The notes beneath the pieces were generated by a model, which was not told the origin of the DNA, searched no databases, and worked only from the letters and a program-made list of their open reading frames with translations. From NCBI GenBank assembly GCA_019750095.1, contig JAIEOW010000052.1:1-64000 (forward strand): a DNA stretch of 64,000 nucleotides, written 5' to 3'. The number at the start of each line of letters is the position of its first letter. Position 1 is the stretch's first letter. Of the stretch, positions 1 to 64,000 are shown piece by piece. Source of the stretch: Phycisphaerales bacterium (GTDB lineage Bacteria > Planctomycetota > Phycisphaerae > Phycisphaerales > UBA1924). Made by a program: the position numbers and the translations under genes.

Positions 1-14
1 GGAAAGCACCGTCC

Positions 15-926
15 ATGACGAGCCATCGGCCCCGACCCGTCGCGTTCACGCTCATCGAGCTGCTTGTTGTTATCGCCATCATCGCCTTGCTCGTGGGCAT
101 CCTGTTGCCAGCACTCGGCAAGGCGCGGCAGGCGAGCCGGACCACCGTGTGTCTAAGCAACGCCCGCCAGATGGGCGTCGCGATGGCGCTGTATGCACAG
201 GAAAACAAGGACTGGTACCCGATCGTTCCTGGAGCTACGACCTCGCCCTTCCTGGATCGCGTGTTCCAGTATGGCGGCGTCGCCGGACTCTTCAGTCTGT
301 ACCAGATCGGTGATGCATCGTTCTTCTCACCGGCCGACGGCTATGCCGCCACCTCTGGCCCGGACAATCCGGTGTACCCCGGCACGGGTGCCTCCCCGCT
401 TCTGGCCGGTTATCTCGAGGGATTCGGTTCTCTGTACTGTCCCGCTGACAAGTTGGATTACTTCTATGGGCGTTCGCCGAGTCTTGGCCAGTCATTGGCC
501 GCGGCCCAAACAGGCGGCCGAGCCAAAGTGCCGCGTGCACCACGGAGCCAGTCGGACGTTGTTTCATACAACATCAGCTATTTGTACATCGCTGGCATGA
601 AGACCGACGAGCCCGTGCTTGTGAAGCCGGCGCCGATTTGGGGTGATGAAACTCTGGCGTGCGATGTGTCCACGGATGCGTGGTACGGCGCGGGCAGTGG
701 TGCGAGCACCACACCGAACGCGACCGCTGCGAATACAAAGCCGGGCTTCTATGGTCCGGAAGACAACCATGGTCGTGATGGCGGGAACTTCGTGTTCACC
801 GATGGGCACGCCGAGTTCCTCAAGGGGAACGTGCACGACACGTTCTTCTCGACCACGAGGACGTCCGGCCAGTCTGTGAACGTTGTCGATCGAAATCGCA
901 GCCAACGCACGCAGACCACTGACTAA
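15..926 (+). CDS. Pilin-like secreted protein with type II prepilin N-terminal motif
   Basis: The N-terminus carries the prepilin cleavage/methylation motif [16 protein letters not shown] (about residues 11-26) after a short basic leader, so a prepilin peptidase probably cuts before Phe and the helix anchors the protein or lets it polymerise. The rest is a polar body of about 270 residues. Near the C-terminus lies a His-rich stretch ending in [11 protein letters not shown], which resembles the H-X9-DG processing-associated motif common in planctomycete pilin-like proteins. A GGAAAG ribosome-binding site sits at the very start of the window, 8 bases before ATG. The stop overlaps the convergent mnmA stop by 4 bases. 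A second member is at 26315-27151. The substrate or role of this expanded family is not known to me. Confidence 0.85.
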
Positions 927-2221
927 GCGGTGGGAGCTGCCGCAGACTCGGCGGCCCGCGTGGACCCAATCCACCCGCCGCCGAGGACGAGGTTTGGGTC
1001 CTCTTTGCTGTACACCACCACGGCCTGTCCCGCTGCGACTGCATGCTGGGGCTGGTCGAACACGATCTCGAACCGTCCGCGTCGGCCGCTTGGTGTGGTG
1101 ATGGACTCCGGATCATCCGCAAGCAGTCGCACCCGTGCCTCGGCGGCGGGTGTGTTGTAGCGGTACTTGGCCAGCACGCGCGTGCCGGGTGCGAGCTCGT
1201 GCAGATCAACCAACCAGTTGGCCTCGTGGGCAGTGCAGGATGCGACCATCAGCATGTCGCGTGGGCCGACGGTGATCTGGTTGGTGCGGGGGTTCTTGTC
1301 GACGACAAAGATCGGATGGCCCAGCGCGACGCCGACGCCGCGGCGTTGGCCGATGGTGAAGCGGTGCTGGCCGCCATGCTCGCCGAGCACGCGGCCTTCA
1401 GAATCGATGATTTCGCCCGGCGCTGCGACACCGGGCCGCATGCGCTCGACGAGCCCGGCGTAGTCGTTGTCGGGGACGAAGCAGATTTCCTGTGAGTCGG
1501 GCTTGTCAAACGTCGGCAAGCCGAACTGCTTGGCCAGATCGCGCACGTGCGACTTCTGCATGCCGCCGATGGGAAGCAGCATGCGGCTGAGCTGGTCACG
1601 CGGCACGCCGAAGAGGACGTAGGACTGGTCTTTGGAGTGGTCGATGCCGCGGAGGAGGGCGGGGGATCGGGAATCGGGAGTCGGGAATCGGGAGTCGGAT
1701 GAGACAGCACTCAAGGCGACTTGGTCTTGTCGATTCCCGATTCCCGACTCCCGATTCCCGATCCTGGCATAATGCCCACTCGCCACGAAATCAGCCCCGA
1801 TCTGCTTGGCATACTCGTGGAGCTTGCCGAACTTCAGCCAGTCGTTGCAGCGGACGCAGGGGTTTGGGGTTCGACCCGCGGCGTACTCGTCGACGAAATA
1901 GTCGATGATGCGGCCGAAGTCTTTCTTGAAGTTCACGACGTAGAACGGCACATCGAGCTCGGCGGCGACCAGGCGGGCGTCGGCGGCGTCGTTGATCGAG
2001 CAGCAGCCCTGATGCCCGATCTTGAGCTTCTTGCCACCGGGCTGATCGAGCTTGCAGACCTCGTCGGCGTCGATGAGGGTGTCGAGCGATTCGCCCGGTG
2101 AGCCGAGGCGCATGAAGACGCCGACGACTTCGTAGCCATCACGCTTGAGCAGTGCGGCGGCGACGGAGGAATCGACGCCGCCGCTCATGGCGACGAGGAC
2201 TTTGGGCTTGGAGTTGGACAC
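923..2221 (-). CDS. mnmA: tRNA-specific 2-thiouridylase MnmA with an in-frame repeat insertion
   Basis: MnmA activates U34 of Lys, Glu and Gln tRNAs with ATP and inserts sulfur from a persulfide relay, in the cytoplasm. Seen: the PP-loop SGGVDSS (residues 13-19), a Cys pair in NPCVRCND (C122, C125; the second matches the family disulfide Cys), the second catalytic Cys in SQEICF (C247), and the C-terminal beta-barrel region. The start is GTG at 2221 with no strong ribosome-binding site; the next Met is inside the PP-loop and too late. At 432 residues it is longer than the usual 360-380, partly because about 33 residues (about 154-186) between SGHYARI and [13 protein letters not shown] are encoded by a palindromic repeat. 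Both flanks are conserved and in frame, so the protein is probably active. Confidence 0.95.
1664..1764. repeat. Inverted repeat of period-7 units inserted inside mnmA
   Basis: Two arms, 1664-1697 and 1731-1764, are reverse complements over 34 bases with one mismatch, around a 33-base spacer. Each arm is itself a degenerate heptamer tandem (cgggaat / cgggagt alternating). The element lies within mnmA and is translated in frame as a low-complexity Arg/Ser/Pro-rich loop. It looks like a palindromic interspersed element that landed in a tolerant surface loop. Confidence 0.85.
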
Positions 2222-2370
2222 GGAGCAATCTTAGGTGGCGTGGGCTGGGCGTGTTTTCCCGGTGAGGATGAGAGCAGCCAAAATCCATGGGCGGCGACTC
2301 GCGGAGTTCCGCCGGCGAGCCGTCACCACTGGACTCATGCAGAACCTCCATGGACTGTGCGAGTTCTTCA

Positions 2371-2590
2371 CGCCGAAGGCGTATTCGTCAGTAGCCGGTG
2401 GTGAAGCGCAGCGCCACCACCGGGAAACTGCCGCTCGATCGCACGCTGACGGCGTGCTCGTTGTGCGACGCGATATCAAGGCGCAGCGCCTTGAGCGGCT
2501 GGCACGCTCTCAGCGTGCGGGGTTATTCGCCGTTTGACCGGTGGTGTCGCTGCGCTCCACCACCGGCTACTGACGTCGACGCCTTCGGCG
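2371..2590. repeat. 220-base nested palindromic repeat region between mnmA and the next gene
   Basis: The arms 2371-2423 and 2538-2590 are reverse complements at 48 of 53 positions. Each arm contains its own hairpin (ccggtggtg...caccaccgg). Between them are two further perfect hairpins, 2477-2493 (8-base stem, 1-base loop) and 2502-2518 (7-base stem). The stretch 2222-2718 has no gene I can support: every reading frame here translates repeat sequence. It resembles the REP/BIME type of interspersed extragenic palindrome. Confidence 0.75.
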
Positions 2591-2675
2591 TGCGAGCCGC
2601 ATCCAGTCGTGTGCCTGCGAGCGGGAGATAAAGCGTACAAACGCCGCGGGCGAACGGAATCTGCTCTCAGCGACA

Positions 2676-2694
2676 CACAGGCGGGACGCCTGTG
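2676..2694. repeat. Small GC-rich hairpin (8-base stem, 3-base loop)
   Basis: cacaggcg and cgcctgtg flank gga, perfectly paired. It lies 25 bases downstream of the stop of the minus-strand zinc-ribbon membrane protein gene (stop at 2719), so it could act as a transcript 3' end for that gene. There is no T-run, so an intrinsic terminator is not demonstrated; a short interspersed palindrome is equally likely. Confidence 0.45.
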
Positions 2695-2718
2695 CCACCA
2701 GATTCACAAACGCTAAGG

Positions 2719-3636
2719 TCAACGGATCGGGTTCCGAGCGGCGTCCTTGACCACGGCCTTGGCGGCTTTGGCGATCAGTCGATCATCGCGAGCGGCGGCG
2801 GTGACGTGGTTGAGCAGGACCCAGTGGGACATGCGCCAGAGCTGCCAGAGTGCGACGAGGCCGTAGCCGGCTGGGACGATGATGCCGCCGGTCCAGGCGA
2901 CGAGAATCAAAAAGCCACCCAGTCTGCCGCCGAAATAGCCCGCGCTGATGAGCGCGAGATAGGCGGCACTGGCGAGAAAACCAAACGCGGTGATCCAACT
3001 GGCGTTGCGCAGTCGGTCGGCGAGTTCGGTGTCCGATGCCCAGTACGCCAGGTTGGACAGGATCGCACCCGCCGGCCACCACCCGACGAGGCCGATGATC
3101 GCGCACGCGATTGATGCCACCGCGAGTGCGCTTGACAACGTTCCCTCGGTGACGAAGGAGGATGCGCACGCCGTGCCAGCGATGGGCCAGAACCACTGAG
3201 ACACCCTCGCACAGATGCGTGCGAGGTGCCACTCGCGCAGCGGATCGATCATCATCATCTTGGACTTTGGCCTCGGCGCGACGCTGATCCACACGCCAAC
3301 GGCCCAGAAGAGTGACACCGCTGCGAACGCGATTGCAACGCCAGCACTTGGCAGCAGAAAGAGTGCAAACGCGAGGATCGTCATGGCGATCCCGCTCCAA
3401 CTGAGCATCGTGCAGCCGAGGTTGAAGCTCTTGAGCCACCGCAGGGGCGCGTTGACCATCTGGTCGGCGTACCGGGGGAGGTCCTTTGGCCCGGAGATGG
3501 GCTTGCCGCATTCCGGGCAGTTCTGATCGCTCTTGAGGCCGATGAGGTTGTAGTTGCAGTATCGGCACGGGCGATCGCCGACGATCGGTTGCGATGACTT
3601 CGCGGCGGCTCGGAGATCTTCCAGGCGGATCGGCAT
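2719..3636 (-). CDS. Zinc-ribbon multi-pass membrane protein, function unknown
   Basis: Residues about 23-47 hold a zinc-ribbon motif of the form CxYCxYxLxGL...CPECG, a cytoplasmic module repeated across many planctomycete membrane proteins. It is followed by about six hydrophobic segments: two near residues 70-120, then four between about 150 and 280. No catalytic motif is visible. I chose ATG at 3636 (305 residues); a GTG at 3699 would add 21 residues but would overlap the end of the upstream holB gene by 23 bases. The gene follows holB on the same strand with a 40-base gap, so the two may be co-transcribed. Zinc binding is inferred from the four Cys; the function is unknown. Confidence 0.75.
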   Translation of the reverse strand: MPIRLEDLRAAAKSSQPIVGDRPCRYCNYNLIGLKSDQNCPECGKPISGPKDLPRYADQMVNAPLRWLKSFNLGCTMLSWSGIAMTILAFALFLLPSAGVAIAFAAVSLFWAVGVWISVAPRPKSKMMMIDPLREWHLARICARVSQWFWPIAGTACASSFVTEGTLSSALAVASIACAIIGLVGWWPAGAILSNLAYWASDTELADRLRNASWITAFGFLASAAYLALISAGYFGGRLGGFLILVAWTGGIIVPAGYGLVALWQLWRMSHWVLLNHVTAAARDDRLIAKAAKAVVKDAARNPIR

Positions 3637-3676
3637 GGGGCGTCTCTGGCTTTGGCTTGAAAAGAGCGTTGATCGT

Positions 3677-4882
3677 TCACACCGGAAGCGGATCGGCACT
3701 CATCTGTGCCACGAGATTCTCTAAAAGCAACGCGAGGTTCACGTTCGTTGCGAGGTGACCCTCCGCGGCCTGCACCGCTTCGATCGCGCTCAGCACGCGG
3801 GCGACGCCGATGTCGGACTCCAACTCGTCCTTTGCTCGACCGGTGGTCATCGCACGCAGGCGAGACCGTAGGGCCTCGGCGACAAACGCGAGCATCCGCC
3901 GACCCCAGAGCTTGTTGGCCGCGTCTTTGCTCGCGTCAGGATTCTGCTTCACAACGGCGGCGGCGCGATCATCGATCATCTTCGCCATCTCGCCCCCGAG
4001 CGAAGGAACGAATCGCCCGGCGAGTACTTGATCGAGCTTTGGTCCGATGGCTGCTTCCCAGGCCATGAGGTCATTCTCGAGCGCGGCCTCGGCGACTCCG
4101 GGCGAGCCGCAGGAGAACCGCAACACCCACTGGCGCGTCTCCGGAGGCACGGCGCCGAGGCCACCCACGCCGGTGCCATCGCCGCGGCGGGCGAGCCATC
4201 GCGTCATGTTGGCATCCTCAAGAGGCACAAACGCCACACGCTGGCACCGGCTTCGGATCGTCGGAAGGAGCCGGTCCTCGGCGCTCGAAACCAGGATGAT
4301 CACTGTGCCCTCGGGCGGTTCTTCCAGAGTCTTCAGGAGCAGGTTCTGCGTCTGCACCGTCATCGCGTCGGCATCATCAATGATGAAGACTTTGCCCGCG
4401 CGGCCTGCGGGGCCGCTGAGCACGCGGCTGCGTGCGGCGGGTTCGATCACGAACTCCTCGATCACCACCTTGGCGAGGGTGATCTGTTTGCCGTCGCGGG
4501 CTTTGTCGTCGCGGCTGATGGCGGCCAGCTCTTTATTGATGACATGCAAATCGGGGTGTGAGCCCGAGCGCACGAGCATCTGGACAGGGCTGCCCTCTTC
4601 CGGGGCGAGTTCGCCGGAGAGGGTCGTTGAGAGCGTTGGGTCAAGCAGCGCGGCGGCGAACGCGACAGCCGCGGTGCGCTTGCCCACACCCGCGGGGCCG
4701 TGGAAGATCCACGCGTGATGCACGCGACCAGAGGCCATCGCGGCCTGCAAGAGCCGCTTGGCACCCGCTTGGCCGAAGACCTGTTCGAGCGTGGTGACCG
4801 GGTGGCGCGGCGGGGCGACTTCGGCCGGCTGGCCGGGCGCGGCGTCATCGGAAACCAGTTTGGGGGCAGCTCTCTTGGCCAT
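3677..4882 (-). CDS. holB: DNA polymerase III delta' subunit (clamp loader AAA+ ATPase)
   Basis: This is the stator subunit of the clamp loader that opens the beta clamp onto DNA with DnaX and delta. Seen: a Walker A loop HGPAGVGKRT near residue 60, a Walker B-like VFIIDDADAM near residue 168, followed by QNLLLKTLEEPPEGTV and the sensor segment TIRSRCQRV, all hallmarks of the DnaX/HolB family. A helical C-terminal domain follows, ending at residue 401. The retained Walker A lysine hints at nucleotide binding, which delta' in Escherichia coli has lost, so a DnaX-like or RuvB-like relative is the alternative. ATG at 4882 is the first start; the divergent neighbour begins 130 bases away. Confidence 0.85.
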   Translation of the reverse strand: MAKRAAPKLVSDDAAPGQPAEVAPPRHPVTTLEQVFGQAGAKRLLQAAMASGRVHHAWIFHGPAGVGKRTAAVAFAAALLDPTLSTTLSGELAPEEGSPVQMLVRSGSHPDLHVINKELAAISRDDKARDGKQITLAKVVIEEFVIEPAARSRVLSGPAGRAGKVFIIDDADAMTVQTQNLLLKTLEEPPEGTVIILVSSAEDRLLPTIRSRCQRVAFVPLEDANMTRWLARRGDGTGVGGLGAVPPETRQWVLRFSCGSPGVAEAALENDLMAWEAAIGPKLDQVLAGRFVPSLGGEMAKMIDDRAAAVVKQNPDASKDAANKLWGRRMLAFVAEALRSRLRAMTTGRAKDELESDIGVARVLSAIEAVQAAEGHLATNVNLALLLENLVAQMSADPLPV

Positions 4883-5014
4883 GACGGGTAAACATTAGCG
4901 GGTTTGGGTCGATCCCACCGAAGATGGAGGTTCGGCCCGCCGCTCGCGGCCCGTCCGCCGCGGCTTCGGCTTCACCCTCGCTACCTTACCCCCCCACCAC
5001 TCGCGCGCCCGACC

Positions 5015-5743
5015 ATGACCCCTACCGCTCAGCACTATGTCGGCGTTGCGGCGTTCTTGATGGCGTCGGGCGCGGTGATGCTTTGGGCGCGTCAGGCGTC
5101 ACCAACACGCCAGAGAGCGATTGAGATCGCGGCAGGAATCCTCGGGATCGCGATCTCGGCGATGGTCACTATCTGGTGGTTGCAGCCATCCCGGTTTTCG
5201 ATGGCGGTTGCGCTGCCGCTGCAGATGTGCGACCTGGTCGGCATGATCGCCCCGGCGGCGATGCTGACTCGGACGCGGTGGGTGCGCACGCTGCTGCACT
5301 TCTGGGGGCTGGGGCTGTGCTCACAGTGGATGTTCACACCGGTCACGGCGACCGGAGCCGAGACCGCGGCGTTCTGGATGTCGTTCCTGCTGCATGTGTC
5401 GATTCTGTTCTCGGCGTTCTGGGACTTCTTTGTGCGTTGGTACCGATCGTCTTGGCGCGACTGGCTGCTGGCGATCGTCGTCGGCGTTGGGTACACGCTC
5501 ATCGCGATTGGCGCGAACGCGTTGACGGGCGGTAACTATGGATATCTCGGCCGACCGAGACCGGCGATGCCGACGATCGTTGATCTGCTCGGGCCTTGGC
5601 CGATTCGGATCGTGTGGATCATGCTGCTGGGGACGGCCGCACTCGTGATCGTCAAGGTCCTTGGAGACGGGATCGATCAGGTGCTCGTGCACGTGATGGG
5701 CGTGCGCGGGGAATCTGGGCCTGAGCGACATGCACAGACGTGA
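5015..5743 (+). CDS. TIGR02206-type integral membrane protein (YwaF-like)
   Basis: A 242-residue polytopic membrane protein with about seven hydrophobic helices. The motif LPLQMCDLVG in the second or third helix, followed by HFWGLGLCSQWMFTP and the C-terminal RPRPAMPTIVDLLGPWP, matches the TIGR02206/YwaF family, whose function is unknown. The frame is open upstream to 4904, but that part is Arg/Pro-rich and unlike a membrane protein; ATG at 5015 begins directly before the first hydrophobic segment. It is followed 21 bases later by the WecA-like gene on the same strand. Confidence 0.8.
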   Translation: MTPTAQHYVGVAAFLMASGAVMLWARQASPTRQRAIEIAAGILGIAISAMVTIWWLQPSRFSMAVALPLQMCDLVGMIAPAAMLTRTRWVRTLLHFWGLGLCSQWMFTPVTATGAETAAFWMSFLLHVSILFSAFWDFFVRWYRSSWRDWLLAIVVGVGYTLIAIGANALTGGNYGYLGRPRPAMPTIVDLLGPWPIRIVWIMLLGTAALVIVKVLGDGIDQVLVHVMGVRGESGPERHAQT

Positions 5744-5764
5744 TTTCCGCTAACATCCATCGGC

Positions 5765-6943
5765 ATGACGGAACTTGTCCTTGGATTCATCGCTCTCGCA
5801 TTTCTGCTCGCCACGGGCGGCACGATGCTTGCGCGATCGATCGGGCGCAGGCTCAACGCGATGGACTCCGCCGGAGTCGCCGGGCAGATCAAGGATGCGC
5901 CGCGCCGAGTGCCAAACATCGGGGGCGTGGGCATCATGCTCGGCATCGCCCTGCCTCTCATCGCCGGAGTGATCGCGACACGCTGGGCGACGGACGATCT
6001 GCTGCGCTCGCTGTGGAGCGACCTGCCGAGCTTTCGGTCCGGGCTGGGTGAAAAGACGCCCGATGCTCTGGTGCTGCTGGGCGGGTTGCTGGCCCTCCAC
6101 GTGGTCGGACTCTTCGATGATCGGCGTGCGCTCGGGCCGAACATCAAGCTGGTCATCATGCTGCTGGTGAGCGCGACGGTGAGCTGGCTCACCAACACGC
6201 GATTGCTCGAACTGCTCGACGCGCATGTCGGCGGGGCGTGGCTCTCGATCGCGATCACCGTGCTCTGGATCGTCGTCATCACCAACGCGTTCAACTTTCT
6301 GGACAACATGGACGGGCTCTCGGCCGGGGTCGCCGCGATCTGCTCGGCGGTCTTTCTGACGATCGCTCTGGCGGGCGGGCAGTTGTTCGTCGCGGCGATG
6401 CTCGCGCTGCTCGTGGGTGCGTTGCTCGGATTTCTGGTCTTCAACTTCCCGTTTCGCGAGCGCAAGACCACGCCGAACGGCTCGACGATCGGCGGCGCAA
6501 GCATCTTCATGGGCGATGGCGGCTCACTGATCGTCGGTTTTCTGATCGCGTTCCTGAGCGTGCGGATCACGTACGTGCCCGCGCCGCTGGTTTCGGGCAC
6601 GAGCGATCTGTCGAGCACTGTTGCGCTGCTGCTGGCACCATTGGTAATTCTCGCCGTGCCGCTGTATGACTTCTGCTCGGTCTGCGTGATCCGGCTCTCG
6701 CAAGGGCGTTCGCCGTTTGTCGGTGACTTGCAGCACTTCTCGCATCGGCTGGTGGGTCACGGTCTGTCGCGCAGGGCCGCCGTGCTGGTGATCTATGGAT
6801 GCACGCTGTCCACTGGAATCGGGGCGATCCTGCTGCCGAGGCTCGAGCCGTGGCAAGCCGTGCTTGTTGCGCTGCAGACGCTGTTGATTCTCCTGGTGAT
6901 CGCCGCGTACGAATGGGCGCGTCGGCCTGATGAGCGAGGATGA
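5765..6943 (+). CDS. Glycosyltransferase family 4 (WecA/MraY-type) undecaprenyl-phosphate sugar-1-phosphate transferase
   Basis: This integral membrane enzyme transfers a sugar-1-phosphate from a UDP-sugar to undecaprenyl phosphate, starting a surface glycan. Diagnostic motifs are visible: GLFDDRRALGPNIK (Asp pair near residue 118), NAFNFLDNMDGLSAG (near residue 177), GDGGSL near residue 252, and the loop HFSHRLVGHGLSRR near residue 323. About ten or eleven transmembrane helices are spread through its 392 residues. WecA/TagO-like rather than MraY is preferred because no cell-wall genes are nearby and the next gene, overlapping by 14 bases, is an O-antigen-ligase-like protein. The exact sugar cannot be read from sequence. 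Confidence 0.85.
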   Translation: MTELVLGFIALAFLLATGGTMLARSIGRRLNAMDSAGVAGQIKDAPRRVPNIGGVGIMLGIALPLIAGVIATRWATDDLLRSLWSDLPSFRSGLGEKTPDALVLLGGLLALHVVGLFDDRRALGPNIKLVIMLLVSATVSWLTNTRLLELLDAHVGGAWLSIAITVLWIVVITNAFNFLDNMDGLSAGVAAICSAVFLTIALAGGQLFVAAMLALLVGALLGFLVFNFPFRERKTTPNGSTIGGASIFMGDGGSLIVGFLIAFLSVRITYVPAPLVSGTSDLSSTVALLLAPLVILAVPLYDFCSVCVIRLSQGRSPFVGDLQHFSHRLVGHGLSRRAAVLVIYGCTLSTGIGAILLPRLEPWQAVLVALQTLLILLVIAAYEWARRPDERG

Positions 6944-9386
6944 GTCGCCGATGCGCACACTGACTCCAAACACACCGGTCGAGATGAAACCACCGGCACT
7001 CGCCGATGGCGTCATGTACGCGGGCACCCTGCTACTGCTGACGCCGCAGCTTGTGCGTGCGACGACCAACATCACGATCTTTTCGGATTGGGACCTCAGC
7101 CCGATGGTCTACGCCCTGCGGACGCCGGCACTCGGGCCGTCGGGGTCGATTCTGTGTGATGCAATCTCGATGCTTGGAGCGGCTCTGCTGTTGCTCTTTG
7201 CACGCCTCTCACGGCCGGTGCTCCGGTTTCCTGCTCTGGCGTGTAGTCTCGCCCTTGTTGGCGTCGTCGGTGTCTTGCTGCACACACACTTTGGCGACCG
7301 CTCGGTCGGCGACCTCCGCATCGGCGCGTCGTGGGTGGCCGCGGCCCTGAGCGCTCTTGCGATCTATATCAACGGCCAAGACCTCCGCGTGCGCCGGATG
7401 CTCGCGGCAGTGGTGCTTGGCTTTGTCGTCCTTCTGCTTCTGCGCGGCGCACAGCAGGTCTTCATCGAGCATCCCCAGACCTTGGAGAACTTCCGCGCCA
7501 ACAAAGATCGCGTGCTCGCCGCACACGGGTGGTCAGCGGGATCGCCCATGGCCCTCGGCTTTGAGCGACGGCTCAGCCAGCCGGAAGCGAGTGCGTGGTT
7601 TGGGCTTTCCAACGTCTACGCATCCCTGGCCGCGGGCATTTCGGCAGCACTCCTGGCGATGTGCCTCGGCGCGAGAAGATCGTCGAAGGTCGCGGCGACT
7701 GGCATCGGCCTCGCCTTTCTCGGCGGAGTCGCGTGCGTGCTGCTCGCAGGCGGAAAGGGCGGCATGATCGCCCTTGGCATCGGGATCGCCGCAGTAGCCA
7801 TCATCTTGTCTGTCCATCGTGCGAAAGTTCTCAGCGTGATCGCTCGCAGCTTGCCCGTGATCGCCATCATCGGCGGGCTCGGCCTCATCGCCATGCGTGG
7901 GGCCGTCGGTGAGCGGATTGGCGAACTGAGCATTCTGTTCCGCTGGTTTTACCTTCAGGCCGCGACCCGGATCTTTGCATCGCATCCTTTCCAGGGCGTC
8001 GGGCCGGACGGTTTTCAGCAGGCCTTTCTGATCGCCAAGCCGCCGATCTGCCCTGAAGAAGTCGCCAGTCCGCACAGCATCGCCTTCGATTGGCTCTCCA
8101 CGCTCGGGGTCTTCGGGATCGCGTGGATCGCGCTGCTCGTGCTCGCCGCGTGGCGCATCGGTCGCGCATCGATCACCACCGAACGCTCCGAAACAAGCTC
8201 GGATCCCGCTCGCTCTGAGTATCGCGCGGCCATGGCAGTTCCAACCATCGCCACGCTTGCCGCCACCTGGCTCGAGTCGCCGTTCATCGTTCCCGAGATG
8301 GCGGCGGTCCGAGTTTTTGGCGTGATCGGGTGGTGCGCTCTGGCCTTCGCGCTCATGCGTGCATGGAGCGCGCGTCATGCCTCTATCGGCCTCGCCGCCG
8401 CGGCAATCGCATTGCTCGCTCACAGTCAGATCGAAGTGACGGCTTCGTTTGTGTCCTCAGCACCCCTGTGGGCCATCTTGATCGCCCTCGCCGCCGTCGG
8501 CAGCGACACCCGCACGCCCGACAGCGCGACCAAGACACCGCGCAAAGCTCACTCCCACCTCACGCTCGTGTTGGCAGCTCTCTCACTTCTTGTCGCGTGC
8601 GGCTTCGCGTATCCAGCGTTGGCCCGCGTTCGCAGCCAAGAATCGCATCTGCGCACGGCGGCGGATCTCATCCGCATGATCCCGGCCTTTGGCGAGCGAC
8701 TGCGTGCCCTCGAGACTCCCGCGGGCGTCACGCCGTTCTCGGATGTGCGCGAGACTCCAGGGGGCATCGCCAAGGATCTCTCGATCGTGCTCGGGCGCCC
8801 GGTGTCGGTCACGACTCAGGACTTCGGTCGCGCGATGAACGAGCTTGAACTTCGACAGATCATGGCCGCAGAGATGCCGCTGATCGCCGCGTATGAACTC
8901 GATCGAACCGATCGGCGCCCACTGCGCGAGCTGAGCCTGCTCCTGGTTCGACGGGCCGAACTCGCCATCGCCCGCGGCGGGCGTTCCGAGGCCACGCGCG
9001 CGTTCACTGATGCCGCGGCCGCGATGCGCGTGCAGGATTTGCCCGCACCCAAGTCCGGCGACTGGGCCTGGCTGGCGACCGTGTATCAGAAGATGGCGGA
9101 TGTACTGAACGACCCGACGCACTTGGCCAGCGCGATCGCCGCACGGCAGACGTGTGCGGAGCTCGATCCCTACAACCTCCCGAACACCGTCGCACTGGCC
9201 AAGCTCTGCAATCGCTCAGGGAAACCGACCGACGCCGCCGCGTGGGCGAAGAAGGCCCTGGAGCTCGACAGTCTCGCCCGTCTGGATCGAGCCGTTCGGG
9301 GAATGTCGGATGCCGACCGCGACGCCATGCGTTCGATCGCCCAGCGCGATGGCGGAGTGCATCCGCCGACGCCCCCTCGTCCTTGA
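6930..9386 (+). CDS. O-antigen ligase/polymerase-like membrane protein with soluble C-terminal repeats
   Basis: About twelve hydrophobic helices fill residues 25-545. The segment HPFQGVGPDGFQQAF and SPHSIAFDWLSTLGVFGI matches the conserved periplasmic loop and following helix of the O-antigen ligase (Wzy_C/WaaL) superfamily. From about residue 560 the protein is soluble and alpha-helical, ending in TPR-like helices (AARQTCAELDPYNLPN, AAAWAKKALELD). The start codon lies 14 bases inside the WecA-like gene, implying translational coupling; an internal ATG at 6951 would avoid the overlap. It probably joins or polymerises lipid-linked glycans made by the upstream enzyme. Ligase versus polymerase cannot be decided here. 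Confidence 0.75.
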   Translation: MSEDESPMRTLTPNTPVEMKPPALADGVMYAGTLLLLTPQLVRATTNITIFSDWDLSPMVYALRTPALGPSGSILCDAISMLGAALLLLFARLSRPVLRFPALACSLALVGVVGVLLHTHFGDRSVGDLRIGASWVAAALSALAIYINGQDLRVRRMLAAVVLGFVVLLLLRGAQQVFIEHPQTLENFRANKDRVLAAHGWSAGSPMALGFERRLSQPEASAWFGLSNVYASLAAGISAALLAMCLGARRSSKVAATGIGLAFLGGVACVLLAGGKGGMIALGIGIAAVAIILSVHRAKVLSVIARSLPVIAIIGGLGLIAMRGAVGERIGELSILFRWFYLQAATRIFASHPFQGVGPDGFQQAFLIAKPPICPEEVASPHSIAFDWLSTLGVFGIAWIALLVLAAWRIGRASITTERSETSSDPARSEYRAAMAVPTIATLAATWLESPFIVPEMAAVRVFGVIGWCALAFALMRAWSARHASIGLAAAAIALLAHSQIEVTASFVSSAPLWAILIALAAVGSDTRTPDSATKTPRKAHSHLTLVLAALSLLVACGFAYPALARVRSQESHLRTAADLIRMIPAFGERLRALETPAGVTPFSDVRETPGGIAKDLSIVLGRPVSVTTQDFGRAMNELELRQIMAAEMPLIAAYELDRTDRRPLRELSLLLVRRAELAIARGGRSEATRAFTDAAAAMRVQDLPAPKSGDWAWLATVYQKMADVLNDPTHLASAIAARQTCAELDPYNLPNTVALAKLCNRSGKPTDAAAWAKKALELDSLARLDRAVRGMSDADRDAMRSIAQRDGGVHPPTPPRP

Positions 9387-9752
9387 CCTGTGCACATTCG
9401 GCCCCAATAATCGGTTCTTGTTCGTATCTCGTTATCCTGCGATACCGAACGAGCTTCCGCATCGAGCGACCACCATGAACGACGGTTCCAACGCCGACGA
9501 TTCCGACGAAGAGGCGCGATCACGCCGCCCCTGAGGTTGTCCGTGGGGCTCGCAGGGTTTCACCGCCCGAGGCCAAAGCCACCGGCGACGACGAACAACC
9601 CGGCCGCACTTCCGACGCGTTGATTTCTCAACGCCCGCCGGAGCTGTCTCCAGCACAACCGCCGAACGACGTTCTCGCACATCAACGATCAAACAAACGA
9701 CACCCGCACATTGATTCGCACACGCGAAAGAACACGCCAGAAGGACTGACCC
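9387..9752. other. Leader region of fusA, no gene seen
   Basis: A 366-base gap between the ligase-like gene and fusA. I see no convincing coding region; a 19-codon frame at 9475-9534 exists but has no recognisable features. The clear element is the fusA ribosome-binding site, AGAAGGA at 9739-9745, 7 bases before the ATG. The final 100 bases are A/C-rich and unstructured, as in a highly translated leader. The fusA promoter should lie here, but I cannot place it. Confidence 0.5.
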
Positions 9753-11876
9753 ATGCCCACCGACCTGAGCCATATTCGCAACTTCGGCATCTGCGCCCAC
9801 ATCGACGCCGGAAAGACCACCGTCTCCGAGCGCATCCTGTACTACACCGGCAAGAACTACAAGATCGGCGAAGTGCACGAGGGCACCGCGACCATGGACT
9901 TCCTCCAGGAAGAGCAGGAGCGCGGCATCACCATCCAGTCCGCCGCCACCACATGCCCCTGGACCCACGAGGGCAAGGAATACAAGTGCAACCTGATCGA
10001 CACCCCGGGCCACGTGGACTTCACGATCGAAGTCGAGCGTTCGCTCCGCGTGCTCGACGGCGCGGTTGCCGTGTTTGACGGCAAGGAAGGCGTCGAGGCT
10101 CAGTCCGAAACCGTCTGGCGTCAGGCCGACCGCTATCGCGTCCCCCGTCTGTGCTTCGTGAACAAGATGGACAAGGTCGGCGCGAGCTTCGACTTCTCCT
10201 TCGGCACCATCAAGAGCCGCCTCGGCGCCAACGGCATCCCGATCCAGTATCCCATCGGCCTCGGCCACGACCACAAGGGCATCATCGATCTGATGACCAT
10301 GCGGGCCTATTTCTTCGAGGGCGAGAAGGGCGAGAAGGTCATCGAGAAGGACGTTCCCGAAGACATGCTCGAAGACGTCAAGAAGTGGCGCCACATCATG
10401 GTCGAGAAAATCGCTGAGCTCGACGACGAGCTGGCGAGCAAGTATCTCACCGACGAGAGCAGCGTCACCATTCCCGAGCTGAAGAAGGCCCTCCGCTCCG
10501 GCACGATCTCGCGCCGGTGCTACCCGGTGCTCTGCGGCGCGGCGTTGCGGAACGTCGGCATCCAGCGGCTTCTCGACGCCGTGGTTGAGTATCTGCCGAA
10601 TCCAAACGAGAAGCCAGAGGTCGAGGGCACAGACCCGCGCGACAAGGACATCAAGATGACCCGTCCGCACGACACCGCCGCGCCGTTCAGCGCGCTGGTC
10701 TTCAAGGTCGTCAGCGATCAGCACGGCGACCTCACCTACATGCGCGTCTACTCCGGCACGCTCGCCAAGGGCCAGCGTCTGCTCAACCCCGGCAACAGCA
10801 AGCGCGAGATCGCGTCCCGTATCTTCGAGATGCACGCCCAGAACCGCATCCCGCTCGAGCAGGTCACCGCGGGCAACATCGTCGCCGTCGTCGGCATCAA
10901 GGACTCGTACACCGGGGACACGCTCTGCGACCCCGATCAGCCGATCATGCTCGAGCGCATGTTCTTCCCCGAGCCCGTCATCGCGATGAGCATCGAGCCC
11001 AAGACGCAGGAAGACAAGCGCAAGCTGTCCGAAGCCCTGGGCGTCATCCGCCGCGAAGACCCCTCCTTCCGCTCCAACTACAACGAAGAGACCGGCGAGA
11101 CGATCATCTCCGGCATGGGTGAGCTGCACCTTGAGATCATCAAGAACAAGCTCATCCGCGACATGAAGATCAACGTCAACGTCGGCAAGCCCAAGGTCTC
11201 TTATCGCGAGGCCATCACCAAGAAGGTCTCCGACGTCCGCGGTCTGTTCAAGAAGCAGTCCGGTGGTCGCGGTCAGTTCGGCGACTGCATGATCTCGCTC
11301 GAGCCCTGCACGCCCGAGCAGGCGGCCGCAGAGGAACTGGAGATGGAAGACGGCGTCGTCTTCGTCAACGCCATCGTCGGCGGCGTGATCCCCAAGGAGT
11401 TCATCCCCTCGGTCGAGTACGGCGTGCGCCAGGCCGCCAAGACCGGCGTCTACGCTGGCTTCCCCCTCATCAACATCAAGGTCACGCTGACCTACGGCTC
11501 ATACCACGACGTCGACTCCAGCCAGATCGCCTTCGAGCAGGCCGGCCGAATCGCCCTGCAGGAAGCCGTCGCCAAGGCTGGCCCGACGCTGCTTGAGCCG
11601 ATCATGAAGGTCGTCATCACCGTGCCCAACGACTACGTGGGCAACGTCACCGGCGACGTCTCCAGCCGCCGCGGCATGATCCTCGACACCGAAGACCGCG
11701 ACCCGGTGAAGCTCATCACCAGCGAAATCCCCCTGGAAGAACTCTTCGGCTACACGACCTCGCTCCGCGGCATGTCGCAGGGCCGAGCCAGCAACACCAT
11801 GGAGTTCCTGGAGTATCGCCCGATGCCGGCCAACCTGGTGAAGGCGATCAAGGAAGGCGAGAGCAGCAAGAAGTGA
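9753..11876 (+). CDS. fusA: Translation elongation factor G
   Basis: EF-G is the ribosomal translocase GTPase. Seen: G1 loop AHIDAGKTT (residues 15-23), the switch I region ending [10 protein letters not shown]3 DTPGH, G4 NKMD, and domain IV with [19 protein letters not shown] and the C-terminal [11 protein letters not shown]. The length, 707 residues, is normal. Start chosen from the strong AGAAGGA site. The gene is not in a str operon here: no rpsL, rpsG or tuf is adjacent. Codon use is strongly C-ending, as expected for a highly expressed gene. Paralogue type (EF-G1 versus a second EF-G) cannot be settled without alignment, but conservation looks like the canonical factor. Confidence 0.97.
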
Positions 11877-11899
11877 GCCGCTGATCGGCTCAATCTGAG

Positions 11900-11919
11900 G
11901 CCCGGGCGCAAGCCCGGGC
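11900..11919. repeat. Palindromic GCCCGGGC repeat unit downstream of fusA
   Basis: Two copies of gcccgggc flank gcaa. The surrounding 25 bases (gaggcccgggcgcaagcccgggcac) reappear as both arms of the inverted repeat at 61464-61541, so this is a single-arm copy of the same interspersed element. It lies 24 bases after the fusA stop. Confidence 0.7.
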
Positions 11920-11949
11920 ACGCTTTGCCCCAATATCTCACTATCAACG

Positions 11950-11976
11950 ATGGCCCGAGCACTCCGCTCGGGCCAT
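11950..11976. terminator. Perfect 11-base-pair hairpin between convergent genes
   Basis: atggcccgagc and gctcgggccat pair perfectly around the loop actcc. It sits between fusA (stop at 11876) and the convergent HAF-repeat gene (stop at 11995). No T-run follows on either strand, so intrinsic termination is inferred from the position and stability only. Confidence 0.5.
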
Positions 11977-11994
11977 TGCATTGATAAGCATCGG

Positions 11995-13584
11995 TCAACA
12001 CCCAACAAACCAGTCGTCGAGGTATCGAATCAGGTTCGCTGGCTGCAACGGTCCGATTCGAAGAAGATCAGCCGAGCCGTTCCCACCGAACCAAAGATCC
12101 AGAAAACGATTCAAGTCCGTGATATCAACGACTTGATCACATGTCATATCCGCTCGGCAGATCTTGATCGTGATCGCTGGGCTGAATCTGACGGTACAGT
12201 CATTGGAAGCCCTCACGCGTATCTCAAGGATCGTGCGGGGCTGGCAGGATCGTGCAAAGAACCCCCCTCCAGCCCGTATGTCGCCGAAAGTTGACACCAT
12301 TGCGCGAGTTCCGTCGGTACAATACTCACCGAACACTTCGCTCCATTCTCCGCCTGGCACACGGTACTGGGGCTGGCACCGGACCGGCTCCGGACCAATC
12401 GCTGCTACCGAAAATGTGCCCGGATAGCCTCGGCAATCCAGAGTGACACGAGGAGCTTGCACGCTCAGGCAATCCGGGAGGTTTTCGGGAAGTCTTGCGA
12501 TCCATGCTTCATCGTCGAAGTTTCGAGAAAGCGGGCTGCTTGAGTTTCTTCCCTGCCCCACGATGGTTCGACCGTCTCCACTCACGCCCACAACGGTTGA
12601 AAGCTGCCAACCGGACGGGTCGCCGCCCAACGCTCGAATGTACCCCGCCAAAAAGAGCGGTCCGGACGCCTCCGTCCAAATCCAAGCGCCGTTCCCCGAA
12701 GATTGAAGTCGCTTACCCGCAATCACACGCCCGTCGGTGTTCAAGGCCGTGGGAGAGATGTACACTCCCGGAGTGCGAGCAAGATCAGAAAAACCAGACG
12801 TCGCAGTCCATCGAAAAGCTGTCCCTTGGTAGCTCACCGCACCTTGCTCGTACATCACACCGACTACGACGCGCCCGTCTCCTGAAATTCCTGTGGCGCT
12901 GCTTTGAACTTCGGGCGAGTGGACACCCAGCGGAGTTATTCCCTCTGTGGCGGTCCATCGAAACGCACGACTTGTTCCTTCTGCATCATTGCGACAAGTG
13001 CCAACAATGACACTCCCGTCATCGCTCACGCCCGCGGGTTGCGTTGTTGAATACCCAGGCAACACTCCGAGCGAAGACATCCCGCCGGCCAACGTCCAAC
13101 GAAACGCTCGGGTGGATAGAACTCCGAAGTCTCTGGTTGATGTCCCGACGATGACACTTCCATCGAAACTCGATCGATCGGCTGTCGACACTCGATCCCC
13201 CGGCAAGCCCCCGATCTCTCTAAACTCACCGGAGGAACGATCGTAAACAGATGCGATCGAATAGGTCGAAACGCGATTTCCGAAGATCACCCCTCCACTT
13301 CCACTGACGCCGCGAATCGTTCTCATGAGGTTTACCGGCCCCGCCACCACGAACCCACTTCCCTGAGTCCACTCGGCGGGAACTTGAGCGTAACTGATGC
13401 CGCTTGGCAGATAACCCCAGCCAACAACAACTGACAAATCCCGGCTCGCTCCGACCGCAACGGAGTTTTCACCACCGGACAGAACTCCGAGGCCTTCAAA
13501 CACAGGAGGCTGAGCATTGCACTGAACAGCCGTGAGCACCCATGGAGCCAGCGCCGGCCACGACCAGATTGCAACCCTTTGCAT
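11995..13584 (-). CDS. Secreted HAF-repeat protein with degenerate dockerin-like C-terminus
   Basis: An exported protein of 529 residues. The signal peptide covers about residues 1-25 (ends in QCNAQ). The body contains HAF-type repeats, each with the pattern of a glycine-aspartate-rich GVSDDGSVIVG turn followed by AFRWT...G...LG; at least five can be seen between residues 30 and 340. A Cys-rich segment follows (about 360-470), then CRADMTCDQVVDITDLNRFLDLWFGG, a weakened form of the Ca-binding dockerin-like repeat that ends many planctomycete secreted proteins. Start: ATG at 13584, because GGGAGG lies 4 bases upstream and the signal peptide begins there; the frame is open to 13662. The function is unknown; probably surface-associated. 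Confidence 0.8.
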   Translation of the reverse strand: MQRVAIWSWPALAPWVLTAVQCNAQPPVFEGLGVLSGGENSVAVGASRDLSVVVGWGYLPSGISYAQVPAEWTQGSGFVVAGPVNLMRTIRGVSGSGGVIFGNRVSTYSIASVYDRSSGEFREIGGLPGDRVSTADRSSFDGSVIVGTSTRDFGVLSTRAFRWTLAGGMSSLGVLPGYSTTQPAGVSDDGSVIVGTCRNDAEGTSRAFRWTATEGITPLGVHSPEVQSSATGISGDGRVVVGVMYEQGAVSYQGTAFRWTATSGFSDLARTPGVYISPTALNTDGRVIAGKRLQSSGNGAWIWTEASGPLFLAGYIRALGGDPSGWQLSTVVGVSGDGRTIVGQGRNSSSPLSRNFDDEAWIARLPENLPDCLSVQAPRVTLDCRGYPGTFSVAAIGPEPVRCQPQYRVPGGEWSEVFGEYCTDGTRAMVSTFGDIRAGGGFFARSCQPRTILEIRVRASNDCTVRFSPAITIKICRADMTCDQVVDITDLNRFLDLWFGGNGSADLLRIGPLQPANLIRYLDDWFVGC

Positions 13585-13683
13585 GAGGCCTCCCTTGCCT
13601 GCCACAATCAGGCGCTGGAAGCATCGACACACATCGCAGAAAGTGATGAATGTTTCAATCACAATCCAAGGATCACTTCTGCA

Positions 13684-14949
13684 TCACATCCCAATCAGCA
13701 GCCGCGTCGGATCCTCAATGGCGTTCTTCACGCTCACCAGGAACTGCACGGCTTCCGCACCGTCCACGATTCGGTGGTCGTAGCTCAACGCCAGGTACAT
13801 CATGGGGCGCAAAGCGATCTGGCCGCTGCCCGTGGGGTGCTCGATCGGGCGGTTCTTGATGCTGTGCATGCCCAGGATGCCCGACTGCGGCGGGTTCAGG
13901 ATCGGCGTGCTCATCAGCGAGCCGTAGATGCCGCCGTTGGTGATCGTGAAGGTGCCGCCCTGCATCTCGCTGAGGGCGAGCTTGCCATCCTTGGCACGGA
14001 TGGCGAGGTCCTTGATCCCGCTCTCGATCTGGGCAAAGCTCAGCTTGTCGCAGCCGCGCAGCACGGGCACCACCAGCCCCTTGGGCGTGCCCACGGCGAC
14101 GGCGACGTCGTAGAAGTCGTGATGCTCGATCTCCAGCTCGCCGCGCTCGTTCTGCACGATCGAGGCGTTGATCAGCGGGAAACTCTTGAGCGCGCCGACC
14201 ACGGCTTTGACAAAGAACGACATGAAGCCCAGGCCCACCCCGTGCTTCTTCTCGAACGATTCCTTGTGCTGAGCACGCAGCGCCATGACGGCGGACATGT
14301 CGCACTCATTGAACGTGGTCAGCATCGCCGCGGTGTGCTGTGCTTCGACCAGTCGGGCCGCGATGCGCTGCCGCAGCGGGCTCATGCGCTCTCTGCGGGC
14401 GGAACCAGAACCGCCCGCGGGCGCGGCGGCCACGGGCGCTGGCGATGGCCGAGCCGCAACACCAACGGCGGTGCCGCCGGACTTCTGATCGATAATCGCC
14501 TGCACATCCTGCTCTCGCACACGCCCGCCCGCGCCGGTGCCGGCGACGCCGTGCAGATCCACCCCGCGCTCGTCGGCGAGCTTGCGGGCCAGCGGCGTCG
14601 CGCGGACGTCTTCAGCCGCGTGCGCACTCGCGGCCGGAGCCGACCGTCCATTCGACACAGGCGCCGCCGCGGCCGGAGCTGGCTTCGGCTCGCTCACCGC
14701 CGCCGCAGCGACGGCCTTCTCATCGATCACGCCCACCTTCTGCCCGATGTTCACCGTGTCGCCCGCCTTCGCCGCGGTCTTCAGGACGCCCGACGCCGGC
14801 GCGGGAATGCCCATGGTGACCTTGTCGGTCTCCAGCTCCAGCACATCTTCGTCACGCTTGACAAAGTCGCCGTCGTTCTTGAGCCAGCGTGAGATCACGC
14901 CGCTGGTGACGGATTCGCCGGCCGCTGGGATCACGATGTCTACCGCCAT
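13684..14949 (-). CDS. sucB: 2-oxoglutarate dehydrogenase E2, dihydrolipoyl succinyltransferase
   Basis: E2 core of the 2-oxoglutarate dehydrogenase complex (TCA cycle): it takes the succinyl group from E1 on a lipoyl arm and passes it to CoA. Domains in order: lipoyl domain (about 1-75) with lipoylated Lys43 in ETDKVTM; an Ala/Pro-rich linker; the peripheral-subunit-binding domain near 110-150 ([29 protein letters not shown]); a second Ala/Pro linker; and the catalytic acetyltransferase-type domain ending in [16 protein letters not shown], with the active-site His at about 392. Length 421 is typical. It follows sucA on the same strand with a 76-base gap, forming a sucAB unit. No E3 (lpd) gene is nearby. 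Confidence 0.95.
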
Positions 14950-15025
14950 GGGATGCCTGCTTGCTGAAGGTGGGAATCAAAGAAACGTGCGAAAAAAATT
15001 CGAGAACCTGAGAACATCAACGCGA

Positions 15026-17902
15026 TCAACGCTTGCCTTTGGAAGCCGGCGCACCCTTCGCAGACGCGCCATTCGGCCCTGCGTGACTGACCACGCCGGA
15101 CGGAGCGCCGTGCTTGTCGTCCGTGCTCGCGCCCGCCGGGGGTGGCCCGATGACCGAAGTCAGGATTGCCTCCTGCTCAAGCCCGTGGGCCTTTTCCGAT
15201 CCCGTCGCCGGTGACGCGCACGCCGCGCGTCCGGCATACTGCAGATTCACGCCAAGCTGCTCACGGAACACGTCGGCGATGAAGATGTACGCGCCCTGAT
15301 TTCGCGGCTCTTCCTGCGCCCAGACGCGCGTCGCCGACTTGGGATAGCGATCATCGATCGCCCGCACGGCCTTGGTGTGGAACGGATAGAGCTGCTCGAT
15401 GCGCACGATCGCGATGTCGCGAGCGCCGATCGCGTTCCGGCGCTCGTTCAGTTCGTGGTACACCTTGCCGGTGCAATACACGACCTTCTTCACGTCCTTC
15501 GCCATAGGTTGCGCGGGATCGTCGATCGCGTGCTGGAACCCGCCGGTCGACAGATCGCTCATCGCCGATGTCTCGATGCGCAGGTACTTCTTGGGCGTCA
15601 TCACGATCAGCGGCTTGCGGAAGTTGCGATGCACCTGGCGACGGAGCAGGTGGAACATCTGCGCCGCCGTGCTCGGATAGACCACTTCCATGTTGTCATT
15701 TGCGCAGAGCTGAAGGAATCGCTCCAGCCGCGCCGACGAGTGCTCGGGGCCTTGCCCCTCGTACCCATGGGGCAGCAGCAGCACAAGCCCCGCCCAGCGG
15801 TTCCACTTCACCTCGCTCGAGGCGAGGTACTGATCGATCAGCACCTGCGCGCCGTTGACAAAGTCGCCGAACTGCCCCTCCCACATCACCAGCGCCCTGG
15901 GATTGGCTCGGCTGTAGCCATAGTCAAAGCCCATGACGCTGAACTCGCTCAGCGGGCTGTCCCAGACATCAAACCGCCCCTTCTGATCCGGGCGGATGTG
16001 ATTCAGTTGCGTGCGACGCTCATTGGTCTTCTGGTCGCGGATCACCGACTGACGCTGTGTGAACGTGCCGCGACGACAATCTTGACCACTCAGTCGCACC
16101 AGCGTGCCTTCCAGCACTAGCGTGCCGATGGCGATCTGCTCGGCATCGGCGTGCGCGACCTTGCCGGTCTTGGGCAGGTTCAACCGATTCGTCAGCACGC
16201 CCGGCTTGTCCGGCGAGCCCACGAGCTTTGCGCTGACGCTGAAGCCATCTGGCACGCGCCCCATCGCGGCGCACACCTCGGCGATCACCTTCGCATCCAC
16301 GGCCGTCTTGGGCTGATCAAACGTGTAGTTGCCTGTCACGCCCGCCCATAATCCGCCGCCAGGCGGCGGAACGGGGTTCACGGGCTGTCGAGCCGTCTCT
16401 TCCAGCACACGATCCAGCTCCGCGATCTCACGCTCGGCCATCGCCTCGGCCTCTGCCGCGCTCAGCACACCCTCGGCCACCAGCTTTGCGCGATAGGTCG
16501 TCATTGTGCCCGGATGCGCCGCCACCTTTGCGTACAGCTCCGGCTGCGTATAGGTCGGCTCATCCTGTTCGTTGTGCCCGTAACGGCGGAAGCCGACCAG
16601 ATCGATGAACACATCCTTGCGGAACTGGTGGCGATACTCCGCGGCCAGCCGCGCCGCTGCGACCACGGCATCCGGATCGTCTGCGCTCACGTGCAGCACG
16701 GGTGAGTTGATCATCTTCGCCACGTCGGTGCAGTACTCGGTGCTGCGCCCATCACGCGGATCGGTCGTGAAACCCACCTGATTGTTCAGCACCACGTGCA
16801 GCGTCCCGCCGACGTCATAGCCGTCGAGCTTGGACATGTTCAGGCACTCGGCGACGATGCCCTGCCCCGCGACCGCTGCGTCGCCGTGGATGAGCAGCGC
16901 GACGACCATGCGCCGCTCGGCATCACCCGCAAGGTCCTGCTTGGCCCGCGCGCGGCCCATCACGATCGGATTCACGCTCTCCAGGTGGCTGGGGTTGTTC
17001 AGCATCGAGAGATGCACAACGCCGCCCGCGTCGTTGATCGCCTGATCACCGGAGTATCCGCGGTGATACTTCACGTCGCCGCCACCCTGGTTCACGCCCT
17101 CCATCCAGGCGTCCTTGAACTCGGTGAAGAGCTTGTGCGCGTCCTTGCCAAGATAGTTCTTCAGCACCGCGAGTCGGCCGCGGTGCGCCATGCCCAGGAT
17201 GATCTCCTTACCGCCCAGCTCGCCGACGCGCTGCGTCAGGAACTTCAGCAGCGGGATCACCGCCTCGATGCCCTCGACGCTGAACCGCTTCTTGCCCTGG
17301 AATCGCTTGCCCAGGAAGAACTCAAAGCGATCGGTCGAAGTGATCTGCTCCAGCACTTCGCGCTTTTCGCTTGCGTTCAGCGGCGCGGGCCGAAGCGAGC
17401 CCTCAAAGCGCTCCCGGAACCACGCCCGTTCAGCGTCATCGGGAATGTGCATGAACTCGGCCCCGATCGAGCCGCAATAGCTGCGTTCGAGCGCGTCGAT
17501 CAACTGTCGAAGCGTTCCGGTGCCGCCGGGCAGAATCTCCGAGCGCACGGGCTTGTCCAGATCGCTCGACGCAAGCTTGTGATACTCAAGCGTGAGCGCC
17601 TTGGGCCCCTCGCGGGTCGTACCAAAGGGATCGATTTTCGCCCGCAGATGCCCGAGCGCGCGATACGCGGCGGTCAGGTCCTCGCTGGCGCTCTGCACCG
17701 CCGAGACGCCACCCGAGTTCGCAGCACCAGCACCCCGAGCAGAGGCGAGATCAAACCCCTGAAAGAACGCCGCCATGTCCGGCGCAACGCCGGAAGGGTC
17801 AGCGAGAAACTGCTGATACTGAGCGTCAAGATACTCCGCGCTCCACGAGTTCACCGAAGGCGAAACGGCTCTGGGTGCTTGCGGTTGCTGGGCGCCACTC
17901 AT
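15026..17902 (-). CDS. sucA: 2-oxoglutarate dehydrogenase E1 (thiamine-diphosphate dependent)
   Basis: E1 decarboxylates 2-oxoglutarate using thiamine diphosphate and hands the succinyl group to the lipoyl arm of SucB. Seen: the N-terminal segment SWSAEYLDAQYQQFLADP that binds E2; GMAHRGRLAVLKNYLGK; the ThDP region HGDAAVAGQGIVAE with LNNQVGFTTDP; GFRRYGHNEQDEPTYTQP; and the C-terminal transketolase-like half ending in RAACASPATGS. I chose ATG at 17902 (958 residues, normal for the family) because AGGGG lies 7 bases upstream and the E2-binding motif follows; the frame is open to 18112, but that extension is unlike the family. Confidence 0.96.
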   Translation of the reverse strand: MSGAQQPQAPRAVSPSVNSWSAEYLDAQYQQFLADPSGVAPDMAAFFQGFDLASARGAGAANSGGVSAVQSASEDLTAAYRALGHLRAKIDPFGTTREGPKALTLEYHKLASSDLDKPVRSEILPGGTGTLRQLIDALERSYCGSIGAEFMHIPDDAERAWFRERFEGSLRPAPLNASEKREVLEQITSTDRFEFFLGKRFQGKKRFSVEGIEAVIPLLKFLTQRVGELGGKEIILGMAHRGRLAVLKNYLGKDAHKLFTEFKDAWMEGVNQGGGDVKYHRGYSGDQAINDAGGVVHLSMLNNPSHLESVNPIVMGRARAKQDLAGDAERRMVVALLIHGDAAVAGQGIVAECLNMSKLDGYDVGGTLHVVLNNQVGFTTDPRDGRSTEYCTDVAKMINSPVLHVSADDPDAVVAAARLAAEYRHQFRKDVFIDLVGFRRYGHNEQDEPTYTQPELYAKVAAHPGTMTTYRAKLVAEGVLSAAEAEAMAEREIAELDRVLEETARQPVNPVPPPGGGLWAGVTGNYTFDQPKTAVDAKVIAEVCAAMGRVPDGFSVSAKLVGSPDKPGVLTNRLNLPKTGKVAHADAEQIAIGTLVLEGTLVRLSGQDCRRGTFTQRQSVIRDQKTNERRTQLNHIRPDQKGRFDVWDSPLSEFSVMGFDYGYSRANPRALVMWEGQFGDFVNGAQVLIDQYLASSEVKWNRWAGLVLLLPHGYEGQGPEHSSARLERFLQLCANDNMEVVYPSTAAQMFHLLRRQVHRNFRKPLIVMTPKKYLRIETSAMSDLSTGGFQHAIDDPAQPMAKDVKKVVYCTGKVYHELNERRNAIGARDIAIVRIEQLYPFHTKAVRAIDDRYPKSATRVWAQEEPRNQGAYIFIADVFREQLGVNLQYAGRAACASPATGSEKAHGLEQEAILTSVIGPPPAGASTDDKHGAPSGVVSHAGPNGASAKGAPASKGKR

Positions 17903-18154
17903 TATGAACCCCTGTCCGTGCGGGTCAGAATCCATCCATCCACGACCCACCCCCGAACCCCGTCCCTTCCAGACATTCGACAGCTTTGAACTATCGGACG
18001 CCCACGCGTTCGGCTGGGCCGTGCGCGGTGGAAGTCGGGCCGAAATCCTATGCCCGAGAGCCCTTGGACCCCAGATCCATGGCGATTTCCGCGCCGCCAA
18101 AGGGGATCTCACAGGGTCGCCCGGTTATTCTGACCTCCCCACAAACAGCAAACG

Positions 18155-19186
18155 TCACCCGAACCGACCCGTGACGTACTGCTCAGTCTCGGGAAGCTGA
18201 GGCCGCTGGAAGATCGCCGCCGTCTTGCCATATTCCACAAGCCGCCCGAGGTACATGAACGCCGTGAAGTCGCTCACGCGGGCCGCCTGGTGCATGTTGT
18301 GGGTCACGATGATGACCGTGTATCGCCCCGCGATGTCGTGGATCAGTTCCTCGATCTTGAGCGTCGCGATCGGATCGAGCGCCGAGCACGGCTCATCCAT
18401 CAACAGCACTTCGGGCTCGGCAGAGATGGCGCGCGCGATGCACAATCGCTGCTGCTGCCCTCCGGAGAGCGCGAGTGCCGAATCCTTCAGCCGATCCTTG
18501 ACCTCATCCCAAAGCGCCGCCGCCCGAAGCGATTTTTCGCACGCCTCGGCCAGCACGCCCTTGCGCCGCTCGCCGTCGATGCGCAGTGGATAGACCACGT
18601 TCTCAAAGATGCTCATCGGAAACGGGTTGGACTTCTGAAAGACCATCCCGATGCGTTTGCGCAAGTCGATCACGTCCACATCCGGCGCGTACACCGGCAG
18701 GTTGTTGATGAAGATCTCGCCCTGCGTGCGCACACCATCCACGAGATCATTCAGTCGGTTGATCGATCGCAGCAGCGTTGACTTGCCGCAGCCCGACGGC
18801 CCGATGAGCGCGGTCACCTTGTTCCGCGGAAAGTCCATGTTGATCCCGTGCAAGGCCTGTTTGCCGGAATAGAACAGGTCGAACTTCTCTGCTCGAACCA
18901 CCGGCTCGTGCTGCGCCACTTCCTTGTGAATCCGCGGCTCAAACGGCCTGCCCTCACGAATCGCTTCGATCCCCGACGCCATCGCCGGCGATCCTGACGA
19001 GACCCGACCCGTGGGCGCACTTTCCACCGGCACAGCCACCGGAGCGTTCAGCGGAATCAATGTCGCAGCAGTCGGGTCTTCGTTGCCCGGGCCCTTGGGC
19101 AGAATCGTCGCGCGGGTCACTTCCTCGCCCCCTTCGCCTGGGCCGCTACCGCGTGCATTGGAGTTGTGCTTTGTGGGTGCGTCCAT
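18155..19186 (-). CDS. pstB: Phosphate ABC transporter ATP-binding protein PstB with long N-terminal extension
   Basis: PstB powers phosphate import by the PstSCAB system at the inner membrane face. Seen: Walker [12 protein letters not shown]-loop [16 protein letters not shown], signature [14 protein letters not shown], Walker [15 protein letters not shown], and switch His in [16 protein letters not shown]. Family members are about 250-270 residues; this one is 343, the excess being about 95 residues of low-complexity Gly/Pro/Thr-rich sequence before the ABC domain. ATG at 19186 is preferred over an upstream start at 19255, which would overlap pstA. Last gene of pstS-pstC-pstA-pstB; no phoU follows. 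Confidence 0.94.
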
Positions 19187-19238
19187 GGGTCTTCGGGGTG
19201 GAACTCTGTAGTGATCAACCTCTGCGGATACAACAACT

Positions 19239-21566
19239 CTAGAACGCACCACCAATGTACTTGCTCCGGAGCTTGGCCCGGATGCGAATGGCGGCGAGAT
19301 TCAGAAACAGCACGATGCACACCAGCACCAGCGTGGTCGTCCAGACCAGCGGCCGCGCTGCCTCAGAATCCGGACTCTGGAACCCCACATCAAAGATGTG
19401 GAAGCCAAGGTGCATGAACGAGTTCTCCAGGTGCAAGAATGGCGGGCTCTTGCTCACCAAGAGCTCCGGAGCCAGCTTCACCGCGCCAACGAGCATCAGC
19501 GGAGCCACCTCGCCCGCACCGCGTGCCATCGCCAGGATCATCCCCGTCATGATCCCCGGCATCGCCCGGGGCAGCACAATCCGGCGAATCGTCTGCCACT
19601 TGCTCGCGCCACACCCATACGACCCCTCACGCATCGTGCGCGGCACCGCGGCGATCGCCTCTTCTGTCGCCACGATCACCACCGGCAACGTCAGCAGCGA
19701 CAGTGTCAGTGCGGCCCACAGAAGCCCGCGTGTGCCAAACGTCGCCGCCGGGCGATACTCATAGAACCCATGAAAATAGGGCGTGCCCACCAGCAAACCC
19801 ACCACACCCGCCGCCGCCGCGAGCCATGTGAGCGCGGAGAGAAGCATCAGCCACTTCTGCGTCCGCGTCGCCTCTCGCCCGGGCTTTGGCCGCCCATACA
19901 GCCCCATCGCCACCGCAAACACCACCACCATCCCAAGCCCTATGGCCCCCGCCCACCACGCAAACCGCGACACCACCATCTCTGGCATCGGCCCGCGATC
20001 GATATACGCACCAAGCGTGTAGCAGAAGAACCCAAGCCCGAACACCCCATACACAATGCTCGGCACCCCGGCGAGATTGTTCACACAGATCCGCACCACC
20101 GAGATCATCACGCCCTGCTTTGCGTACTCGCGCATATACAACGCCGCGATCACGCCCAGCGGCACCACCAGCACGCTGAGCAGCAGCGTCAGCAGCACCG
20201 TCCCGAAGATCACCGGGAAAATCCCGCCTTCAGTGTTCGTGTTCCGCGGCTCGTCAAACACAAACTCGCGCCACCGATCCAGATACACGCCCACCTTGCC
20301 CGCGAAAGTCAGTTGATTCGGCTCTACCCAGCGCACGACACTCGACAGGCGCATCGGCTCATCGGGCGCGGTCGACGTTGTCGGAGCGAATCGACCGGAC
20401 TCGGCATCCCGCACGATCAGTCGCACCTCGGCATCCCGCGCGTCGATCTCCTTGATCCGATCGAGCACCGACTGGTACGCCGCGTTCAGTTCATCCGACT
20501 TGGCCTTGTATCGCGTCTCCAGTGCGGCGAGTTCCTGTTCGCTCATGCTCGCCGACGACGGGCGTTCCAGCACCGCAACCAGCGCAGCTCCGATCGCCAC
20601 CACCCAGCAGGCACTGACCACCAATCGCCGCGTCGGAGTCACGCTCCCGGGTCGATCCGCCATCTGGATGAGCCGACGCGTCATGACCGCCGCAACCGCC
20701 GCCAGCCCCACAGCCATCACCAACCACGCCCACCACACGCCCGCGCCAAACGCCGGCCCCATCCCCGCCTTCGCCCGCGCCGCCGCGAGCTTGGCCTGTT
20801 CAAAGTCTTGACGCTCGCGCTCCAGCCGCTGATTGATCTCCCCCACTTCGCCCTTGCTCAGCACCGCGATCTGCCCACGCCGGTCGCTCGCCTCCCCGTG
20901 CAGAGGCGCAATACTTCTCCATAGTCCCTTGCCCTTTTCCGCCGCCGCAAGGGTCGTGATCACGGGCGAACCAGAGCCCTCGGCGGGCTTCACCCGTCGC
21001 TCCACGCGCTCCGCCACGCCGATCCAGAGCCCCCAGTTGTTGTTCCGCTCGAGCAGCGTCGCTTCCGGGTCGCGGCGGGTGGACTTGACCTTGTACAACT
21101 CGATCCACTCGAACGGCTCGCCGCGAATCTCCTTGTTGCCGATGCGATACAGCGTCCGCACGGGCCGCCCCTGAGCATCGAATGCGCCGGGAATGAACCC
21201 CGCGGCATCGGCCTTCAGCTTCTCAATTGCCGCCCGATCGCTCTCCTGAGGCACAAAGTGCTCGGTCGCCATCGGCATGCCCATGACCACGCGCCCATCG
21301 GTCATCACCAGCGTGTCGATGGGCTTTGGCCAGAATGTTCGAGATCCCTGATACACCGTGATGCCCAGAAGCGCGACGATCATCACGATACAGATCGACA
21401 TCGCCATGCCCGTCAGCCACACCACCGGCTCGCCGCGTGCAGACAGCGGCGTCGCTCGAGATTTCGGCGAACCAAGCCGAGCTCCAAGCAGAGGTCGCGA
21501 ACCTCCTTGGTGGTTCGCCACATCGACCGGGGCGATCACAGGGTTGGGCTGGGTGAGCTGTCCCAT
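19239..21566 (-). CDS. pstA: Phosphate ABC transporter permease PstA, greatly enlarged
   Basis: The C-terminal 330 residues are a standard PstA permease ([31 protein letters not shown]..., then [19 protein letters not shown] and the EAA-type loop [24 protein letters not shown]). Before it are about 440 extra residues: a first membrane helix near residues 50-72, a domain of about 200 residues with [19 protein letters not shown], two more hydrophobic segments (about 275-345), and a coiled-coil-like stretch [19 protein letters not shown]. The usual PstA is 280-300 residues; large variants are known in some Proteobacteria. It follows pstC after 12 bases. The extra part probably lies largely outside the cytoplasmic membrane; its role is unknown. 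Confidence 0.92.
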
Positions 21567-21578
21567 GGCAAGCCAGGC

Positions 21579-24461
21579 CTAAAGGCCCGCAACCCTCCTT
21601 CGGAAACGCTGCCGAACAAGCTCGGCGGCGGTGTTGACGATGAACGTCATCACCAGCAGCACCAGCCCGCACAGAAACAGCACGCGATAGTGTGTTGAAT
21701 CCACCGGCGCCTCGGGCAACTCCACCGCGATGTTCGCCGCCAGTGTGCGGAATCCGCTGAACATGCTCGTGTCCATGCTCGGCGTGTTGCCGGTGGCCAT
21801 AAGCACGATCATCGTCTCTCCCGCCGCCCGGCCAAGCCCGATCATGCAAGCCGAGAAGATCCCGCTCGCCGCCACCGGCAGCACCACGCGGATCGCCGTC
21901 TGCCATCTCGTGGCCCCTGCACCCAGCGACGCCGACCGCAGCGAAGGCGACACCGCCGACAGCGCATCCTCGCTCACCGTGTAGATGATCGGGATGATCG
22001 CAAATCCCATGATGATCCCCACCACCAGGCTGTTCCGCTGGTTGAACGGCCCCATGATCGAATCACGCGCATCCATGCCGATCGTCGAGAGCACCCACGC
22101 TCCGATCGCGGCAAACACCATCGCGATCGCCAGCACGCACACAAACTTGGCAAACTCCACCACCGCCGCACGGGTTCCGGTGCGCAGCTCCGCGCGGCGA
22201 TCCAGTATTGGATCCACCGTCCGCACCTTGAGCATCAACGCGATCGCCGCTCCCGGCGCGACCAGCAACATGAACCACCCGGGCCACGCACCGCCGATGA
22301 TCCCATCCAACCACAGCTTGATGTCCGCCCGCCGCAGCCCATTCCGCTCGACGATCGCCGCGACACTCGGCTCATTCAACGAGCCCTTGGCCTGAACGAC
22401 CTTGCCATCGCGCCAGTACAACCCAAGCCGCCGGAGCGTGTCCTGCTCCTCGCTGGTGAGCGACAGCTTTGTGCCAACCCACGCCGGCACCTGATCCGCC
22501 CGCGCTGGCTCAAACGAGCCCGCCATCACCAGCACCTCGTTGTCGGTCGGGCTGAACAGCACGCGTTCCACGCCCCGACCAATCGGCACACTCGCCAGGA
22601 GGCCCAGCAGCGTCACGCCCAGCACCAGCAGAAAGTGCCGCCCGCTCCCCAACCGCGTCGTCACGCGGATCGGCAGCATCTGAAACAGATATGCCGCGAT
22701 CAGCACGCCCACCGGCACCACGAAAAGCGCCAGCAGCACGCTCGCGAGAAAATCCCGTGCAAACGGAGCCACGATCAGCGCCGCGACAAACCCAAGCACC
22801 ACCGACGGGAGCGACGCCATCGACTCCACAACCGGCTTCACCCGATTTCGCACCCCCGGGTGCAGCATCTCGCTGGTATAGATCGCCGCCAGAATCGCCA
22901 GCGGCACCGCAAAGATCATCGCGTAGAACGTCGCCTTGAGCGTCCCCCAGATCAGCGGCGTCAGCCCCAGCTTCGGCTCAGCACTGTCCTCGCCCGACGA
23001 GGATTGGTACGTGTGGCTCGGCTCGCTCTCTCCCTCATACCAGACTTTGCCAAACAAGCTCAGCGCACTCGCCTCGGCATGCCCCGGCTCAACCGACCAG
23101 ACCTGATACGACCCGTCGCCCATCACCTTCAGCACCGCATCGCCCTTAGGCGCGATTTCCACCGCAGCCACCGGACTCGCTGTCCCGCCCGGCGAGTTCG
23201 TCTCAGCAACCAGCTTCCCGCTGGTCATGTTCCGCAGCACCGAGCGCCCGGCCTCATCCCCCACAACGAACGATCGATCCCGCAAAGCTACCGCGAGCGA
23301 AGAGATCGCCGACGTGCCCGGGCCACCGGGCTCGTGCGCCAGTACCAGCTTCCGTTGATCCGGCGTGGACACACCCGGCGCACGCACCGCAAACAGCGCA
23401 AGCACACGCCCCTGGCTCGTCCCCAGCACCAGCGTCTTGGCCCCCAGCAGCATCGTCGCCGAAGTCAGCGTCTCGCCCGATCTCGCCACGTTCAGGTCGT
23501 CGGCCTTCTGGACAACATCCTCTCCCTCTGGCCCGCGCGTGATCGCAAACCGCCGCACCCGACCATCGTGATAAGGCACAAACAGATCCGCCCCATCACC
23601 CGACACAAACATCGCCAGAGGTGCCGCCCCCACACCCCCACCCCCACCACCGCCCTCACGCGTCAGCTCAAATGGGCTCGATTGCAGCGAAACCCGCGGC
23701 GTGCCACCCCCGAGCGGCCGAACCGTGGACACCCGATCCAGCTCCGCCCCCTGCTCCCGCACCGCCGCGATGAAGTCCGCCCCGCTCGTTCCACCCGGGC
23801 GATAGTCGATCAGCGTCACCGCGCCAGATCCGCTTTTGAGCTCCGTCGGCTCGCGCATCTCCGCGTTCACACGCACTCGTCGCCACCCATCCAGTGATGT
23901 CCGCTCAACGTATCCCTTGCCCTCGACCGCCCGTTCACCTACTGCCATCGCCTTCATCGCGCTGGTCGCGTCGTCGAGCCGAACAAACGCGGCGTCAAAC
24001 CCGATCGTCCCCAGTTGCACCATGCCATCTTGAAACCCAAACGCGATCGCACCCTGCTGCCGCGCATAGCTCCGGGCGGTGACCGCTTTCCCTTCCGGAA
24101 TCAGCGATCGCTCCTCAAGCACCTGCCCGGTCGGCAGAAACACCGCCTGCATCCGCCCCGTCGGCGACACCCACACCGCCATCCCGAGATACTCATCGGT
24201 CTGCGTGAACAGCACCGGCTCGGCCAGCTTCACCGAGCCAGAGGTCGTCAGCGTCGCCTCGCCGCCCCTGAACAAGGGCAGAACCGCAACCACCAGCACC
24301 ACCATGATCGCCAGCACCGCCGCAATCACGCCGAGTCCGCCCACCGTGATCGTCGTCTGCGCGATCCGCTCCACCACCCGCACCTTGGCCGATGTCCGAC
24401 GGCGCGCAGGCCTCGGGACAATGGGGCCTGGGTCGGAGCTCGTGATCGGCGATTCCGGCAT
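21579..24461 (-). CDS. pstC: Phosphate ABC transporter permease PstC with large extracytoplasmic domain
   Basis: The C-terminal half contains the PstC permease: LGLTPLIWGTLKATFYAMIFAVPLAILAAIY, SMASLPSVVLGFVAALIVAP, and the EAA loop ALSAVSPSLRSASLGAGATRWQTAIRVVLP. After a first membrane helix (about residues 37-60) comes some 430 residues of beta-rich sequence with repeated short strands and a poly-Gly stretch, compatible with a beta-propeller facing the periplasm. A second insert (about 640-720) sits between membrane helices. At 960 residues it is about three times the usual size. Start ATG at 24461. It is separated from pstS by 174 bases containing a terminator. Confidence 0.93.
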   Translation of the reverse strand: MPESPITSSDPGPIVPRPARRRTSAKVRVVERIAQTTITVGGLGVIAAVLAIMVVLVVAVLPLFRGGEATLTTSGSVKLAEPVLFTQTDEYLGMAVWVSPTGRMQAVFLPTGQVLEERSLIPEGKAVTARSYARQQGAIAFGFQDGMVQLGTIGFDAAFVRLDDATSAMKAMAVGERAVEGKGYVERTSLDGWRRVRVNAEMREPTELKSGSGAVTLIDYRPGGTSGADFIAAVREQGAELDRVSTVRPLGGGTPRVSLQSSPFELTREGGGGGGGVGAAPLAMFVSGDGADLFVPYHDGRVRRFAITRGPEGEDVVQKADDLNVARSGETLTSATMLLGAKTLVLGTSQGRVLALFAVRAPGVSTPDQRKLVLAHEPGGPGTSAISSLAVALRDRSFVVGDEAGRSVLRNMTSGKLVAETNSPGGTASPVAAVEIAPKGDAVLKVMGDGSYQVWSVEPGHAEASALSLFGKVWYEGESEPSHTYQSSSGEDSAEPKLGLTPLIWGTLKATFYAMIFAVPLAILAAIYTSEMLHPGVRNRVKPVVESMASLPSVVLGFVAALIVAPFARDFLASVLLALFVVPVGVLIAAYLFQMLPIRVTTRLGSGRHFLLVLGVTLLGLLASVPIGRGVERVLFSPTDNEVLVMAGSFEPARADQVPAWVGTKLSLTSEEQDTLRRLGLYWRDGKVVQAKGSLNEPSVAAIVERNGLRRADIKLWLDGIIGGAWPGWFMLLVAPGAAIALMLKVRTVDPILDRRAELRTGTRAAVVEFAKFVCVLAIAMVFAAIGAWVLSTIGMDARDSIMGPFNQRNSLVVGIIMGFAIIPIIYTVSEDALSAVSPSLRSASLGAGATRWQTAIRVVLPVAASGIFSACMIGLGRAAGETMIVLMATGNTPSMDTSMFSGFRTLAANIAVELPEAPVDSTHYRVLFLCGLVLLVMTFIVNTAAELVRQRFRRRVAGL

Positions 24462-24561
24462 GGTGAGAAGGGGCGGAAGGTTGGCTCAGCGTGACGCGAT
24501 CAGGTCTCCAAAACTCTATCAGCGGCTCAATGCGATTTGGCGAACACCCCCACCCGAGGGG

Positions 24562-24594
24562 AAAAAACGAGCGACCAACTTCCGCCGGTCGCTC
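24562..24594 (-). terminator. Intrinsic terminator between pstS and pstC
   Basis: On the minus strand the hairpin GAGCGACC...GGTCGCTC (8-base stem, 10-base loop, 24594-24569) is followed by G and six T (24567-24562). It lies 42 bases after the pstS stop and 101 bases before the pstC start, so it would release most transcripts after pstS and let some read through, giving more binding protein than permease. This is a common arrangement in pst operons. Confidence 0.8.
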
Positions 24595-24635
24595 ATGCGT
24601 TCTGTCGGTTCCTGTTCATTCAACGCGTCGGGGGC

Positions 24636-25613
24636 TCAGAGGCCGCCCAGCCCGCACTTCTTCAGATCCTCGCCAGCGATCGCCGCGGTCACGGGGAAGT
24701 ACCCGTCCTTGATCACGCCTTCCTGGCCCTGCTTCGAGAAGATCATCTTCACAAACTCAGCCCGCAGCGGCTCCATCTGCGTGCCCGGCTTGTGGTTGAT
24801 GTACACGTAGAGGAACCGGCCCAGCGGATAGGTGCCCGCATAGGCGTTCTCGGCGTTCGCATCGAAGGCCTTCTCGCCCTTCTTCGCCGCGATCTTGACG
24901 GCCTTCACGTCCGCCGTCTTGTAGCCCAGCCCGGAGTAGCCCATGCCGAACTTGTCGCTCGCCACCGCCTGAACGACGGCCGACGAACCCGGCTGCTCCT
25001 TCACCGAGGGCTTAAAGTCCTTCTTGCTCAGCGCGTGCTCCTTGAAGTACCCATAGGTGCCCGAGGCTGAGTTGCGCCCGTACAGCGCGATCTTCTGCGC
25101 AGCCCATGCCGGGTCCTTCACGCCCACGTCGCCCCAGGTCATCTCCGGGCCATCGACCGAGAAGATCTTCTTCAGATCATCCATAGTCAGCTCGGCGACC
25201 GGGTTGTCCTTGTGCACGTAGACGCCAAGAGCATCAACCGCCGTACGGAGGGCCGTCGGCTTGTACCCGAACTTCTTCTCAAACGCGTCGATCTCCGAGC
25301 CCTTCATCTCGCGGCTCATCGGGCCGAACTGCGCCTGGCCCTCGATCAACGCTGGCGGAGCCGTCGACGAGCCCTTGCCCTCGATCTCCACCTTCACCGC
25401 CGGGTAGAACTTGTTGAACGCCTCGGCCCAGTGCGTCATCAGGTTGTTCATCGAATCCGAGCCCATGCTCTTGATCGACCCGGAAACCCCGGAGACCGCC
25501 TTGTACTCCGGAATCTTTGTGTCGACTTCAACCTTGGACTGAGCGAGAGACACGGACGACATCGCGGCGATCGTCGCCGCACCCACGAAACACGCCGAGA
25601 AAAACCGTTTCAT
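24636..25613 (-). CDS. pstS: Phosphate-binding periplasmic protein PstS
   Basis: PstS captures phosphate in the periplasm and delivers it to PstCA. A classical signal peptide covers residues 1-24 (MKRFFSACFVGAATIAAMSS, cut after SLAQ). The mature part shows the phosphate-site motifs GKGSSTAPPALIEGQAQFGPMS, AVDALGVYVHKDNP, and GRNSASGTYGYFKEHAL. Length 325 is normal. No lipobox Cys at the cleavage site, so it is likely soluble rather than lipid-anchored. It is the first gene of the pst unit and is followed by a terminator. Confidence 0.95.
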   Translation of the reverse strand: MKRFFSACFVGAATIAAMSSVSLAQSKVEVDTKIPEYKAVSGVSGSIKSMGSDSMNNLMTHWAEAFNKFYPAVKVEIEGKGSSTAPPALIEGQAQFGPMSREMKGSEIDAFEKKFGYKPTALRTAVDALGVYVHKDNPVAELTMDDLKKIFSVDGPEMTWGDVGVKDPAWAAQKIALYGRNSASGTYGYFKEHALSKKDFKPSVKEQPGSSAVVQAVASDKFGMGYSGLGYKTADVKAVKIAAKKGEKAFDANAENAYAGTYPLGRFLYVYINHKPGTQMEPLRAEFVKMIFSKQGQEGVIKDGYFPVTAAIAGEDLKKCGLGGL

Positions 25614-25804
25614 CCAGAAACCTCCATGAAGGCGCCGCCATCAAGACCGCGCCAAGGCCGAGTCCCCCCAACAGCACATCGCCGTCGCTCTTCAACGCGT
25701 GGCATTGTTCCAAGCCCGCATCCGGTGCGAGCGAACGAACTATGAATCTTGTGTAAAGGACGCCAGTCATGCGGGATTTCCCTAGACCGTTCGTTCCGCC
25801 AACC

Positions 25805-25819
25805 GACAGTTTCAGACAG
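25805..25819 (-). promoter_or_regulatory. Possible Pho-box-like direct repeat upstream of pstS
   Basis: On the minus strand CTGTC-tgaaa-CTGTC places two CTGTC half-sites 10 bases apart. The Escherichia coli Pho box uses similar CTGTCAT half-sites at an 11-base repeat. It lies about 190 bases upstream of the pstS start in the 25614-25823 gap. The spacing is off by one and planctomycete PhoB sites are not known to me, so this is weak. Confidence 0.25.
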
Positions 25820-25823
25820 AAAA

Positions 25824-26240
25824 TCAACCCAGTTTCAGAGCGGCCTTGATCCGCTCTCCGACCGTGAACTGGGCCAAATCGATCAATTCGCCCGCATCCA
25901 GCAGCTTCCCGCCACACTCAGAGCAGATCATGATCAGGACATGCATCTGCTTGGCGTCGGCAACTTCGGTCAGGAGTGACTGATCCCTGGGGCACATGAG
26001 TGGAGCAATTGGGCCGTTGGGCTTGTCTTTCCCGAATGGCCCGAGATCGACCTTGGACGCTGCGCCGGCCGCGAGAATCCGCTCAAGTTCGTTCTTGTCG
26101 AGCCACACGGCACCACACTTGGCGCAGCGATCCACCGTGACCCCGGCCGTGCCGGCGACCGCCGATTTTTCCATCAGCGTCCCGTCTTTGGGGCAGCGCA
26201 GCCGAGATTGACCAGTTTCCGCTTCGTGAAAGTGCGACAT
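25824..26240 (-). CDS. Small protein with two TFIIB-type zinc ribbons
   Basis: A 138-residue soluble protein with two copies of the zf-TFIIB pattern: CPKDGTLM...DRCAKCGAVWLDKNELERIL (about residues 15-55) and CPRDQSLL...CSECGGKLLDAGELIDL (about 80-120). Each has two CxxC/CxxD-type knuckles and the conserved LDxxEL helix that defines the family. Members are widespread in bacteria; their role is unknown, perhaps nucleic-acid or protein binding. ATG at 26240 is preferred because the conserved region begins shortly after; the frame runs on to 26312 through Gly/Arg-rich sequence. It lies upstream of pstS in the same direction, probably a separate unit. Confidence 0.8.
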   Translation of the reverse strand: MSHFHEAETGQSRLRCPKDGTLMEKSAVAGTAGVTVDRCAKCGAVWLDKNELERILAAGAASKVDLGPFGKDKPNGPIAPLMCPRDQSLLTEVADAKQMHVLIMICSECGGKLLDAGELIDLAQFTVGERIKAALKLG

Positions 26241-26314
26241 GGGAGATCCATCAGAACCGCCCCCCCGCGTTCGCCCTAGGCCCCCCTGGAGAATCGAAGT
26301 CGATCCGGGCAATG

Positions 26315-27151
26315 CTATCGATAATCCCCATCATCCCACGTCGCCGGATTTACCGCCTTCACCGTCGGGAGGATCGACGCGTGCGTATCCAGAAAGAGCA
26401 CGTTCGGCCCGGACCCATGCCGCCTAGGCGCGATCCGCTGCGCCTCGGTCGCCGTCTGGGGGCCAAGCCCGGTCACGCTGGAGATCTTCCACATGTCGTA
26501 GAACACGCTGATCTGCAGTTCATCGTTTGACGGCAGATAGTTGTTCCCCCATCGCACCCCGTTGGGATCATCTGTAAAGCACGCCAGATACGCCGTCTGA
26601 GTTGGCCACGTGTACTTGCTCATCCGCGTCGGTGGCTTCCCGAGGTCCGTCGCCGTGGCCTGCGTCGCCGTCACCAGCCGAGTGAACTTCAGCCCGTTGT
26701 TCACATAGTGAATCTGATGCGGGTCCTTCGGCCGCGCCGGGTCGCGGAAATATGGCGCACGCTCGTACCGATCCTGAACTCCCCCATTTGGCTGCGTCGA
26801 GACGCAGCGATCATCCAGAAACGGCCTCAGCGAAAACGCCCAAGAGATGTTCACCCGCGCCTGCTGAGTGGGGGCGTTGAACCACGCCGGCACCTGAGGC
26901 ACCCCGCCGTTGTTGAACTCACTCACCCCGCTCTCGCGCGGGTGGATCTCCTTTGAACTCTCTGAATACATCCCAAGCGCCGTGCCGATCTGCCGCTGAT
27001 TGCTGAGGCACACGACCTGCCATCCCGCCGCCCGCGCTTTGCCGAGCGAAGGCAACAGCAGGCCGACCAGCAGCGCGATGATCGCGATGACCACCAGCAG
27101 CTCGATCAGCGTGAACCCGCACCGATTCGACATGCGTTCGGGTCGTGCCAT
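26315..27151 (-). CDS. Pilin-like secreted protein with type II prepilin N-terminal motif
   Basis: Begins [20 protein letters not shown], with the prepilin peptidase motif [23 protein letters not shown] (about residues 12-34) and the usual continuation [27 protein letters not shown] seen in planctomycete pilin-like proteins. The remainder (278 residues in all) is a polar domain ending in the H-X9-DG-like [19 protein letters not shown]. An ATG at 27133 would shorten the leader to six residues before the motif and is equally possible. The frame upstream to 27481 is antisense to the neighbouring gene and is excluded. Second such protein in the window; divergent from the lamin-tail gene. Confidence 0.85.
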
Positions 27152-27245
27152 TTTCAGAGCGTACCTCAAGCCCCGCGATGTGCAAGTCCGCGGATTTGAT
27201 ACAGTGCTGTTCAAATCGCACGGACGCGTTTTCAGGAGTGTGCTC

Positions 27246-28079
27246 ATGCCCATATCCCTTCGCGCCCTCACCCTCGTTCTGAGTGCATCGCTCCCCGCGC
27301 TCGCGATCGCCGGGCCGGACGCCAAACCCATCGTCCCCGCGCCGCACCCGCTAATCACCGAGATCCTCTTTGCCGTGCCCCCCGGCACAAAGGGCGACGC
27401 CAACGCCGACGGCAAGCGCGACGCCATCGGTGACGAGTTCATCGAACTCACCAACTCGCATGACAAGCCCATCCAGCTCAAGGGCTACACAGTGGTCGAC
27501 ATCGACGCGTTTTCCCCCGGCTCAGCGAAGCCCAAGCCCGACAAGCCGGGTGATCGCCCATCATCTCAACCACCCCCTCCGCGCAAGCCCCGAAGCGATA
27601 GTGCGCAGGTCCGCTTCACCTTTCCAGAACTCGAGCTCAAGCCCGGCGAGACTGTCGTCGTCTTCAACGGATACAAGTCCACCTTCAGCGGTCCCGTCGG
27701 CGATTCCGCGAAACCACCCAGCGGCAAGAACGACCGCTTTCACAACGCCTATGTCTTTACGATGTCGAACACATCGCAGTACGCCGCCCTCTCCAACGAG
27801 GCCGACTGCGTGATCCTGCTCGATCCGCAGGGCAAGCCGCTCCACGCGGTCCATTGGGGCAAACCCGCCGACGACAACAAGAAGCCGCCTCAGTCGGCGA
27901 TGATCGTCGAAGAAGCCCCGCAAGCCGTCGAGAGCGTGCAGAGATTGAACGCCGGTGGCAAGCTCGTGCCGCACTCTGACCTTCCCGGCGACCAGAGCAA
28001 GAGCCCGTGCTCACCCGGCCTCTACGTCGAGCCCGATCGCTCTGCTAAGCCCGCCGCAGACGCGAAATCCAAGCCCTGA
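27246..28079 (+). CDS. Secreted lamin-tail-domain protein
   Basis: A 277-residue exported protein: signal peptide about 1-23 ([20 protein letters not shown]), then a lamin-tail-type (LTD) beta domain with [12 protein letters not shown], a Ca-loop-like [32 protein letters not shown], and [11 protein letters not shown]. An acidic/Pro-rich insertion lies near residues 85-115. The C-terminus is Lys/Pro-rich. Start: ATG at 27246 with CAGGAG 7 bases upstream. LTD domains occur in secreted nucleases and surface proteins; no nuclease motif is visible here, so the function remains open. Confidence 0.75.
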
Positions 28080-28192
28080 AGCCGCTCTGAAAGGGAGCAC
28101 GCAAAGTGGCCAACTTCGGCCGAAGTCGCCGATGATTACCGAGCGGCACAGCCGCGCCATTCGTTCACGCCCGTCGCATGGAGGCGACCCCA

Positions 28193-28747
28193 ATGCCCGC
28201 ATCGATCCGCCGTCCGTTGATCCTCGCCAGCACCCTCGCCCTGGGTTTGGGCCTCGGCGCCTGCCAGAGCTATCACCCGGGCTGGTACGAGGGCGACGGC
28301 GTGCTCACCGCCCTTCCAACCGGAAAAAACGGTGCCGACCAGTACGAAGTTGAGTTTCCTCCGATCGACCTCATGAAGCCCGGTCGGCACACCCTCACCC
28401 TCAAGCGTCTTCCCAACGAGCAACTCCTGAGCAAGCTCTCTCTGGACGAGCCGTCTCGCGAGAAGCTCGATTGGATTGAAAAGGCCCGCGTCCGCGTCGT
28501 CATGACACTGATCGAATCTGAGTCCGGCCGCACCAGCATGAAAGACGGCCACCTCAGCGAAGACTGGGCCACCACCGCGGAATCCTGGAACGGCCAGCCC
28601 GTGGATTTCGTCGGCATCTGGTTCCGCCCCCAGCGTCACGATGAGTTCACGCTGGTCATCGACGTCTGGATCGAGCAGCGCGTGGAGAACGCCCCGCCCA
28701 TCACCGCCACCCCGCGCCTCGCCGGTGGCGGCGTCGGAACGCGTTGA
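28193..28747 (+). CDS. Lipoprotein of unknown function
   Basis: A 184-residue lipoprotein: the signal ends in LGLGAC with the lipidated Cys at residue 24. The mature part is acidic and mostly beta (YEVEFPPIDLMKPGRHTLTLKRLP; VDFVGIWFRPQRHDEFTLVIDVWIEQ). I recognise no family. Start: the ATG at 28193 has GGAGG 8 bases upstream; a second ATG at 28178 is in frame but has no such site. Codon use matches the neighbours. It converges with the DEAD-box helicase gene. Confidence 0.7.
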   Translation: MPASIRRPLILASTLALGLGLGACQSYHPGWYEGDGVLTALPTGKNGADQYEVEFPPIDLMKPGRHTLTLKRLPNEQLLSKLSLDEPSREKLDWIEKARVRVVMTLIESESGRTSMKDGHLSEDWATTAESWNGQPVDFVGIWFRPQRHDEFTLVIDVWIEQRVENAPPITATPRLAGGGVGTR

Positions 28748-28768
28748 GTTCTTGCAGCAAAAACACAC

Positions 28769-28839
28769 ACGCCCGGTTCTTTCGCGCCCGACGACCCCGA
28801 CCATCTCGGGTGTTCGTCAGACGCAGAAGAACCGGGCGT
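28769..28839. terminator. Long hairpin between convergent genes
   Basis: acgcccggttctt (28769-28781) and aagaaccgggcgt (28827-28839) pair perfectly over 13 bases, and the interior (gacga.cccga / tcggg...tcgtc) pairs again with a small internal loop. It lies between the lipoprotein stop (28747) and the helicase stop (28859). Without a T-run, a two-way termination role is inferred from position. Confidence 0.5.
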
Positions 28840-28858
28840 TGCGTTTCAATCCAAAGAC

Positions 28859-30721
28859 TCAGCGCCGCTTGGCGGGCTTCGATGGCTTGGTGTTCGGACC
28901 CTTGCCCTTGCGGTGGGTTTTGCCGCCGGCGCCAGCCGGCTTCATTGCTCCGTGTGCACCATGCTGCGGCGCACCCGCGCTGGCCGCCGCGGGACGCGGG
29001 CCGCGATGCACCCGACCAGTCGGCTCCGCACTGGGTCGAGCGCCGAACGCCGGCTTGGCATGGCTGCGCGGCCCGGGGCCATCGCCCGAGCGCGGGCCGG
29101 GACGTGGGCCGAAGCCGTTGCGCGGCGGCTGCGACTGATCGTCGCGCCGAGGATGCTGACCAAACGCCGGTCGGCTCTTGGGAAACTCCCGACGATCTTC
29201 ACGCGGCGGATACGGACGATCCCCGCGGCTATCTGGACGCGGGCCAGACATCCGAGGACGCGGAGCATGCTCCGCACGCGGCCCGTGCTCCGGACGAGCG
29301 CTCGGCGCAGGTCGCGGCGTGTGCGTCATCGGGCGATCTTCTTGCGAGTTGGCCGTCGGACTCGCGACTGGCGCACGGGTCACCTGGCCGGGCTGCCGTG
29401 CGTTGGCCTCACGTGCCGGAATCGGCCGCTTCGTCAGCCGTTCGATGTCGCGGAGATAGTGCCGCTCGTCGCTGGCGCGATCCACGAACGACACCGCCTC
29501 GCCCGCCGCCCCCGCACGAGCCGTTCGCCCGATGCGGTGCACATAGGTCTCGGGCTCGTTGGGCATGTCAAAGTTCACAACGTGGGTCACGTTGTCCACG
29601 TCAATGCCGCGTGCCGCGATGTCGGTCGCCACCAGCACCACGATGCGACCGGTCTTGAACGCTGCCAGCGAGCGCTGACGCACGTTCTGACGCTTGTTCC
29701 CATGGATCGCGTCGGACGGAATGCCGTTTTCATTCAGGTGCTTGGCGACACGATCCGCGCCGTGTTTGGTTCGGGTGAAGACCAGGCACCGATCCACGTG
29801 CACCTTGTTGATCATGTCCACCAGCAGATCGGGCTTGTCGCGCTGCGGCACGAACACCACCTGCTGCTTCACGCGATCGGGCGTCGAACTCACCGCCGCC
29901 ACCTGCACGCTCACCGGGTGGGTGAGCAGCGCGTCGGCCAAGTGCCGGATGGCCTTGGGCATCGTCGCGCTGAACAGCAGCGTCTGCCGCTCCTTGGGCA
30001 CCTCGCCCGCGATCTTGCGGATCGGGTCGATGAAGCCCATGTCCAGCATCCGATCGGCCTCGTCGAGTACGAAGATCTCGACTGACGACAGATCGACATA
30101 CCCCTGTTCCATCAGGTCCATCAGTCGTCCCGGCGTGGCGATGACGATGTCCACGCCCTGGCGCAGCGCCCGCGTCTGCGGGCTCTGGCTCACACCGCCG
30201 AAGACGCAGACCGTGCGCAGATGCGTGTTGCGCCCGTACGTACGGAACGACTCTTCGATCTGCACCGCAAGCTCGCGCGTCGGGCTGAGAATCACGGCCC
30301 GGATCGGGCGATGATGATGCTGGTTCGGATGCGGATGCGGCGCACCGCCATCAACCCGGCTCAGCCGATGCAAGATCGGCAGCGCAAACGCCGCCGTCTT
30401 GCCCGTGCCCGTCTGCGCACACCCAAGCACGTCCTTGCCCGCAAGCGTGTGCGGGATCGACTGCGCCTGGATCGGCGTCGGGTGCGTGTAGCCCTCACTG
30501 GTCACGGCCTTGAGAATCTGCGCAGACAAGCCGAGATCGGCAAACGTCGGACCCGTCTTGGTCGCGGGCGACTCAACACCCGTCGGCGCTGGTGCGTCGA
30601 TCGTCGCGGTGTCATGGGTTGAAGAATGAGAAACAGAACGAGACGGCGAATCGGAAGTGATCAAAGTGATACCCGGTGCGACCCGCGGCGGGGATGACAA
30701 AGCGCACCCACAGGCCCACAC
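28859..30721 (-). CDS. DEAD-box RNA helicase with long Arg/Pro-rich tail (RhlE-like)
   Basis: ATP-dependent RNA unwinding enzyme. Core motifs in order from about residue 57: F-x17-Q motif (TFADLGLS, TPIQAQSIP), I AQTGTGKT, Ia PTRELAVQI, Ib TPGRLMDL, II DEAD, III SAT, IV CLVFTRTK, V ATDIAARGID, VI HRIGRTARAG. After about residue 435 comes some 185 residues rich in Arg, Pro, Gly, ending in a Lys-rich tip, likely disordered and RNA-binding. The start is uncertain: GTG at 30721 gives 620 residues, and no ATG occurs before the core, so translation may begin at a later non-ATG codon. Order and motif spelling resemble RhlE. Confidence 0.9.
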   Translation of the reverse strand: MWACGCALSSPPRVAPGITLITSDSPSRSVSHSSTHDTATIDAPAPTGVESPATKTGPTFADLGLSAQILKAVTSEGYTHPTPIQAQSIPHTLAGKDVLGCAQTGTGKTAAFALPILHRLSRVDGGAPHPHPNQHHHRPIRAVILSPTRELAVQIEESFRTYGRNTHLRTVCVFGGVSQSPQTRALRQGVDIVIATPGRLMDLMEQGYVDLSSVEIFVLDEADRMLDMGFIDPIRKIAGEVPKERQTLLFSATMPKAIRHLADALLTHPVSVQVAAVSSTPDRVKQQVVFVPQRDKPDLLVDMINKVHVDRCLVFTRTKHGADRVAKHLNENGIPSDAIHGNKRQNVRQRSLAAFKTGRIVVLVATDIAARGIDVDNVTHVVNFDMPNEPETYVHRIGRTARAGAAGEAVSFVDRASDERHYLRDIERLTKRPIPAREANARQPGQVTRAPVASPTANSQEDRPMTHTPRPAPSARPEHGPRAEHAPRPRMSGPRPDSRGDRPYPPREDRREFPKSRPAFGQHPRRDDQSQPPRNGFGPRPGPRSGDGPGPRSHAKPAFGARPSAEPTGRVHRGPRPAAASAGAPQHGAHGAMKPAGAGGKTHRKGKGPNTKPSKPAKRR

Positions 30722-31028
30722 CTCCGACGCTCATCGCGACGAAGAGGGCACAGCACATGCGCTGCCGCGGAACGCTCTTGAAAGAGAATCCCGGAACGGT
30801 CCACGAGCCACGACCTCCACACAGGAGTTCGTAAAAGCTCAGCTCGGCGTCGGGCGACGATGCCACGCTGGATCAAAGACCAGTCGTGCATGTTTTCGTC
30901 GGCCGGACCCGAATCCTCCCGCTTCCAGCGGTCGGTTTCTCGGGTCTGACGAGCATCCAGTGGCCGTTCGTCCACGGGATAGTGAGGTCAAGTATAGGCA
31001 CGCCGCGAGGGCACCGTCACAGCCGACC
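30722..31028. other. Intergenic region upstream of the helicase, no gene seen
   Basis: About 300 bases between the DUF4442-like gene and the helicase. Short minus-strand frames exist (30612-30866, 30661-30975) but they overlap the helicase 5' end, have no ribosome-binding site and read as out-of-frame sequence. The helicase promoter should lie here. Confidence 0.4.
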
Positions 31029-31790
31029 CTATTGACCGGCCGCCCGACGCTCCGCCTTGTTCTTGTGATGCATCTTCGGCGTCACGTGAAACGTCACCGT
31101 CACCCGACCCACCCGCTTCTCACGCTCAGACGGGGCGTTGGGCTCCAGTTTGTCCAGCACCTTCGGCTTGGGCAGCCCCTGACACACGTCCATCTCGATC
31201 GTGATGTTGAACTCGCCCCCGTGAGACAGCAATGCCTGGATGTCGTCCTTGGGCGTGATGCGATACACCGCCGGCCCGAAACACGGCCGCAGGAACCGAT
31301 ACTCCAGGTGCTTGCACACCACCGTGTAATCGCCCCCGCACACGCCGAAGACGTACATCCCGCCCGCGATCTCGGCATTGCCCAGCAGCGCGGCGCCCGC
31401 CATGGCGTTGTACCAGTTGCGATTGAACCTGCGAAACGGCAGGATCGCCAGAAAGCTGCTGTCATCCAGCCGCTTCATCTTGATCCCCGACCGGAACGCA
31501 AAGGGCAGCCAGATCAGCGAACAGATCCGATGCCAGAAGTTGTTTCGCGTGCTCAGTCGCGAGACGGACGCTTCGATACGGTCCATCAGCGTCGGCTTGC
31601 GACGCCGAGACGCCACGGTGATTGGCGTGGTGGCCAAGGCCGTCGATGGCTCACTTCCGCTCGGCTCCGGCGGGGTCAGTTCCGCGTCCGTCGCATCCGA
31701 CTCAGCCCCGGGTGCATCCGACCGCGCCACCGCTTTCCCGGCCGGAGGCCCGATGGGTGTGATGCCGGATTGCGCGGCGGTCTGGGTCAC
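31029..31790 (-). CDS. DUF4442-like hotdog-fold protein
   Basis: A 253-residue protein. The first 60 residues are Ala/Pro/Ser-rich and probably disordered. The remainder has RRFNRNWYNAMAGAALLGNAEIAGGMYVF, resembling the DUF4442 hotdog domain (acyl-CoA thioesterase-like superfamily), followed by KHLEYRFLRPCFGPAVYRI and GRVTVTFHVTPK as the central strands. A catalytic residue cannot be named with confidence. The C-terminus is basic. No operon partner is obvious; the downstream helicase is 307 bases away. Confidence 0.6.
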   Translation of the reverse strand: MTQTAAQSGITPIGPPAGKAVARSDAPGAESDATDAELTPPEPSGSEPSTALATTPITVASRRRKPTLMDRIEASVSRLSTRNNFWHRICSLIWLPFAFRSGIKMKRLDDSSFLAILPFRRFNRNWYNAMAGAALLGNAEIAGGMYVFGVCGGDYTVVCKHLEYRFLRPCFGPAVYRITPKDDIQALLSHGGEFNITIEMDVCQGLPKPKVLDKLEPNAPSEREKRVGRVTVTFHVTPKMHHKNKAERRAAGQ

Positions 31791-31861
31791 GTCAAATCAG
31801 TATATGCGTTCCCCAGAAAGCCCCTCTCAAACCGCGGTCGCACCGCCATCGCGCCGGGCTT

Positions 31862-32296
31862 TCAGCGAAAAAAGCCCAGTGCCGGGAGAACCACCCGAAA
31901 CACGACAATTGTCGCCGCGACCAGCAGCGAGATCAGCCCGCGGCGCCCTCTGGAGACTTCCAAGGCCGCCGCCGAGAGCGCCATCGACGCGACCGCAACC
32001 ATCGGCACCAGCACCCCCAGCGCGGCAAAGAGCATCGCCACGATCGTCAGCGGCAGACCCGGCTGAAATCCCCGCGAAGGGTCCTGAACAGGCCCATCGC
32101 TCTCCACGCCGCGGACCTGAGGGACCAGCGTCAGAATCGCACACTCTGGACACTGCACCGTCCCCTCGGGCTGCTTCACGCTCAGTGTGGAGACGTCATA
32201 CCCACACCGCCGACACTTCATCCGCGCTGGCGCAACCCTGGGCGGCCAAACGGGCGCGTTGGGCGTGGTCGTGCTCACGGGCGAACTCTGTGACAT
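31862..32296 (-). CDS. Zinc-ribbon protein with C-terminal membrane helices
   Basis: A 144-residue protein. Near residues 25-55 a CRRCGYDVSTL...VQCPECA motif forms a four-Cys zinc ribbon of the planctomycete type, as in the protein at 2719-3636. Two or three hydrophobic segments fill the C-terminal half (LTIVAMLFAALGVLVPMVAVASMAL; LISLLVAATIVVF). ATG at 32296 has GAGGAGGG 5 bases upstream, so the first six codons of the longer frame are left out. It follows the glycosyltransferase genes on the same strand after 29 bases and may be read from the same message. Function unknown. Confidence 0.75.
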   Translation of the reverse strand: MSQSSPVSTTTPNAPVWPPRVAPARMKCRRCGYDVSTLSVKQPEGTVQCPECAILTLVPQVRGVESDGPVQDPSRGFQPGLPLTIVAMLFAALGVLVPMVAVASMALSAAALEVSRGRRGLISLLVAATIVVFRVVLPALGFFR

Positions 32297-32325
32297 CAAC
32301 CCTCCTCTGCACACCCAAGCGAACT

Positions 32326-34218
32326 TCAGCTCGAAGATCGCGGTGCCGCAATCACAGCCGCCCCGCGCGACACCGAGCGTTCACGCGAAGCGACCAACCC
32401 TTGATAGATCCCCTCAACCTCGCGCACGTGTGCCGGATACGACACGAGCGTTGTGCGATCGTGAATCTCCTGCGGACTGGGGATCGCCACCTCGCCCGTG
32501 ACCAGTTTGGTGATCTGCGCGGCGAGCATGTGTTCATCGCCGCCCGCAAAGAACAAGCCGTTGTATCCGCTCGGATGCTCTTCCGGCGTCTTGACCCAAT
32601 CCACCGGCCCGCCGAGTCGCGAGCAGATCACCATCTTGCCCGCGTGAAAGTTCTCCAGCAGCACCAGTGGCGAGTTCTCCAGCCAGATGTGCGACAGAAT
32701 CCCGACGTCGTAGGTCCCCGCTGAAGAGATGAGCTCATAGAGGTCATACCCCCCATGCACGCTGACCTCCGGAAACACCGCCAGCCGCTTGCGGAATCCG
32801 AACTCATACCCCTGCGCACGAACAATGAACTGGCACCGCTCGCGCACGGATTGTGACAGCAGCGGAATCGCCCGCGTCAGAACCTCAAGCCCCTTATTCG
32901 GCCGCGTCGTGCCGAAGAAGGCAAACCGCAGCGGGCGCGTCGCCGACTTTGGATCCCATGGTCGCACGCCATAAAACGGCGAGCGGCGAGCGCGGCGATT
33001 GATCTGATCAAAGTGGGGCTGCCCGAGCCGAACCCATCGCGTCTTCTCTTCCGGAACCCCCATCGCCACGTGCACCTTGCGCAGATAGTCACTTGGTGGC
33101 GTCACCATCGATGCCGCCGCCAGCGCACTCACGCCCGCCTCGCGCCGGCGGCCATACACCGTCAGCGACACCCGGTGCGCCGCCCCGCCCGACAGCACCC
33201 GCTCATTCGTACCCCACTCCGCACGGGCATAGTCGCGCGGCTGGTCTTCCTTATAGATCGGCGGATGGTGATAGATCGTCGTCCCACGCCGCTCATCGCG
33301 TTTCACGCTCTCAAAGCCCAGGGCAAGCTCAGGATCATTCAGCGCCTCGGGCTTCAGCATCGGCTCGGCCCATTTGCGCACGAGTTGCCCACGCACCATC
33401 GCCTTCAGCGTCGGCTTCACGCCATACGCCATCTTGCGAATCACGTCCGCCGGATACAGCCCGAGCAGATACTCGAGCGACTGCCCCCACGCCCGCGTCG
33501 TCCGCAGCGAGCGCACATCGCGAGCCGGCAGGCACCCTTCGCAGCGTCGCCCGCCGTCGTAGTCGATGCACACCGTCCGCTCATGATGCAGCAGGTCCAC
33601 CTGCGGACAGACGAACCAGTAGTTGTGCGGCGTCACCACCACCGGAATCCCCGCCGCCTCGATCGTCGGAATGAGATCGAGCGCGTACCCCTCCTGAGAG
33701 TGCACGTGCGCCACCTGCGCCCCGACCGACTTCAGCCACGCGACCACCATGCCCGTGGAGACGGGCTCAGCGATCTCCGTCGCCATGTTCGTGAAGTTGA
33801 ACGCCGCCGGAGCCGCGTTGGGGCTGTTGCGAAGTTCGAAGCACTCGATCCCCCCCCATCGCTCGCGAAGAACGATTCTGGGCGACCCCGCCGACAGGGT
33901 CGGTCCAAGTCGATTTGTCATACCCGCCGCGAGATACGCGACGCTATGCCCGCTGAGCACCAGCCCGCGCGCGAGCTCCGACTTGTTCAGGTTGTACCCA
34001 GACCCTTCGCGCTCCTGGCTCGACAGCCGCGCCCACCCGATGAGCGCGATCTTCAGCGGCCGATCACTCTTCGCCCAGGGCACGCGCGCCGGCTCACTCG
34101 GCTGGACCGGCACCGCAGAGGACTGCTCCGATGACGCAACCCCATGCACCCCGTTGAGCTTCGGCTCAGCCAGCGGCACACCTGCAATCTGCGCAGTTGA
34201 AGAACCGGGCAAACTCAT
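32326..34218 (-). CDS. Glycosyltransferase family 4 with Cys-rich insertion
   Basis: A retaining GT-B glycosyltransferase of 630 residues. The first Rossmann domain begins LKIALIGWARLSSQEREGSGYNL; the second contains RFAFFGTTRPNKGLEVLTRAIPLL and the donor-site motif ENSPLVLLE (E-x7-E) with NFHAGKMVICSRLGGPVDWV. Between them PHNYWFVCPQVDLLHHERTVC continues into a second Cys pair, CEGC; the four Cys could bind a metal. ATG at 34218 overlaps the stop of the preceding GT2 gene as ATGA, so they are translationally coupled. The donor and acceptor cannot be inferred. Confidence 0.85.
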   Translation of the reverse strand: MSLPGSSTAQIAGVPLAEPKLNGVHGVASSEQSSAVPVQPSEPARVPWAKSDRPLKIALIGWARLSSQEREGSGYNLNKSELARGLVLSGHSVAYLAAGMTNRLGPTLSAGSPRIVLRERWGGIECFELRNSPNAAPAAFNFTNMATEIAEPVSTGMVVAWLKSVGAQVAHVHSQEGYALDLIPTIEAAGIPVVVTPHNYWFVCPQVDLLHHERTVCIDYDGGRRCEGCLPARDVRSLRTTRAWGQSLEYLLGLYPADVIRKMAYGVKPTLKAMVRGQLVRKWAEPMLKPEALNDPELALGFESVKRDERRGTTIYHHPPIYKEDQPRDYARAEWGTNERVLSGGAAHRVSLTVYGRRREAGVSALAAASMVTPPSDYLRKVHVAMGVPEEKTRWVRLGQPHFDQINRRARRSPFYGVRPWDPKSATRPLRFAFFGTTRPNKGLEVLTRAIPLLSQSVRERCQFIVRAQGYEFGFRKRLAVFPEVSVHGGYDLYELISSAGTYDVGILSHIWLENSPLVLLENFHAGKMVICSRLGGPVDWVKTPEEHPSGYNGLFFAGGDEHMLAAQITKLVTGEVAIPSPQEIHDRTTLVSYPAHVREVEGIYQGLVASRERSVSRGAAVIAAPRSSS

Positions 34219-36071
34219 CCGTACCTCGTTGCACCCTTGAACGGCTCGACGCTCGCCGCATACCTCATCATCGCTCGCCGCGCTTTCAGCCACTTCAAAG
34301 CGAACCGAATCCGCCGACCCCACCCCTCGCTCTCAAGCTGCGCCTGCTCCACCTTTCGATGATCCATGTGCAGCGTGTACCGCGCCCCGATCAGCACCGG
34401 AAAATCATTGATCTGGTCGAAGACCACCACCGCTCTCGGCCGCGCTCCAATCAGCCAAAGTTGCTTCTTCAGCCGCGACTTCAAGTGCTTCCCATAAATG
34501 ATCGCTCCGCTGTCCGGCGGGGGAGGCGGATCATCGACATCATTCCGCGCCACCGTCTGCCACGTCGGCGGCACCTCGCCCGCGCGCCCCTGCTTCGCAC
34601 ACTCAGCGCTCACATGACTCTTCAACGCATCGAGCCACCGCACGCTGTCGCGCACATTGCAGATCACCGCCACCTTCGCGCCGGGCTTCAGACACCCTGC
34701 CTGCCGCAACGCCTCGATCGTGGGCATAGCCGGGGGACCGTCCGACCCGGTCTTGCCCGCCACACCGTTCACCACGTCCAAACCGGTGTTGAGGATGATC
34801 TCCGCATGGAACTGCCGCCGGTGCGCCGCCGCGTGCATCGCGTCGAACAGGAACCCGCGCATCACCTGCCCCGTCACCTCGCGTAGCGCGGGCGTCGGCA
34901 GCACCTTCTGCACCATCCACAGCCGATTCCGATTCGCGTAGTAGATCCGCGCCGGCGTCAGCTTCAGGTTCCACGGCGTGTGATACACCACCGCGTCCAG
35001 ATTCAGCACCACCCGCCATCCCGCCCGCGCAAACCGCAGACACCAGTCGGCATCATCGCAATAGATGAAATACCGATGATCCCAGAATCCCACGCCCGGG
35101 GTCTTCTGTCCATCACCAAGCACCGCCGTCCAACGCGCCAGCATCGAGCACGCCGAGACGACATCTACATCCATCGTTCCGCGATACCCCGCCGCACCCC
35201 CCTGCCCCCGCGGCCCGCCCACGCTCATCAGCCACTGCTGATGCGCCACGTGCCGACGGTGATGCGCTGGCGCATCGTCCTGCATCGCGCCCGTCTCAGC
35301 GTTGAAGTAAATCGTCGTCTCGATCGTCCGCGCCCGATCGTTGATGTCGCACGTCCGCGAGCCCACGAGCCCGATCCCCGCATCCGCACGCATCGCGCTC
35401 ACAAGATTCTGCAGCGTGTCCGTCGACAGGTCGATGTCATCATCCACCAGCCACACATAGTCCGGCCCGCCAAACCCGGGCTTGCCAAACCAGTGCTCCA
35501 CAAACGCGAACCCGGTGTTGAACCCGCCGCACCCGCCCATGTTGGCCTGATTCCGAACGATCGTCACCGACGCAAGGCCCAGCGTGTTCGGTGCCGATGG
35601 GTTGCCCCACGTCCGCGTCCGCGGCTTGTCAAACGCCGGCTCGTGCGCCTTCTCCGTCCGATTGTCCACCACCCGCTCTGGGTTGAACGTGGCGATCAGA
35701 TGATCCAGCGTCCCATCCGTCCCCGCGTTGTCCACGATCACCAGGTCCAGCAGCTTCGTCGGATAGCTCTGCTTTGACAGCGCCTCCAGCACGTTCGAGA
35801 CCAGCACTTTGCGATTCCACGTCACGATCACCGCACACACGCGATCCGTCGGCGTTGACGCCCGCGCTTGGTCGTTCCCTCCCACACCATGGTCAACCGA
35901 GACCTCAACAGGTCCTGAACGAAGCGGCGGGGTGATGGTCGTTGTTTCGGCGCTGGGCAAACGGATGCTCGCGAGTTGGCCTTTGGTGCGGTGATCGAAG
36001 TCTAGGAAGCTCTGGACCCACTCGATGCCGCCGAACCAGCCCGAACGGCCGGTCCGCCACGCACCCGACAC
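34215..36071 (-). CDS. Glycosyltransferase family 2 (GlfT2/rhamnosyltransferase-like)
   Basis: A GT-A enzyme of 618 residues. The catalytic domain starts near residue 83 (CAVIVTWNRKVLVSNVLEAL), has IVDNAGTDGT, the nucleotide-binding MGGCGGFNTGF, and the metal-binding VWLVDDDIDLSTDT. Further on are GLVGSRTCDIND, then DVVSACSMLARW and YFIYCDDADWCLRFARAGW, a pattern of large GlfT2-like or rhamnosyl GT2 enzymes with a C-terminal extension of about 200 residues. The start is uncertain: ATG at 36071 overlaps the upstream GT4 gene by 70 bases and the first 80 residues are not conserved, so a later start is possible. Middle gene of the trio. Confidence 0.82.
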   Translation of the reverse strand: MSGAWRTGRSGWFGGIEWVQSFLDFDHRTKGQLASIRLPSAETTTITPPLRSGPVEVSVDHGVGGNDQARASTPTDRVCAVIVTWNRKVLVSNVLEALSKQSYPTKLLDLVIVDNAGTDGTLDHLIATFNPERVVDNRTEKAHEPAFDKPRTRTWGNPSAPNTLGLASVTIVRNQANMGGCGGFNTGFAFVEHWFGKPGFGGPDYVWLVDDDIDLSTDTLQNLVSAMRADAGIGLVGSRTCDINDRARTIETTIYFNAETGAMQDDAPAHHRRHVAHQQWLMSVGGPRGQGGAAGYRGTMDVDVVSACSMLARWTAVLGDGQKTPGVGFWDHRYFIYCDDADWCLRFARAGWRVVLNLDAVVYHTPWNLKLTPARIYYANRNRLWMVQKVLPTPALREVTGQVMRGFLFDAMHAAAHRRQFHAEIILNTGLDVVNGVAGKTGSDGPPAMPTIEALRQAGCLKPGAKVAVICNVRDSVRWLDALKSHVSAECAKQGRAGEVPPTWQTVARNDVDDPPPPPDSGAIIYGKHLKSRLKKQLWLIGARPRAVVVFDQINDFPVLIGARYTLHMDHRKVEQAQLESEGWGRRIRFALKWLKARRAMMRYAASVEPFKGATRYG

Positions 36072-37834
36072 TCCACCAGCGTCGAAGGCGGCTCATACGC
36101 CTCGACCTCGCCCCCCTGATACACCCGGGCGATCTCGATCGCATGCTCCTCGATGCTCTTGGGCGGGCGCACATGCTCACGCAGACCCCACACCATGTGC
36201 GGGTCCTCGATCGCCTCGATGATCGTCTTCTTCAGCGACTCTCGGCTGTTCGCCGTGAACAAGAGCCCGTTGTGCCGATGCCGCACAAAGTCCGGTATGC
36301 CCCCGATATCTGCCCCAAGCACCGGCACTCCGCAGGCCATGGATTCAAACACGGTCTGCGGCGCATTGTCCCACCACACGCTCGGCACCAGCGTCAGATC
36401 CTTGCCCCCGAGCATCCACGGAATGTCGTGGTAGTTGTACTCACCGCGAAAGGTCAGACGCGCCAGCCGCGGCTCCAGCCGCCGGAACATCCATTCGATC
36501 CGATGTCCCTCCAGCGCGACGATCGAAAGATCAATCTGCCGAAGATGCTCCGGCCCCATCATCTCCAGAGCATCCGCAACAACATGCAGCCCCTTGTAGT
36601 AGTTGTTGTACCCCATGAAGTGCAGCCGCAGCGGCCGCTGCTTGGGCCACGCAACGCCCGCTTCGGGCATGGGCGGCGGAAACACCAGGTCCGGCTTCAA
36701 CGCGATCACGCGATTGATCCGCGAACCGATCGGCATCGTCCGGATCACCCGCTCATCCACACCCATGGAAACAAACTTCCGCCGCACAAAGTCGCTCACC
36801 GCCAGCACCCGGTCGCACGAGGAGAGCATCCCCACCATCGCCGCACGGCGCTTGGCATACTCGTTGGGCGCTTTCGTACTCGGCGCAATCGGCGTCGGCG
36901 GTTCGATGCTGTTCGTCAGAGGCCGCAGTTCCGGCGCATCCGGCGCGGGTGGCTTCCACGGGTTCAACTCCGCCATCAGATGCGGCGTCTTCCCCCGCTG
37001 ATCGCCTTTGTCCCCGCCCTTGGGCGGCATCGCCTTGGACACACTCGACACTTCCTGAAAATCCACCAACACACCCGGCGCATGCAGCTCGCGCTTGATC
37101 CGCTCCTGATGCGCTTTGGCCCTTCGATACTCAACCAGTCCCCACACCGATCGCTTGATCGTCCCGATCGCACCAAGCCATGCGTGCCGCGCATGATCCA
37201 CCGCGTGCGGATCGACTCCCTTGGACTTGTCGTACGCCAGCATGTGCCGCTCGCGCTCGCTGTCGCGGCTCTTCACCTCGATGCACTTTGCACAGTTGTG
37301 CCCGTTATCAAAATCATAGCACGTCTGCCGATGCCCCTGCATGAGGTACACCTGCGGGCAGATCGTGTGGTAGTTGTGCAGACTGAACACGTGCTTCGCC
37401 GCGCACACCCGCCGCGCCGCCGCGATGCACCCGACACTGAACCCCTCGATGTTGTTCCAGTGCACCACATCGGGCTTGAGTGCGGCAAACAGCTTCGCCA
37501 CCTGCTCCTCAAGCTCCGGAGCCGAGACCTCCCCCATCGGGTCTTCGTACTGCACAATGCTCGGCGCCATCACCGGCGAGTTGACCACCTCAAAAACCTT
37601 CACCCCGCCCGCGCCATGAAACTCCGTCAGCCAGTCGTCGTGGCGACGCACATGGCACTTGCCGACCTTGCCCGTGGCATGGTCGCGCACGAAGGTGGTC
37701 CCTCCAAAAAGAGAGATGACCTCGTGCCCATTGCGCAACAGCTCGATCGCCAGGGCCTGGCAATACTGATTGACGCCGCCGCCGTACGACGCGCCGTCCC
37801 AAATTCGAGCCCAGTTGACAAGAACGATCCGCAT
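36002..37834 (-). CDS. Glycosyltransferase family 4 with Cys-rich insertion
   Basis: First gene of the trio, 610 residues, GT-B fold. N-terminal MRIVLVNWARIWDGASYGGG is followed by a donor/acceptor domain; SLHNYHTICPQVYLMQGHRQTC and DFDNGHNCAKC repeat the four-Cys layout of the GT4 two genes downstream, so the two GT4 enzymes share an unusual insert and probably a duplication history. The C-terminal domain shows LRLHFMGYNNYYKGLHVV and SVWWDNAPQTVFESMACGVPVLGADIGG, where the usual first Glu of E-x7-E is Asp. Divergent from the gldG-like gene 252 bases away. Probably makes part of a surface polysaccharide or glycan. Confidence 0.85.
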   Translation of the reverse strand: MRIVLVNWARIWDGASYGGGVNQYCQALAIELLRNGHEVISLFGGTTFVRDHATGKVGKCHVRRHDDWLTEFHGAGGVKVFEVVNSPVMAPSIVQYEDPMGEVSAPELEEQVAKLFAALKPDVVHWNNIEGFSVGCIAAARRVCAAKHVFSLHNYHTICPQVYLMQGHRQTCYDFDNGHNCAKCIEVKSRDSERERHMLAYDKSKGVDPHAVDHARHAWLGAIGTIKRSVWGLVEYRRAKAHQERIKRELHAPGVLVDFQEVSSVSKAMPPKGGDKGDQRGKTPHLMAELNPWKPPAPDAPELRPLTNSIEPPTPIAPSTKAPNEYAKRRAAMVGMLSSCDRVLAVSDFVRRKFVSMGVDERVIRTMPIGSRINRVIALKPDLVFPPPMPEAGVAWPKQRPLRLHFMGYNNYYKGLHVVADALEMMGPEHLRQIDLSIVALEGHRIEWMFRRLEPRLARLTFRGEYNYHDIPWMLGGKDLTLVPSVWWDNAPQTVFESMACGVPVLGADIGGIPDFVRHRHNGLLFTANSRESLKKTIIEAIEDPHMVWGLREHVRPPKSIEEHAIEIARVYQGGEVEAYEPPSTLVECRVRGGPAVRAGSAASSGSRAS

Positions 37835-38085
37835 GTGGTCAAGGGTATGTTCGCACCGCCCTCAATACGGCCCCCACGAGTCCCCATGGCCCAAAATCAA
37901 ACCGCCATGTGACGACTTTCAGATTCCTGCGCATCCACGTCTTCAAGCTCGGGCCGACCGGCACGCCCATCGTGAGTACACTGGGCGTTGGTTCGATCCA
38001 GTGAAAGTCGGGACCTGGTCGGTGTCGGATCAAGTGATCCGATTTGGCCCGGTCAACCACTCCCAGGGGATGAGGCAACTCGGAT

Positions 38086-40023
38086 ATGAGCGGCAAAGCT
38101 TGGATGTCTCTCGCGGCGCTCGCCGCCGCGCTCGTGCTCTTCGTGGCCGTCAATATCGTCGCGGGTCAGGCCATGCGCTCGGCTCGCATCGATCTCACCG
38201 ACGGCAAGCTCTACACCCTGAGCGACGGCTCGCGACTGATAGCCGCGAAACTCAACGATTCCGTCCAGCTCACGCTCTACGTCTCTCAGAAGCAGCTCTC
38301 CGAAGCACCCCCGATCCAGGCCTATGTCCGACGGGTGCGTGAAACCCTCGAAGAACTCGTCCGCGCCTCTGGCGGCAAGCTCACCCTCCGCACCGTTGAC
38401 CCCGAACCCTTCTCCGAAGCCGAGGACCGCGCCGTCCAAGCCGGCCTTGCCGCCATTCCGACCGGTGCCGGTGGCGAACGCCTCTACTTCGGCCTCGTCG
38501 GCTCCAACAGCGTCGACCAGACCGAGGTCATCCGCTTCTTCGATCCGCAGAAAGAGTCCTTCCTCGAGTACGACCTCACCCGACTCATCTACCTCCTCTC
38601 CAACCCCACGAAGAGCTCGATCGGCATCATGTCCTGGCTCCCCATCGAAGGCCAGGAGGGCAACCCCATGATGGGTGGCCGAGGCGTGCCCGCGTGGCAG
38701 ATCCATCGCAAACTCAAGGAGCTCTTCGAGGTCAGATCCGTCGCAACCTCCGCAACCGAGATTCCCGCCGACGTCAAGGTCCTCCTCGTCATCCACCCCA
38801 AGGGCATCTCCGAGCCCACCCAGTACGCCATCGATCAGTTCGTGCTGCGCGGCGGGCGAGCCATCGTCATGGTCGATCCCAACTGCGAAGCCGACGTCCC
38901 CCCCGGCATGAACCCCATGCAGGCGATGCAGATCCCCAAGGCCAGCGATCTTCCCAAGCTCTTCTCCGCATGGGGCATCGAACTCGCCAAAGACAAAGTC
39001 GTCCTTGACCAGGCCTCCGCCGTCAGCGTCCGCGTTGGCAGCGATGCTCGCCCCGAAACCGTCCCCTATGTCGCCTGGCTCATGATCGGCGGTGACAATC
39101 GCGCCTCGGGCGATCCCATCACCGGCCAGCTTGAACGCATGTTCGTCGGCACCGCCGGCGCCATCACCAAGAAAGACGGCACGGCCACCAGCGTGCAGCC
39201 CCTGCTGACTACCTCCGCCACCGCCATGCTCGGCGACGCCTCGCTCGTCTCATTCATCCCTGAACCGAAGAAGCTTCTCGCCGAGTTCAAACCCGGCAGC
39301 ACCGCTCTGACTCTCGCCGCCCGCGTCACGGGCAAGGTCAAGAGCGCATTCCCCGACGGCCCACCCGCCGCGGCCCCGCCTGCCGAGGGCCAGCCCCCCA
39401 TTCCTCCCCCAACCCAGCCGCACATCGCCGAATCCGGCGAGCCCATCGACGTGGTCGTGATCGCCGATTGCGACATGATCGCCGACAAGTTCTGGATCAA
39501 TGAAGCCCGTCTCGGCGGCATGCTCCTGGGCTATGACGAGTTCAGCGATAACGGTTCGCTGCTCGTCAATGCCGCCGACAACCTCAGCGGGTCGAAGGAT
39601 CTCGCCTCCCTCCGCGCCCGCGGCAAGTTCTCTCGCCCCTTCACCAAGGTCGAGGAACTCCAGAAGGCCGCCCAGCAGTCTTATCAGGCCAAAGAGCAGG
39701 AGCTCCAGAAGAAGCTCCGCGACACTGAGCAGAAGATCAGCGACATGCAGCGCCAACGCCCTGATTCAAAGGACAACCGCGTCCTGCTCACCCCCGAACA
39801 ACAAGCCGAGATCGACAAGTTCCGCGCCGAGATGATCGCCACTCGGCGCGAGCTGCGGGACGTGCAGTTCCAGCTCACCAAGGACACCGAGCGTCTCGGC
39901 ACCACTCTCAAAGCCATCAACATCGGGCTCATGCCCCTGCTGGTCGGCGCAGGCGCTCTCGGGCTCGCGGCCTATCGATCCTCGCGGAGGCGTGCCGACC
40001 GCCTCGCCTCCGCCAAGAGCTGA
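38086..40023 (+). CDS. GldG-like auxiliary protein of an ABC transport system
   Basis: 645 residues. A membrane helix near the N-terminus (about 7-27), then the GldG/ABC-auxiliary domain: IDLTDGKLYTLSDGSRLIA, LTLYVSQKQL, LRTVDPEPFSEAEDRAVQAG, LTRLIYLLSNP, and VLLVIHPKGISEPTQYAIDQFVLRGGRAIVMVDP. A coiled-coil-like region (QAKEQELQKKLRDTEQKISDM) precedes a C-terminal membrane helix and a basic tail. Such proteins act with an ABC ATPase and permease, usually encoded directly upstream; here the upstream neighbour is the divergent GT4 gene and no ABC gene is visible. The DUF4340 gene 48 bases downstream is the usual partner. Confidence 0.88.
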   Translation: MSGKAWMSLAALAAALVLFVAVNIVAGQAMRSARIDLTDGKLYTLSDGSRLIAAKLNDSVQLTLYVSQKQLSEAPPIQAYVRRVRETLEELVRASGGKLTLRTVDPEPFSEAEDRAVQAGLAAIPTGAGGERLYFGLVGSNSVDQTEVIRFFDPQKESFLEYDLTRLIYLLSNPTKSSIGIMSWLPIEGQEGNPMMGGRGVPAWQIHRKLKELFEVRSVATSATEIPADVKVLLVIHPKGISEPTQYAIDQFVLRGGRAIVMVDPNCEADVPPGMNPMQAMQIPKASDLPKLFSAWGIELAKDKVVLDQASAVSVRVGSDARPETVPYVAWLMIGGDNRASGDPITGQLERMFVGTAGAITKKDGTATSVQPLLTTSATAMLGDASLVSFIPEPKKLLAEFKPGSTALTLAARVTGKVKSAFPDGPPAAAPPAEGQPPIPPPTQPHIAESGEPIDVVVIADCDMIADKFWINEARLGGMLLGYDEFSDNGSLLVNAADNLSGSKDLASLRARGKFSRPFTKVEELQKAAQQSYQAKEQELQKKLRDTEQKISDMQRQRPDSKDNRVLLTPEQQAEIDKFRAEMIATRRELRDVQFQLTKDTERLGTTLKAINIGLMPLLVGAGALGLAAYRSSRRRADRLASAKS

Positions 40024-40071
40024 TTCCTCCCCACCACCAACATTCACGCACCCGTTCCGGGAACCATCCGC

Positions 40072-41289
40072 ATGAATAGCAAGGCCGTGGCCATTCTGGG
40101 AATCCTCGCCGTCGTCGGCGTCGTCGGCGCGATCGTCGTCACCCGTTCAGGTTCGCCCGAGAAAGCCGTCATCGGCGAAACCGCCAAGCGCGGCGCCTTC
40201 CTTCCGGACGTCGCCAAGCGAGCCAACGACGTCGCCAAGATCACCATCACCCGCGCCACCGAGACACTCACCATCACCGGGACAGACGGCAACTGGCAGG
40301 TCTCAGAGAAAGGCGACTACCCCGCCAAACTCGAGAGCGTTCGCGCCGTCGTCCTGGGCCTTGCCGAGCTGCGCGAGATCGCGCCCAAGACCAGTCGCCT
40401 CGAACAGTTCCCAAAGCTCGGCGTCCAGGACCCAACTCCTTCCGCACCCGGTGCCGACGCCGACGTTCCGCAAAGCACCCTCGTCACGCTCGCCGATAAA
40501 GAAGGCAAGCCGATCGCCTCCATCATCATCGGCAACCCCAAGCCGGGCATGTCGCCAGAGACCTATGTCCGCCGTGCCGGGGAGAATCAATCCTGGCTCG
40601 TCGCCGGTCGCGTCGAGATTCCGCGCGACGCCGCCGGTTGGATGGACACCAAGCTCGCCGACATCAAACGCGAGCGCGTCAAGAGCGTCAGCGTCACGCA
40701 CCCCGATGGAAAGCTCGTCCGCGTCAGCCGCGCCCAGCAGAGCGACGCGATGGCCCTCGAATCCATCCCCGCGGGCAAGGAGCTCAAAGATGCCGGAGCG
40801 CCCGAGAGCATCTCCGGCGCGCTCAATGGGCTGATGTTCCAAGACGTCGCCGCGCTCACCAAGTTCGACCCCGCCGCCCCGACCGGCGACGACAAGCCCG
40901 GCCCCAGGATCGAGGTCCGCACCTTCGACGGCCTGGTGATCAACATTCAAAGCGTCACCCACCTCGGCCGCTCTTGGTGGCGATTGTCCGCAAGCGTTGA
41001 CGAAGCCGTGCTCGCCACGCTTCCGCCCGCGCAACCCGCACCCGCCGAGGGCGAAAACACCGACGCCGCCAAGCCCGCCGCCATGTCCCAAGACGGCCTC
41101 CGCGCTGAAGCTGCCAAGCTCAACGCAAGCTGGGCCAAGCACGCCTTCGCGCCCTCAGACTGGAAGGTCCGCACGCTGAACTCGACGATGGACGAACTCG
41201 TCCGCGATCCGCAGCCGGCAACACCCGCACCGAACCAACCACCCAGCCAAGGCCTGCCGCCGGGCATCATGCTCCCGCCTCAGGGCTGA
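40072..41289 (+). CDS. DUF4340 domain protein
   Basis: 405 residues; an N-terminal membrane anchor (about 5-23) followed by an extracytoplasmic beta-rich region with VAKITITRATETLTITGTDGNWQV and KLESVRAVVLGLAELREIAPKTS, the DUF4340 signature. The C-terminus is Pro/Ala-rich. In planctomycetes this protein commonly accompanies the GldG-like protein and its ABC transporter. Its stop overlaps the convergent membrane-protein gene by 10 bases. Function unknown. Confidence 0.85.
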   Translation: MNSKAVAILGILAVVGVVGAIVVTRSGSPEKAVIGETAKRGAFLPDVAKRANDVAKITITRATETLTITGTDGNWQVSEKGDYPAKLESVRAVVLGLAELREIAPKTSRLEQFPKLGVQDPTPSAPGADADVPQSTLVTLADKEGKPIASIIIGNPKPGMSPETYVRRAGENQSWLVAGRVEIPRDAAGWMDTKLADIKRERVKSVSVTHPDGKLVRVSRAQQSDAMALESIPAGKELKDAGAPESISGALNGLMFQDVAALTKFDPAAPTGDDKPGPRIEVRTFDGLVINIQSVTHLGRSWWRLSASVDEAVLATLPPAQPAPAEGENTDAAKPAAMSQDGLRAEAAKLNASWAKHAFAPSDWKVRTLNSTMDELVRDPQPATPAPNQPPSQGLPPGIMLPPQG

Positions 41290-42446
41290 GAACGCTCCAC
41301 TTTGCCGCGCACCAGCAGCCGACTCAACAGCACGATCAGCACTCCCGGCGCAAGCCACATTTCCTCGCGCACGATAAACCCAAGCCAATAGCACGGCCCC
41401 GCCAGCGCCACCGCGATCGCCAGCACAACCAACTTCCGCCGCCCGATCGCCCCACCGACCCCCGAGTGCCCATCGCGCGTCGGGATCATGCACAGCCAGA
41501 CATACGCCGGGAAGACCAACCCGTAAAACGACATGAACAGGCGATACACCACCTCGCCGATGGTCATCCCCCACGGGCTCGGGAACCACGCAAACGCCGC
41601 GAGCCCAGCCCCGACAATCAACGCACCAAAGAACACCAGCACCACGAATCGCGACGGCCGCGACGCATAGACCACCGGCACGTGCAGCAGCGTTGTGTAC
41701 GCCGCCTGCATCGCGATGTGCGCCCCGATCAGCAGCATCACGCTCGGCATCACCGCGACCAGTTCCGGCGATTCCAGCAGCGCACCCACCGGCACCGCAT
41801 AGCTCAGCGTCCCAAGAATCATCGTCAGAAAAAGCACTCCAAACCCAACCGCAAATCCCAACCGCGACGCCGATCCAAGCTCAATCCGCGCCCGATGAAA
41901 CGTCCCATCCAGATACGGGCAGAGCGCAAACCCAAATGCGCACACCGGCGCAAGGAACATCAGGTCCGTGGGCATGCTCCCGCCCTTGGGCAGCGCAAAC
42001 CCCGATCCCTTCCACGCCAGCACCAGCAGCGCCAAAGACCCGCCCCAGATCATCGCCGCGCCCCATCGCTTCAGGGCCACCGCGACCGCCGCGACCCCCA
42101 GAGCACACGCGATCGCCAGATGCGTCCGCTTCTCTGATCCGAAGAACATCATCCCGATCGAGAACAGAAACACGAACTGAAACACCGCGGTGATCGCCGA
42201 GAAGCACGCCACCGCGATCCGGTGCCGCTCCAGAATCGCCCGGCTCACTTCCGGCGTGCGCAGCACAAATCCCATCGCCGCCGCCCCGATCACATTCGGC
42301 ACCGCAAACACCACAAACCCCCACACCCCGAAATCCCGCACCAGCAGCACCGGCAAGAACATCCCGATGACCCACGTCCAACTGCTCGCAAGAAAAAACG
42401 CCCACCCGAGCGTGCCCAAGAACGATGGTGTGGCTTTGCCGATCAC
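41280..42446 (-). CDS. Polytopic membrane protein of unknown function
   Basis: 388 residues with about eleven hydrophobic helices. The helix GVWGFVVFAVPNVIGAAAMGFVL near residue 42 has the broken Gly/Pro-rich look of the LeuT-fold sodium symporter superfamily, and the spacing of the later helices (ending LVLLSRLLVRG) would fit, but no ion-site motif is convincing. It overlaps the convergent DUF4340 gene by 10 bases and lies 38 bases after fmt on the same strand. I do not recognise a family with confidence. Confidence 0.65.
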   Translation of the reverse strand: MIGKATPSFLGTLGWAFFLASSWTWVIGMFLPVLLVRDFGVWGFVVFAVPNVIGAAAMGFVLRTPEVSRAILERHRIAVACFSAITAVFQFVFLFSIGMMFFGSEKRTHLAIACALGVAAVAVALKRWGAAMIWGGSLALLVLAWKGSGFALPKGGSMPTDLMFLAPVCAFGFALCPYLDGTFHRARIELGSASRLGFAVGFGVLFLTMILGTLSYAVPVGALLESPELVAVMPSVMLLIGAHIAMQAAYTTLLHVPVVYASRPSRFVVLVFFGALIVGAGLAAFAWFPSPWGMTIGEVVYRLFMSFYGLVFPAYVWLCMIPTRDGHSGVGGAIGRRKLVVLAIAVALAGPCYWLGFIVREEMWLAPGVLIVLLSRLLVRGKVERSQP

Positions 42447-42484
42447 GGGTCGATACTAGCGGCGTGCGCTCCGCGCGTTCACAC

Positions 42485-43513
42485 TCACCCGCCCGCCTGT
42501 GGCCGCGGCACATCCAGCACCTCCCGCGCCGCCACCAGCTTCGCCACCTTCTGCGCAAGCACCCGCCCGCCGCCGCGCACAAAGTCTGCCCACCCCATCG
42601 CCCGCTTGCCCGGCGGCTGCACCTCCAGCACCCGCAGCACACTCCCATGCCCGCACGCCACCAGCCCCCGCGCCGCATCCAAAATCAACCCCTCGGGACG
42701 GTTCGGATCATCGCTCACGCGCTCCGCCATCGCCACACGCAGAATCTTGAACGTGAATAGTGGCCCACCCGCATCCGCGCCATCCCGGCGCTCTCCACCC
42801 GCCATCGCCGCCACCGTGATCCCCGGCCAAGGCGTCAGTGCGTGCACCTCGCGGCAGAGAAACTCCGCTGGCATCGCAAAGTCAATCGCGTCATTGTCCT
42901 TCGACAGCTTCCCCGCGATCGTCACGAGCGACTCATCCTGCGCCCGGCCCTTCAGCGTTCCCGCCATGTGCTCTGCGAGCACGCGCTCCACAAGTTCCGG
43001 CCCATCCTGCGCCAGCAGATCGTGCAGTTCCCCCGCCGTCATTGATGCGGGAATCGCCCGCTCCGTCTGCCCAAGAATCAACCCCGCATCCATCCGATCC
43101 GCAAGCGTGATCACGGTGTTTCCCGTCACGGCATCGCCCCCCAGAATCGCCGCGTTGATCGGGGCCGCCCCGCGCCAACGTGGCAAAAGCGACGCATGCA
43201 GATTGATCGCAAACCGATCCGCCAGAAGCCCCGCTGGCAGCTTCTGCCCAAACGCAATCACCACCCACGCATCCGCCTCCACCGCGCGAATCTGCGCCAC
43301 CACGCCCTCTTCACGCACTTTCGCCGGCTTGATGATCGGCACACTCGGCAAATGCGCCGCCGCCCACTGCCCGATCGGCGTCGCCGACACCTTTCCCCCA
43401 CGACCCGCCGGCTTGTCCGGCTGCGTCACCACCATCGCGATCGTGTGCCGCGACGCCAGCCGTTCCAGCGTCGGCAATCCGAAAGCTCCAGACCCGAAGT
43501 ACACAATCCGCAT
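42485..43513 (-). CDS. fmt: Methionyl-tRNA formyltransferase
   Basis: Formylates initiator Met-tRNA using 10-formyl-tetrahydrofolate in the cytoplasm. Seen: N-terminal MRIVYFGSGAFGLPTLERL; the formyltransferase catalytic signature INLHASLLPRWRGAAPI (Asn and His of the catalytic triad) with VITLADRMDAGLIL containing the catalytic Asp; the C-terminal OB-like domain with REVHALTPWPGITV. The length is 342, normal range 310-330. ATG at 43513 begins the conserved core; a start twelve bases upstream (MLFAM) is possible. def is not adjacent. It diverges from the phosphatase-cytochrome gene. Confidence 0.94.
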   Translation of the reverse strand: MRIVYFGSGAFGLPTLERLASRHTIAMVVTQPDKPAGRGGKVSATPIGQWAAAHLPSVPIIKPAKVREEGVVAQIRAVEADAWVVIAFGQKLPAGLLADRFAINLHASLLPRWRGAAPINAAILGGDAVTGNTVITLADRMDAGLILGQTERAIPASMTAGELHDLLAQDGPELVERVLAEHMAGTLKGRAQDESLVTIAGKLSKDNDAIDFAMPAEFLCREVHALTPWPGITVAAMAGGERRDGADAGGPLFTFKILRVAMAERVSDDPNRPEGLILDAARGLVACGHGSVLRVLEVQPPGKRAMGWADFVRGGGRVLAQKVAKLVAAREVLDVPRPQAGG

Positions 43514-43637
43514 GGCAAAGAGCATACGACGCAGGATCATCTCAGCCACAACGCGCAACCGGAACTCAAGACGCGAAAACACCCAGCCATCGCAACCTCC
43601 TCTCCGACTACGCGGTAGCATGCAGTCAGGAGCTGTC

Positions 43638-44630
43638 ATGCACGCCAAGACCATCTCACTACCGACGCTCGCCCTCGCCACGATCCTCGGCACGATCAGT
43701 GCCTGCACACCAACCAACAACGCCTCACGCGTCGCTCAAACCACCCATCAGCACGCGCAGCCGTCGATCCCGCTGCCAACGCTCGACGCGTCCAAGCCCC
43801 TCGACTATCCCGGCATCCACAACGTCGTCGCCTATCACGATGGCTTCATCTCCGGCAGTGTCCCCGAAGGCGACGCCGGCTTTCGAACCCTCGCGGGAAT
43901 GGGCATCAAGACCATTATCAGCGTCGACGGCGCGGTGCCCGAAGTCGAGAAAGCCAATGCGCTCGGCATGCGATACATCCACCTGCCCATCGGCTACAAC
44001 GGCTTCGACGAAGATCGCAAACTGCAGCTCGTCCGTGCCACGCGCGACGCGATGGCCACCGGCCCCGTCTACATCCACTGCCACCATGGCAAGCACCGCA
44101 GCGCGGGCGCCGCAGCCGCCGTCGCCGCAAGTCTTGGATGGCAGACCCCGGAGTTCGGCGTGGATCGCATGAAAGTCTCCGGCACAGCCCCAAACTACAA
44201 GGGCCTGTACGCCGTGGCGGGAAACGCAACGCTGCTGAATGTCAGTACCATCAACGCCGTGCCCGCAAACTTCCCCGCCATCGCCAAGCCCTCCGGCTTT
44301 GTTCAGGGCATGGTGGAGATTGACGCGGCGTACGACCATCTCAAGGCCATTGAAAAAGCTGGTTGGATTACACCCACCGATCACCCCGACCTCGTCCCCG
44401 TCGCCGAAGCCGGTCGCCTGGCCGACCTCTACCGCACGCTCGGCGAAAGCGACTACACGAAACGCAAACCCTCCGACTTCGCTCGGCTGCTCACCAGAAG
44501 CAACGAAGAGGCCCAGAAGCTCGAAGACCTCCTCGCCGCACCCGGCCCCAAAGACCCCGCTGCCCTCAGCGCCCAGTTCAAGCTCATCGCGGCGTCGTGC
44601 AAAGAGTGCCACGTAAAGTATCGCGACTAG
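43638..44630 (+). CDS. Lipoprotein fusing a CX5R dual-specificity-type phosphatase with a CxxCH cytochrome motif
   Basis: 330 residues. A lipoprotein signal ends in ISAC (Cys23). Residues about 60-190 form a protein-tyrosine-phosphatase-like domain: LAGMGIKTIISVDG, then IHCHHGKHRSAGAAAA with the CX5R loop Cys148-Arg154 followed by Ser155. At the C-terminus CKECHVKYR (Cys321, Cys324, His325) is a CxxCH heme-binding motif followed by YR, as at the end of cytochrome c' proteins; residues about 225-320 are helical, fitting a four-helix cytochrome c'-like bundle. Start: ATG at 43638 with AGGAG 5 bases upstream. An extracytoplasmic, lipid-anchored protein is expected, where c-type heme attachment is possible. 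The combined activity is not known to me. Confidence 0.85.
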   Translation: MHAKTISLPTLALATILGTISACTPTNNASRVAQTTHQHAQPSIPLPTLDASKPLDYPGIHNVVAYHDGFISGSVPEGDAGFRTLAGMGIKTIISVDGAVPEVEKANALGMRYIHLPIGYNGFDEDRKLQLVRATRDAMATGPVYIHCHHGKHRSAGAAAAVAASLGWQTPEFGVDRMKVSGTAPNYKGLYAVAGNATLLNVSTINAVPANFPAIAKPSGFVQGMVEIDAAYDHLKAIEKAGWITPTDHPDLVPVAEAGRLADLYRTLGESDYTKRKPSDFARLLTRSNEEAQKLEDLLAAPGPKDPAALSAQFKLIAASCKECHVKYRD

Positions 44631-44660
44631 CTTCGACGGTCGTCAACCGGTCCACGCCGC

Positions 44661-45170
44661 ATGCACACCATCGCCAACGTCGGCATCCCGATGCTCATGG
44701 TGCACATGCCCGTGCTCCTGATCGCGCTCTTGCCGGTGGTCTATGTCGAGACTTGGTGGATCGAGCGGCGCTCGAATAAACCAGAGTTCAAACTCATGCT
44801 CCCGGTGTTTATCGCCAACCTGGTCTCCACCCTGGTCGGCGTGCCGTTGACTTGGCTCGCTCTTGTCGCGATTCAACTCGCCTCCAGCGGCGGCGGTCGA
44901 CTCCGCAATCCGATCTACGAGGTCACGCTCCAATCGCCTTGGCTCATCCCCGACGAGAAAAACCTCGACTGGAAGGTCCCCATCGCCGCACTCGTCCTCT
45001 GCCCGGTCTTTTTCGCGATCTCGGCGCTCATCGAATGCCGAATACTCCGAACTCCGCTCCGCAACGTCGGCATCGAGAGAAGCTCGCGCATCGTCTGGAC
45101 CGCCAACGCGATCACCTACGCGCTGATCGCGGCATTCTGGTTGGCAACTCTGGCGTTCGCGCTGAAGTGA
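44661..45170 (+). CDS. Small four-helix membrane protein, unknown
   Basis: 169 residues with four hydrophobic segments, near residues 8-30, 45-70, 105-125 and 145-167. No motif recognised. It starts 30 bases after the phosphatase-cytochrome gene in the same direction and may be co-transcribed, which would make it a partner worth noting. No clear ribosome-binding site. Followed by the terminator shared with the convergent ahcY. Confidence 0.6.
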   Translation: MHTIANVGIPMLMVHMPVLLIALLPVVYVETWWIERRSNKPEFKLMLPVFIANLVSTLVGVPLTWLALVAIQLASSGGGRLRNPIYEVTLQSPWLIPDEKNLDWKVPIAALVLCPVFFAISALIECRILRTPLRNVGIERSSRIVWTANAITYALIAAFWLATLAFALK

Positions 45171-45205
45171 TCTATCCGGTTGCGATCGCACTCATGCGCA
45201 TCAAG

Positions 45206-45235
45206 AAAAACGGCTCCGGCAGATCGCCGGAGCCG
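45206..45235 (-). terminator. Intrinsic terminator of ahcY
   Basis: On the minus strand CGGCTCCGGC-gatct-GCCGGAGCCG (10-base stem, 45235-45211) is followed directly by five T (45210-45206). It lies 50 bases after the ahcY stop. The plus-strand side has only a weak T tract, so it mainly serves ahcY. Confidence 0.85.
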
Positions 45236-45285
45236 CTGGGTTTACGAACATCGGCGCGGGCCAAGACGCGCCCACACGCGAACAA

Positions 45286-46866
45286 TCAATACCGGTAGTG
45301 ATCCGCCTTATACGGCCCATCCACCGACACGCCCAGGTACTCCGCCTGCTCCTTGCTCAGCTTCGTCAACCGAATGCCAAGCTTCTCAAGGTGCAGACGA
45401 GCCACCTCTTCGTCCAGCTTCTTCGGCAGCACATACACCTTGCCGCTTTCATACTTGTGCCCGCTCAGCGTCGGCTTGTTGTTGGCGTTCAGCCACAGAT
45501 CGAGCTGCGCGATCGTCTGGTTCGTGAAGCTGGCGCTCATCACAAAGCTCGGGTGCCCGGTCGCGCAACCAAGGTTCATCAGCCGGCCCTCCGCAAGCAC
45601 CAGGATGCTCTTGCGGCTCTTCTTGAACACAAACTCGTCGTACTGCGCCTTGATGTTGATCCGGCTGACGATCCCGCTCTTCTCCGCGGCGTACAACGCG
45701 GCCATGTCGATCTCATTGTCGAAGTGGCCGATGTTCGCCACGATCGCCTTGTCCTTCATCCGCTTCATGTGCTCGATCGTGATCACGTTCTTGTTGCCCG
45801 TCGCCGAGACGAAGATGTCCGCCGTCTCGATCACGTCTTCCAGCGTCGCGACCTGGTACCCTTCCATCGACGCCTGCAGCGCGTTGATCGGGTCGATCTC
45901 CGTCACGATCACGCGGCAGCCCTGCCCGCGCAGCGACTGCGCCGAGCCCTTGCCCACGTCGCCGTAACCGAGCACCACCGCGGTCTTGCCACCCAGCATC
46001 ACGTCCGTCGCGCGGTTCAGCCCGTCCACCAGCGAATGGCGGCAGCCGTACAGGTTGTCGAACTTGCTCTTGGTCGCGCTGTCGTTCACGTTGATCGCCG
46101 GGAACGCGAGCTTGCCCGCCTTCGCCATCTCGTACAGGCGATGCACGCCGGTCGTGGTCTCTTCGCTGACGCCCTTGATCTGCTTGAGCATCTTCGAGTA
46201 GTAGTTGGGCCGCGTCTCGATCGAGGCGCGAAGCACGCCGAGGATCACGCCCCACTCTTCAGGATCGCTCTTGGCGTTGAACGCCGGAACCTTCCCGGCC
46301 TTCTCAAACTCCGCGCCCTTGTGCGCGAGCAGCGTGGCGTCGCCGCCGTCGTCCAGCAGCAGGTTCGGCCCGACCACGTTGCCCTTGCTGTCGACGAACT
46401 TGAAGATCTGCTCGGTGCACCACCAATACTCTTCCAGCGTCTCGCCCTTCCAGGCAAACACCGGCGTGCCGCTCGGCTCTTCCGGCGTGCCCTGCGGGCC
46501 AACCGCGATCGCCGCCGCCGCCGAGTCCTGCGTCGAGAAGATGTTGCAGCTCGCCCAGCGCACCTCGGCGCCAAGGTCCACCAGCGTCTCGATCAGGACC
46601 GCCGTCTGCACCGTCATGTGCAAAGAGCCGGCGATCCGAGCGCCCGCCAGCGGCTTCTTGCCCTTGTAGCGTTCGCGCAGAGCCATCAGCCCCGGCATCT
46701 CGTGCTCGGCCAGCCGAATCTCCTTGCGACCAAGCTCGCTCAAGCTCAGGTCACGCACCTTGAAATCCAACCCGTTGTACACGTCCGCCGTGAGCGAGTG
46801 CGGGCCGGTCGTGTTCGTCTTCGGCGTCTTGCTGCGATTGCGAGTAATCGTCGACACGTTCGTCAT
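45286..46866 (-). CDS. ahcY: S-adenosylhomocysteine hydrolase
   Basis: Splits S-adenosylhomocysteine into adenosine and homocysteine with bound NAD, clearing the product inhibitor of methyltransferases. Seen: [62 protein letters not shown], the NAD motif [17 protein letters not shown], and the C-terminal [21 protein letters not shown]...[10 protein letters not shown]. At 526 residues it is of the longer class with an insert near 170-250. The ATG at 46866 sits directly against AGGAG (too close); GTG three codons later (46857) has the ideal spacing and may be the true start. It lies downstream of the ArsR-methyltransferase gene on the same strand. Confidence 0.96.
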
Positions 46867-46890
46867 CTCCTGTTGGTGTACTTCTGAATC

Positions 46891-46945
46891 TGACTTGTCT
46901 GTCTTGTCTGTCTTGACTCGTGCCCAGTGCCGAGTGCCCAGTGCC
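46891..46945. repeat. Degenerate short tandem repeats upstream of ahcY
   Basis: 46891-46920 contains three 9-base units (cttgtctgt, cttgtctgt, cttgactcg), and 46920-46945 contains period-7 units (gtgccca, gtgccga, gtgccca, gtgcc). They fill the short gap between the ArsR-methyltransferase gene and ahcY. They resemble, in period and degeneracy, the units inside mnmA and at flgH. Confidence 0.65.
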
Positions 46946-46951
46946 TTGGCT

Positions 46952-47905
46952 CTACTTGTACCCCGTCGCCGCGAACAAACTCGGCCCCCGCGCCGCCGTA
47001 TCCGTCGGCAGCGGCAACACCCGCGGATCACGCAGATCCGCCTGCGAGAACATCACATCCACCCCCTGCAGCGAGAACCCCAGCCACCGATGCCCCATCG
47101 CGTGCTTGTACGCCACGCGATCGTGCTCGATCATGTCCACCACCATCACCACCCCGCCGGGCCGAACCACGCGCCGCATCTCGCGCAGCACGCCCGTGGG
47201 TGACTCCACATGGTGCAGCACCAGCAGACACACCGCAGCGTCCACCGACGAGTTTGCCAGCGGCAGCTTCTCCAGCCGCCCCTCCACAAAGTCCACGTTC
47301 GTCAGCCCCGCCGACGCCATCCGCTTCCGCGCCGCGTCCAGCATCACCGTGGACTGATCCACCGCCACCACGCGCTGCACCAGCGGCGCGAGCAGCTCCG
47401 CCGCATTCCCCGTGCCACATCCAAGGTCCGCCACCGTCCAGTGCCGCGGCAGCATCTGCAACAACCCAAGCGCCGCAAACCGAGTCCCAAACAACTCCGT
47501 CCGAACATCATCCCACTGCCCCGCAAGCCGACCAAAGAACGCCTGCGCATCCTCCCGCCGCTCGGCCAGCACCGACGCCAGCCGCTGCATGTCGTCCTCG
47601 ATCTCCTGCATCACCCCCGCCGCCGCGGCCCCATACTCATGCCGCGTCGCATCCCGCACCGCCACCCAGATCGCGCGCGCTGCGTCGTTCAGGTCATCCT
47701 GCACCAGCCGATAAAAAGTCGCCGTCCCCTCGGCCCGCTTCACCACCCACCGCGTCTCGCTCAGCACTTTCAGGTGCCGACTGACCGTCGACTGCGGCAA
47801 CTGCACAACCTTCGCCACCTCACCCACGGCAAGCTCTTCGCGCTCCAGAATCCGCAAGATGCGCAGCCGAACCCCATCGCTCAACGCGGCAAGCTGGTCG
47901 GTCAT
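46952..47905 (-). CDS. ArsR-family repressor fused to a SAM-dependent methyltransferase domain
   Basis: 317 residues. The N-terminal winged helix reads [44 protein letters not shown] (ArsR/SmtB type, without visible metal-site Cys). From about residue 125 it has a Rossmann methyltransferase: [55 protein letters not shown]. Proteins of this layout (SahR-like) are known to repress genes of the SAM/SAH cycle, and here ahcY lies directly downstream, so it may sense S-adenosylhomocysteine. I use ATG 47905; ATG 47932 is in frame, but it falls within the operator-like palindrome 47927-47950 and would leave almost no leader. Confidence 0.88.
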
Positions 47906-47926
47906 GGCAATGGTCGGGGTCGCTCG

Positions 47927-47950
47927 CTTCATCCGTATATCCGGATGAAG
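47927..47950 (-). promoter_or_regulatory. 24-base operator-like palindrome upstream of the ArsR-methyltransferase gene
   Basis: cttcatccg and cggatgaag (perfect 9-base arms) flank tatatc. It starts immediately downstream of the -10 box of a likely promoter and covers the expected transcription start, so bound repressor would block initiation. The symmetric core ATCCG-N6-CGGAT suits a dimeric winged-helix protein; autoregulation by the ArsR-type protein is inferred. Confidence 0.65.
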
Positions 47951-47976
47951 TGTAGAATGCCCAGATTCAGGGTCAA
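47949..47976 (-). promoter_or_regulatory. Sigma-70-type promoter of the ArsR-methyltransferase/ahcY unit
   Basis: On the minus strand -35 TTGACC (47976-47971) and -10 TACACT (47954-47949) are 16 bases apart. The downstream end abuts the palindrome 47927-47950. A transcript from here would have about 38 bases before the ATG at 47905. Confidence 0.5.
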
Positions 47977-47995
47977 GCCAAAGGCCATTCCCAAA

Positions 47996-48754
47996 TCATC
48001 GACTCGGCTCGCCCATGGGTTCACCGGGGTTTTCACTAGGCCGAGACTCGGCCGCGGGGCCACCCGGCGTGAGCTCTTCCGGGGTTATCGCGAACGTTGG
48101 CCCAGGGATTTCGCCGATCTCTCGGATCAAAGCCAGCACTTCCGCGTTTTTTGGATCGATCGCGTAGGCCATCGCCAGCCGTCGGCGGGCACGATCGCGA
48201 TCGCCGACTTTGGCGTAGAGCTTGGCCAGGCCGAGCTGGGGTTCCACGGATTGGCCGCCGTCGACTTGGGCGGCGGTCAGCCAGCCGCGCTGGGCTTCGT
48301 CGCGGTCGTTGAGCTTGTCGGCATAGGTCGCGAGGAGAGCCCAGTCCTTCATGCGGCCGCGGTCAATGGTGCGGGTGCGGAGCAGGCGGTTGAGGTCGTC
48401 GTACTTCTTATCCTGATACAGGGCCTCGCAGAGGTCTGCGAAGACCTGATCGTCCTCCACACGCAGGGTGTGGGCGACGTAGAGCTGCTCACGGCCCATG
48501 CCGGTTTCGCCGAGCTTGACGTAGGAGTTGCCCAGCATGTGGTGCACGTGGGCGTTGCCGGGGGAGCGCTCGGTGTATTCGAGGTACTCAGCCTTGGCGG
48601 CGGAGTAGTCGCCCTGCTTGAACCACCAGTCGCCGCTCTCGCGGACGGCGGTCAGCGACCGGGTTTTGCAGCCGCTGAGGAGCAGGGCCGACCCGATGAG
48701 GGCGACGGTCACAACGAGACGAAAAGAGCCCGAGAGTGGAGAGTTCCTTACCAT
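47996..48754 (-). CDS. TPR-repeat lipoprotein
   Basis: 252 residues. The signal peptide ends in LLLSGC (lipobox Cys29). The rest is alpha-helical TPR-like repeats: GDWWFKQGDYSAAKAEYLEY, HMLGNSYVKLGETGMGREQL, CEALYQDKKYDDLNRLL, and YAKVGDRDRARRRLAMAYAIDP, about five repeats, ending in an acidic/Pro tail. Such lipoproteins act as scaffolds at the cell envelope. It diverges from the LigD_N gene on the other strand. The specific partner is unknown. Confidence 0.8.
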   Translation of the reverse strand: MVRNSPLSGSFRLVVTVALIGSALLLSGCKTRSLTAVRESGDWWFKQGDYSAAKAEYLEYTERSPGNAHVHHMLGNSYVKLGETGMGREQLYVAHTLRVEDDQVFADLCEALYQDKKYDDLNRLLRTRTIDRGRMKDWALLATYADKLNDRDEAQRGWLTAAQVDGGQSVEPQLGLAKLYAKVGDRDRARRRLAMAYAIDPKNAEVLALIREIGEIPGPTFAITPEELTPGGPAAESRPSENPGEPMGEPSR

Positions 48755-48854
48755 GGCCCGAGTGTATCGGCCCAGCGTCCGCGCCGGCGTGACCCGGCGC
48801 GATTCGGTCGATGCGGCGGCCAGGTTCGTCCCCTCCTCCCCGGATCAAGCGATC

Positions 48855-49226
48855 ATGACACCGTGGGTCCTTCTGCACCATGAAACGCCCGACGGCTCGT
48901 GGCACTATGACTGGATGATGCAGTCAGGCGGCAACCCCGGTGGCGAGTTAGTCACGTTTCGAACACGGCAGCGTCCGGACGATCCGTCGTGCACGCACTT
49001 CTTTGCCGAACGGCTTGCGGATCACCGGGCGGTGTACCTGCAGTTTGAGGGTGAGATCTCCGGCGATCGCGGGCGCGTCCGGCGGCTTGCGCAGGGCACC
49101 TGCGAGATCGTGCATGATGCTGGCGAGTTTGTGGTTGAGCTGGATGGAGTCGGGAGGTGGGTTGGTCGACGAGGTGGGCACGACGGCACCACGTATCAGT
49201 TCCAGCGTGCCCAGGAGTGGCGATGA
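48855..49226 (+). CDS. Stand-alone LigD_N (DNA ligase 3'-phosphoesterase-like) domain protein
   Basis: 123 residues. WVLLHHETPDGSWHYDWMMQSG and the later ADHRAVYLQFEGEISGDRGRVRRLAQGTCEIV, then LDGVGRWVGRRGG...TYQFQR, match the LigD_N fold (PF13298-like), the domain that in LigD resects 3' ends before ligation. In LigD-type active domains H and D residues bind metal; here HH, H and D are in the first block. Start: the ATG at 48855, because upstream sequence in the same frame is antisense to the divergent lipoprotein gene. Small free-standing copies are common in planctomycetes; a DNA-repair role is inferred only. Confidence 0.75.
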   Translation: MTPWVLLHHETPDGSWHYDWMMQSGGNPGGELVTFRTRQRPDDPSCTHFFAERLADHRAVYLQFEGEISGDRGRVRRLAQGTCEIVHDAGEFVVELDGVGRWVGRRGGHDGTTYQFQRAQEWR

Positions 49227-49293
49227 CAACTTTGCGCAGCCCCGGAGTCGTTCGCATCGAGGTTGGGCTTCGAGCGAAGCGGTGACCCAGAAC

Positions 49294-52200
49294 TTAGGCG
49301 GCGGCGGACCGGCTTCGTCCCAGCACGGCGGTGGCTGCGCCGCCGATGGCGAGGGCGGCGATGCCTGAGAGGACCACGAGTCCTGTGCTCGCGAACCATC
49401 GCGAGAGGTCGAAGGTGATCGGGGTTGTGGCCAGGAGCATGAAGACGAAGCCGCCGATCATGAGGGCGAGGACGCCGAAGCGGACGAGGACGGCCATGGC
49501 GAGAGAGAGCAGGAGTGCGAGGGCCGAAGCGTGGCCAGCGATGAGCGCCCATGCCGAGCCCGGCCAGGTCCAGAATCGGACATCGAGTTGGGGGAGCGTG
49601 TTGAGGACCGAGGAAGCGGAGACCCAGAGCAGGGTCTGGAGCGCGACGAAGACGGCAAGCGCGATCCAGGTCTTACGGACGACGAACTTGATGAGAACGC
49701 AGGTGACGAGCATGATGAGCGCGACTTCGAGGCCGCGGAGCATGCAATCGCCGATGTGGCCGAAAACGTTGGAGATGCCATTGAGCGCGACGGCCCCGCT
49801 TTGCTCATCAACATACGGACGCGCCGGGGGCAGGCCGAGCCACCCGGGCAAACTGCGGCTGAGCAGAATGACCACGAGCGCCACCGAGCCGAGGGTGGCT
49901 CCGACAAGGACGCTGAGCCCGACGAGCGGGTCGGTGAAGCGGCCCTGGATCAATCGCGTCCAACTGACAATGGATTCGGGCCAGACGCGGCGGACGTAGG
50001 GCTCGACGCCGAGATAAAGGATCAGCACGAGTGCGCCCGAGGCGAGTGCGCGGGCGATCATCCACCCGATGTTGCCGAGCGGATCGAGCCCGGACCGCAT
50101 GGTGTTGGCGGTGAAGAGCATGGCGAGGAAGGTGAGCACGGCAACGCCCGCGCCCGCGCGCCATGCGCCGGCAAGATCGCCACGTTTGGAGCGGATGTTG
50201 CGCCATGCGAAGAGCGCACCGCCCACGAGGGTGATCATCTCGAGGATCTGCGAGGCGGCCTTGCCGAAGAGCTGATACGACTGGAGCGGCGGGAGGACGA
50301 AGGCACGCTGTGCGTAGGGATATTTTTTCTCGACGGTGCGGAACGCGACGACGCGGCCGTTGCTGGCGGCGATCTCGACGCGGATGGCGATATCTGGGGA
50401 TTCGGGATAGACGCCGTCCCATGCGGCGCGTTCTTCGGCGAAGACCTGAGGGATGCGTGTTGGCGGGACGGAGGTGAACTTGGCGGGATCGAGCCCGGCG
50501 GCGATGAAGAGGGCACCGAAGTTGACGGGAGGCTTGACGGGTCCGACTTCTTGTGCGTTAGCGGCTTTCACGTCGTCCGGCAGCGGCCAGTAGGTGGCTG
50601 GATCAACGACGGCGACCTCGCGCAGTTTGCCTTTGGGGGTGAGCCGCACCTGGATCATTCCGGGCGTGGCAAAGGGCGGGTCATACATGGTGATTCGGCC
50701 GCTGGGCGCCTGGGTGCCCATGGGCGCGGGGCTCCAGCGATACCAGAAGTCGATGGGGGCGGGACGTTCGCGTTTGAGTTTGTCCCAGCGCGTGGATGTC
50801 TCATCGAAGCGTTCGATCTCCCAGAGGAGTTCTTCGTAAAGATCGAGCCCGTAGGCCTCGGAGCCTCCCTCAATGGGATAGCCGATGTCGGCGAGAATCT
50901 CTCGCGCTCTGTCGGCGAGGACGATGGGTGATTTGTCGATGGATGCGATCTGCAGGACCGACGCGGTGCGGGCGAGCCGCAGCCCGAAGACAACCAACAG
51001 CACGAACACGGCGAACAGCGCGACCGCAACGATCGGGCGCACGCGCCCGCGCAGGCCGGACATCGCGACCTGCGTGGGCGAAGGAGTCTGTCCCGCTTCG
51101 AGCGCCGCGGCAAGCGGGTCGGCACCGGGGAGAAGGCGAGCGACCGCCCGCGCAGATGCGGGGCGTGATGCGGGGTCGCGCTCCAGACACTTGAGGATGG
51201 CGTGTTCGATCTGGGGCTTGATGTCGGGGACCAGACTGCTGGGCGGCGCGGGGTCGCTGGTTCGTTGCACCTTCAAGAGGTCCTGGCCATCGACGCTGCG
51301 ATACGCGGGTTGGCCCGTGAACATCTCGTGCAGGACGAGGCCGATCTGGTAGATGTCGCTCCGGACGGTGGACTCAACGCCGTTGAGGGCCTCTGGGGCC
51401 ACGTATCCCGGCGTGCCGGCGGCGGCCTGAAGACCTTTGATCTCACCGGGGACGGCGAGCCCGAAGTCGGTGACGCGCAACTGGCCCTTGTCATCAATCA
51501 TGATGTTGGCGGGCTTGAGATCGCGGTGGAGCAGGTTCTGGTCGTGGATGGCCGCGAGGCCTGCGCAGAGCTGCTGTGCGAGCTGCTCGGCCTTTCGCGG
51601 GGGCAGGCGACCGATGCGTGAAGAGAGGGAGTTGAGTGTCTCTCCGTCGATGTACTGCATGGAGATGAACAGCTCGGTTCCGCCGATGATCTGCGTGCGC
51701 GAACCGGACGCCGAGCGTTCGGTTTCGACCGGTGAGATGTGCTCGCCGACGTCGTAGACGCGGCAGATGTTGGGATGTGAGACGGTGCGGGCGATGCGGA
51801 CTTCCTGGAGGAACCGGTCTTTCCAGGTGGGATTGCCTGAGAGCTGGTGTGGCAGGAACTTGAGTGCGACTTGCTCGCCGAGCTTGAGATCGTCGGCGCG
51901 ATAGACCTCGCCCATTCCGCCGCGTCCGAGGCAGTCGATGATGCGATAGCGATCGGCGATCATCGCTCCTGGGGCAAAGCGACCACGATCGATGGAGAGT
52001 GCGCTGCGCGACGTCGCGTTGCCCGGTGCGCCCGCGGTGCCCGGAGCGGGAGGAGCGGGGCGCGTGTTTGCTGGGGGAGAGAGGGGCTGGGCAGCATGGG
52101 CGGGCGCGGAGCCGAGCATGCTGAGCGAGGCCTGCGAGCCGAGGGCCTGGGTTTCGGATTGGCCACTCGCAGAGGCGACCGGTGCGGGCGAATGCGGGGT

Positions 52201-52434
52201 TGGAGCGAGCGGAGACTCTTGCGATCGGCGTTGGGAAGCGGGTTGGGGGAGATGCGCGCCCGTGCGTGGGGCCGACTCGCGTCCTTCGTGGTGCTGGATG
52301 AGTTCGAGAACCTCGCGTTGAAGCTCAGGATCACCTTCGCATCGCTCAGCGACGTAGCGGCTCCGCTGGTCCTCGGATCGCTCGATGGCATCGAGGAAGA
52401 TGCGTTTGATGAGCTTGAATCGATCGGGAGACAT
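49294..52434 (-). CDS. Ser/Thr protein kinase with large polytopic membrane domain
   Basis: 1046 residues. Residues 1-50 show the short helical N-terminus typical of ECF-linked kinases (RFKLIKRIFLDAIE). The kinase domain spans about 162-440: GRGGMGEVYRA (Gly-rich loop), VALKFLP (Lys192), HRDLKPAN (303-310), DFGLAV (Asp323), GTPGYVAPE and SDIYQIGLVLHEMFTG. After a first membrane helix at about 470 come a soluble segment to about 720, then about ten helices, including EPYVRRVWPESIVSWTRLIQG and DPLVGLSVLVGATLG, a membrane module known from acidobacterial kinases. It lies 102 bases downstream of an ECF sigma gene and is probably co-transcribed. It may regulate that sigma factor. Confidence 0.9.
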   Translation of the reverse strand: MSPDRFKLIKRIFLDAIERSEDQRSRYVAERCEGDPELQREVLELIQHHEGRESAPRTGAHLPQPASQRRSQESPLAPTPHSPAPVASASGQSETQALGSQASLSMLGSAPAHAAQPLSPPANTRPAPPAPGTAGAPGNATSRSALSIDRGRFAPGAMIADRYRIIDCLGRGGMGEVYRADDLKLGEQVALKFLPHQLSGNPTWKDRFLQEVRIARTVSHPNICRVYDVGEHISPVETERSASGSRTQIIGGTELFISMQYIDGETLNSLSSRIGRLPPRKAEQLAQQLCAGLAAIHDQNLLHRDLKPANIMIDDKGQLRVTDFGLAVPGEIKGLQAAAGTPGYVAPEALNGVESTVRSDIYQIGLVLHEMFTGQPAYRSVDGQDLLKVQRTSDPAPPSSLVPDIKPQIEHAILKCLERDPASRPASARAVARLLPGADPLAAALEAGQTPSPTQVAMSGLRGRVRPIVAVALFAVFVLLVVFGLRLARTASVLQIASIDKSPIVLADRAREILADIGYPIEGGSEAYGLDLYEELLWEIERFDETSTRWDKLKRERPAPIDFWYRWSPAPMGTQAPSGRITMYDPPFATPGMIQVRLTPKGKLREVAVVDPATYWPLPDDVKAANAQEVGPVKPPVNFGALFIAAGLDPAKFTSVPPTRIPQVFAEERAAWDGVYPESPDIAIRVEIAASNGRVVAFRTVEKKYPYAQRAFVLPPLQSYQLFGKAASQILEMITLVGGALFAWRNIRSKRGDLAGAWRAGAGVAVLTFLAMLFTANTMRSGLDPLGNIGWMIARALASGALVLILYLGVEPYVRRVWPESIVSWTRLIQGRFTDPLVGLSVLVGATLGSVALVVILLSRSLPGWLGLPPARPYVDEQSGAVALNGISNVFGHIGDCMLRGLEVALIMLVTCVLIKFVVRKTWIALAVFVALQTLLWVSASSVLNTLPQLDVRFWTWPGSAWALIAGHASALALLLSLAMAVLVRFGVLALMIGGFVFMLLATTPITFDLSRWFASTGLVVLSGIAALAIGGAATAVLGRSRSAAA

Positions 52435-52536
52435 TGGAAGATGAGCGTGCGGACAGCGGGAGGGAGCGGGGAAGGATCGACCTAAGCGATGGCATGGTGC
52501 AACGTTTTCCGGGCTGAGCACGAAGTCGACGTGGCT

Positions 52537-53175
52537 TCAGTCCGAGAGTTTTTTGCGAAGCCACGCTCGCGCCATCGTCCAATCGCCTTCGACGGTGCGC
52601 TTGCTTACGCCGAGGGCCTCGGCGACTTCTTCGACGGTCATGCCGCTGAGATAGCGCATCTCGACGACCTTGGCTTGGCGTTCGTCCATCTCCGCGAGTT
52701 CTTGCAGGACGGCGTCGAGGCGTTCGATATCGACTTCGCTGCCGGTGTCGGCGTTTGGGTCTGGGATGTCAGAACCTGGTTCGAGGGCGACGCGTTGCCA
52801 GCCGCCGCCGCGTTTGAGGCGATCGCGTCCGCGCGCATGGTCGATCAGCAGCCGGCGCATCGCCTGGGCGGCGATGGCCATGAAGTGGGTGCGGCCCTTC
52901 CAGGAGACGCGATCCTGCTCGATGAGGCGCATGTAGACTTCGTGCGCAAGCGCGGTGGGCTGAAGGGTGTGCCCGATGTTCTCGCGTTTGAGATAGCTCG
53001 CGGCGAGTCGACGGCAATCGTCGTAGACGAGTTCCAGGAGCTTGTCCGCCGCGGCCCGATTCTCACGGAGTTGCGAAGAACCCTTGCCCTTTGGGGCGGG
53101 CGATTCCTCACCCGAGGAATCGAGCAATAGCCGCGTGGCGTGTTGTTTGTCGTTGGATTCCGGAAACTCTGGCAT
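52537..53175 (-). CDS. ECF RNA polymerase sigma factor
   Basis: 212 residues. Region 2 is visible as LLELVYDDCRRLAASYLKRE and THFMAIAAQAMRRLLIDHARGRDRLKRGG, and region 4 as MRYLSGMTVEEVAEALGVSKRTVEGDWTMARAWLRKKL, the helix-turn-helix that binds the -35 box. Spelling is of the TIGR02999 (ECF subfamily linked to Ser/Thr kinases) type. No anti-sigma gene is next to it; the downstream kinase is the likely regulator. The start codon ATG at 53175 is preceded by AGAGGA, which is partly inside a hairpin (53176-53199). Confidence 0.92.
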   Translation of the reverse strand: MPEFPESNDKQHATRLLLDSSGEESPAPKGKGSSQLRENRAAADKLLELVYDDCRRLAASYLKRENIGHTLQPTALAHEVYMRLIEQDRVSWKGRTHFMAIAAQAMRRLLIDHARGRDRLKRGGGWQRVALEPGSDIPDPNADTGSEVDIERLDAVLQELAEMDERQAKVVEMRYLSGMTVEEVAEALGVSKRTVEGDWTMARAWLRKKLSD

Positions 53176-53199
53176 GTTCGCAATCCTCTTGGGGATTGC
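53176..53199 (-). promoter_or_regulatory. Hairpin overlapping the ribosome-binding site of the ECF sigma gene
   Basis: Minus-strand GCAATCC-ccaaga-GGATTGC (7-base stem, 6-base loop, 53199-53180), followed by GAAC and ATG. The ribosome-binding bases AAGAGGA run from the loop into the 3' stem, so folding would partly hide them. This could be a translational switch; it may also be a chance hairpin. Confidence 0.4.
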
Positions 53200-53223
53200 A
53201 TGAGGGTATCGGCATCGGGTGGA

Positions 53224-53949
53224 TCACGCCGCTCCATAGACCGGCACGAGCCCGCCGCGTGTGCAGGTGTTCTCCGGCGAGGCGAGAAACACGATGGTGG
53301 CGGCAACATCCTGGACGTTGGCCCACTTGGAATGGTCGGCGGTCGGCATGCTTGCGCGATTGGCGGGGGTGTCCATGATCGACGGGAGCACGGCGTTCAC
53401 GAGAATGCCCTCGCCGGCAACCTCTTCGGCGAGTGCCTGGGTGAGCCCGGCGACGGCGCATTTGGCGGCCGTATAGGCGGTCATGTTTGCACCAAGCCGC
53501 GGTTCCAGCGCGGGGCGTGCGGCGACGTTGACGATTCTCCCGCCGGTGGTGCCAGCGGCGCGGATCGACTTGACGGCCTCGCGACAACACAGGAAGCACG
53601 TGTCGAGGTTGGTACGGATCTGCGCGGCGTAGTCGGCATGCGTCATGGACGCGATCGGCGCGTAGGCGAAGCCGCCCGCGACGTGCACGCTTGCCCAGAG
53701 GCCGCGACCCCCGCTGTGAGCCCCGGCCTGGGCATAGAGCCGCTGGACGCTGGATTCGTCGGCGAGGTCAATCCCTTTGATCAGATGAACGCGATCGGAC
53801 GCGATGAAGGGAAAGCGTTTGAGTTCCTCTTCTTTCAGGCAGGAGATGATGCACGTGGCGCCGCGCTCGAGAAACCGCCCGACCACGGCGGAACCGAGAG
53901 AACCTGTTCCCCCGGTGATGACTACCTGACGCCCTTGCATGTCGCCCAT
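53224..53949 (-). CDS. Short-chain dehydrogenase/reductase-like protein
   Basis: 241 residues, NAD(P)-binding Rossmann fold: TGGTGSLGSAVVGRFL at the N-terminus (TGxxxGxG), NVAARPALEPRLGANMTAYTAAKCAVAGL with the catalytic YxxxK (YTAAK), and a C-terminal GLVPVYGAA. At the place of the usual catalytic Ser (NVSS) there is NVAA; a subgroup of SDR proteins has this Ala, so it may be a different chemistry or an inactive member rather than damage. It reads in the same direction as the downstream sigma gene but a short gap of 48 bases with a hairpin separates them. Substrate unknown. Confidence 0.8.
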   Translation of the reverse strand: MGDMQGRQVVITGGTGSLGSAVVGRFLERGATCIISCLKEEELKRFPFIASDRVHLIKGIDLADESSVQRLYAQAGAHSGGRGLWASVHVAGGFAYAPIASMTHADYAAQIRTNLDTCFLCCREAVKSIRAAGTTGGRIVNVAARPALEPRLGANMTAYTAAKCAVAGLTQALAEEVAGEGILVNAVLPSIMDTPANRASMPTADHSKWANVQDVAATIVFLASPENTCTRGGLVPVYGAA

Positions 53950-54178
53950 GTGCTGCTCCGATCGATCAAACCACGTTGCGAAACCTGCTTGGATGTCGCT
54001 GGACAGGAAGAGGTTTCAGGGAATCTGGGGGCGAGGATCAGGGGATCAAGAAACGGTGGACAACCCTCGCGCCCTCTTTGGAGGCGATCCTATCAACCTT
54101 GTGATGACCGCTGCCCTTGGACCTTCGATGCCTCGATGCCCGTTGCCTTCGCGGGGCGCTCCCTCCCTACTCTTCAAC

Positions 54179-54427
54179 ATGTCCCTTTACGAGTACGTGA
54201 ACGAGAAAGATGGCGAGCGGATCGAACTGTTGCGGCCGATGAGTGAGGCGGATGCTCCGGTCGAAGATCCCAAGGGTCTTGGACGCAGATTTGTGCGTGT
54301 GATGTCGACCTTTGCTGCGCAGGGTGGTCAGCCGGGTGCTGGCCGAGGAGTTTCCATCGGTGGTGCTGGCGGTGGCGGATGTTGCCCGTGCGGGAAGGGT
54401 GCCGGCGCGTGCTCGCGGAGCAACTGA
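54179..54427 (+). CDS. FmdB-like small protein with Cys-rich C-terminus
   Basis: 82 residues. MSLYEYVNEKDGERIELLRPM resembles the N-terminus of FmdB-family regulators (MPxYEY...), but the usual CxxC zinc pair is missing. The middle is ADAPVEDPKGLGRRFVRVMSTF; the C-terminus is Gly-rich followed by CCPCGKGAGAC. ATG at 54179 starts the conserved motif. Its stop (54425-54427) overlaps the start codon of the OmpA-like gene (54427), so the two are translationally coupled. Regulatory role is inferred from the family name only. Confidence 0.7.
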   Translation: MSLYEYVNEKDGERIELLRPMSEADAPVEDPKGLGRRFVRVMSTFAAQGGQPGAGRGVSIGGAGGGGCCPCGKGAGACSRSN

Positions 54428-55089
54428 TGCGTGCGATGCGAGCCAACTCTCTTCAACGCCGGATGTGCGTGGCGCTGCTTGGCGGCGCGCTGCTCGTCGC
54501 GGGGTGTGAGACGCCAACCTCGCGTGCGCGGAGTGCTGGGGAACTTCTGAGCGAGGCCGATCCGGCGGTCGCCTCATCTCGATCGCCTGTGCGAGCGATT
54601 GCTGAGCGCGAGGCCGTCGTAGCCAGCGAGCCCTTAGCGGTGGGCGAGGGCGTTGCGCCCGCACCGCCCGTGCAGACGATGCAGACTGCTGTGGTCGCGA
54701 CTTTGGCACCCGCGCTTGCGCCGCAGGCCTCGCCGGTTGCGGTCGGTGAACGCACGTCTCGCATCGAACTCGCCGGCAAGGACGTTTTTGAAGCCGGCTC
54801 GTGGGTGCTGACACCGGGCTCGGCCGCGTTGCTTCGCCAGCAGATGTCGCGTCTGCCGCGGGAGAGGCCGCTGGCGATCGCGGTGTTCAATCAACCGACA
54901 ACGGCGCGCGTGAATCGCTCCGGCAAGGTGCTGCGGGATCTGAGCGAGGTGCGTGCGGAGAAGCTTGCGGAGTACCTGCGATCACCCGAGGGCGGGGCAT
55001 GGACGATCGAGCGTGCCGTGGGACGAGGGTTTGATGTGGTCGATGGGCGAGCGGCGGATCGGCGTGTAGAGATCTACGTCGCGGAGTGA
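54427..55089 (+). CDS. OmpA-domain lipoprotein
   Basis: 220 residues. Lipoprotein signal with LLVAGC; a linker rich in Ala, Pro and Val; then an OmpA-like domain: DVFEAGSWVLTPGSAALLRQQM, PLAIAVFNQ, DLSEVRAEKLAEYL, and GFDVVDGRAADRRVEIYVAE at the C-terminus. Such domains bind peptidoglycan, so it may attach outer-membrane components to the wall. The start codon overlaps the upstream stop as TGATG; GGAGC 7 bases before gives the ribosome-binding site. It converges on the flagellar gene cluster. Confidence 0.8.
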   Translation: MRAMRANSLQRRMCVALLGGALLVAGCETPTSRARSAGELLSEADPAVASSRSPVRAIAEREAVVASEPLAVGEGVAPAPPVQTMQTAVVATLAPALAPQASPVAVGERTSRIELAGKDVFEAGSWVLTPGSAALLRQQMSRLPRERPLAIAVFNQPTTARVNRSGKVLRDLSEVRAEKLAEYLRSPEGGAWTIERAVGRGFDVVDGRAADRRVEIYVAE

Positions 55090-55115
55090 TCGCGGTTCAG
55101 AAGCGGGTGCTCGCT

Positions 55116-55685
55116 TCAGGATCGAACATCCAGCGAGGAGACGACCTGCACCGAGGCGTCGAACCCGCCGCCGCGTGCGTAGGTACCCGCGTGGGAGAGG
55201 CGCCTGCAGACCTGTCGCATCAGGCCTTCCATGTGCGTGGAGAGTGTTTCGGCGGCCTGACGCATGGCCTGATGCTCGCGATGCAGGGTGTTGAGCAGAT
55301 CGCGCAGCGCGGCGGCGACGGCGGTGAGCCGATCGCGCACGGGTGCCGGAGCGCGGAGCGCGAGCATGCTGATTGTCAGCGTTTTCGCGTTGCCAGCCGT
55401 CGCGACCGCGGGGGTTGCGGCCGCGATTCGGCCCACGAGCGCTTGTCGCAACTTCTCGAGCGCGGCGACGCGCTGGATCACTTCGCCCTGGGCGGTCATG
55501 CACTGGGTCAGCCCGGCGATGTCGGCGGTGGCGATGGCACGCTGGTGCTCTTTGGCAAGAGCGAGCAAGCGTTCGTGCTCGGAGAGCAGTTCGCGCAGCA
55601 CGCCGTCGAGCTTGTCAAAGTCTGCGATCGATGGTGCGGAGTCGATCGGGCTCGTCGTCTTGGCCGTGCTCGATGGCGATTTCAT
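55116..55685 (-). CDS. flgN: FlgN-like flagellar chaperone
   Basis: 189 residues, almost entirely helical (LDGVLRELLSEHERLLALAKEHQRAIATADIAGLTQCMTAQGEVIQRVAALEK, then a second long helix), matching the small FlgN family that chaperones FlgK and FlgL to the export gate. Residue motifs are weak, so the call rests on length, helicity and position as the last gene of the flagellar unit. It starts with ATGA overlap with flgJ. C-terminal VQVVSSLDVRS is unstructured. Confidence 0.7.
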   Translation of the reverse strand: MKSPSSTAKTTSPIDSAPSIADFDKLDGVLRELLSEHERLLALAKEHQRAIATADIAGLTQCMTAQGEVIQRVAALEKLRQALVGRIAAATPAVATAGNAKTLTISMLALRAPAPVRDRLTAVAAALRDLLNTLHREHQAMRQAAETLSTHMEGLMRQVCRRLSHAGTYARGGGFDASVQVVSSLDVRS

Positions 55686-56131
55686 GGCTTGTTCTCACTG
55701 GCCGTTGTTTGGTCGGACTTTCGCAGCAGCTTGTCGGCGATGCGTTCCACGATCGGAAAATCGCCTTTGCGCACCAGTCGGAGCGCAAGCTCGGCGTCCA
55801 TCAGGCCCTGGAACTGCTTCTCGCCCTGCGTCGGAGCAAACGGCGGTGCGGCGGTGGTGGTGTCTCGCAACTGCTTGAGCAACGGCTGAATGAACGTCAT
55901 CGCGACCAGCGACTCCGCCGATCGGCGAGCGGCTTGTTCGGGCGATTCGTCGGCGTCGCTGCTTCCGGCACCCTGGGCGCGGCCAAGAACGCTTGCGAAC
56001 CCACGTCGAACATCCTGCAAGCCATCGGCGAGCGCTTCGGGTTTCACATCCTGGGTGCGCAGAACGGAGCCGATCTGCGATGGCGAGAACGCCGAGCGGA
56101 GTGCGAGCGGATTTGGGCCGAATGCGTCCAT
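55682..56131 (-). CDS. flgJ: Rod-binding protein FlgJ, N-terminal domain only
   Basis: 149 residues. The block ESLVAMTFIQPLLKQLRDTTTAAPP...GEKQFQGLMDAELALRLVRKGDFPIVERIADKLL matches the rod-binding (Rod-binding PF10135-like) half of FlgJ, which caps and scaffolds the growing rod. There is no muramidase domain, so peptidoglycan clearing must be done by another protein. The gene lies 10 bases after flgI and overlaps flgN by ATGA. Confidence 0.82.
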   Translation of the reverse strand: MDAFGPNPLALRSAFSPSQIGSVLRTQDVKPEALADGLQDVRRGFASVLGRAQGAGSSDADESPEQAARRSAESLVAMTFIQPLLKQLRDTTTAAPPFAPTQGEKQFQGLMDAELALRLVRKGDFPIVERIADKLLRKSDQTTASENKP

Positions 56132-56141
56132 GGGCGATCAC

Positions 56142-57356
56142 CTATTCCCGAACGAAACGGGCGTAGAGTCGCCCGGCCTGATTGATCTGGGCCAGAATCT
56201 GGATCTGCTGCCTGGCCGGGACGTTCAGATGTTTGAACGCTTCCAGCAGATCCTGGATTCGGGCGCGATCGCCAGTGGTCGATGTGGTGCCAAACTCGGC
56301 CCAGTTCTGTTTGGCCACCAGCGGGTCGCCGGGCGTCGGGATTGGCGCGGGGCTGGTGGTCGTGATGACCAGCGCGTCGGAGCCGACGGTGACCGAGGCG
56401 ATCTCAACGTCGCCCGTGACCACGATCGACCCGGTGCGTTCGTTCACCACGACCATCGCCGGCAGATCGACGAGCGAAGGGCTGAAGCGCTTGCCCATGA
56501 CGCTGGCCACAAAGCCGGGCAGATTGGTCCGCTCGGCCTCGGGCACCACGATGCGGATGGTGCTCTCGTCGATCGCGGTGGCGATCACGCGGGGCGCGAC
56601 CTCGTCGACATCGATGCTCGCACCAAGATCGTTGATCTCCGCAGCCAGCGTGCGGGCGACCTGATACGAACGAAAGTGCGGCCTGAGAATCAGGTCAAAC
56701 GACGAACCAACCTTGGGTGGACGCACATCGCGGATCAGCGTCGCGCCGCCGCGGATGCGTGCGGTGGTCGGGACATCCGTCGCTTCAAGTGTCAGCGGCC
56801 CCGCGGCCATGGCCAGCACGGGCGCACCAGGCGTCGGCCCCATGAGCGGGCTGATGATCAGCGTGCCTCCCACAAGACTGCTCGCCGAGTGCGAGACTTG
56901 GACGAAGACGTCGAACTGATCGCCCTCACGTCCGCCGCCTTCTGGCAGGGTGACGCTGAGTGTGACGATCGCCGCGGCCTTGGCCTTGCCCAGCTCCGCG
57001 AGATCTCGCAGTTCGTTGCCGTTGTGCTTATAGACCTCGGCGAGCGGACGTGCGAGCACCAGCTCCTTGCCGTCGTCTCCCGTCCCGCGCAGACCCGTGA
57101 CGATGCCGATGCCGCGCAGGGTGTTGGGCATGTGCCCCTGCATGCGGACAAACTCCTGCACACTGACGACGGGATTATCCCGGCGCGTGCGGAGGAGAGA
57201 GCCGGGGACGAGAGCGGGAGTCGATGGAGCCGAGGCGGCGTCTGCCCCCCCGCCTCCCACTCCCGGCTGAACCTGCGCTCGCACCGGCGTCGACGCACTC
57301 AGAAGCGCAAGAACGACGGCAAGCTTGATCAAGGGTCGCCACATACCAAGGCCCAC
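56142..57356 (-). CDS. flgI: Flagellar P-ring protein FlgI
   Basis: 404 residues. After a signal peptide (about 1-28, ending VRAQ) and a Gly/Ala/Pro linker, the conserved body shows RGIGIVTGLRGTGDDGKEL, NVAV-type segment AAAIVTLSVTLPEGGGREGDQFDVFVQVS, GGTLIISPLMGP, and the C-terminal LLEAFKHLNVPARQQIQILAQIN. FlgI assembles in the periplasm around the rod within the peptidoglycan. A start four codons downstream (57344) is possible. It is separated from flgH by an 88-base gap, part of which is tandem repeat. Confidence 0.93.
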   Translation of the reverse strand: MGLGMWRPLIKLAVVLALLSASTPVRAQVQPGVGGGGADAASAPSTPALVPGSLLRTRRDNPVVSVQEFVRMQGHMPNTLRGIGIVTGLRGTGDDGKELVLARPLAEVYKHNGNELRDLAELGKAKAAAIVTLSVTLPEGGGREGDQFDVFVQVSHSASSLVGGTLIISPLMGPTPGAPVLAMAAGPLTLEATDVPTTARIRGGATLIRDVRPPKVGSSFDLILRPHFRSYQVARTLAAEINDLGASIDVDEVAPRVIATAIDESTIRIVVPEAERTNLPGFVASVMGKRFSPSLVDLPAMVVVNERTGSIVVTGDVEIASVTVGSDALVITTTSPAPIPTPGDPLVAKQNWAEFGTTSTTGDRARIQDLLEAFKHLNVPARQQIQILAQINQAGRLYARFVRE

Positions 57357-57406
57357 CGCAACTCGAATGCCAAGCTCGCCACAAACGACTCCCCCACTGC
57401 CCCTCC

Positions 57407-57446
57407 GTCACTTCGTCACCCCGTCACTCCGTCGTTCCGTCACTTC
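57407..57446. repeat. Five 8-base tandem units overlapping the flgH stop
   Basis: gtcacttc, gtcacccc, gtcactcc, gtcgttcc and gtcacttc in a row. The last unit overlaps the flgH stop codon (57445-57447). It resembles the short degenerate tandems at 46891-46945. Confidence 0.75.
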
Positions 57447-58290
57447 AGAAGTTGAACACCGCCTCCAGCACCCGCGGAATGAACCCCTTTTCCGAGCTGT
57501 CCTTCACATCGCCCGTGTTCTCGATCTTGATCGTGAGCCCGGCGAGCTGGCTGGACTGGATGGTGTTGTTCTTGGTGATGTCCTCGCTGCGGCAGGTGCC
57601 GGCGAGCACCATCGTCGAGACTTCCTTGTTGCTCTGGATGCTCTCGCGGGCTTCCAGCACGAGGTTGCCGTTGGGCTTCACGTCGAGCACGGTCGCGGTG
57701 ATCCGGGCCGTGACCTGGTCCTTGCGGTCAAACTTGCCCTCACCCTTGAAGTTGTTCTTGCTTGTCAGGCCGAGCTGGGGCGTGGGGCTGCCGATGCCCT
57801 CGCGCAGCTCCAGATTCGTGATGAGCGCGGCGAGCGACGGAAACTTCTTCAGCTCCGCGCTCAACGAGTAGTTCTTCTTCAGATCGGACTTCTGGTCGAA
57901 CTTCTGCACGCTGCTCTCGTTGACGATCACCTCGATCAGGTCGTGCTTGGCGAACTTTCTGGGCAAGGGCGGCGTCACCACGAACAAGCTCACGCCCGCG
58001 AGCGCGTCGGCGGCGGGATTTCCGGGCGCGACCTCCGCCGCGAGGGCGGCGGTCGGGGCTGGGTTTTCCTCGCCCGATGGCTGGATCTGGGGCGGCAGAT
58101 CGCCCGGAGCCGCGGGTGGCGGGGCCGTGCGCGGAGCGGCCGGGGGCGCGACGGTGGGCTGCCGCGTCGCATTGGGATCGGTATACAGATTCTGCGCAAC
58201 CGCCGACGCGCTCAGTGCGCACCAGATCAATCCGAGCAGCGTTGCCCCAGCGGTTCGGACGATGGACGGCGAGAGCTTACCGATCGGCAT
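57445..58290 (-). CDS. flgH: Flagellar L-ring protein FlgH
   Basis: 281 residues. A signal peptide (about 1-29, ending AVAQ) is followed by a Pro-rich linker, then FAKHDLIEVIVNESS, KKNYSLSAELKKFPSLAALITN, FKGEGKFDRKDQVTARITATVLDVKPNGNLVLEARESI and VRPDDI-type segment AGTCRSEDITKNNTIQSSQLAGLTI. FlgH forms the outer-membrane ring. The usual lipoprotein Cys box is absent: GLIWCALS does not fit, so the protein probably is not lipidated. ATG at 58290 overlaps flgA by 14 bases; upstream frame sequence belongs to flgA antisense. Confidence 0.92.
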   Translation of the reverse strand: MPIGKLSPSIVRTAGATLLGLIWCALSASAVAQNLYTDPNATRQPTVAPPAAPRTAPPPAAPGDLPPQIQPSGEENPAPTAALAAEVAPGNPAADALAGVSLFVVTPPLPRKFAKHDLIEVIVNESSVQKFDQKSDLKKNYSLSAELKKFPSLAALITNLELREGIGSPTPQLGLTSKNNFKGEGKFDRKDQVTARITATVLDVKPNGNLVLEARESIQSNKEVSTMVLAGTCRSEDITKNNTIQSSQLAGLTIKIENTGDVKDSSEKGFIPRVLEAVFNF

Positions 58291-59458
58291 GAGACACCTC
58301 GTTGGATTCCGCGTGCGGCGCTTCGCCACGCGGCTCGGCCGCGGTTCCGGGCACAACCATGACGGCGCGACCACGGCCGGACATCCGAGCCATGAACGGC
58401 TCCTTGGTTCCGTCGATCTTCAGTTGCACGAGTTCGCCATCGCGGGCCTGGCTGAGTGCCCGCGCCTTGGCTCGAACGGTCACCGGGCCTGAGAGCACGT
58501 GGACCGTAACCATCTCGCCGCGTTTGCAGGCGATCGCTGCAGCGACATCTCCGGAGGCGATGATCGAACCCGCGGCGATCCGCGTCATCGAGACGCCGCC
58601 CACGACCTGATCCATGGTGAGCGGGCTCTTGGCGCTCGGACTCATCCACTGGCGTGCCGTCTGCACAAGGTCTGCGGTGACGGCCTGATTGCGAGCGATC
58701 GGCGACCGCGCCAGCACCACATCGCGCTGCACCTGGGCTTGCACGATGATGCTCGCGGTGCGAACCACCCGATCGCCGTCGTAAATGAGCACACTCACGG
58801 GCACGCGCCCGGAGCTTGCGCCCCCGCCGGGCTGGACGTCGACGCGCCGAGTCGCAGGATCAGATGCCGAGAGGTCGAGCACCTCGGCATCGCCGCTGTC
58901 AAAGCCAAGGCGCAAGTCCTGCGGCGCAACGGTGTACAGATCGAGCAGTCGTGCGATCACCGCGCTCCGCACCGTGCCGAGTGACAGTGCATCATCGATC
59001 GGCTGCGGCGTGGCATCGTGATGGGACTCGGCGGATCGCTTACCGGGCTCCGCAATGGCGGGCTTGTCGGTGATCGTGCGGAAGTTCACGCTGCACGCTG
59101 AGCCCGAGAGCGTGACGCGCCCCCAGTTCACCCGTGGCGAAAGCCCGTTCAATGCCGATCGCACGTCGTCGACGCTGATCGTCGCCTGCTCGCCCGAAAC
59201 GTTCATGCCTGGCCGAACGTGTACAGCAGCGAATCGCTCGGCGTCCGCCCCAGAAATGTCCGCGATCTCGCCGAGCGTGGCGGCACGCGCGGCTTGGGCA
59301 TTCTGCAGCACGATCGATGCTGATGGGCGCAGCTTGATCTGCGTCTGTGCCAGCACCGGCGAGACCGTCGTGCAGATTGTGAGCACGAGCGCGACCACCA
59401 TGCACCAAGTGCTCTGCGTCGATCGCACGTCCATCTGAGGTGTTGTCCGCATGTCCAT
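58277..59458 (-). CDS. flgA: Flagella basal-body P-ring formation protein FlgA
   Basis: 393 residues. Signal peptide (about 10-38), a region with IKLRPSASIVLQNAQAARAATLGEIADISGADAERFA, then the SAF-type domain: VVLARSPIARNQAVTADLVQTARQWM, GVSMTRIAAGSIIASGDVAAAIACKRGEMVTVHVLSGPVTVRAKARAL. FlgA helps assemble the P ring in the periplasm. Length is larger than the usual 220-300 because of a long middle segment. ATG at 59458 is preceded by GAGGA at 6-7 bases, so the longer frame to 59500 is not used. Confidence 0.88.
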   Translation of the reverse strand: MDMRTTPQMDVRSTQSTWCMVVALVLTICTTVSPVLAQTQIKLRPSASIVLQNAQAARAATLGEIADISGADAERFAAVHVRPGMNVSGEQATISVDDVRSALNGLSPRVNWGRVTLSGSACSVNFRTITDKPAIAEPGKRSAESHHDATPQPIDDALSLGTVRSAVIARLLDLYTVAPQDLRLGFDSGDAEVLDLSASDPATRRVDVQPGGGASSGRVPVSVLIYDGDRVVRTASIIVQAQVQRDVVLARSPIARNQAVTADLVQTARQWMSPSAKSPLTMDQVVGGVSMTRIAAGSIIASGDVAAAIACKRGEMVTVHVLSGPVTVRAKARALSQARDGELVQLKIDGTKEPFMARMSGRGRAVMVVPGTAAEPRGEAPHAESNEVSHADR

Positions 59459-59519
59459 CCGCTTCCTCGATTGGCGTGGTGTGCCCGGGTGTCGCCGCAC
59501 GCCGCGCCGTCTTTGCCCT

Positions 59520-60326
59520 TTAACGCCGGAGCTGCGCGATGGTCTGCAACGCCTGGTCCGCGGCGCGGATCGTGTTCGAGTTCATCTCGAACGCCCGCTG
59601 CACGCGGATGAGATTCACAAGTTCGATGGTCGGGTCCACGTTGGAACCCTCGTAATAGCCCTGCGTGAGCGAGCCGAAGGCGTTCTCGCCCGGATTCCCA
59701 TTGATCGGCGGGCCGCTCGCCTCGCTCTCGATGAACAGGTTCTCGCCCGCCGCTCGAAGGCCCGTGGGGTTCACAAAGTTCGTGATCTGAATCTGTCCGA
59801 CGAGTTCGGCCTCGGCCTGCGCGGGGCGCGTCACAAAGACCTGCCCGCTCGAATCTACGGAGATGTTGATCACTTCGCCCGCGATGTTGATCGGCGGATC
59901 CAGCCGACGCCCTTGGTCGGTCGCCAGCACCAGATCGCCGTCCGAGTTCAACGCGAACTGCCCGGCACGCGTGTACGCAAAGCCGCGCGGCCCGACCGAA
60001 TCCTGCACGCCGACACGGAAGAACCCGTTGCCGTTGATCATCAGATCGAGGGTGTTGCCCTTGATGGGCGAACCCTGGGAGAAGTCGAACTGCGTCCCCG
60101 AGACCTTGGTGCCCAGCCCGACGTTCAGCCCGATCGGCCGCTGGTCGTTGTTGGCGTTGCGGATGCCCGGCTGGGCCCGCTCGACATACAGAAGGTCTTG
60201 GAAGTTCGCCCGCGAGCCCTTGAACCCGGCGGTGTTGACGTTGGCCAGGTTGTTGGCCGTGACGTCCATGGAGGTGTTGAGCGCGGAAAGTGCGCTGGCG
60301 GCGGACTGGAGTGAGATGATCGCCAT
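59520..60326 (-). CDS. flgG: Flagellar distal-rod protein FlgG
   Basis: 268 residues. N-terminal MAIISLQSAASALSALNTSMDVTANNLANVNTAGFK and C-terminal VNLIRVQRAFEMNSNTIRAADQALQTIAQLRR are the rod-hook family heptad motifs that form the axial coiled-coil. FLMINGNGFFRV and FALNSDGDLV are conserved middle elements. FlgG builds the distal rod. No signal peptide, as for exported axial proteins. It follows flgF after 56 bases. Confidence 0.95.
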   Translation of the reverse strand: MAIISLQSAASALSALNTSMDVTANNLANVNTAGFKGSRANFQDLLYVERAQPGIRNANNDQRPIGLNVGLGTKVSGTQFDFSQGSPIKGNTLDLMINGNGFFRVGVQDSVGPRGFAYTRAGQFALNSDGDLVLATDQGRRLDPPINIAGEVINISVDSSGQVFVTRPAQAEAELVGQIQITNFVNPTGLRAAGENLFIESEASGPPINGNPGENAFGSLTQGYYEGSNVDPTIELVNLIRVQRAFEMNSNTIRAADQALQTIAQLRR

Positions 60327-60382
60327 AGTGAGGAACCAAATCGCAAGAGGCGTGCCACCGGGGTCTGCCGCGCGTCACACGC

Positions 60383-61165
60383 TTATACCGACACCCGCCC
60401 CAGCGTCGAGATCGCACGGCTCATCATCTCGTCGGCGATCTGCATGACGCGCACCGTCGTGCCCACCTGATTGGCCGCGCTCTGCACGCTCATCATCGCC
60501 CGGATCGGATCGACCGCCGACTCTTCCACGGCGTACTGCACGATCGAGCCGCTGGGCTGGGCCTTGGACGAGATCGCCGACGGCGGGGCGGTGTACAGAT
60601 TCTCACCCGCCTTGCGCAGCACAGTCCGATCGGGAACGTCGATAAACCCGAGCTTGGCCACTGGTGAGTTGCCCTGGCGGATGGTGCCATCGGCATCGAT
60701 TTCCACGGCTTGGTCTCGGCGGAGCGTGATCTGACGTCCGCCATCATCAAGCACCGGGTGCCCGGTTGATGCACCGACGAGGCGACCCTGCTTGTCGAGC
60801 GTCAGCCGCCCGTCGCGGGTCAGGCGGATGTTGTCCCCGGCGGTCGAACCCGACACGCTGACGGTCAGGAACCCGTCGCCCTGGATCGCCAGATCAAACG
60901 GGTTCTTTGACTGCGAGACGGTGCCTTGGCGGAAGCTCGTGCCATTCGGTGCCAGCAGCACACCCGCTCCGAGCCGTTCGAGGAGTTGGTTGGAGGGCAG
61001 ACTGTACAGGTTGTCTTCCTCGCGGGCGGCCCTACGTGGGATGGTGAACGCCTCGTCGGGTTTGAACCCCACGGTCTGCACGTTGGCGAGGTTGTTGGAA
61101 GCGACGTCCTGGCGGTACATCGCGCTGATGACCCCGGCCGAGCCGATTTGAAAGGCGTAGTTCAT
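60383..61165 (-). CDS. flgF: Flagellar proximal-rod protein FlgF
   Basis: 260 residues. MNYAFQIGSAGVISAMYRQDVASNNLANVQTVGFK and the C-terminal MMSVQSAANQVGTTVRVMQIADEMMSRAISTLGR place it in the flagellar rod family; FDLAIQGDGFLTVSVSG is the shared middle motif. Its position just before flgG and its length suggest FlgF rather than a second FlgG. It starts with an ATGA overlap on the gene upstream (61162-61452), implying coupled translation. Confidence 0.88.
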   Translation of the reverse strand: MNYAFQIGSAGVISAMYRQDVASNNLANVQTVGFKPDEAFTIPRRAAREEDNLYSLPSNQLLERLGAGVLLAPNGTSFRQGTVSQSKNPFDLAIQGDGFLTVSVSGSTAGDNIRLTRDGRLTLDKQGRLVGASTGHPVLDDGGRQITLRRDQAVEIDADGTIRQGNSPVAKLGFIDVPDRTVLRKAGENLYTAPPSAISSKAQPSGSIVQYAVEESAVDPIRAMMSVQSAANQVGTTVRVMQIADEMMSRAISTLGRVSV

Positions 61166-61452
61166 CGGGGCTCTCCTTGGGTCAGATCAAACAGTCGGGA
61201 GGCCTGCGAGCGCAGCATCTGCGCGTCTGTGTCGGGACTTGCGCCGCGGTCCGGGTTGGTCGTGCGCATCGGGCCGCTGGCGTTGAGGGCAACCTGACCC
61301 ATGTGCATGCCCGCCGCCGCCTTGGCGAGGGCGATCAAACGCAGACCTAAGGCCTGATCCCGCGGCAAATCCCGCGAAATAGCGTGCGCTGCGAAGGGAA
61401 CATCGTCGGCGAAAAGCTCGTGCGGCATCGGCTGGCCCAGCACAAAGGGCAT
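61162..61452 (-). CDS. Small unknown protein, first gene of the minus-strand flagellar unit
   Basis: 96 residues (MPFVLGQPMPHELFADDVPF...RSQASRLFDLTQGEPR), no signal peptide or membrane helix, no recognised motif. The frame extends to 61491 but those codons translate the adjacent palindromic repeat, so ATG at 61452 is preferred; no strong ribosome-binding site. Its stop overlaps the flgF start by 4 bases (ATGA). Coupling to flgF suggests a role in flagellar assembly or its control, but nothing in the sequence identifies it. Confidence 0.55.
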   Translation of the reverse strand: MPFVLGQPMPHELFADDVPFAAHAISRDLPRDQALGLRLIALAKAAAGMHMGQVALNASGPMRTTNPDRGASPDTDAQMLRSQASRLFDLTQGEPR

Positions 61453-61463
61453 GCCACGCTCAA

Positions 61464-61541
61464 TCCGAGGCCCGGGCGCAAGCCCGGGCACCGTTGACGT
61501 CCGAACGCCCTTGGTGCCCGGGCTTGCGCCCGGGCCTCGGA
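61464..61541. repeat. Perfect 29-base inverted repeat between divergent flagellar units
   Basis: tccgaggcccgggcgcaagc...(61464-61492) and its exact reverse complement (61513-61541) flank a 20-base spacer. The same element core occurs singly at 11900-11919. Being between the divergent genes it could act on both transcripts or be an interspersed element without function. Confidence 0.85.
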
Positions 61542-61556
61542 TGGAGAAACTGAAGT

Positions 61557-61571
61557 TGGCACGCCGCTTGC
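61557..61571 (+). promoter_or_regulatory. Sigma-54-type -24/-12 element just upstream of flgK
   Basis: TGGCAC-gccgc-TTGC matches the sigma-54 consensus TGGCAC-N5-TTGC exactly. With the GC of the -12 box at 61570-61571, transcription would begin near 61583, only about two bases before the flgK ATG chosen here (61585). A leaderless or nearly leaderless mRNA would follow; a chance match is also possible. Confidence 0.45.
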
Positions 61572-61584
61572 GACCATGCCCAGC

Positions 61585-63330
61585 ATGAGTCTCACCGGAT
61601 CACTCGCCATCGGACGCTCGGCCCTCAGCGCCAGCCAGGTCGCGATCCAGGTGACGGGCAACAACTTTGCCAACGTCTCCACCCCGGGCTATTCGCGGCA
61701 GGGCGTTTCGCTCGTCGCTTCGCCGGACCAGCGCTTCGGCAATGGATTCATCGGTCGTGGCGTGCAGATCGGCGGGATCAACCGCACCATCGACTCGGCC
61801 CTGCAAAGCCGGCTCTGGAACGGGGTCAGCGACGAGGCCTTCGCCGGCACGGCTCAGCAGTTCCTGACCGGCGTCGAATCCATCACGAATGACCTCGGGC
61901 CGAACAGTCTCTCCAAGGAGCTTGGCCGGTTCTTTGACGCGTGGAGCGAGCTCTCTCAGAGTCCCAACGCCGAGGGCGTTCGGGCACTGGTTGTTCAGCA
62001 GGGTCGCACGATCGGAGGTCAGCTTCGGGCCCTTCGATCAGACCTTTCTCAGACGCGCACACAGCTCGACGGTCAGCTCGGTGCGGCGGTCAACGAGGCC
62101 AACAACCTGCTGAATCAGATCGCCGCGGTCAACGTTAACATCGTGAACTCCGAGAACGGAACCCCCTCCGCCAACTCGCTCCGCGATCAGCGCGACCAGC
62201 TCGTCAGCCAGCTCTCGACGTTGATGGACGTCTCGGTCGTTGAGCAGCCCTCCGGCGCATACGACGTGCTCGTCGGGTCGACGCCCGTCGTGCTTGCGGG
62301 CCAATCCCGGGGCGTCCGTCTGGAGACCACCGTCGTCAACAACACCACACGCGTCGCCGTGCAGGTGATCCAGGATGGCACCCAGCTCAACGTCGCCTCC
62401 GGCACGATCGGCGGCCTCCTGCAGCAGCGCACCGGTGTTGTTGATCGCACCATCGAAAAGCTGGACAATCTCGCCAGCCAGCTCATTTTTCAGGTCAACC
62501 GCATCCACTCCACGGGATCCGGATCGTCCCCGCTGACCTCAGTCACCGGGACGCTGACGATGCCCACCGCCGACACTACTCGGCCACTGAACGACCCGGC
62601 CAATGGCACACTCGCCGACCTGCCCTTCAAGCCCGTCAACGGCGGTTTCCTCGTCACCGTCACGAACACTCAGACCGGGGCCACCGAAACGGTTCGCATC
62701 AACGTCGATCTCGACGGGATCACCTCCACGGGCGCACCCGGTACCGCCGACGACTCGTCGCTTGCGTCCATCACCGCGTCGCTGGATGGCATCGCGAACC
62801 TGAACGCGACCATCAACCCCGACGGCACGTTGAAGATCGACGCCGCCTCCGGGTTCACGGTCAGCTTTGGTGAGGACACCTCCGGAGCGCTCGCCGTGCT
62901 GGGCGTGAACACGTATTTCACCGGCCGCGACGCCACGAACATCGATGTTCGAGCCGAGCTGCAGCGGACTCCGGGCTTGCTCGCCACGGGCCAGGTGATC
63001 AACGGGTCTCGAAACGACAACGCTGGGGCGCTCGCCATCGCGGGCCTCAGGAACAAGCCCAATACCGCCCTCGGTGGCGATTCGCTGATCGGCTCCTGGC
63101 GCAGCAACGTGCAGCAGATCGGTGCCGAGTCTTCCGCGGCCAACTCGCGAGCCCAGTCAGCTTCGCTGGTGCGGGGCAATCTCGAGGCCCAGCGTTCGGC
63201 CGTCAGCGGCGTCAGCATCGATGAAGAGTCGATCAACCTTCTGAACTATCAGCGTCAGTACCAGGGCGCGGCCCGCTTCATCAGCGTGGTCGATGAGCTC
63301 ACCCAGACACTGCTCGGCATTCTCCAGTAA
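61585..63330 (+). CDS. flgK: Flagellar hook-filament junction protein FlgK
   Basis: 581 residues. The N-terminus SLAIGRSALSASQVAIQVTGNNFANVSTPGYSRQGV and C-terminus ESINLLNYQRQYQGAARFISVVDELTQTLLGIL are the paired axial motifs of FlgK (HAP1); the middle has NEANNLLNQIAAVN and NSLRDQRDQLVSQLSTLMDV. ATG at 61585 gives the canonical MSL start; an ATG 9 bases upstream is in frame, and no ribosome-binding site precedes either. FlgK caps the hook before filament growth; the FlgN-like protein encoded at 55116 would be its chaperone. Confidence 0.93.
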   Translation: MSLTGSLAIGRSALSASQVAIQVTGNNFANVSTPGYSRQGVSLVASPDQRFGNGFIGRGVQIGGINRTIDSALQSRLWNGVSDEAFAGTAQQFLTGVESITNDLGPNSLSKELGRFFDAWSELSQSPNAEGVRALVVQQGRTIGGQLRALRSDLSQTRTQLDGQLGAAVNEANNLLNQIAAVNVNIVNSENGTPSANSLRDQRDQLVSQLSTLMDVSVVEQPSGAYDVLVGSTPVVLAGQSRGVRLETTVVNNTTRVAVQVIQDGTQLNVASGTIGGLLQQRTGVVDRTIEKLDNLASQLIFQVNRIHSTGSGSSPLTSVTGTLTMPTADTTRPLNDPANGTLADLPFKPVNGGFLVTVTNTQTGATETVRINVDLDGITSTGAPGTADDSSLASITASLDGIANLNATINPDGTLKIDAASGFTVSFGEDTSGALAVLGVNTYFTGRDATNIDVRAELQRTPGLLATGQVINGSRNDNAGALAIAGLRNKPNTALGGDSLIGSWRSNVQQIGAESSAANSRAQSASLVRGNLEAQRSAVSGVSIDEESINLLNYQRQYQGAARFISVVDELTQTLLGILQ

Positions 63331-63332
63331 CC

Positions 63333-64000
63333 ATGTCCGCGATCCCCGCCAATCTCTCGCGTGTTCCGAACCTGCTGGCCAGCCAGTTGCTGCTCGCCGG
63401 GGTCAATCGGTCCAACGTCGATCTGCTCACGGTGCAGCAGCAGATGGCCTCGGGCAAGCGCGTGAACCGCTACAGCGAAGACCCCATCGCCGGGGCCGCC
63501 ATCGGCGCGATCCTCCAGCGATTCCAGACCGGCCAGCAGACCCTGAACAACCTCGGAAACGCCCAGAACAACCTGGATCTGCTCGATACCACGATCGGCG
63601 AGGCCACCGACCTCGTTCGCGAAGCCAAGAGCATCGCCTCCAGCCAGATCGGCGTCACCAGCGATCGCGCCACACGCACCAATCAGGCCACCGTCATCGA
63701 CGGAATGCTCCGATCGCTCTTTCAGCTCGCCAACCGCCAGACCAACGGGCTCTATCTCTTCGGCGGCGACACCGCCACCACCCCCCCCATCGTCGAGGCC
63801 CGCAACGGGTATCGCTACGTCGGGCGCGGGTCCGGCCTCCGGGCCGAACTTGGCTCGGCGAGCGATGTCCCGATCACCATCGGCGGCGACAACGCCATCG
63901 GCGAGACCTCCGCCCGGCTCAAGGGCCTGGTCGATCTCAATCCTGCCCTCACCCCCGCCACACGTCTCACCGATCTGGTTGGCGCTCGCGGACTGGGCAT
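63333..64000 (+). CDS. flgL: Flagellar hook-filament junction protein FlgL (cut by window end)
   Basis: Begins MSAIPANLSRVPNLLASQLLLAGVNRSNVDLLTVQQQMASGKRVNRYSEDPIAG, the flagellin-like N-terminus of FlgL (HAP3). QTLNNLGNAQNNLDLLDTTIGEATDLVREAK and GLYLFGGD follow. About 222 residues are visible; the C-terminal half lies beyond the window. ATG at 63333 is two bases after the flgK stop, so the two are one unit. Confidence 0.92.
   Translation, partial: MSAIPANLSRVPNLLASQLLLAGVNRSNVDLLTVQQQMASGKRVNRYSEDPIAGAAIGAILQRFQTGQQTLNNLGNAQNNLDLLDTTIGEATDLVREAKSIASSQIGVTSDRATRTNQATVIDGMLRSLFQLANRQTNGLYLFGGDTATTPPIVEARNGYRYVGRGSGLRAELGSASDVPITIGGDNAIGETSARLKGLVDLNPALTPATRLTDLVGARGLG

Follow-up and report, generated by a model that had tools for sequence, protein, structure and literature searches.

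A TpbA-like DSP fold joined to a class II c-type cytochrome in a predicted lipoprotein of Planctomycetota

Within the window, by which we mean the whole stretch of 64,000 nucleotides that was analysed (contig JAIEOW010000052.1 of a Phycisphaerales bacterium), one gene on the forward strand encodes a predicted extracytoplasmic protein in which an enzyme-like fold is followed by a cytochrome-like domain. Its codons occupy positions 43638-44627, and the stop codon lies at 44628-44630. The features of the locus, in window coordinates, are:

43628..43632, + strand: AGGAG, resembling a ribosome-binding site, 5 nt 5' of the ATG; read directly
43638..44630, + strand: DSP / class II cytochrome c lipoprotein gene, 330 aa, stop included; homologues found by searches
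43638..43706, + strand: signal peptide with lipobox I20-S-A-C23; read directly from the sequence
43800..44237, + strand: DSP/PTP-fold domain, residues 55-200; AlphaFold2 model, Foldseek match to TpbA, profile search of the PDB
43926..43928, + strand: Asp97, a position held by Asp/Glu in almost every heme-linked form and by Arg in non-heme relatives
43998..44000, + strand: Asn121, at the alignment position where TpbA has its general acid, Asp105
44079..44099, + strand: P-loop C148-H-H-G-K-H-R154; read directly, conserved in relatives
44271..44627, + strand: class II cytochrome c (c'/b562-like) four-helix domain, residues 212-330; Pfam, profile search, fold model
44310..44312, + strand: Met225 in helix A, probable sixth heme ligand; AlphaFold2 model and conservation
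44598..44612, + strand: heme c attachment motif C321-K-E-C324-H325; read directly, conserved in relatives

The lipobox cysteine (ISAC23) lies where the first-pass annotation had placed it, and the product is, from its sequence, a predicted lipoprotein. A lipobox-like motif was found with a simple pattern in 55 of 94 relatives; the remainder have other secretion signals or membrane anchors.

AlphaFold2, run with an 83-sequence alignment, modelled the protein (pLDDT 92.7) as a DSP fold with four helices C-terminal to it. The top Foldseek match was TpbA of Pseudomonas aeruginosa (TMt 0.76), with DUSP23 and the DUF442 protein 3gxh next, so that model and match both place the N-terminal domain in the fold of the Cys-based PTP/DSP superfamily; TpbA also ranked first when a profile of the domain was searched against the PDB (50.4 bits). 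For PTP-SAK (PF22784) the window protein scored 24.1 bits, just under the cut-off of 27, which one relative (L146) passed, and 53 of 83 relatives matched this family at E ≤ 0.001. For BLH_phosphatase/DUF442 (PF04273) its score was 19.6 bits, below the cut-off of 26.1.

The signature loop reads HCHHGKHRS, that is, HCX5R followed by Ser, with Cys148 and Arg154 at the residues annotated earlier; both are invariant among relatives, and Ser155 is kept in 86 of 94. With three His, one Lys and one Arg, the P-loop is unusually positive. The general acid Asp of the superfamily is replaced by Asn121 in the window protein, a column that holds Asp in 45 and Asn in 37 of the 94 relatives, and for this reason classic phosphatase activity is uncertain. 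The protein may nonetheless be a phosphatase, since the D105A variant of TpbA, with efficiency down by only 53%, keeps about half of it (PMC4409338). Equally compatible would be DUF442-like chemistry on sulfane sulfur, or a substrate whose leaving group is a good one. The view that CX5R phosphatases are usually cytosolic, expressed in the first-pass annotation, was too strong: TpbA, the closest solved relative, targets periplasmic tyrosines (PMC4409338). At the column of residue 193 (44214-44216), 65 of 94 relatives have Cys, within GLYACA, and the window protein has Val; in those relatives this Cys may provide a second thiol close to the active site.

The C-terminal 100 residues had been described as helical and as ending in CxxCH. 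The motif (C321KECHVKYR) and the helices are as described, but the domain is longer, a complete four-helix domain of about residues 212-330 with CxxCH near the C-terminus of the predicted bundle, as in class II cytochromes c. Pfam Cytochrom_C_2 (PF01322) matches residues 277-329 at 31.3 bits (cut-off 26.5) through the C-terminal half of the profile only. A PDB search with a profile of the heme domain gave cytochromes c' at 34.9 bits; cytochrome b562 matched too, at about 22 bits and over nearly the full length of the domain. Modelled alone, the domain reached a pLDDT of 96, and its best fold matches were to cytochrome c', with weak E-values of the sort common for four-helix bundles.

Helix A has a single invariant residue, Met225. 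In the AlphaFold2 model it lies about five residues from the start of that helix, and His325 about three residues from the end of helix D. The heme ligands of cytochrome b562 are Met7 and His102, and the relative placing of Met225 and His325 is the same. An HMM alignment with a b562 sequence, which agrees with the range of the PDB profile match, puts Met7 one helical turn off Met225 on the same helix face, and we therefore call Met225 a probable, not a proven, ligand. In cytochromes of the b562/c-556 type, the sixth ligand is expected to be a helix A methionine, which gas-binding cytochromes c' lack. Hemes of the low-spin His/Met type serve electron transfer, not gas binding. We infer that the axial ligands are probably His325 and Met225 and the heme a low-spin, electron-transfer one; the invariant methionine would point away from a cytochrome c' in the strict sense, with a five-coordinate heme open to gases.

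Relatives are abundant and almost confined to Planctomycetota. The search for them gave 173 matches, 80 of them listed, a set biased by two seed peptides that contained the motifs; further searches that were not seeded with motifs were relied on instead, and they agree, with CHHG and CxxCH in 29 of 29 loci (L106-L134). Across an even draw of 392 Planctomycetota genomes, 213 had some match and 131 a full-length match to both domains; the pairing is thus kept in about a third of the sampled species, from many families. Adhaeretor mobilis (L069), a planctomycete in culture, is among its carriers. Cys148 and Arg154 are present in all 94 alignment rows and in 128 of 128 fused domains, Met225 in 94 of 94 rows, and CxxCH in each of the 92 untruncated rows. 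Borderline matches, checked singly, keep CxxCH wherever the contig continues; one possible exception, L191, sits at a contig edge. Judged by this conservation, the fusion of DSP domain and cytochrome is not a chance one. Loss of the C-terminal helices or CxxCH, or variation at Cys148 or Arg154, had been named beforehand as outcomes that would speak against the annotation, and none of these occurs among the relatives. Close relatives are also carried by four records named Chitinophaga, Leptolyngbya, Kuenenia and Limnohabitans (L028, L030, L055 and L061), which are probably misnamed or contaminated MAGs.

Some relatives carry further domains. One genus (G027, G031, G035; locus L086 is an instance) has a secreted glutathione peroxidase fused in frame at the N-terminus (PF00255, 129-138 bits), pointing to a thiol/peroxide redox role; outside that genus, glutathione peroxidase was not found as a general neighbour. 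The unit follows a Na/Ca exchanger in L145, where the P-loop is degenerate (TCETGRDR) and CxxCH is kept, and a Na-nucleoside transporter in L146. These three were the only extra domains with Pfam support among the long frames scanned; open frames of up to 1318 aa in some relatives were considered as fusions and set aside, as they look like high-GC open frames. The variety of N-terminal partners indicates that the anchor is interchangeable, and the heme attachment motif leads us to expect an extracytoplasmic position in every fusion type.

The two domains also occur as neighbours. In three deeper lineages (G041, G170, G181) a DSP gene without cytochrome is followed, in the same orientation, by a distinct cytochrome gene whose product has a signal peptide of its own; at L184 the pair shows an overlap of 4 nt. 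Among the 30 genomes with only non-fused relatives, a clear A2-type cytochrome match adjoins the DSP gene in three; three more have A2-type matches near the threshold, unlinked to the DSP gene. The DSPs with His153 in these 30 genomes are exactly the three with the adjacent A2-type cytochrome. Non-heme relatives have Arg97 (26/26) and Asp153 (25/26); fused forms have Asp97 (126/128) and His153 (127/128); split forms have Asp/Glu97 and His153 (3/3). In a tree of moderate support with an assumed root, non-heme relatives (100/98) and fused forms (86/89) make up separate clades, and the split forms branch off between them. As read from these sequences, this placement would fit an order of events in which the gene pair came first and the fusion later. 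The switch from Arg97/Asp153 to Asp97/His153 was probably a single evolutionary event, and the agreement of signature with cytochrome therefore does not count as several independent tests. Retention of the fusion, the adjacent split pairs and an active-site signature that tracks the cytochrome argue together for a functional link between the two domains. One split-type DSP gene (L157, 19-972, minus strand), near a contig end, seems to contain a second DSP-like repeat in degenerate form and to have an unusual N-terminal region.

Clustering of flanking ORFs at 80 loci found no widely common neighbour, hence no conserved operon and no operon-based clue to a substrate; the clusters above noise (ABC ATPase, HlyD, histidine kinase) lay at unrelated positions or were limited to near relatives. 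The small four-helix membrane protein encoded directly downstream (169 aa) had been suggested as part of the same system, a suggestion we reject: it has no Pfam or NCBIfam match, and a search of 40 relatives, roughly half of them carriers of the lipoprotein, found no homologue. What stands of the original proposal is a predicted extracytoplasmic unit of CX5R fold and c-type heme, in its two domains and their joint conservation, together with the lipoprotein assignment and the notion of cysteine chemistry linked to a heme; control by a gas is weakened, and the downstream partner falls away. No RNA element scored above the gathering thresholds near the gene. The genome encodes a CcsA-type heme assembly protein, and ResB was not detected in a search of it, leaving the c-heme pathway half identified; maturation of heme c in the host is plausible. 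In Planctomyces sp. SH-PL62 the gene is borne on plasmid pPL62-1 (L199, 5854-6816), with a DUF3365 gene some 1 kb away and a cluster of cytochrome c oxidase/SCO genes nearby. Elsewhere in the window, a minus-strand gene at 46952-47932 joins an ArsR-type helix-turn-helix and a SAM methyltransferase domain in one protein and lies directly upstream of, and in the same orientation as, an S-adenosylhomocysteine hydrolase gene; it is possibly a regulator of the SAM cycle, and no known riboswitch was found near it. Tandem ABC_transp_aux (GldG-like) and DUF4340 proteins are encoded at 38086-41289 (+).

The function we propose, and to which we give about an even chance, is that of a redox-coupled extracytoplasmic cysteine enzyme of PTP fold, in which a TpbA-like DSP domain works with a class II c-type cytochrome. 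The proposed sequence of steps is as follows: the protein would be the fused form of a two-part module, with one covalent heme, held at the membrane by its lipid anchor. Periplasmic redox carriers would set the oxidation state of the heme, which in turn would exchange electrons with Cys148 of the P-loop or gate it allosterically. The enzyme would be active, or Cys148 kept reduced, in one redox state only, and activity would follow the redox state of the envelope. As the general acid is not fixed among relatives, the reaction would most likely take phosphate, or a comparable group that has a good leaving group, off a substrate in the envelope. Several observations count against this redox-coupled reading, namely the lack of an operon clue, Asn121, the degenerate P-loop beside an intact CxxCH in L145, the offset of Met7 in b562, the gap left by ResB in the c-heme pathway, and a signature switch that may go back to one event and not to repeated coupling.

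Sulfur or oxyanion redox chemistry is an unlikely alternative, though one to be taken seriously: the P-loop would bind thiosulfate, a persulfide or another oxyanion, Cys148 would form a covalent intermediate, and the heme would take up or donate electrons. DUF442 proteins of the same fold (3gxh/3gxg) are among the structure and profile matches, the Cys and loop-end Arg of their CX5R motif perform sulfane-sulfur transfer, and one DUF442 domain sits on a sulfide:quinone oxidoreductase (PMC8533005). The three His and one Lys of the P-loop, the unconserved general acid and the glutathione peroxidase fusion, which suits thiol chemistry, lean the same way. However, the PF04273 score is below its cut-off, TpbA is nearer by both sequence and fold, and no sulfur-metabolism genes are conserved as neighbours at the 80 loci.

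The gas sensor proposed in the first-pass annotation, in which NO or CO bound at a five-coordinate cytochrome c' domain would control the phosphatase, now seems improbable. Cytochromes c' are indeed the best Pfam and PDB matches, and PMC12889525 reports a sensor domain that binds NO and bears a c-type heme motif of cytochrome origin; the invariant Met225, however, predicts a six-coordinate heme, and the His/Met cytochrome b562 likewise matches the profile across the domain. There is an even slimmer chance that the DSP domain does no catalysis and only offers a binding platform, with the protein no more than an electron carrier anchored to the membrane. Loss of the general acid in about half of the relatives and the state of the L145 P-loop would suit such a role, but the retention of P-loop Cys and Arg in every fused relative exceeds the expected need of a scaffold.

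If the redox-coupled reading is true, a phylum-wide family directly ties the redox state of the envelope to the chemistry of a cysteine enzyme through a covalent heme. Cysteines of the PTP type are sensitive to oxidation and have mostly been studied in the reducing cytosol. The family may even represent a new enzyme class, of PTP-fold cysteine enzymes that perform electron-coupled envelope chemistry with their own or a separate c-type heme, which passed from gene pair to fusion and took on the Asp/His signature in place of Arg/Asp for redox work; we advance this tentatively, as doubtful. To work with, the family offers a single protein open to testing, together with versions that occur in nature as a split pair and as a peroxidase fusion.

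A search of open-access text found nothing relevant on a DSP-cytochrome fusion, and the pairing appears to be undescribed. Its parts have known counterparts. TpbA, the periplasmic DSP of P. aeruginosa (PDB 2m3v, 4r0s), shares the DSP fold, the HCX5R P-loop and the extracytoplasmic location, but has no heme domain, reads HCKHGNNRTG at the P-loop, has Asp105 as general acid where the window protein has Asn121, and is not a lipoprotein-cytochrome fusion. PTP-SAK DSPs differ from the window protein in the Arg97-to-Asp and Asp153-to-His changes and the cytochrome partner of the latter. The DUF442/BLH sulfurtransferase domains (3gxh) share the PTP fold, CX5R and a place in redox sulfur metabolism (PMC8533005), but the described cases have no cytochrome partner, and the Pfam score of the window protein for them is sub-threshold. 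Class II cytochromes c (c', c-556; PF01322) and b562 share the four-helix bundle and the C-terminal CxxCHxxYR; the window protein differs in being fused to an enzyme-fold domain and, unlike the gas-binding c', has the invariant helix A Met. Finally, the Cache-type c-heme sensor domains, as described in PMC12889525, likewise combine a cytochrome-derived covalent heme motif with an extracytoplasmic module, but they have other folds and serve as the sensor of a signalling protein, whereas the heme domain here is joined to an enzyme-fold domain.
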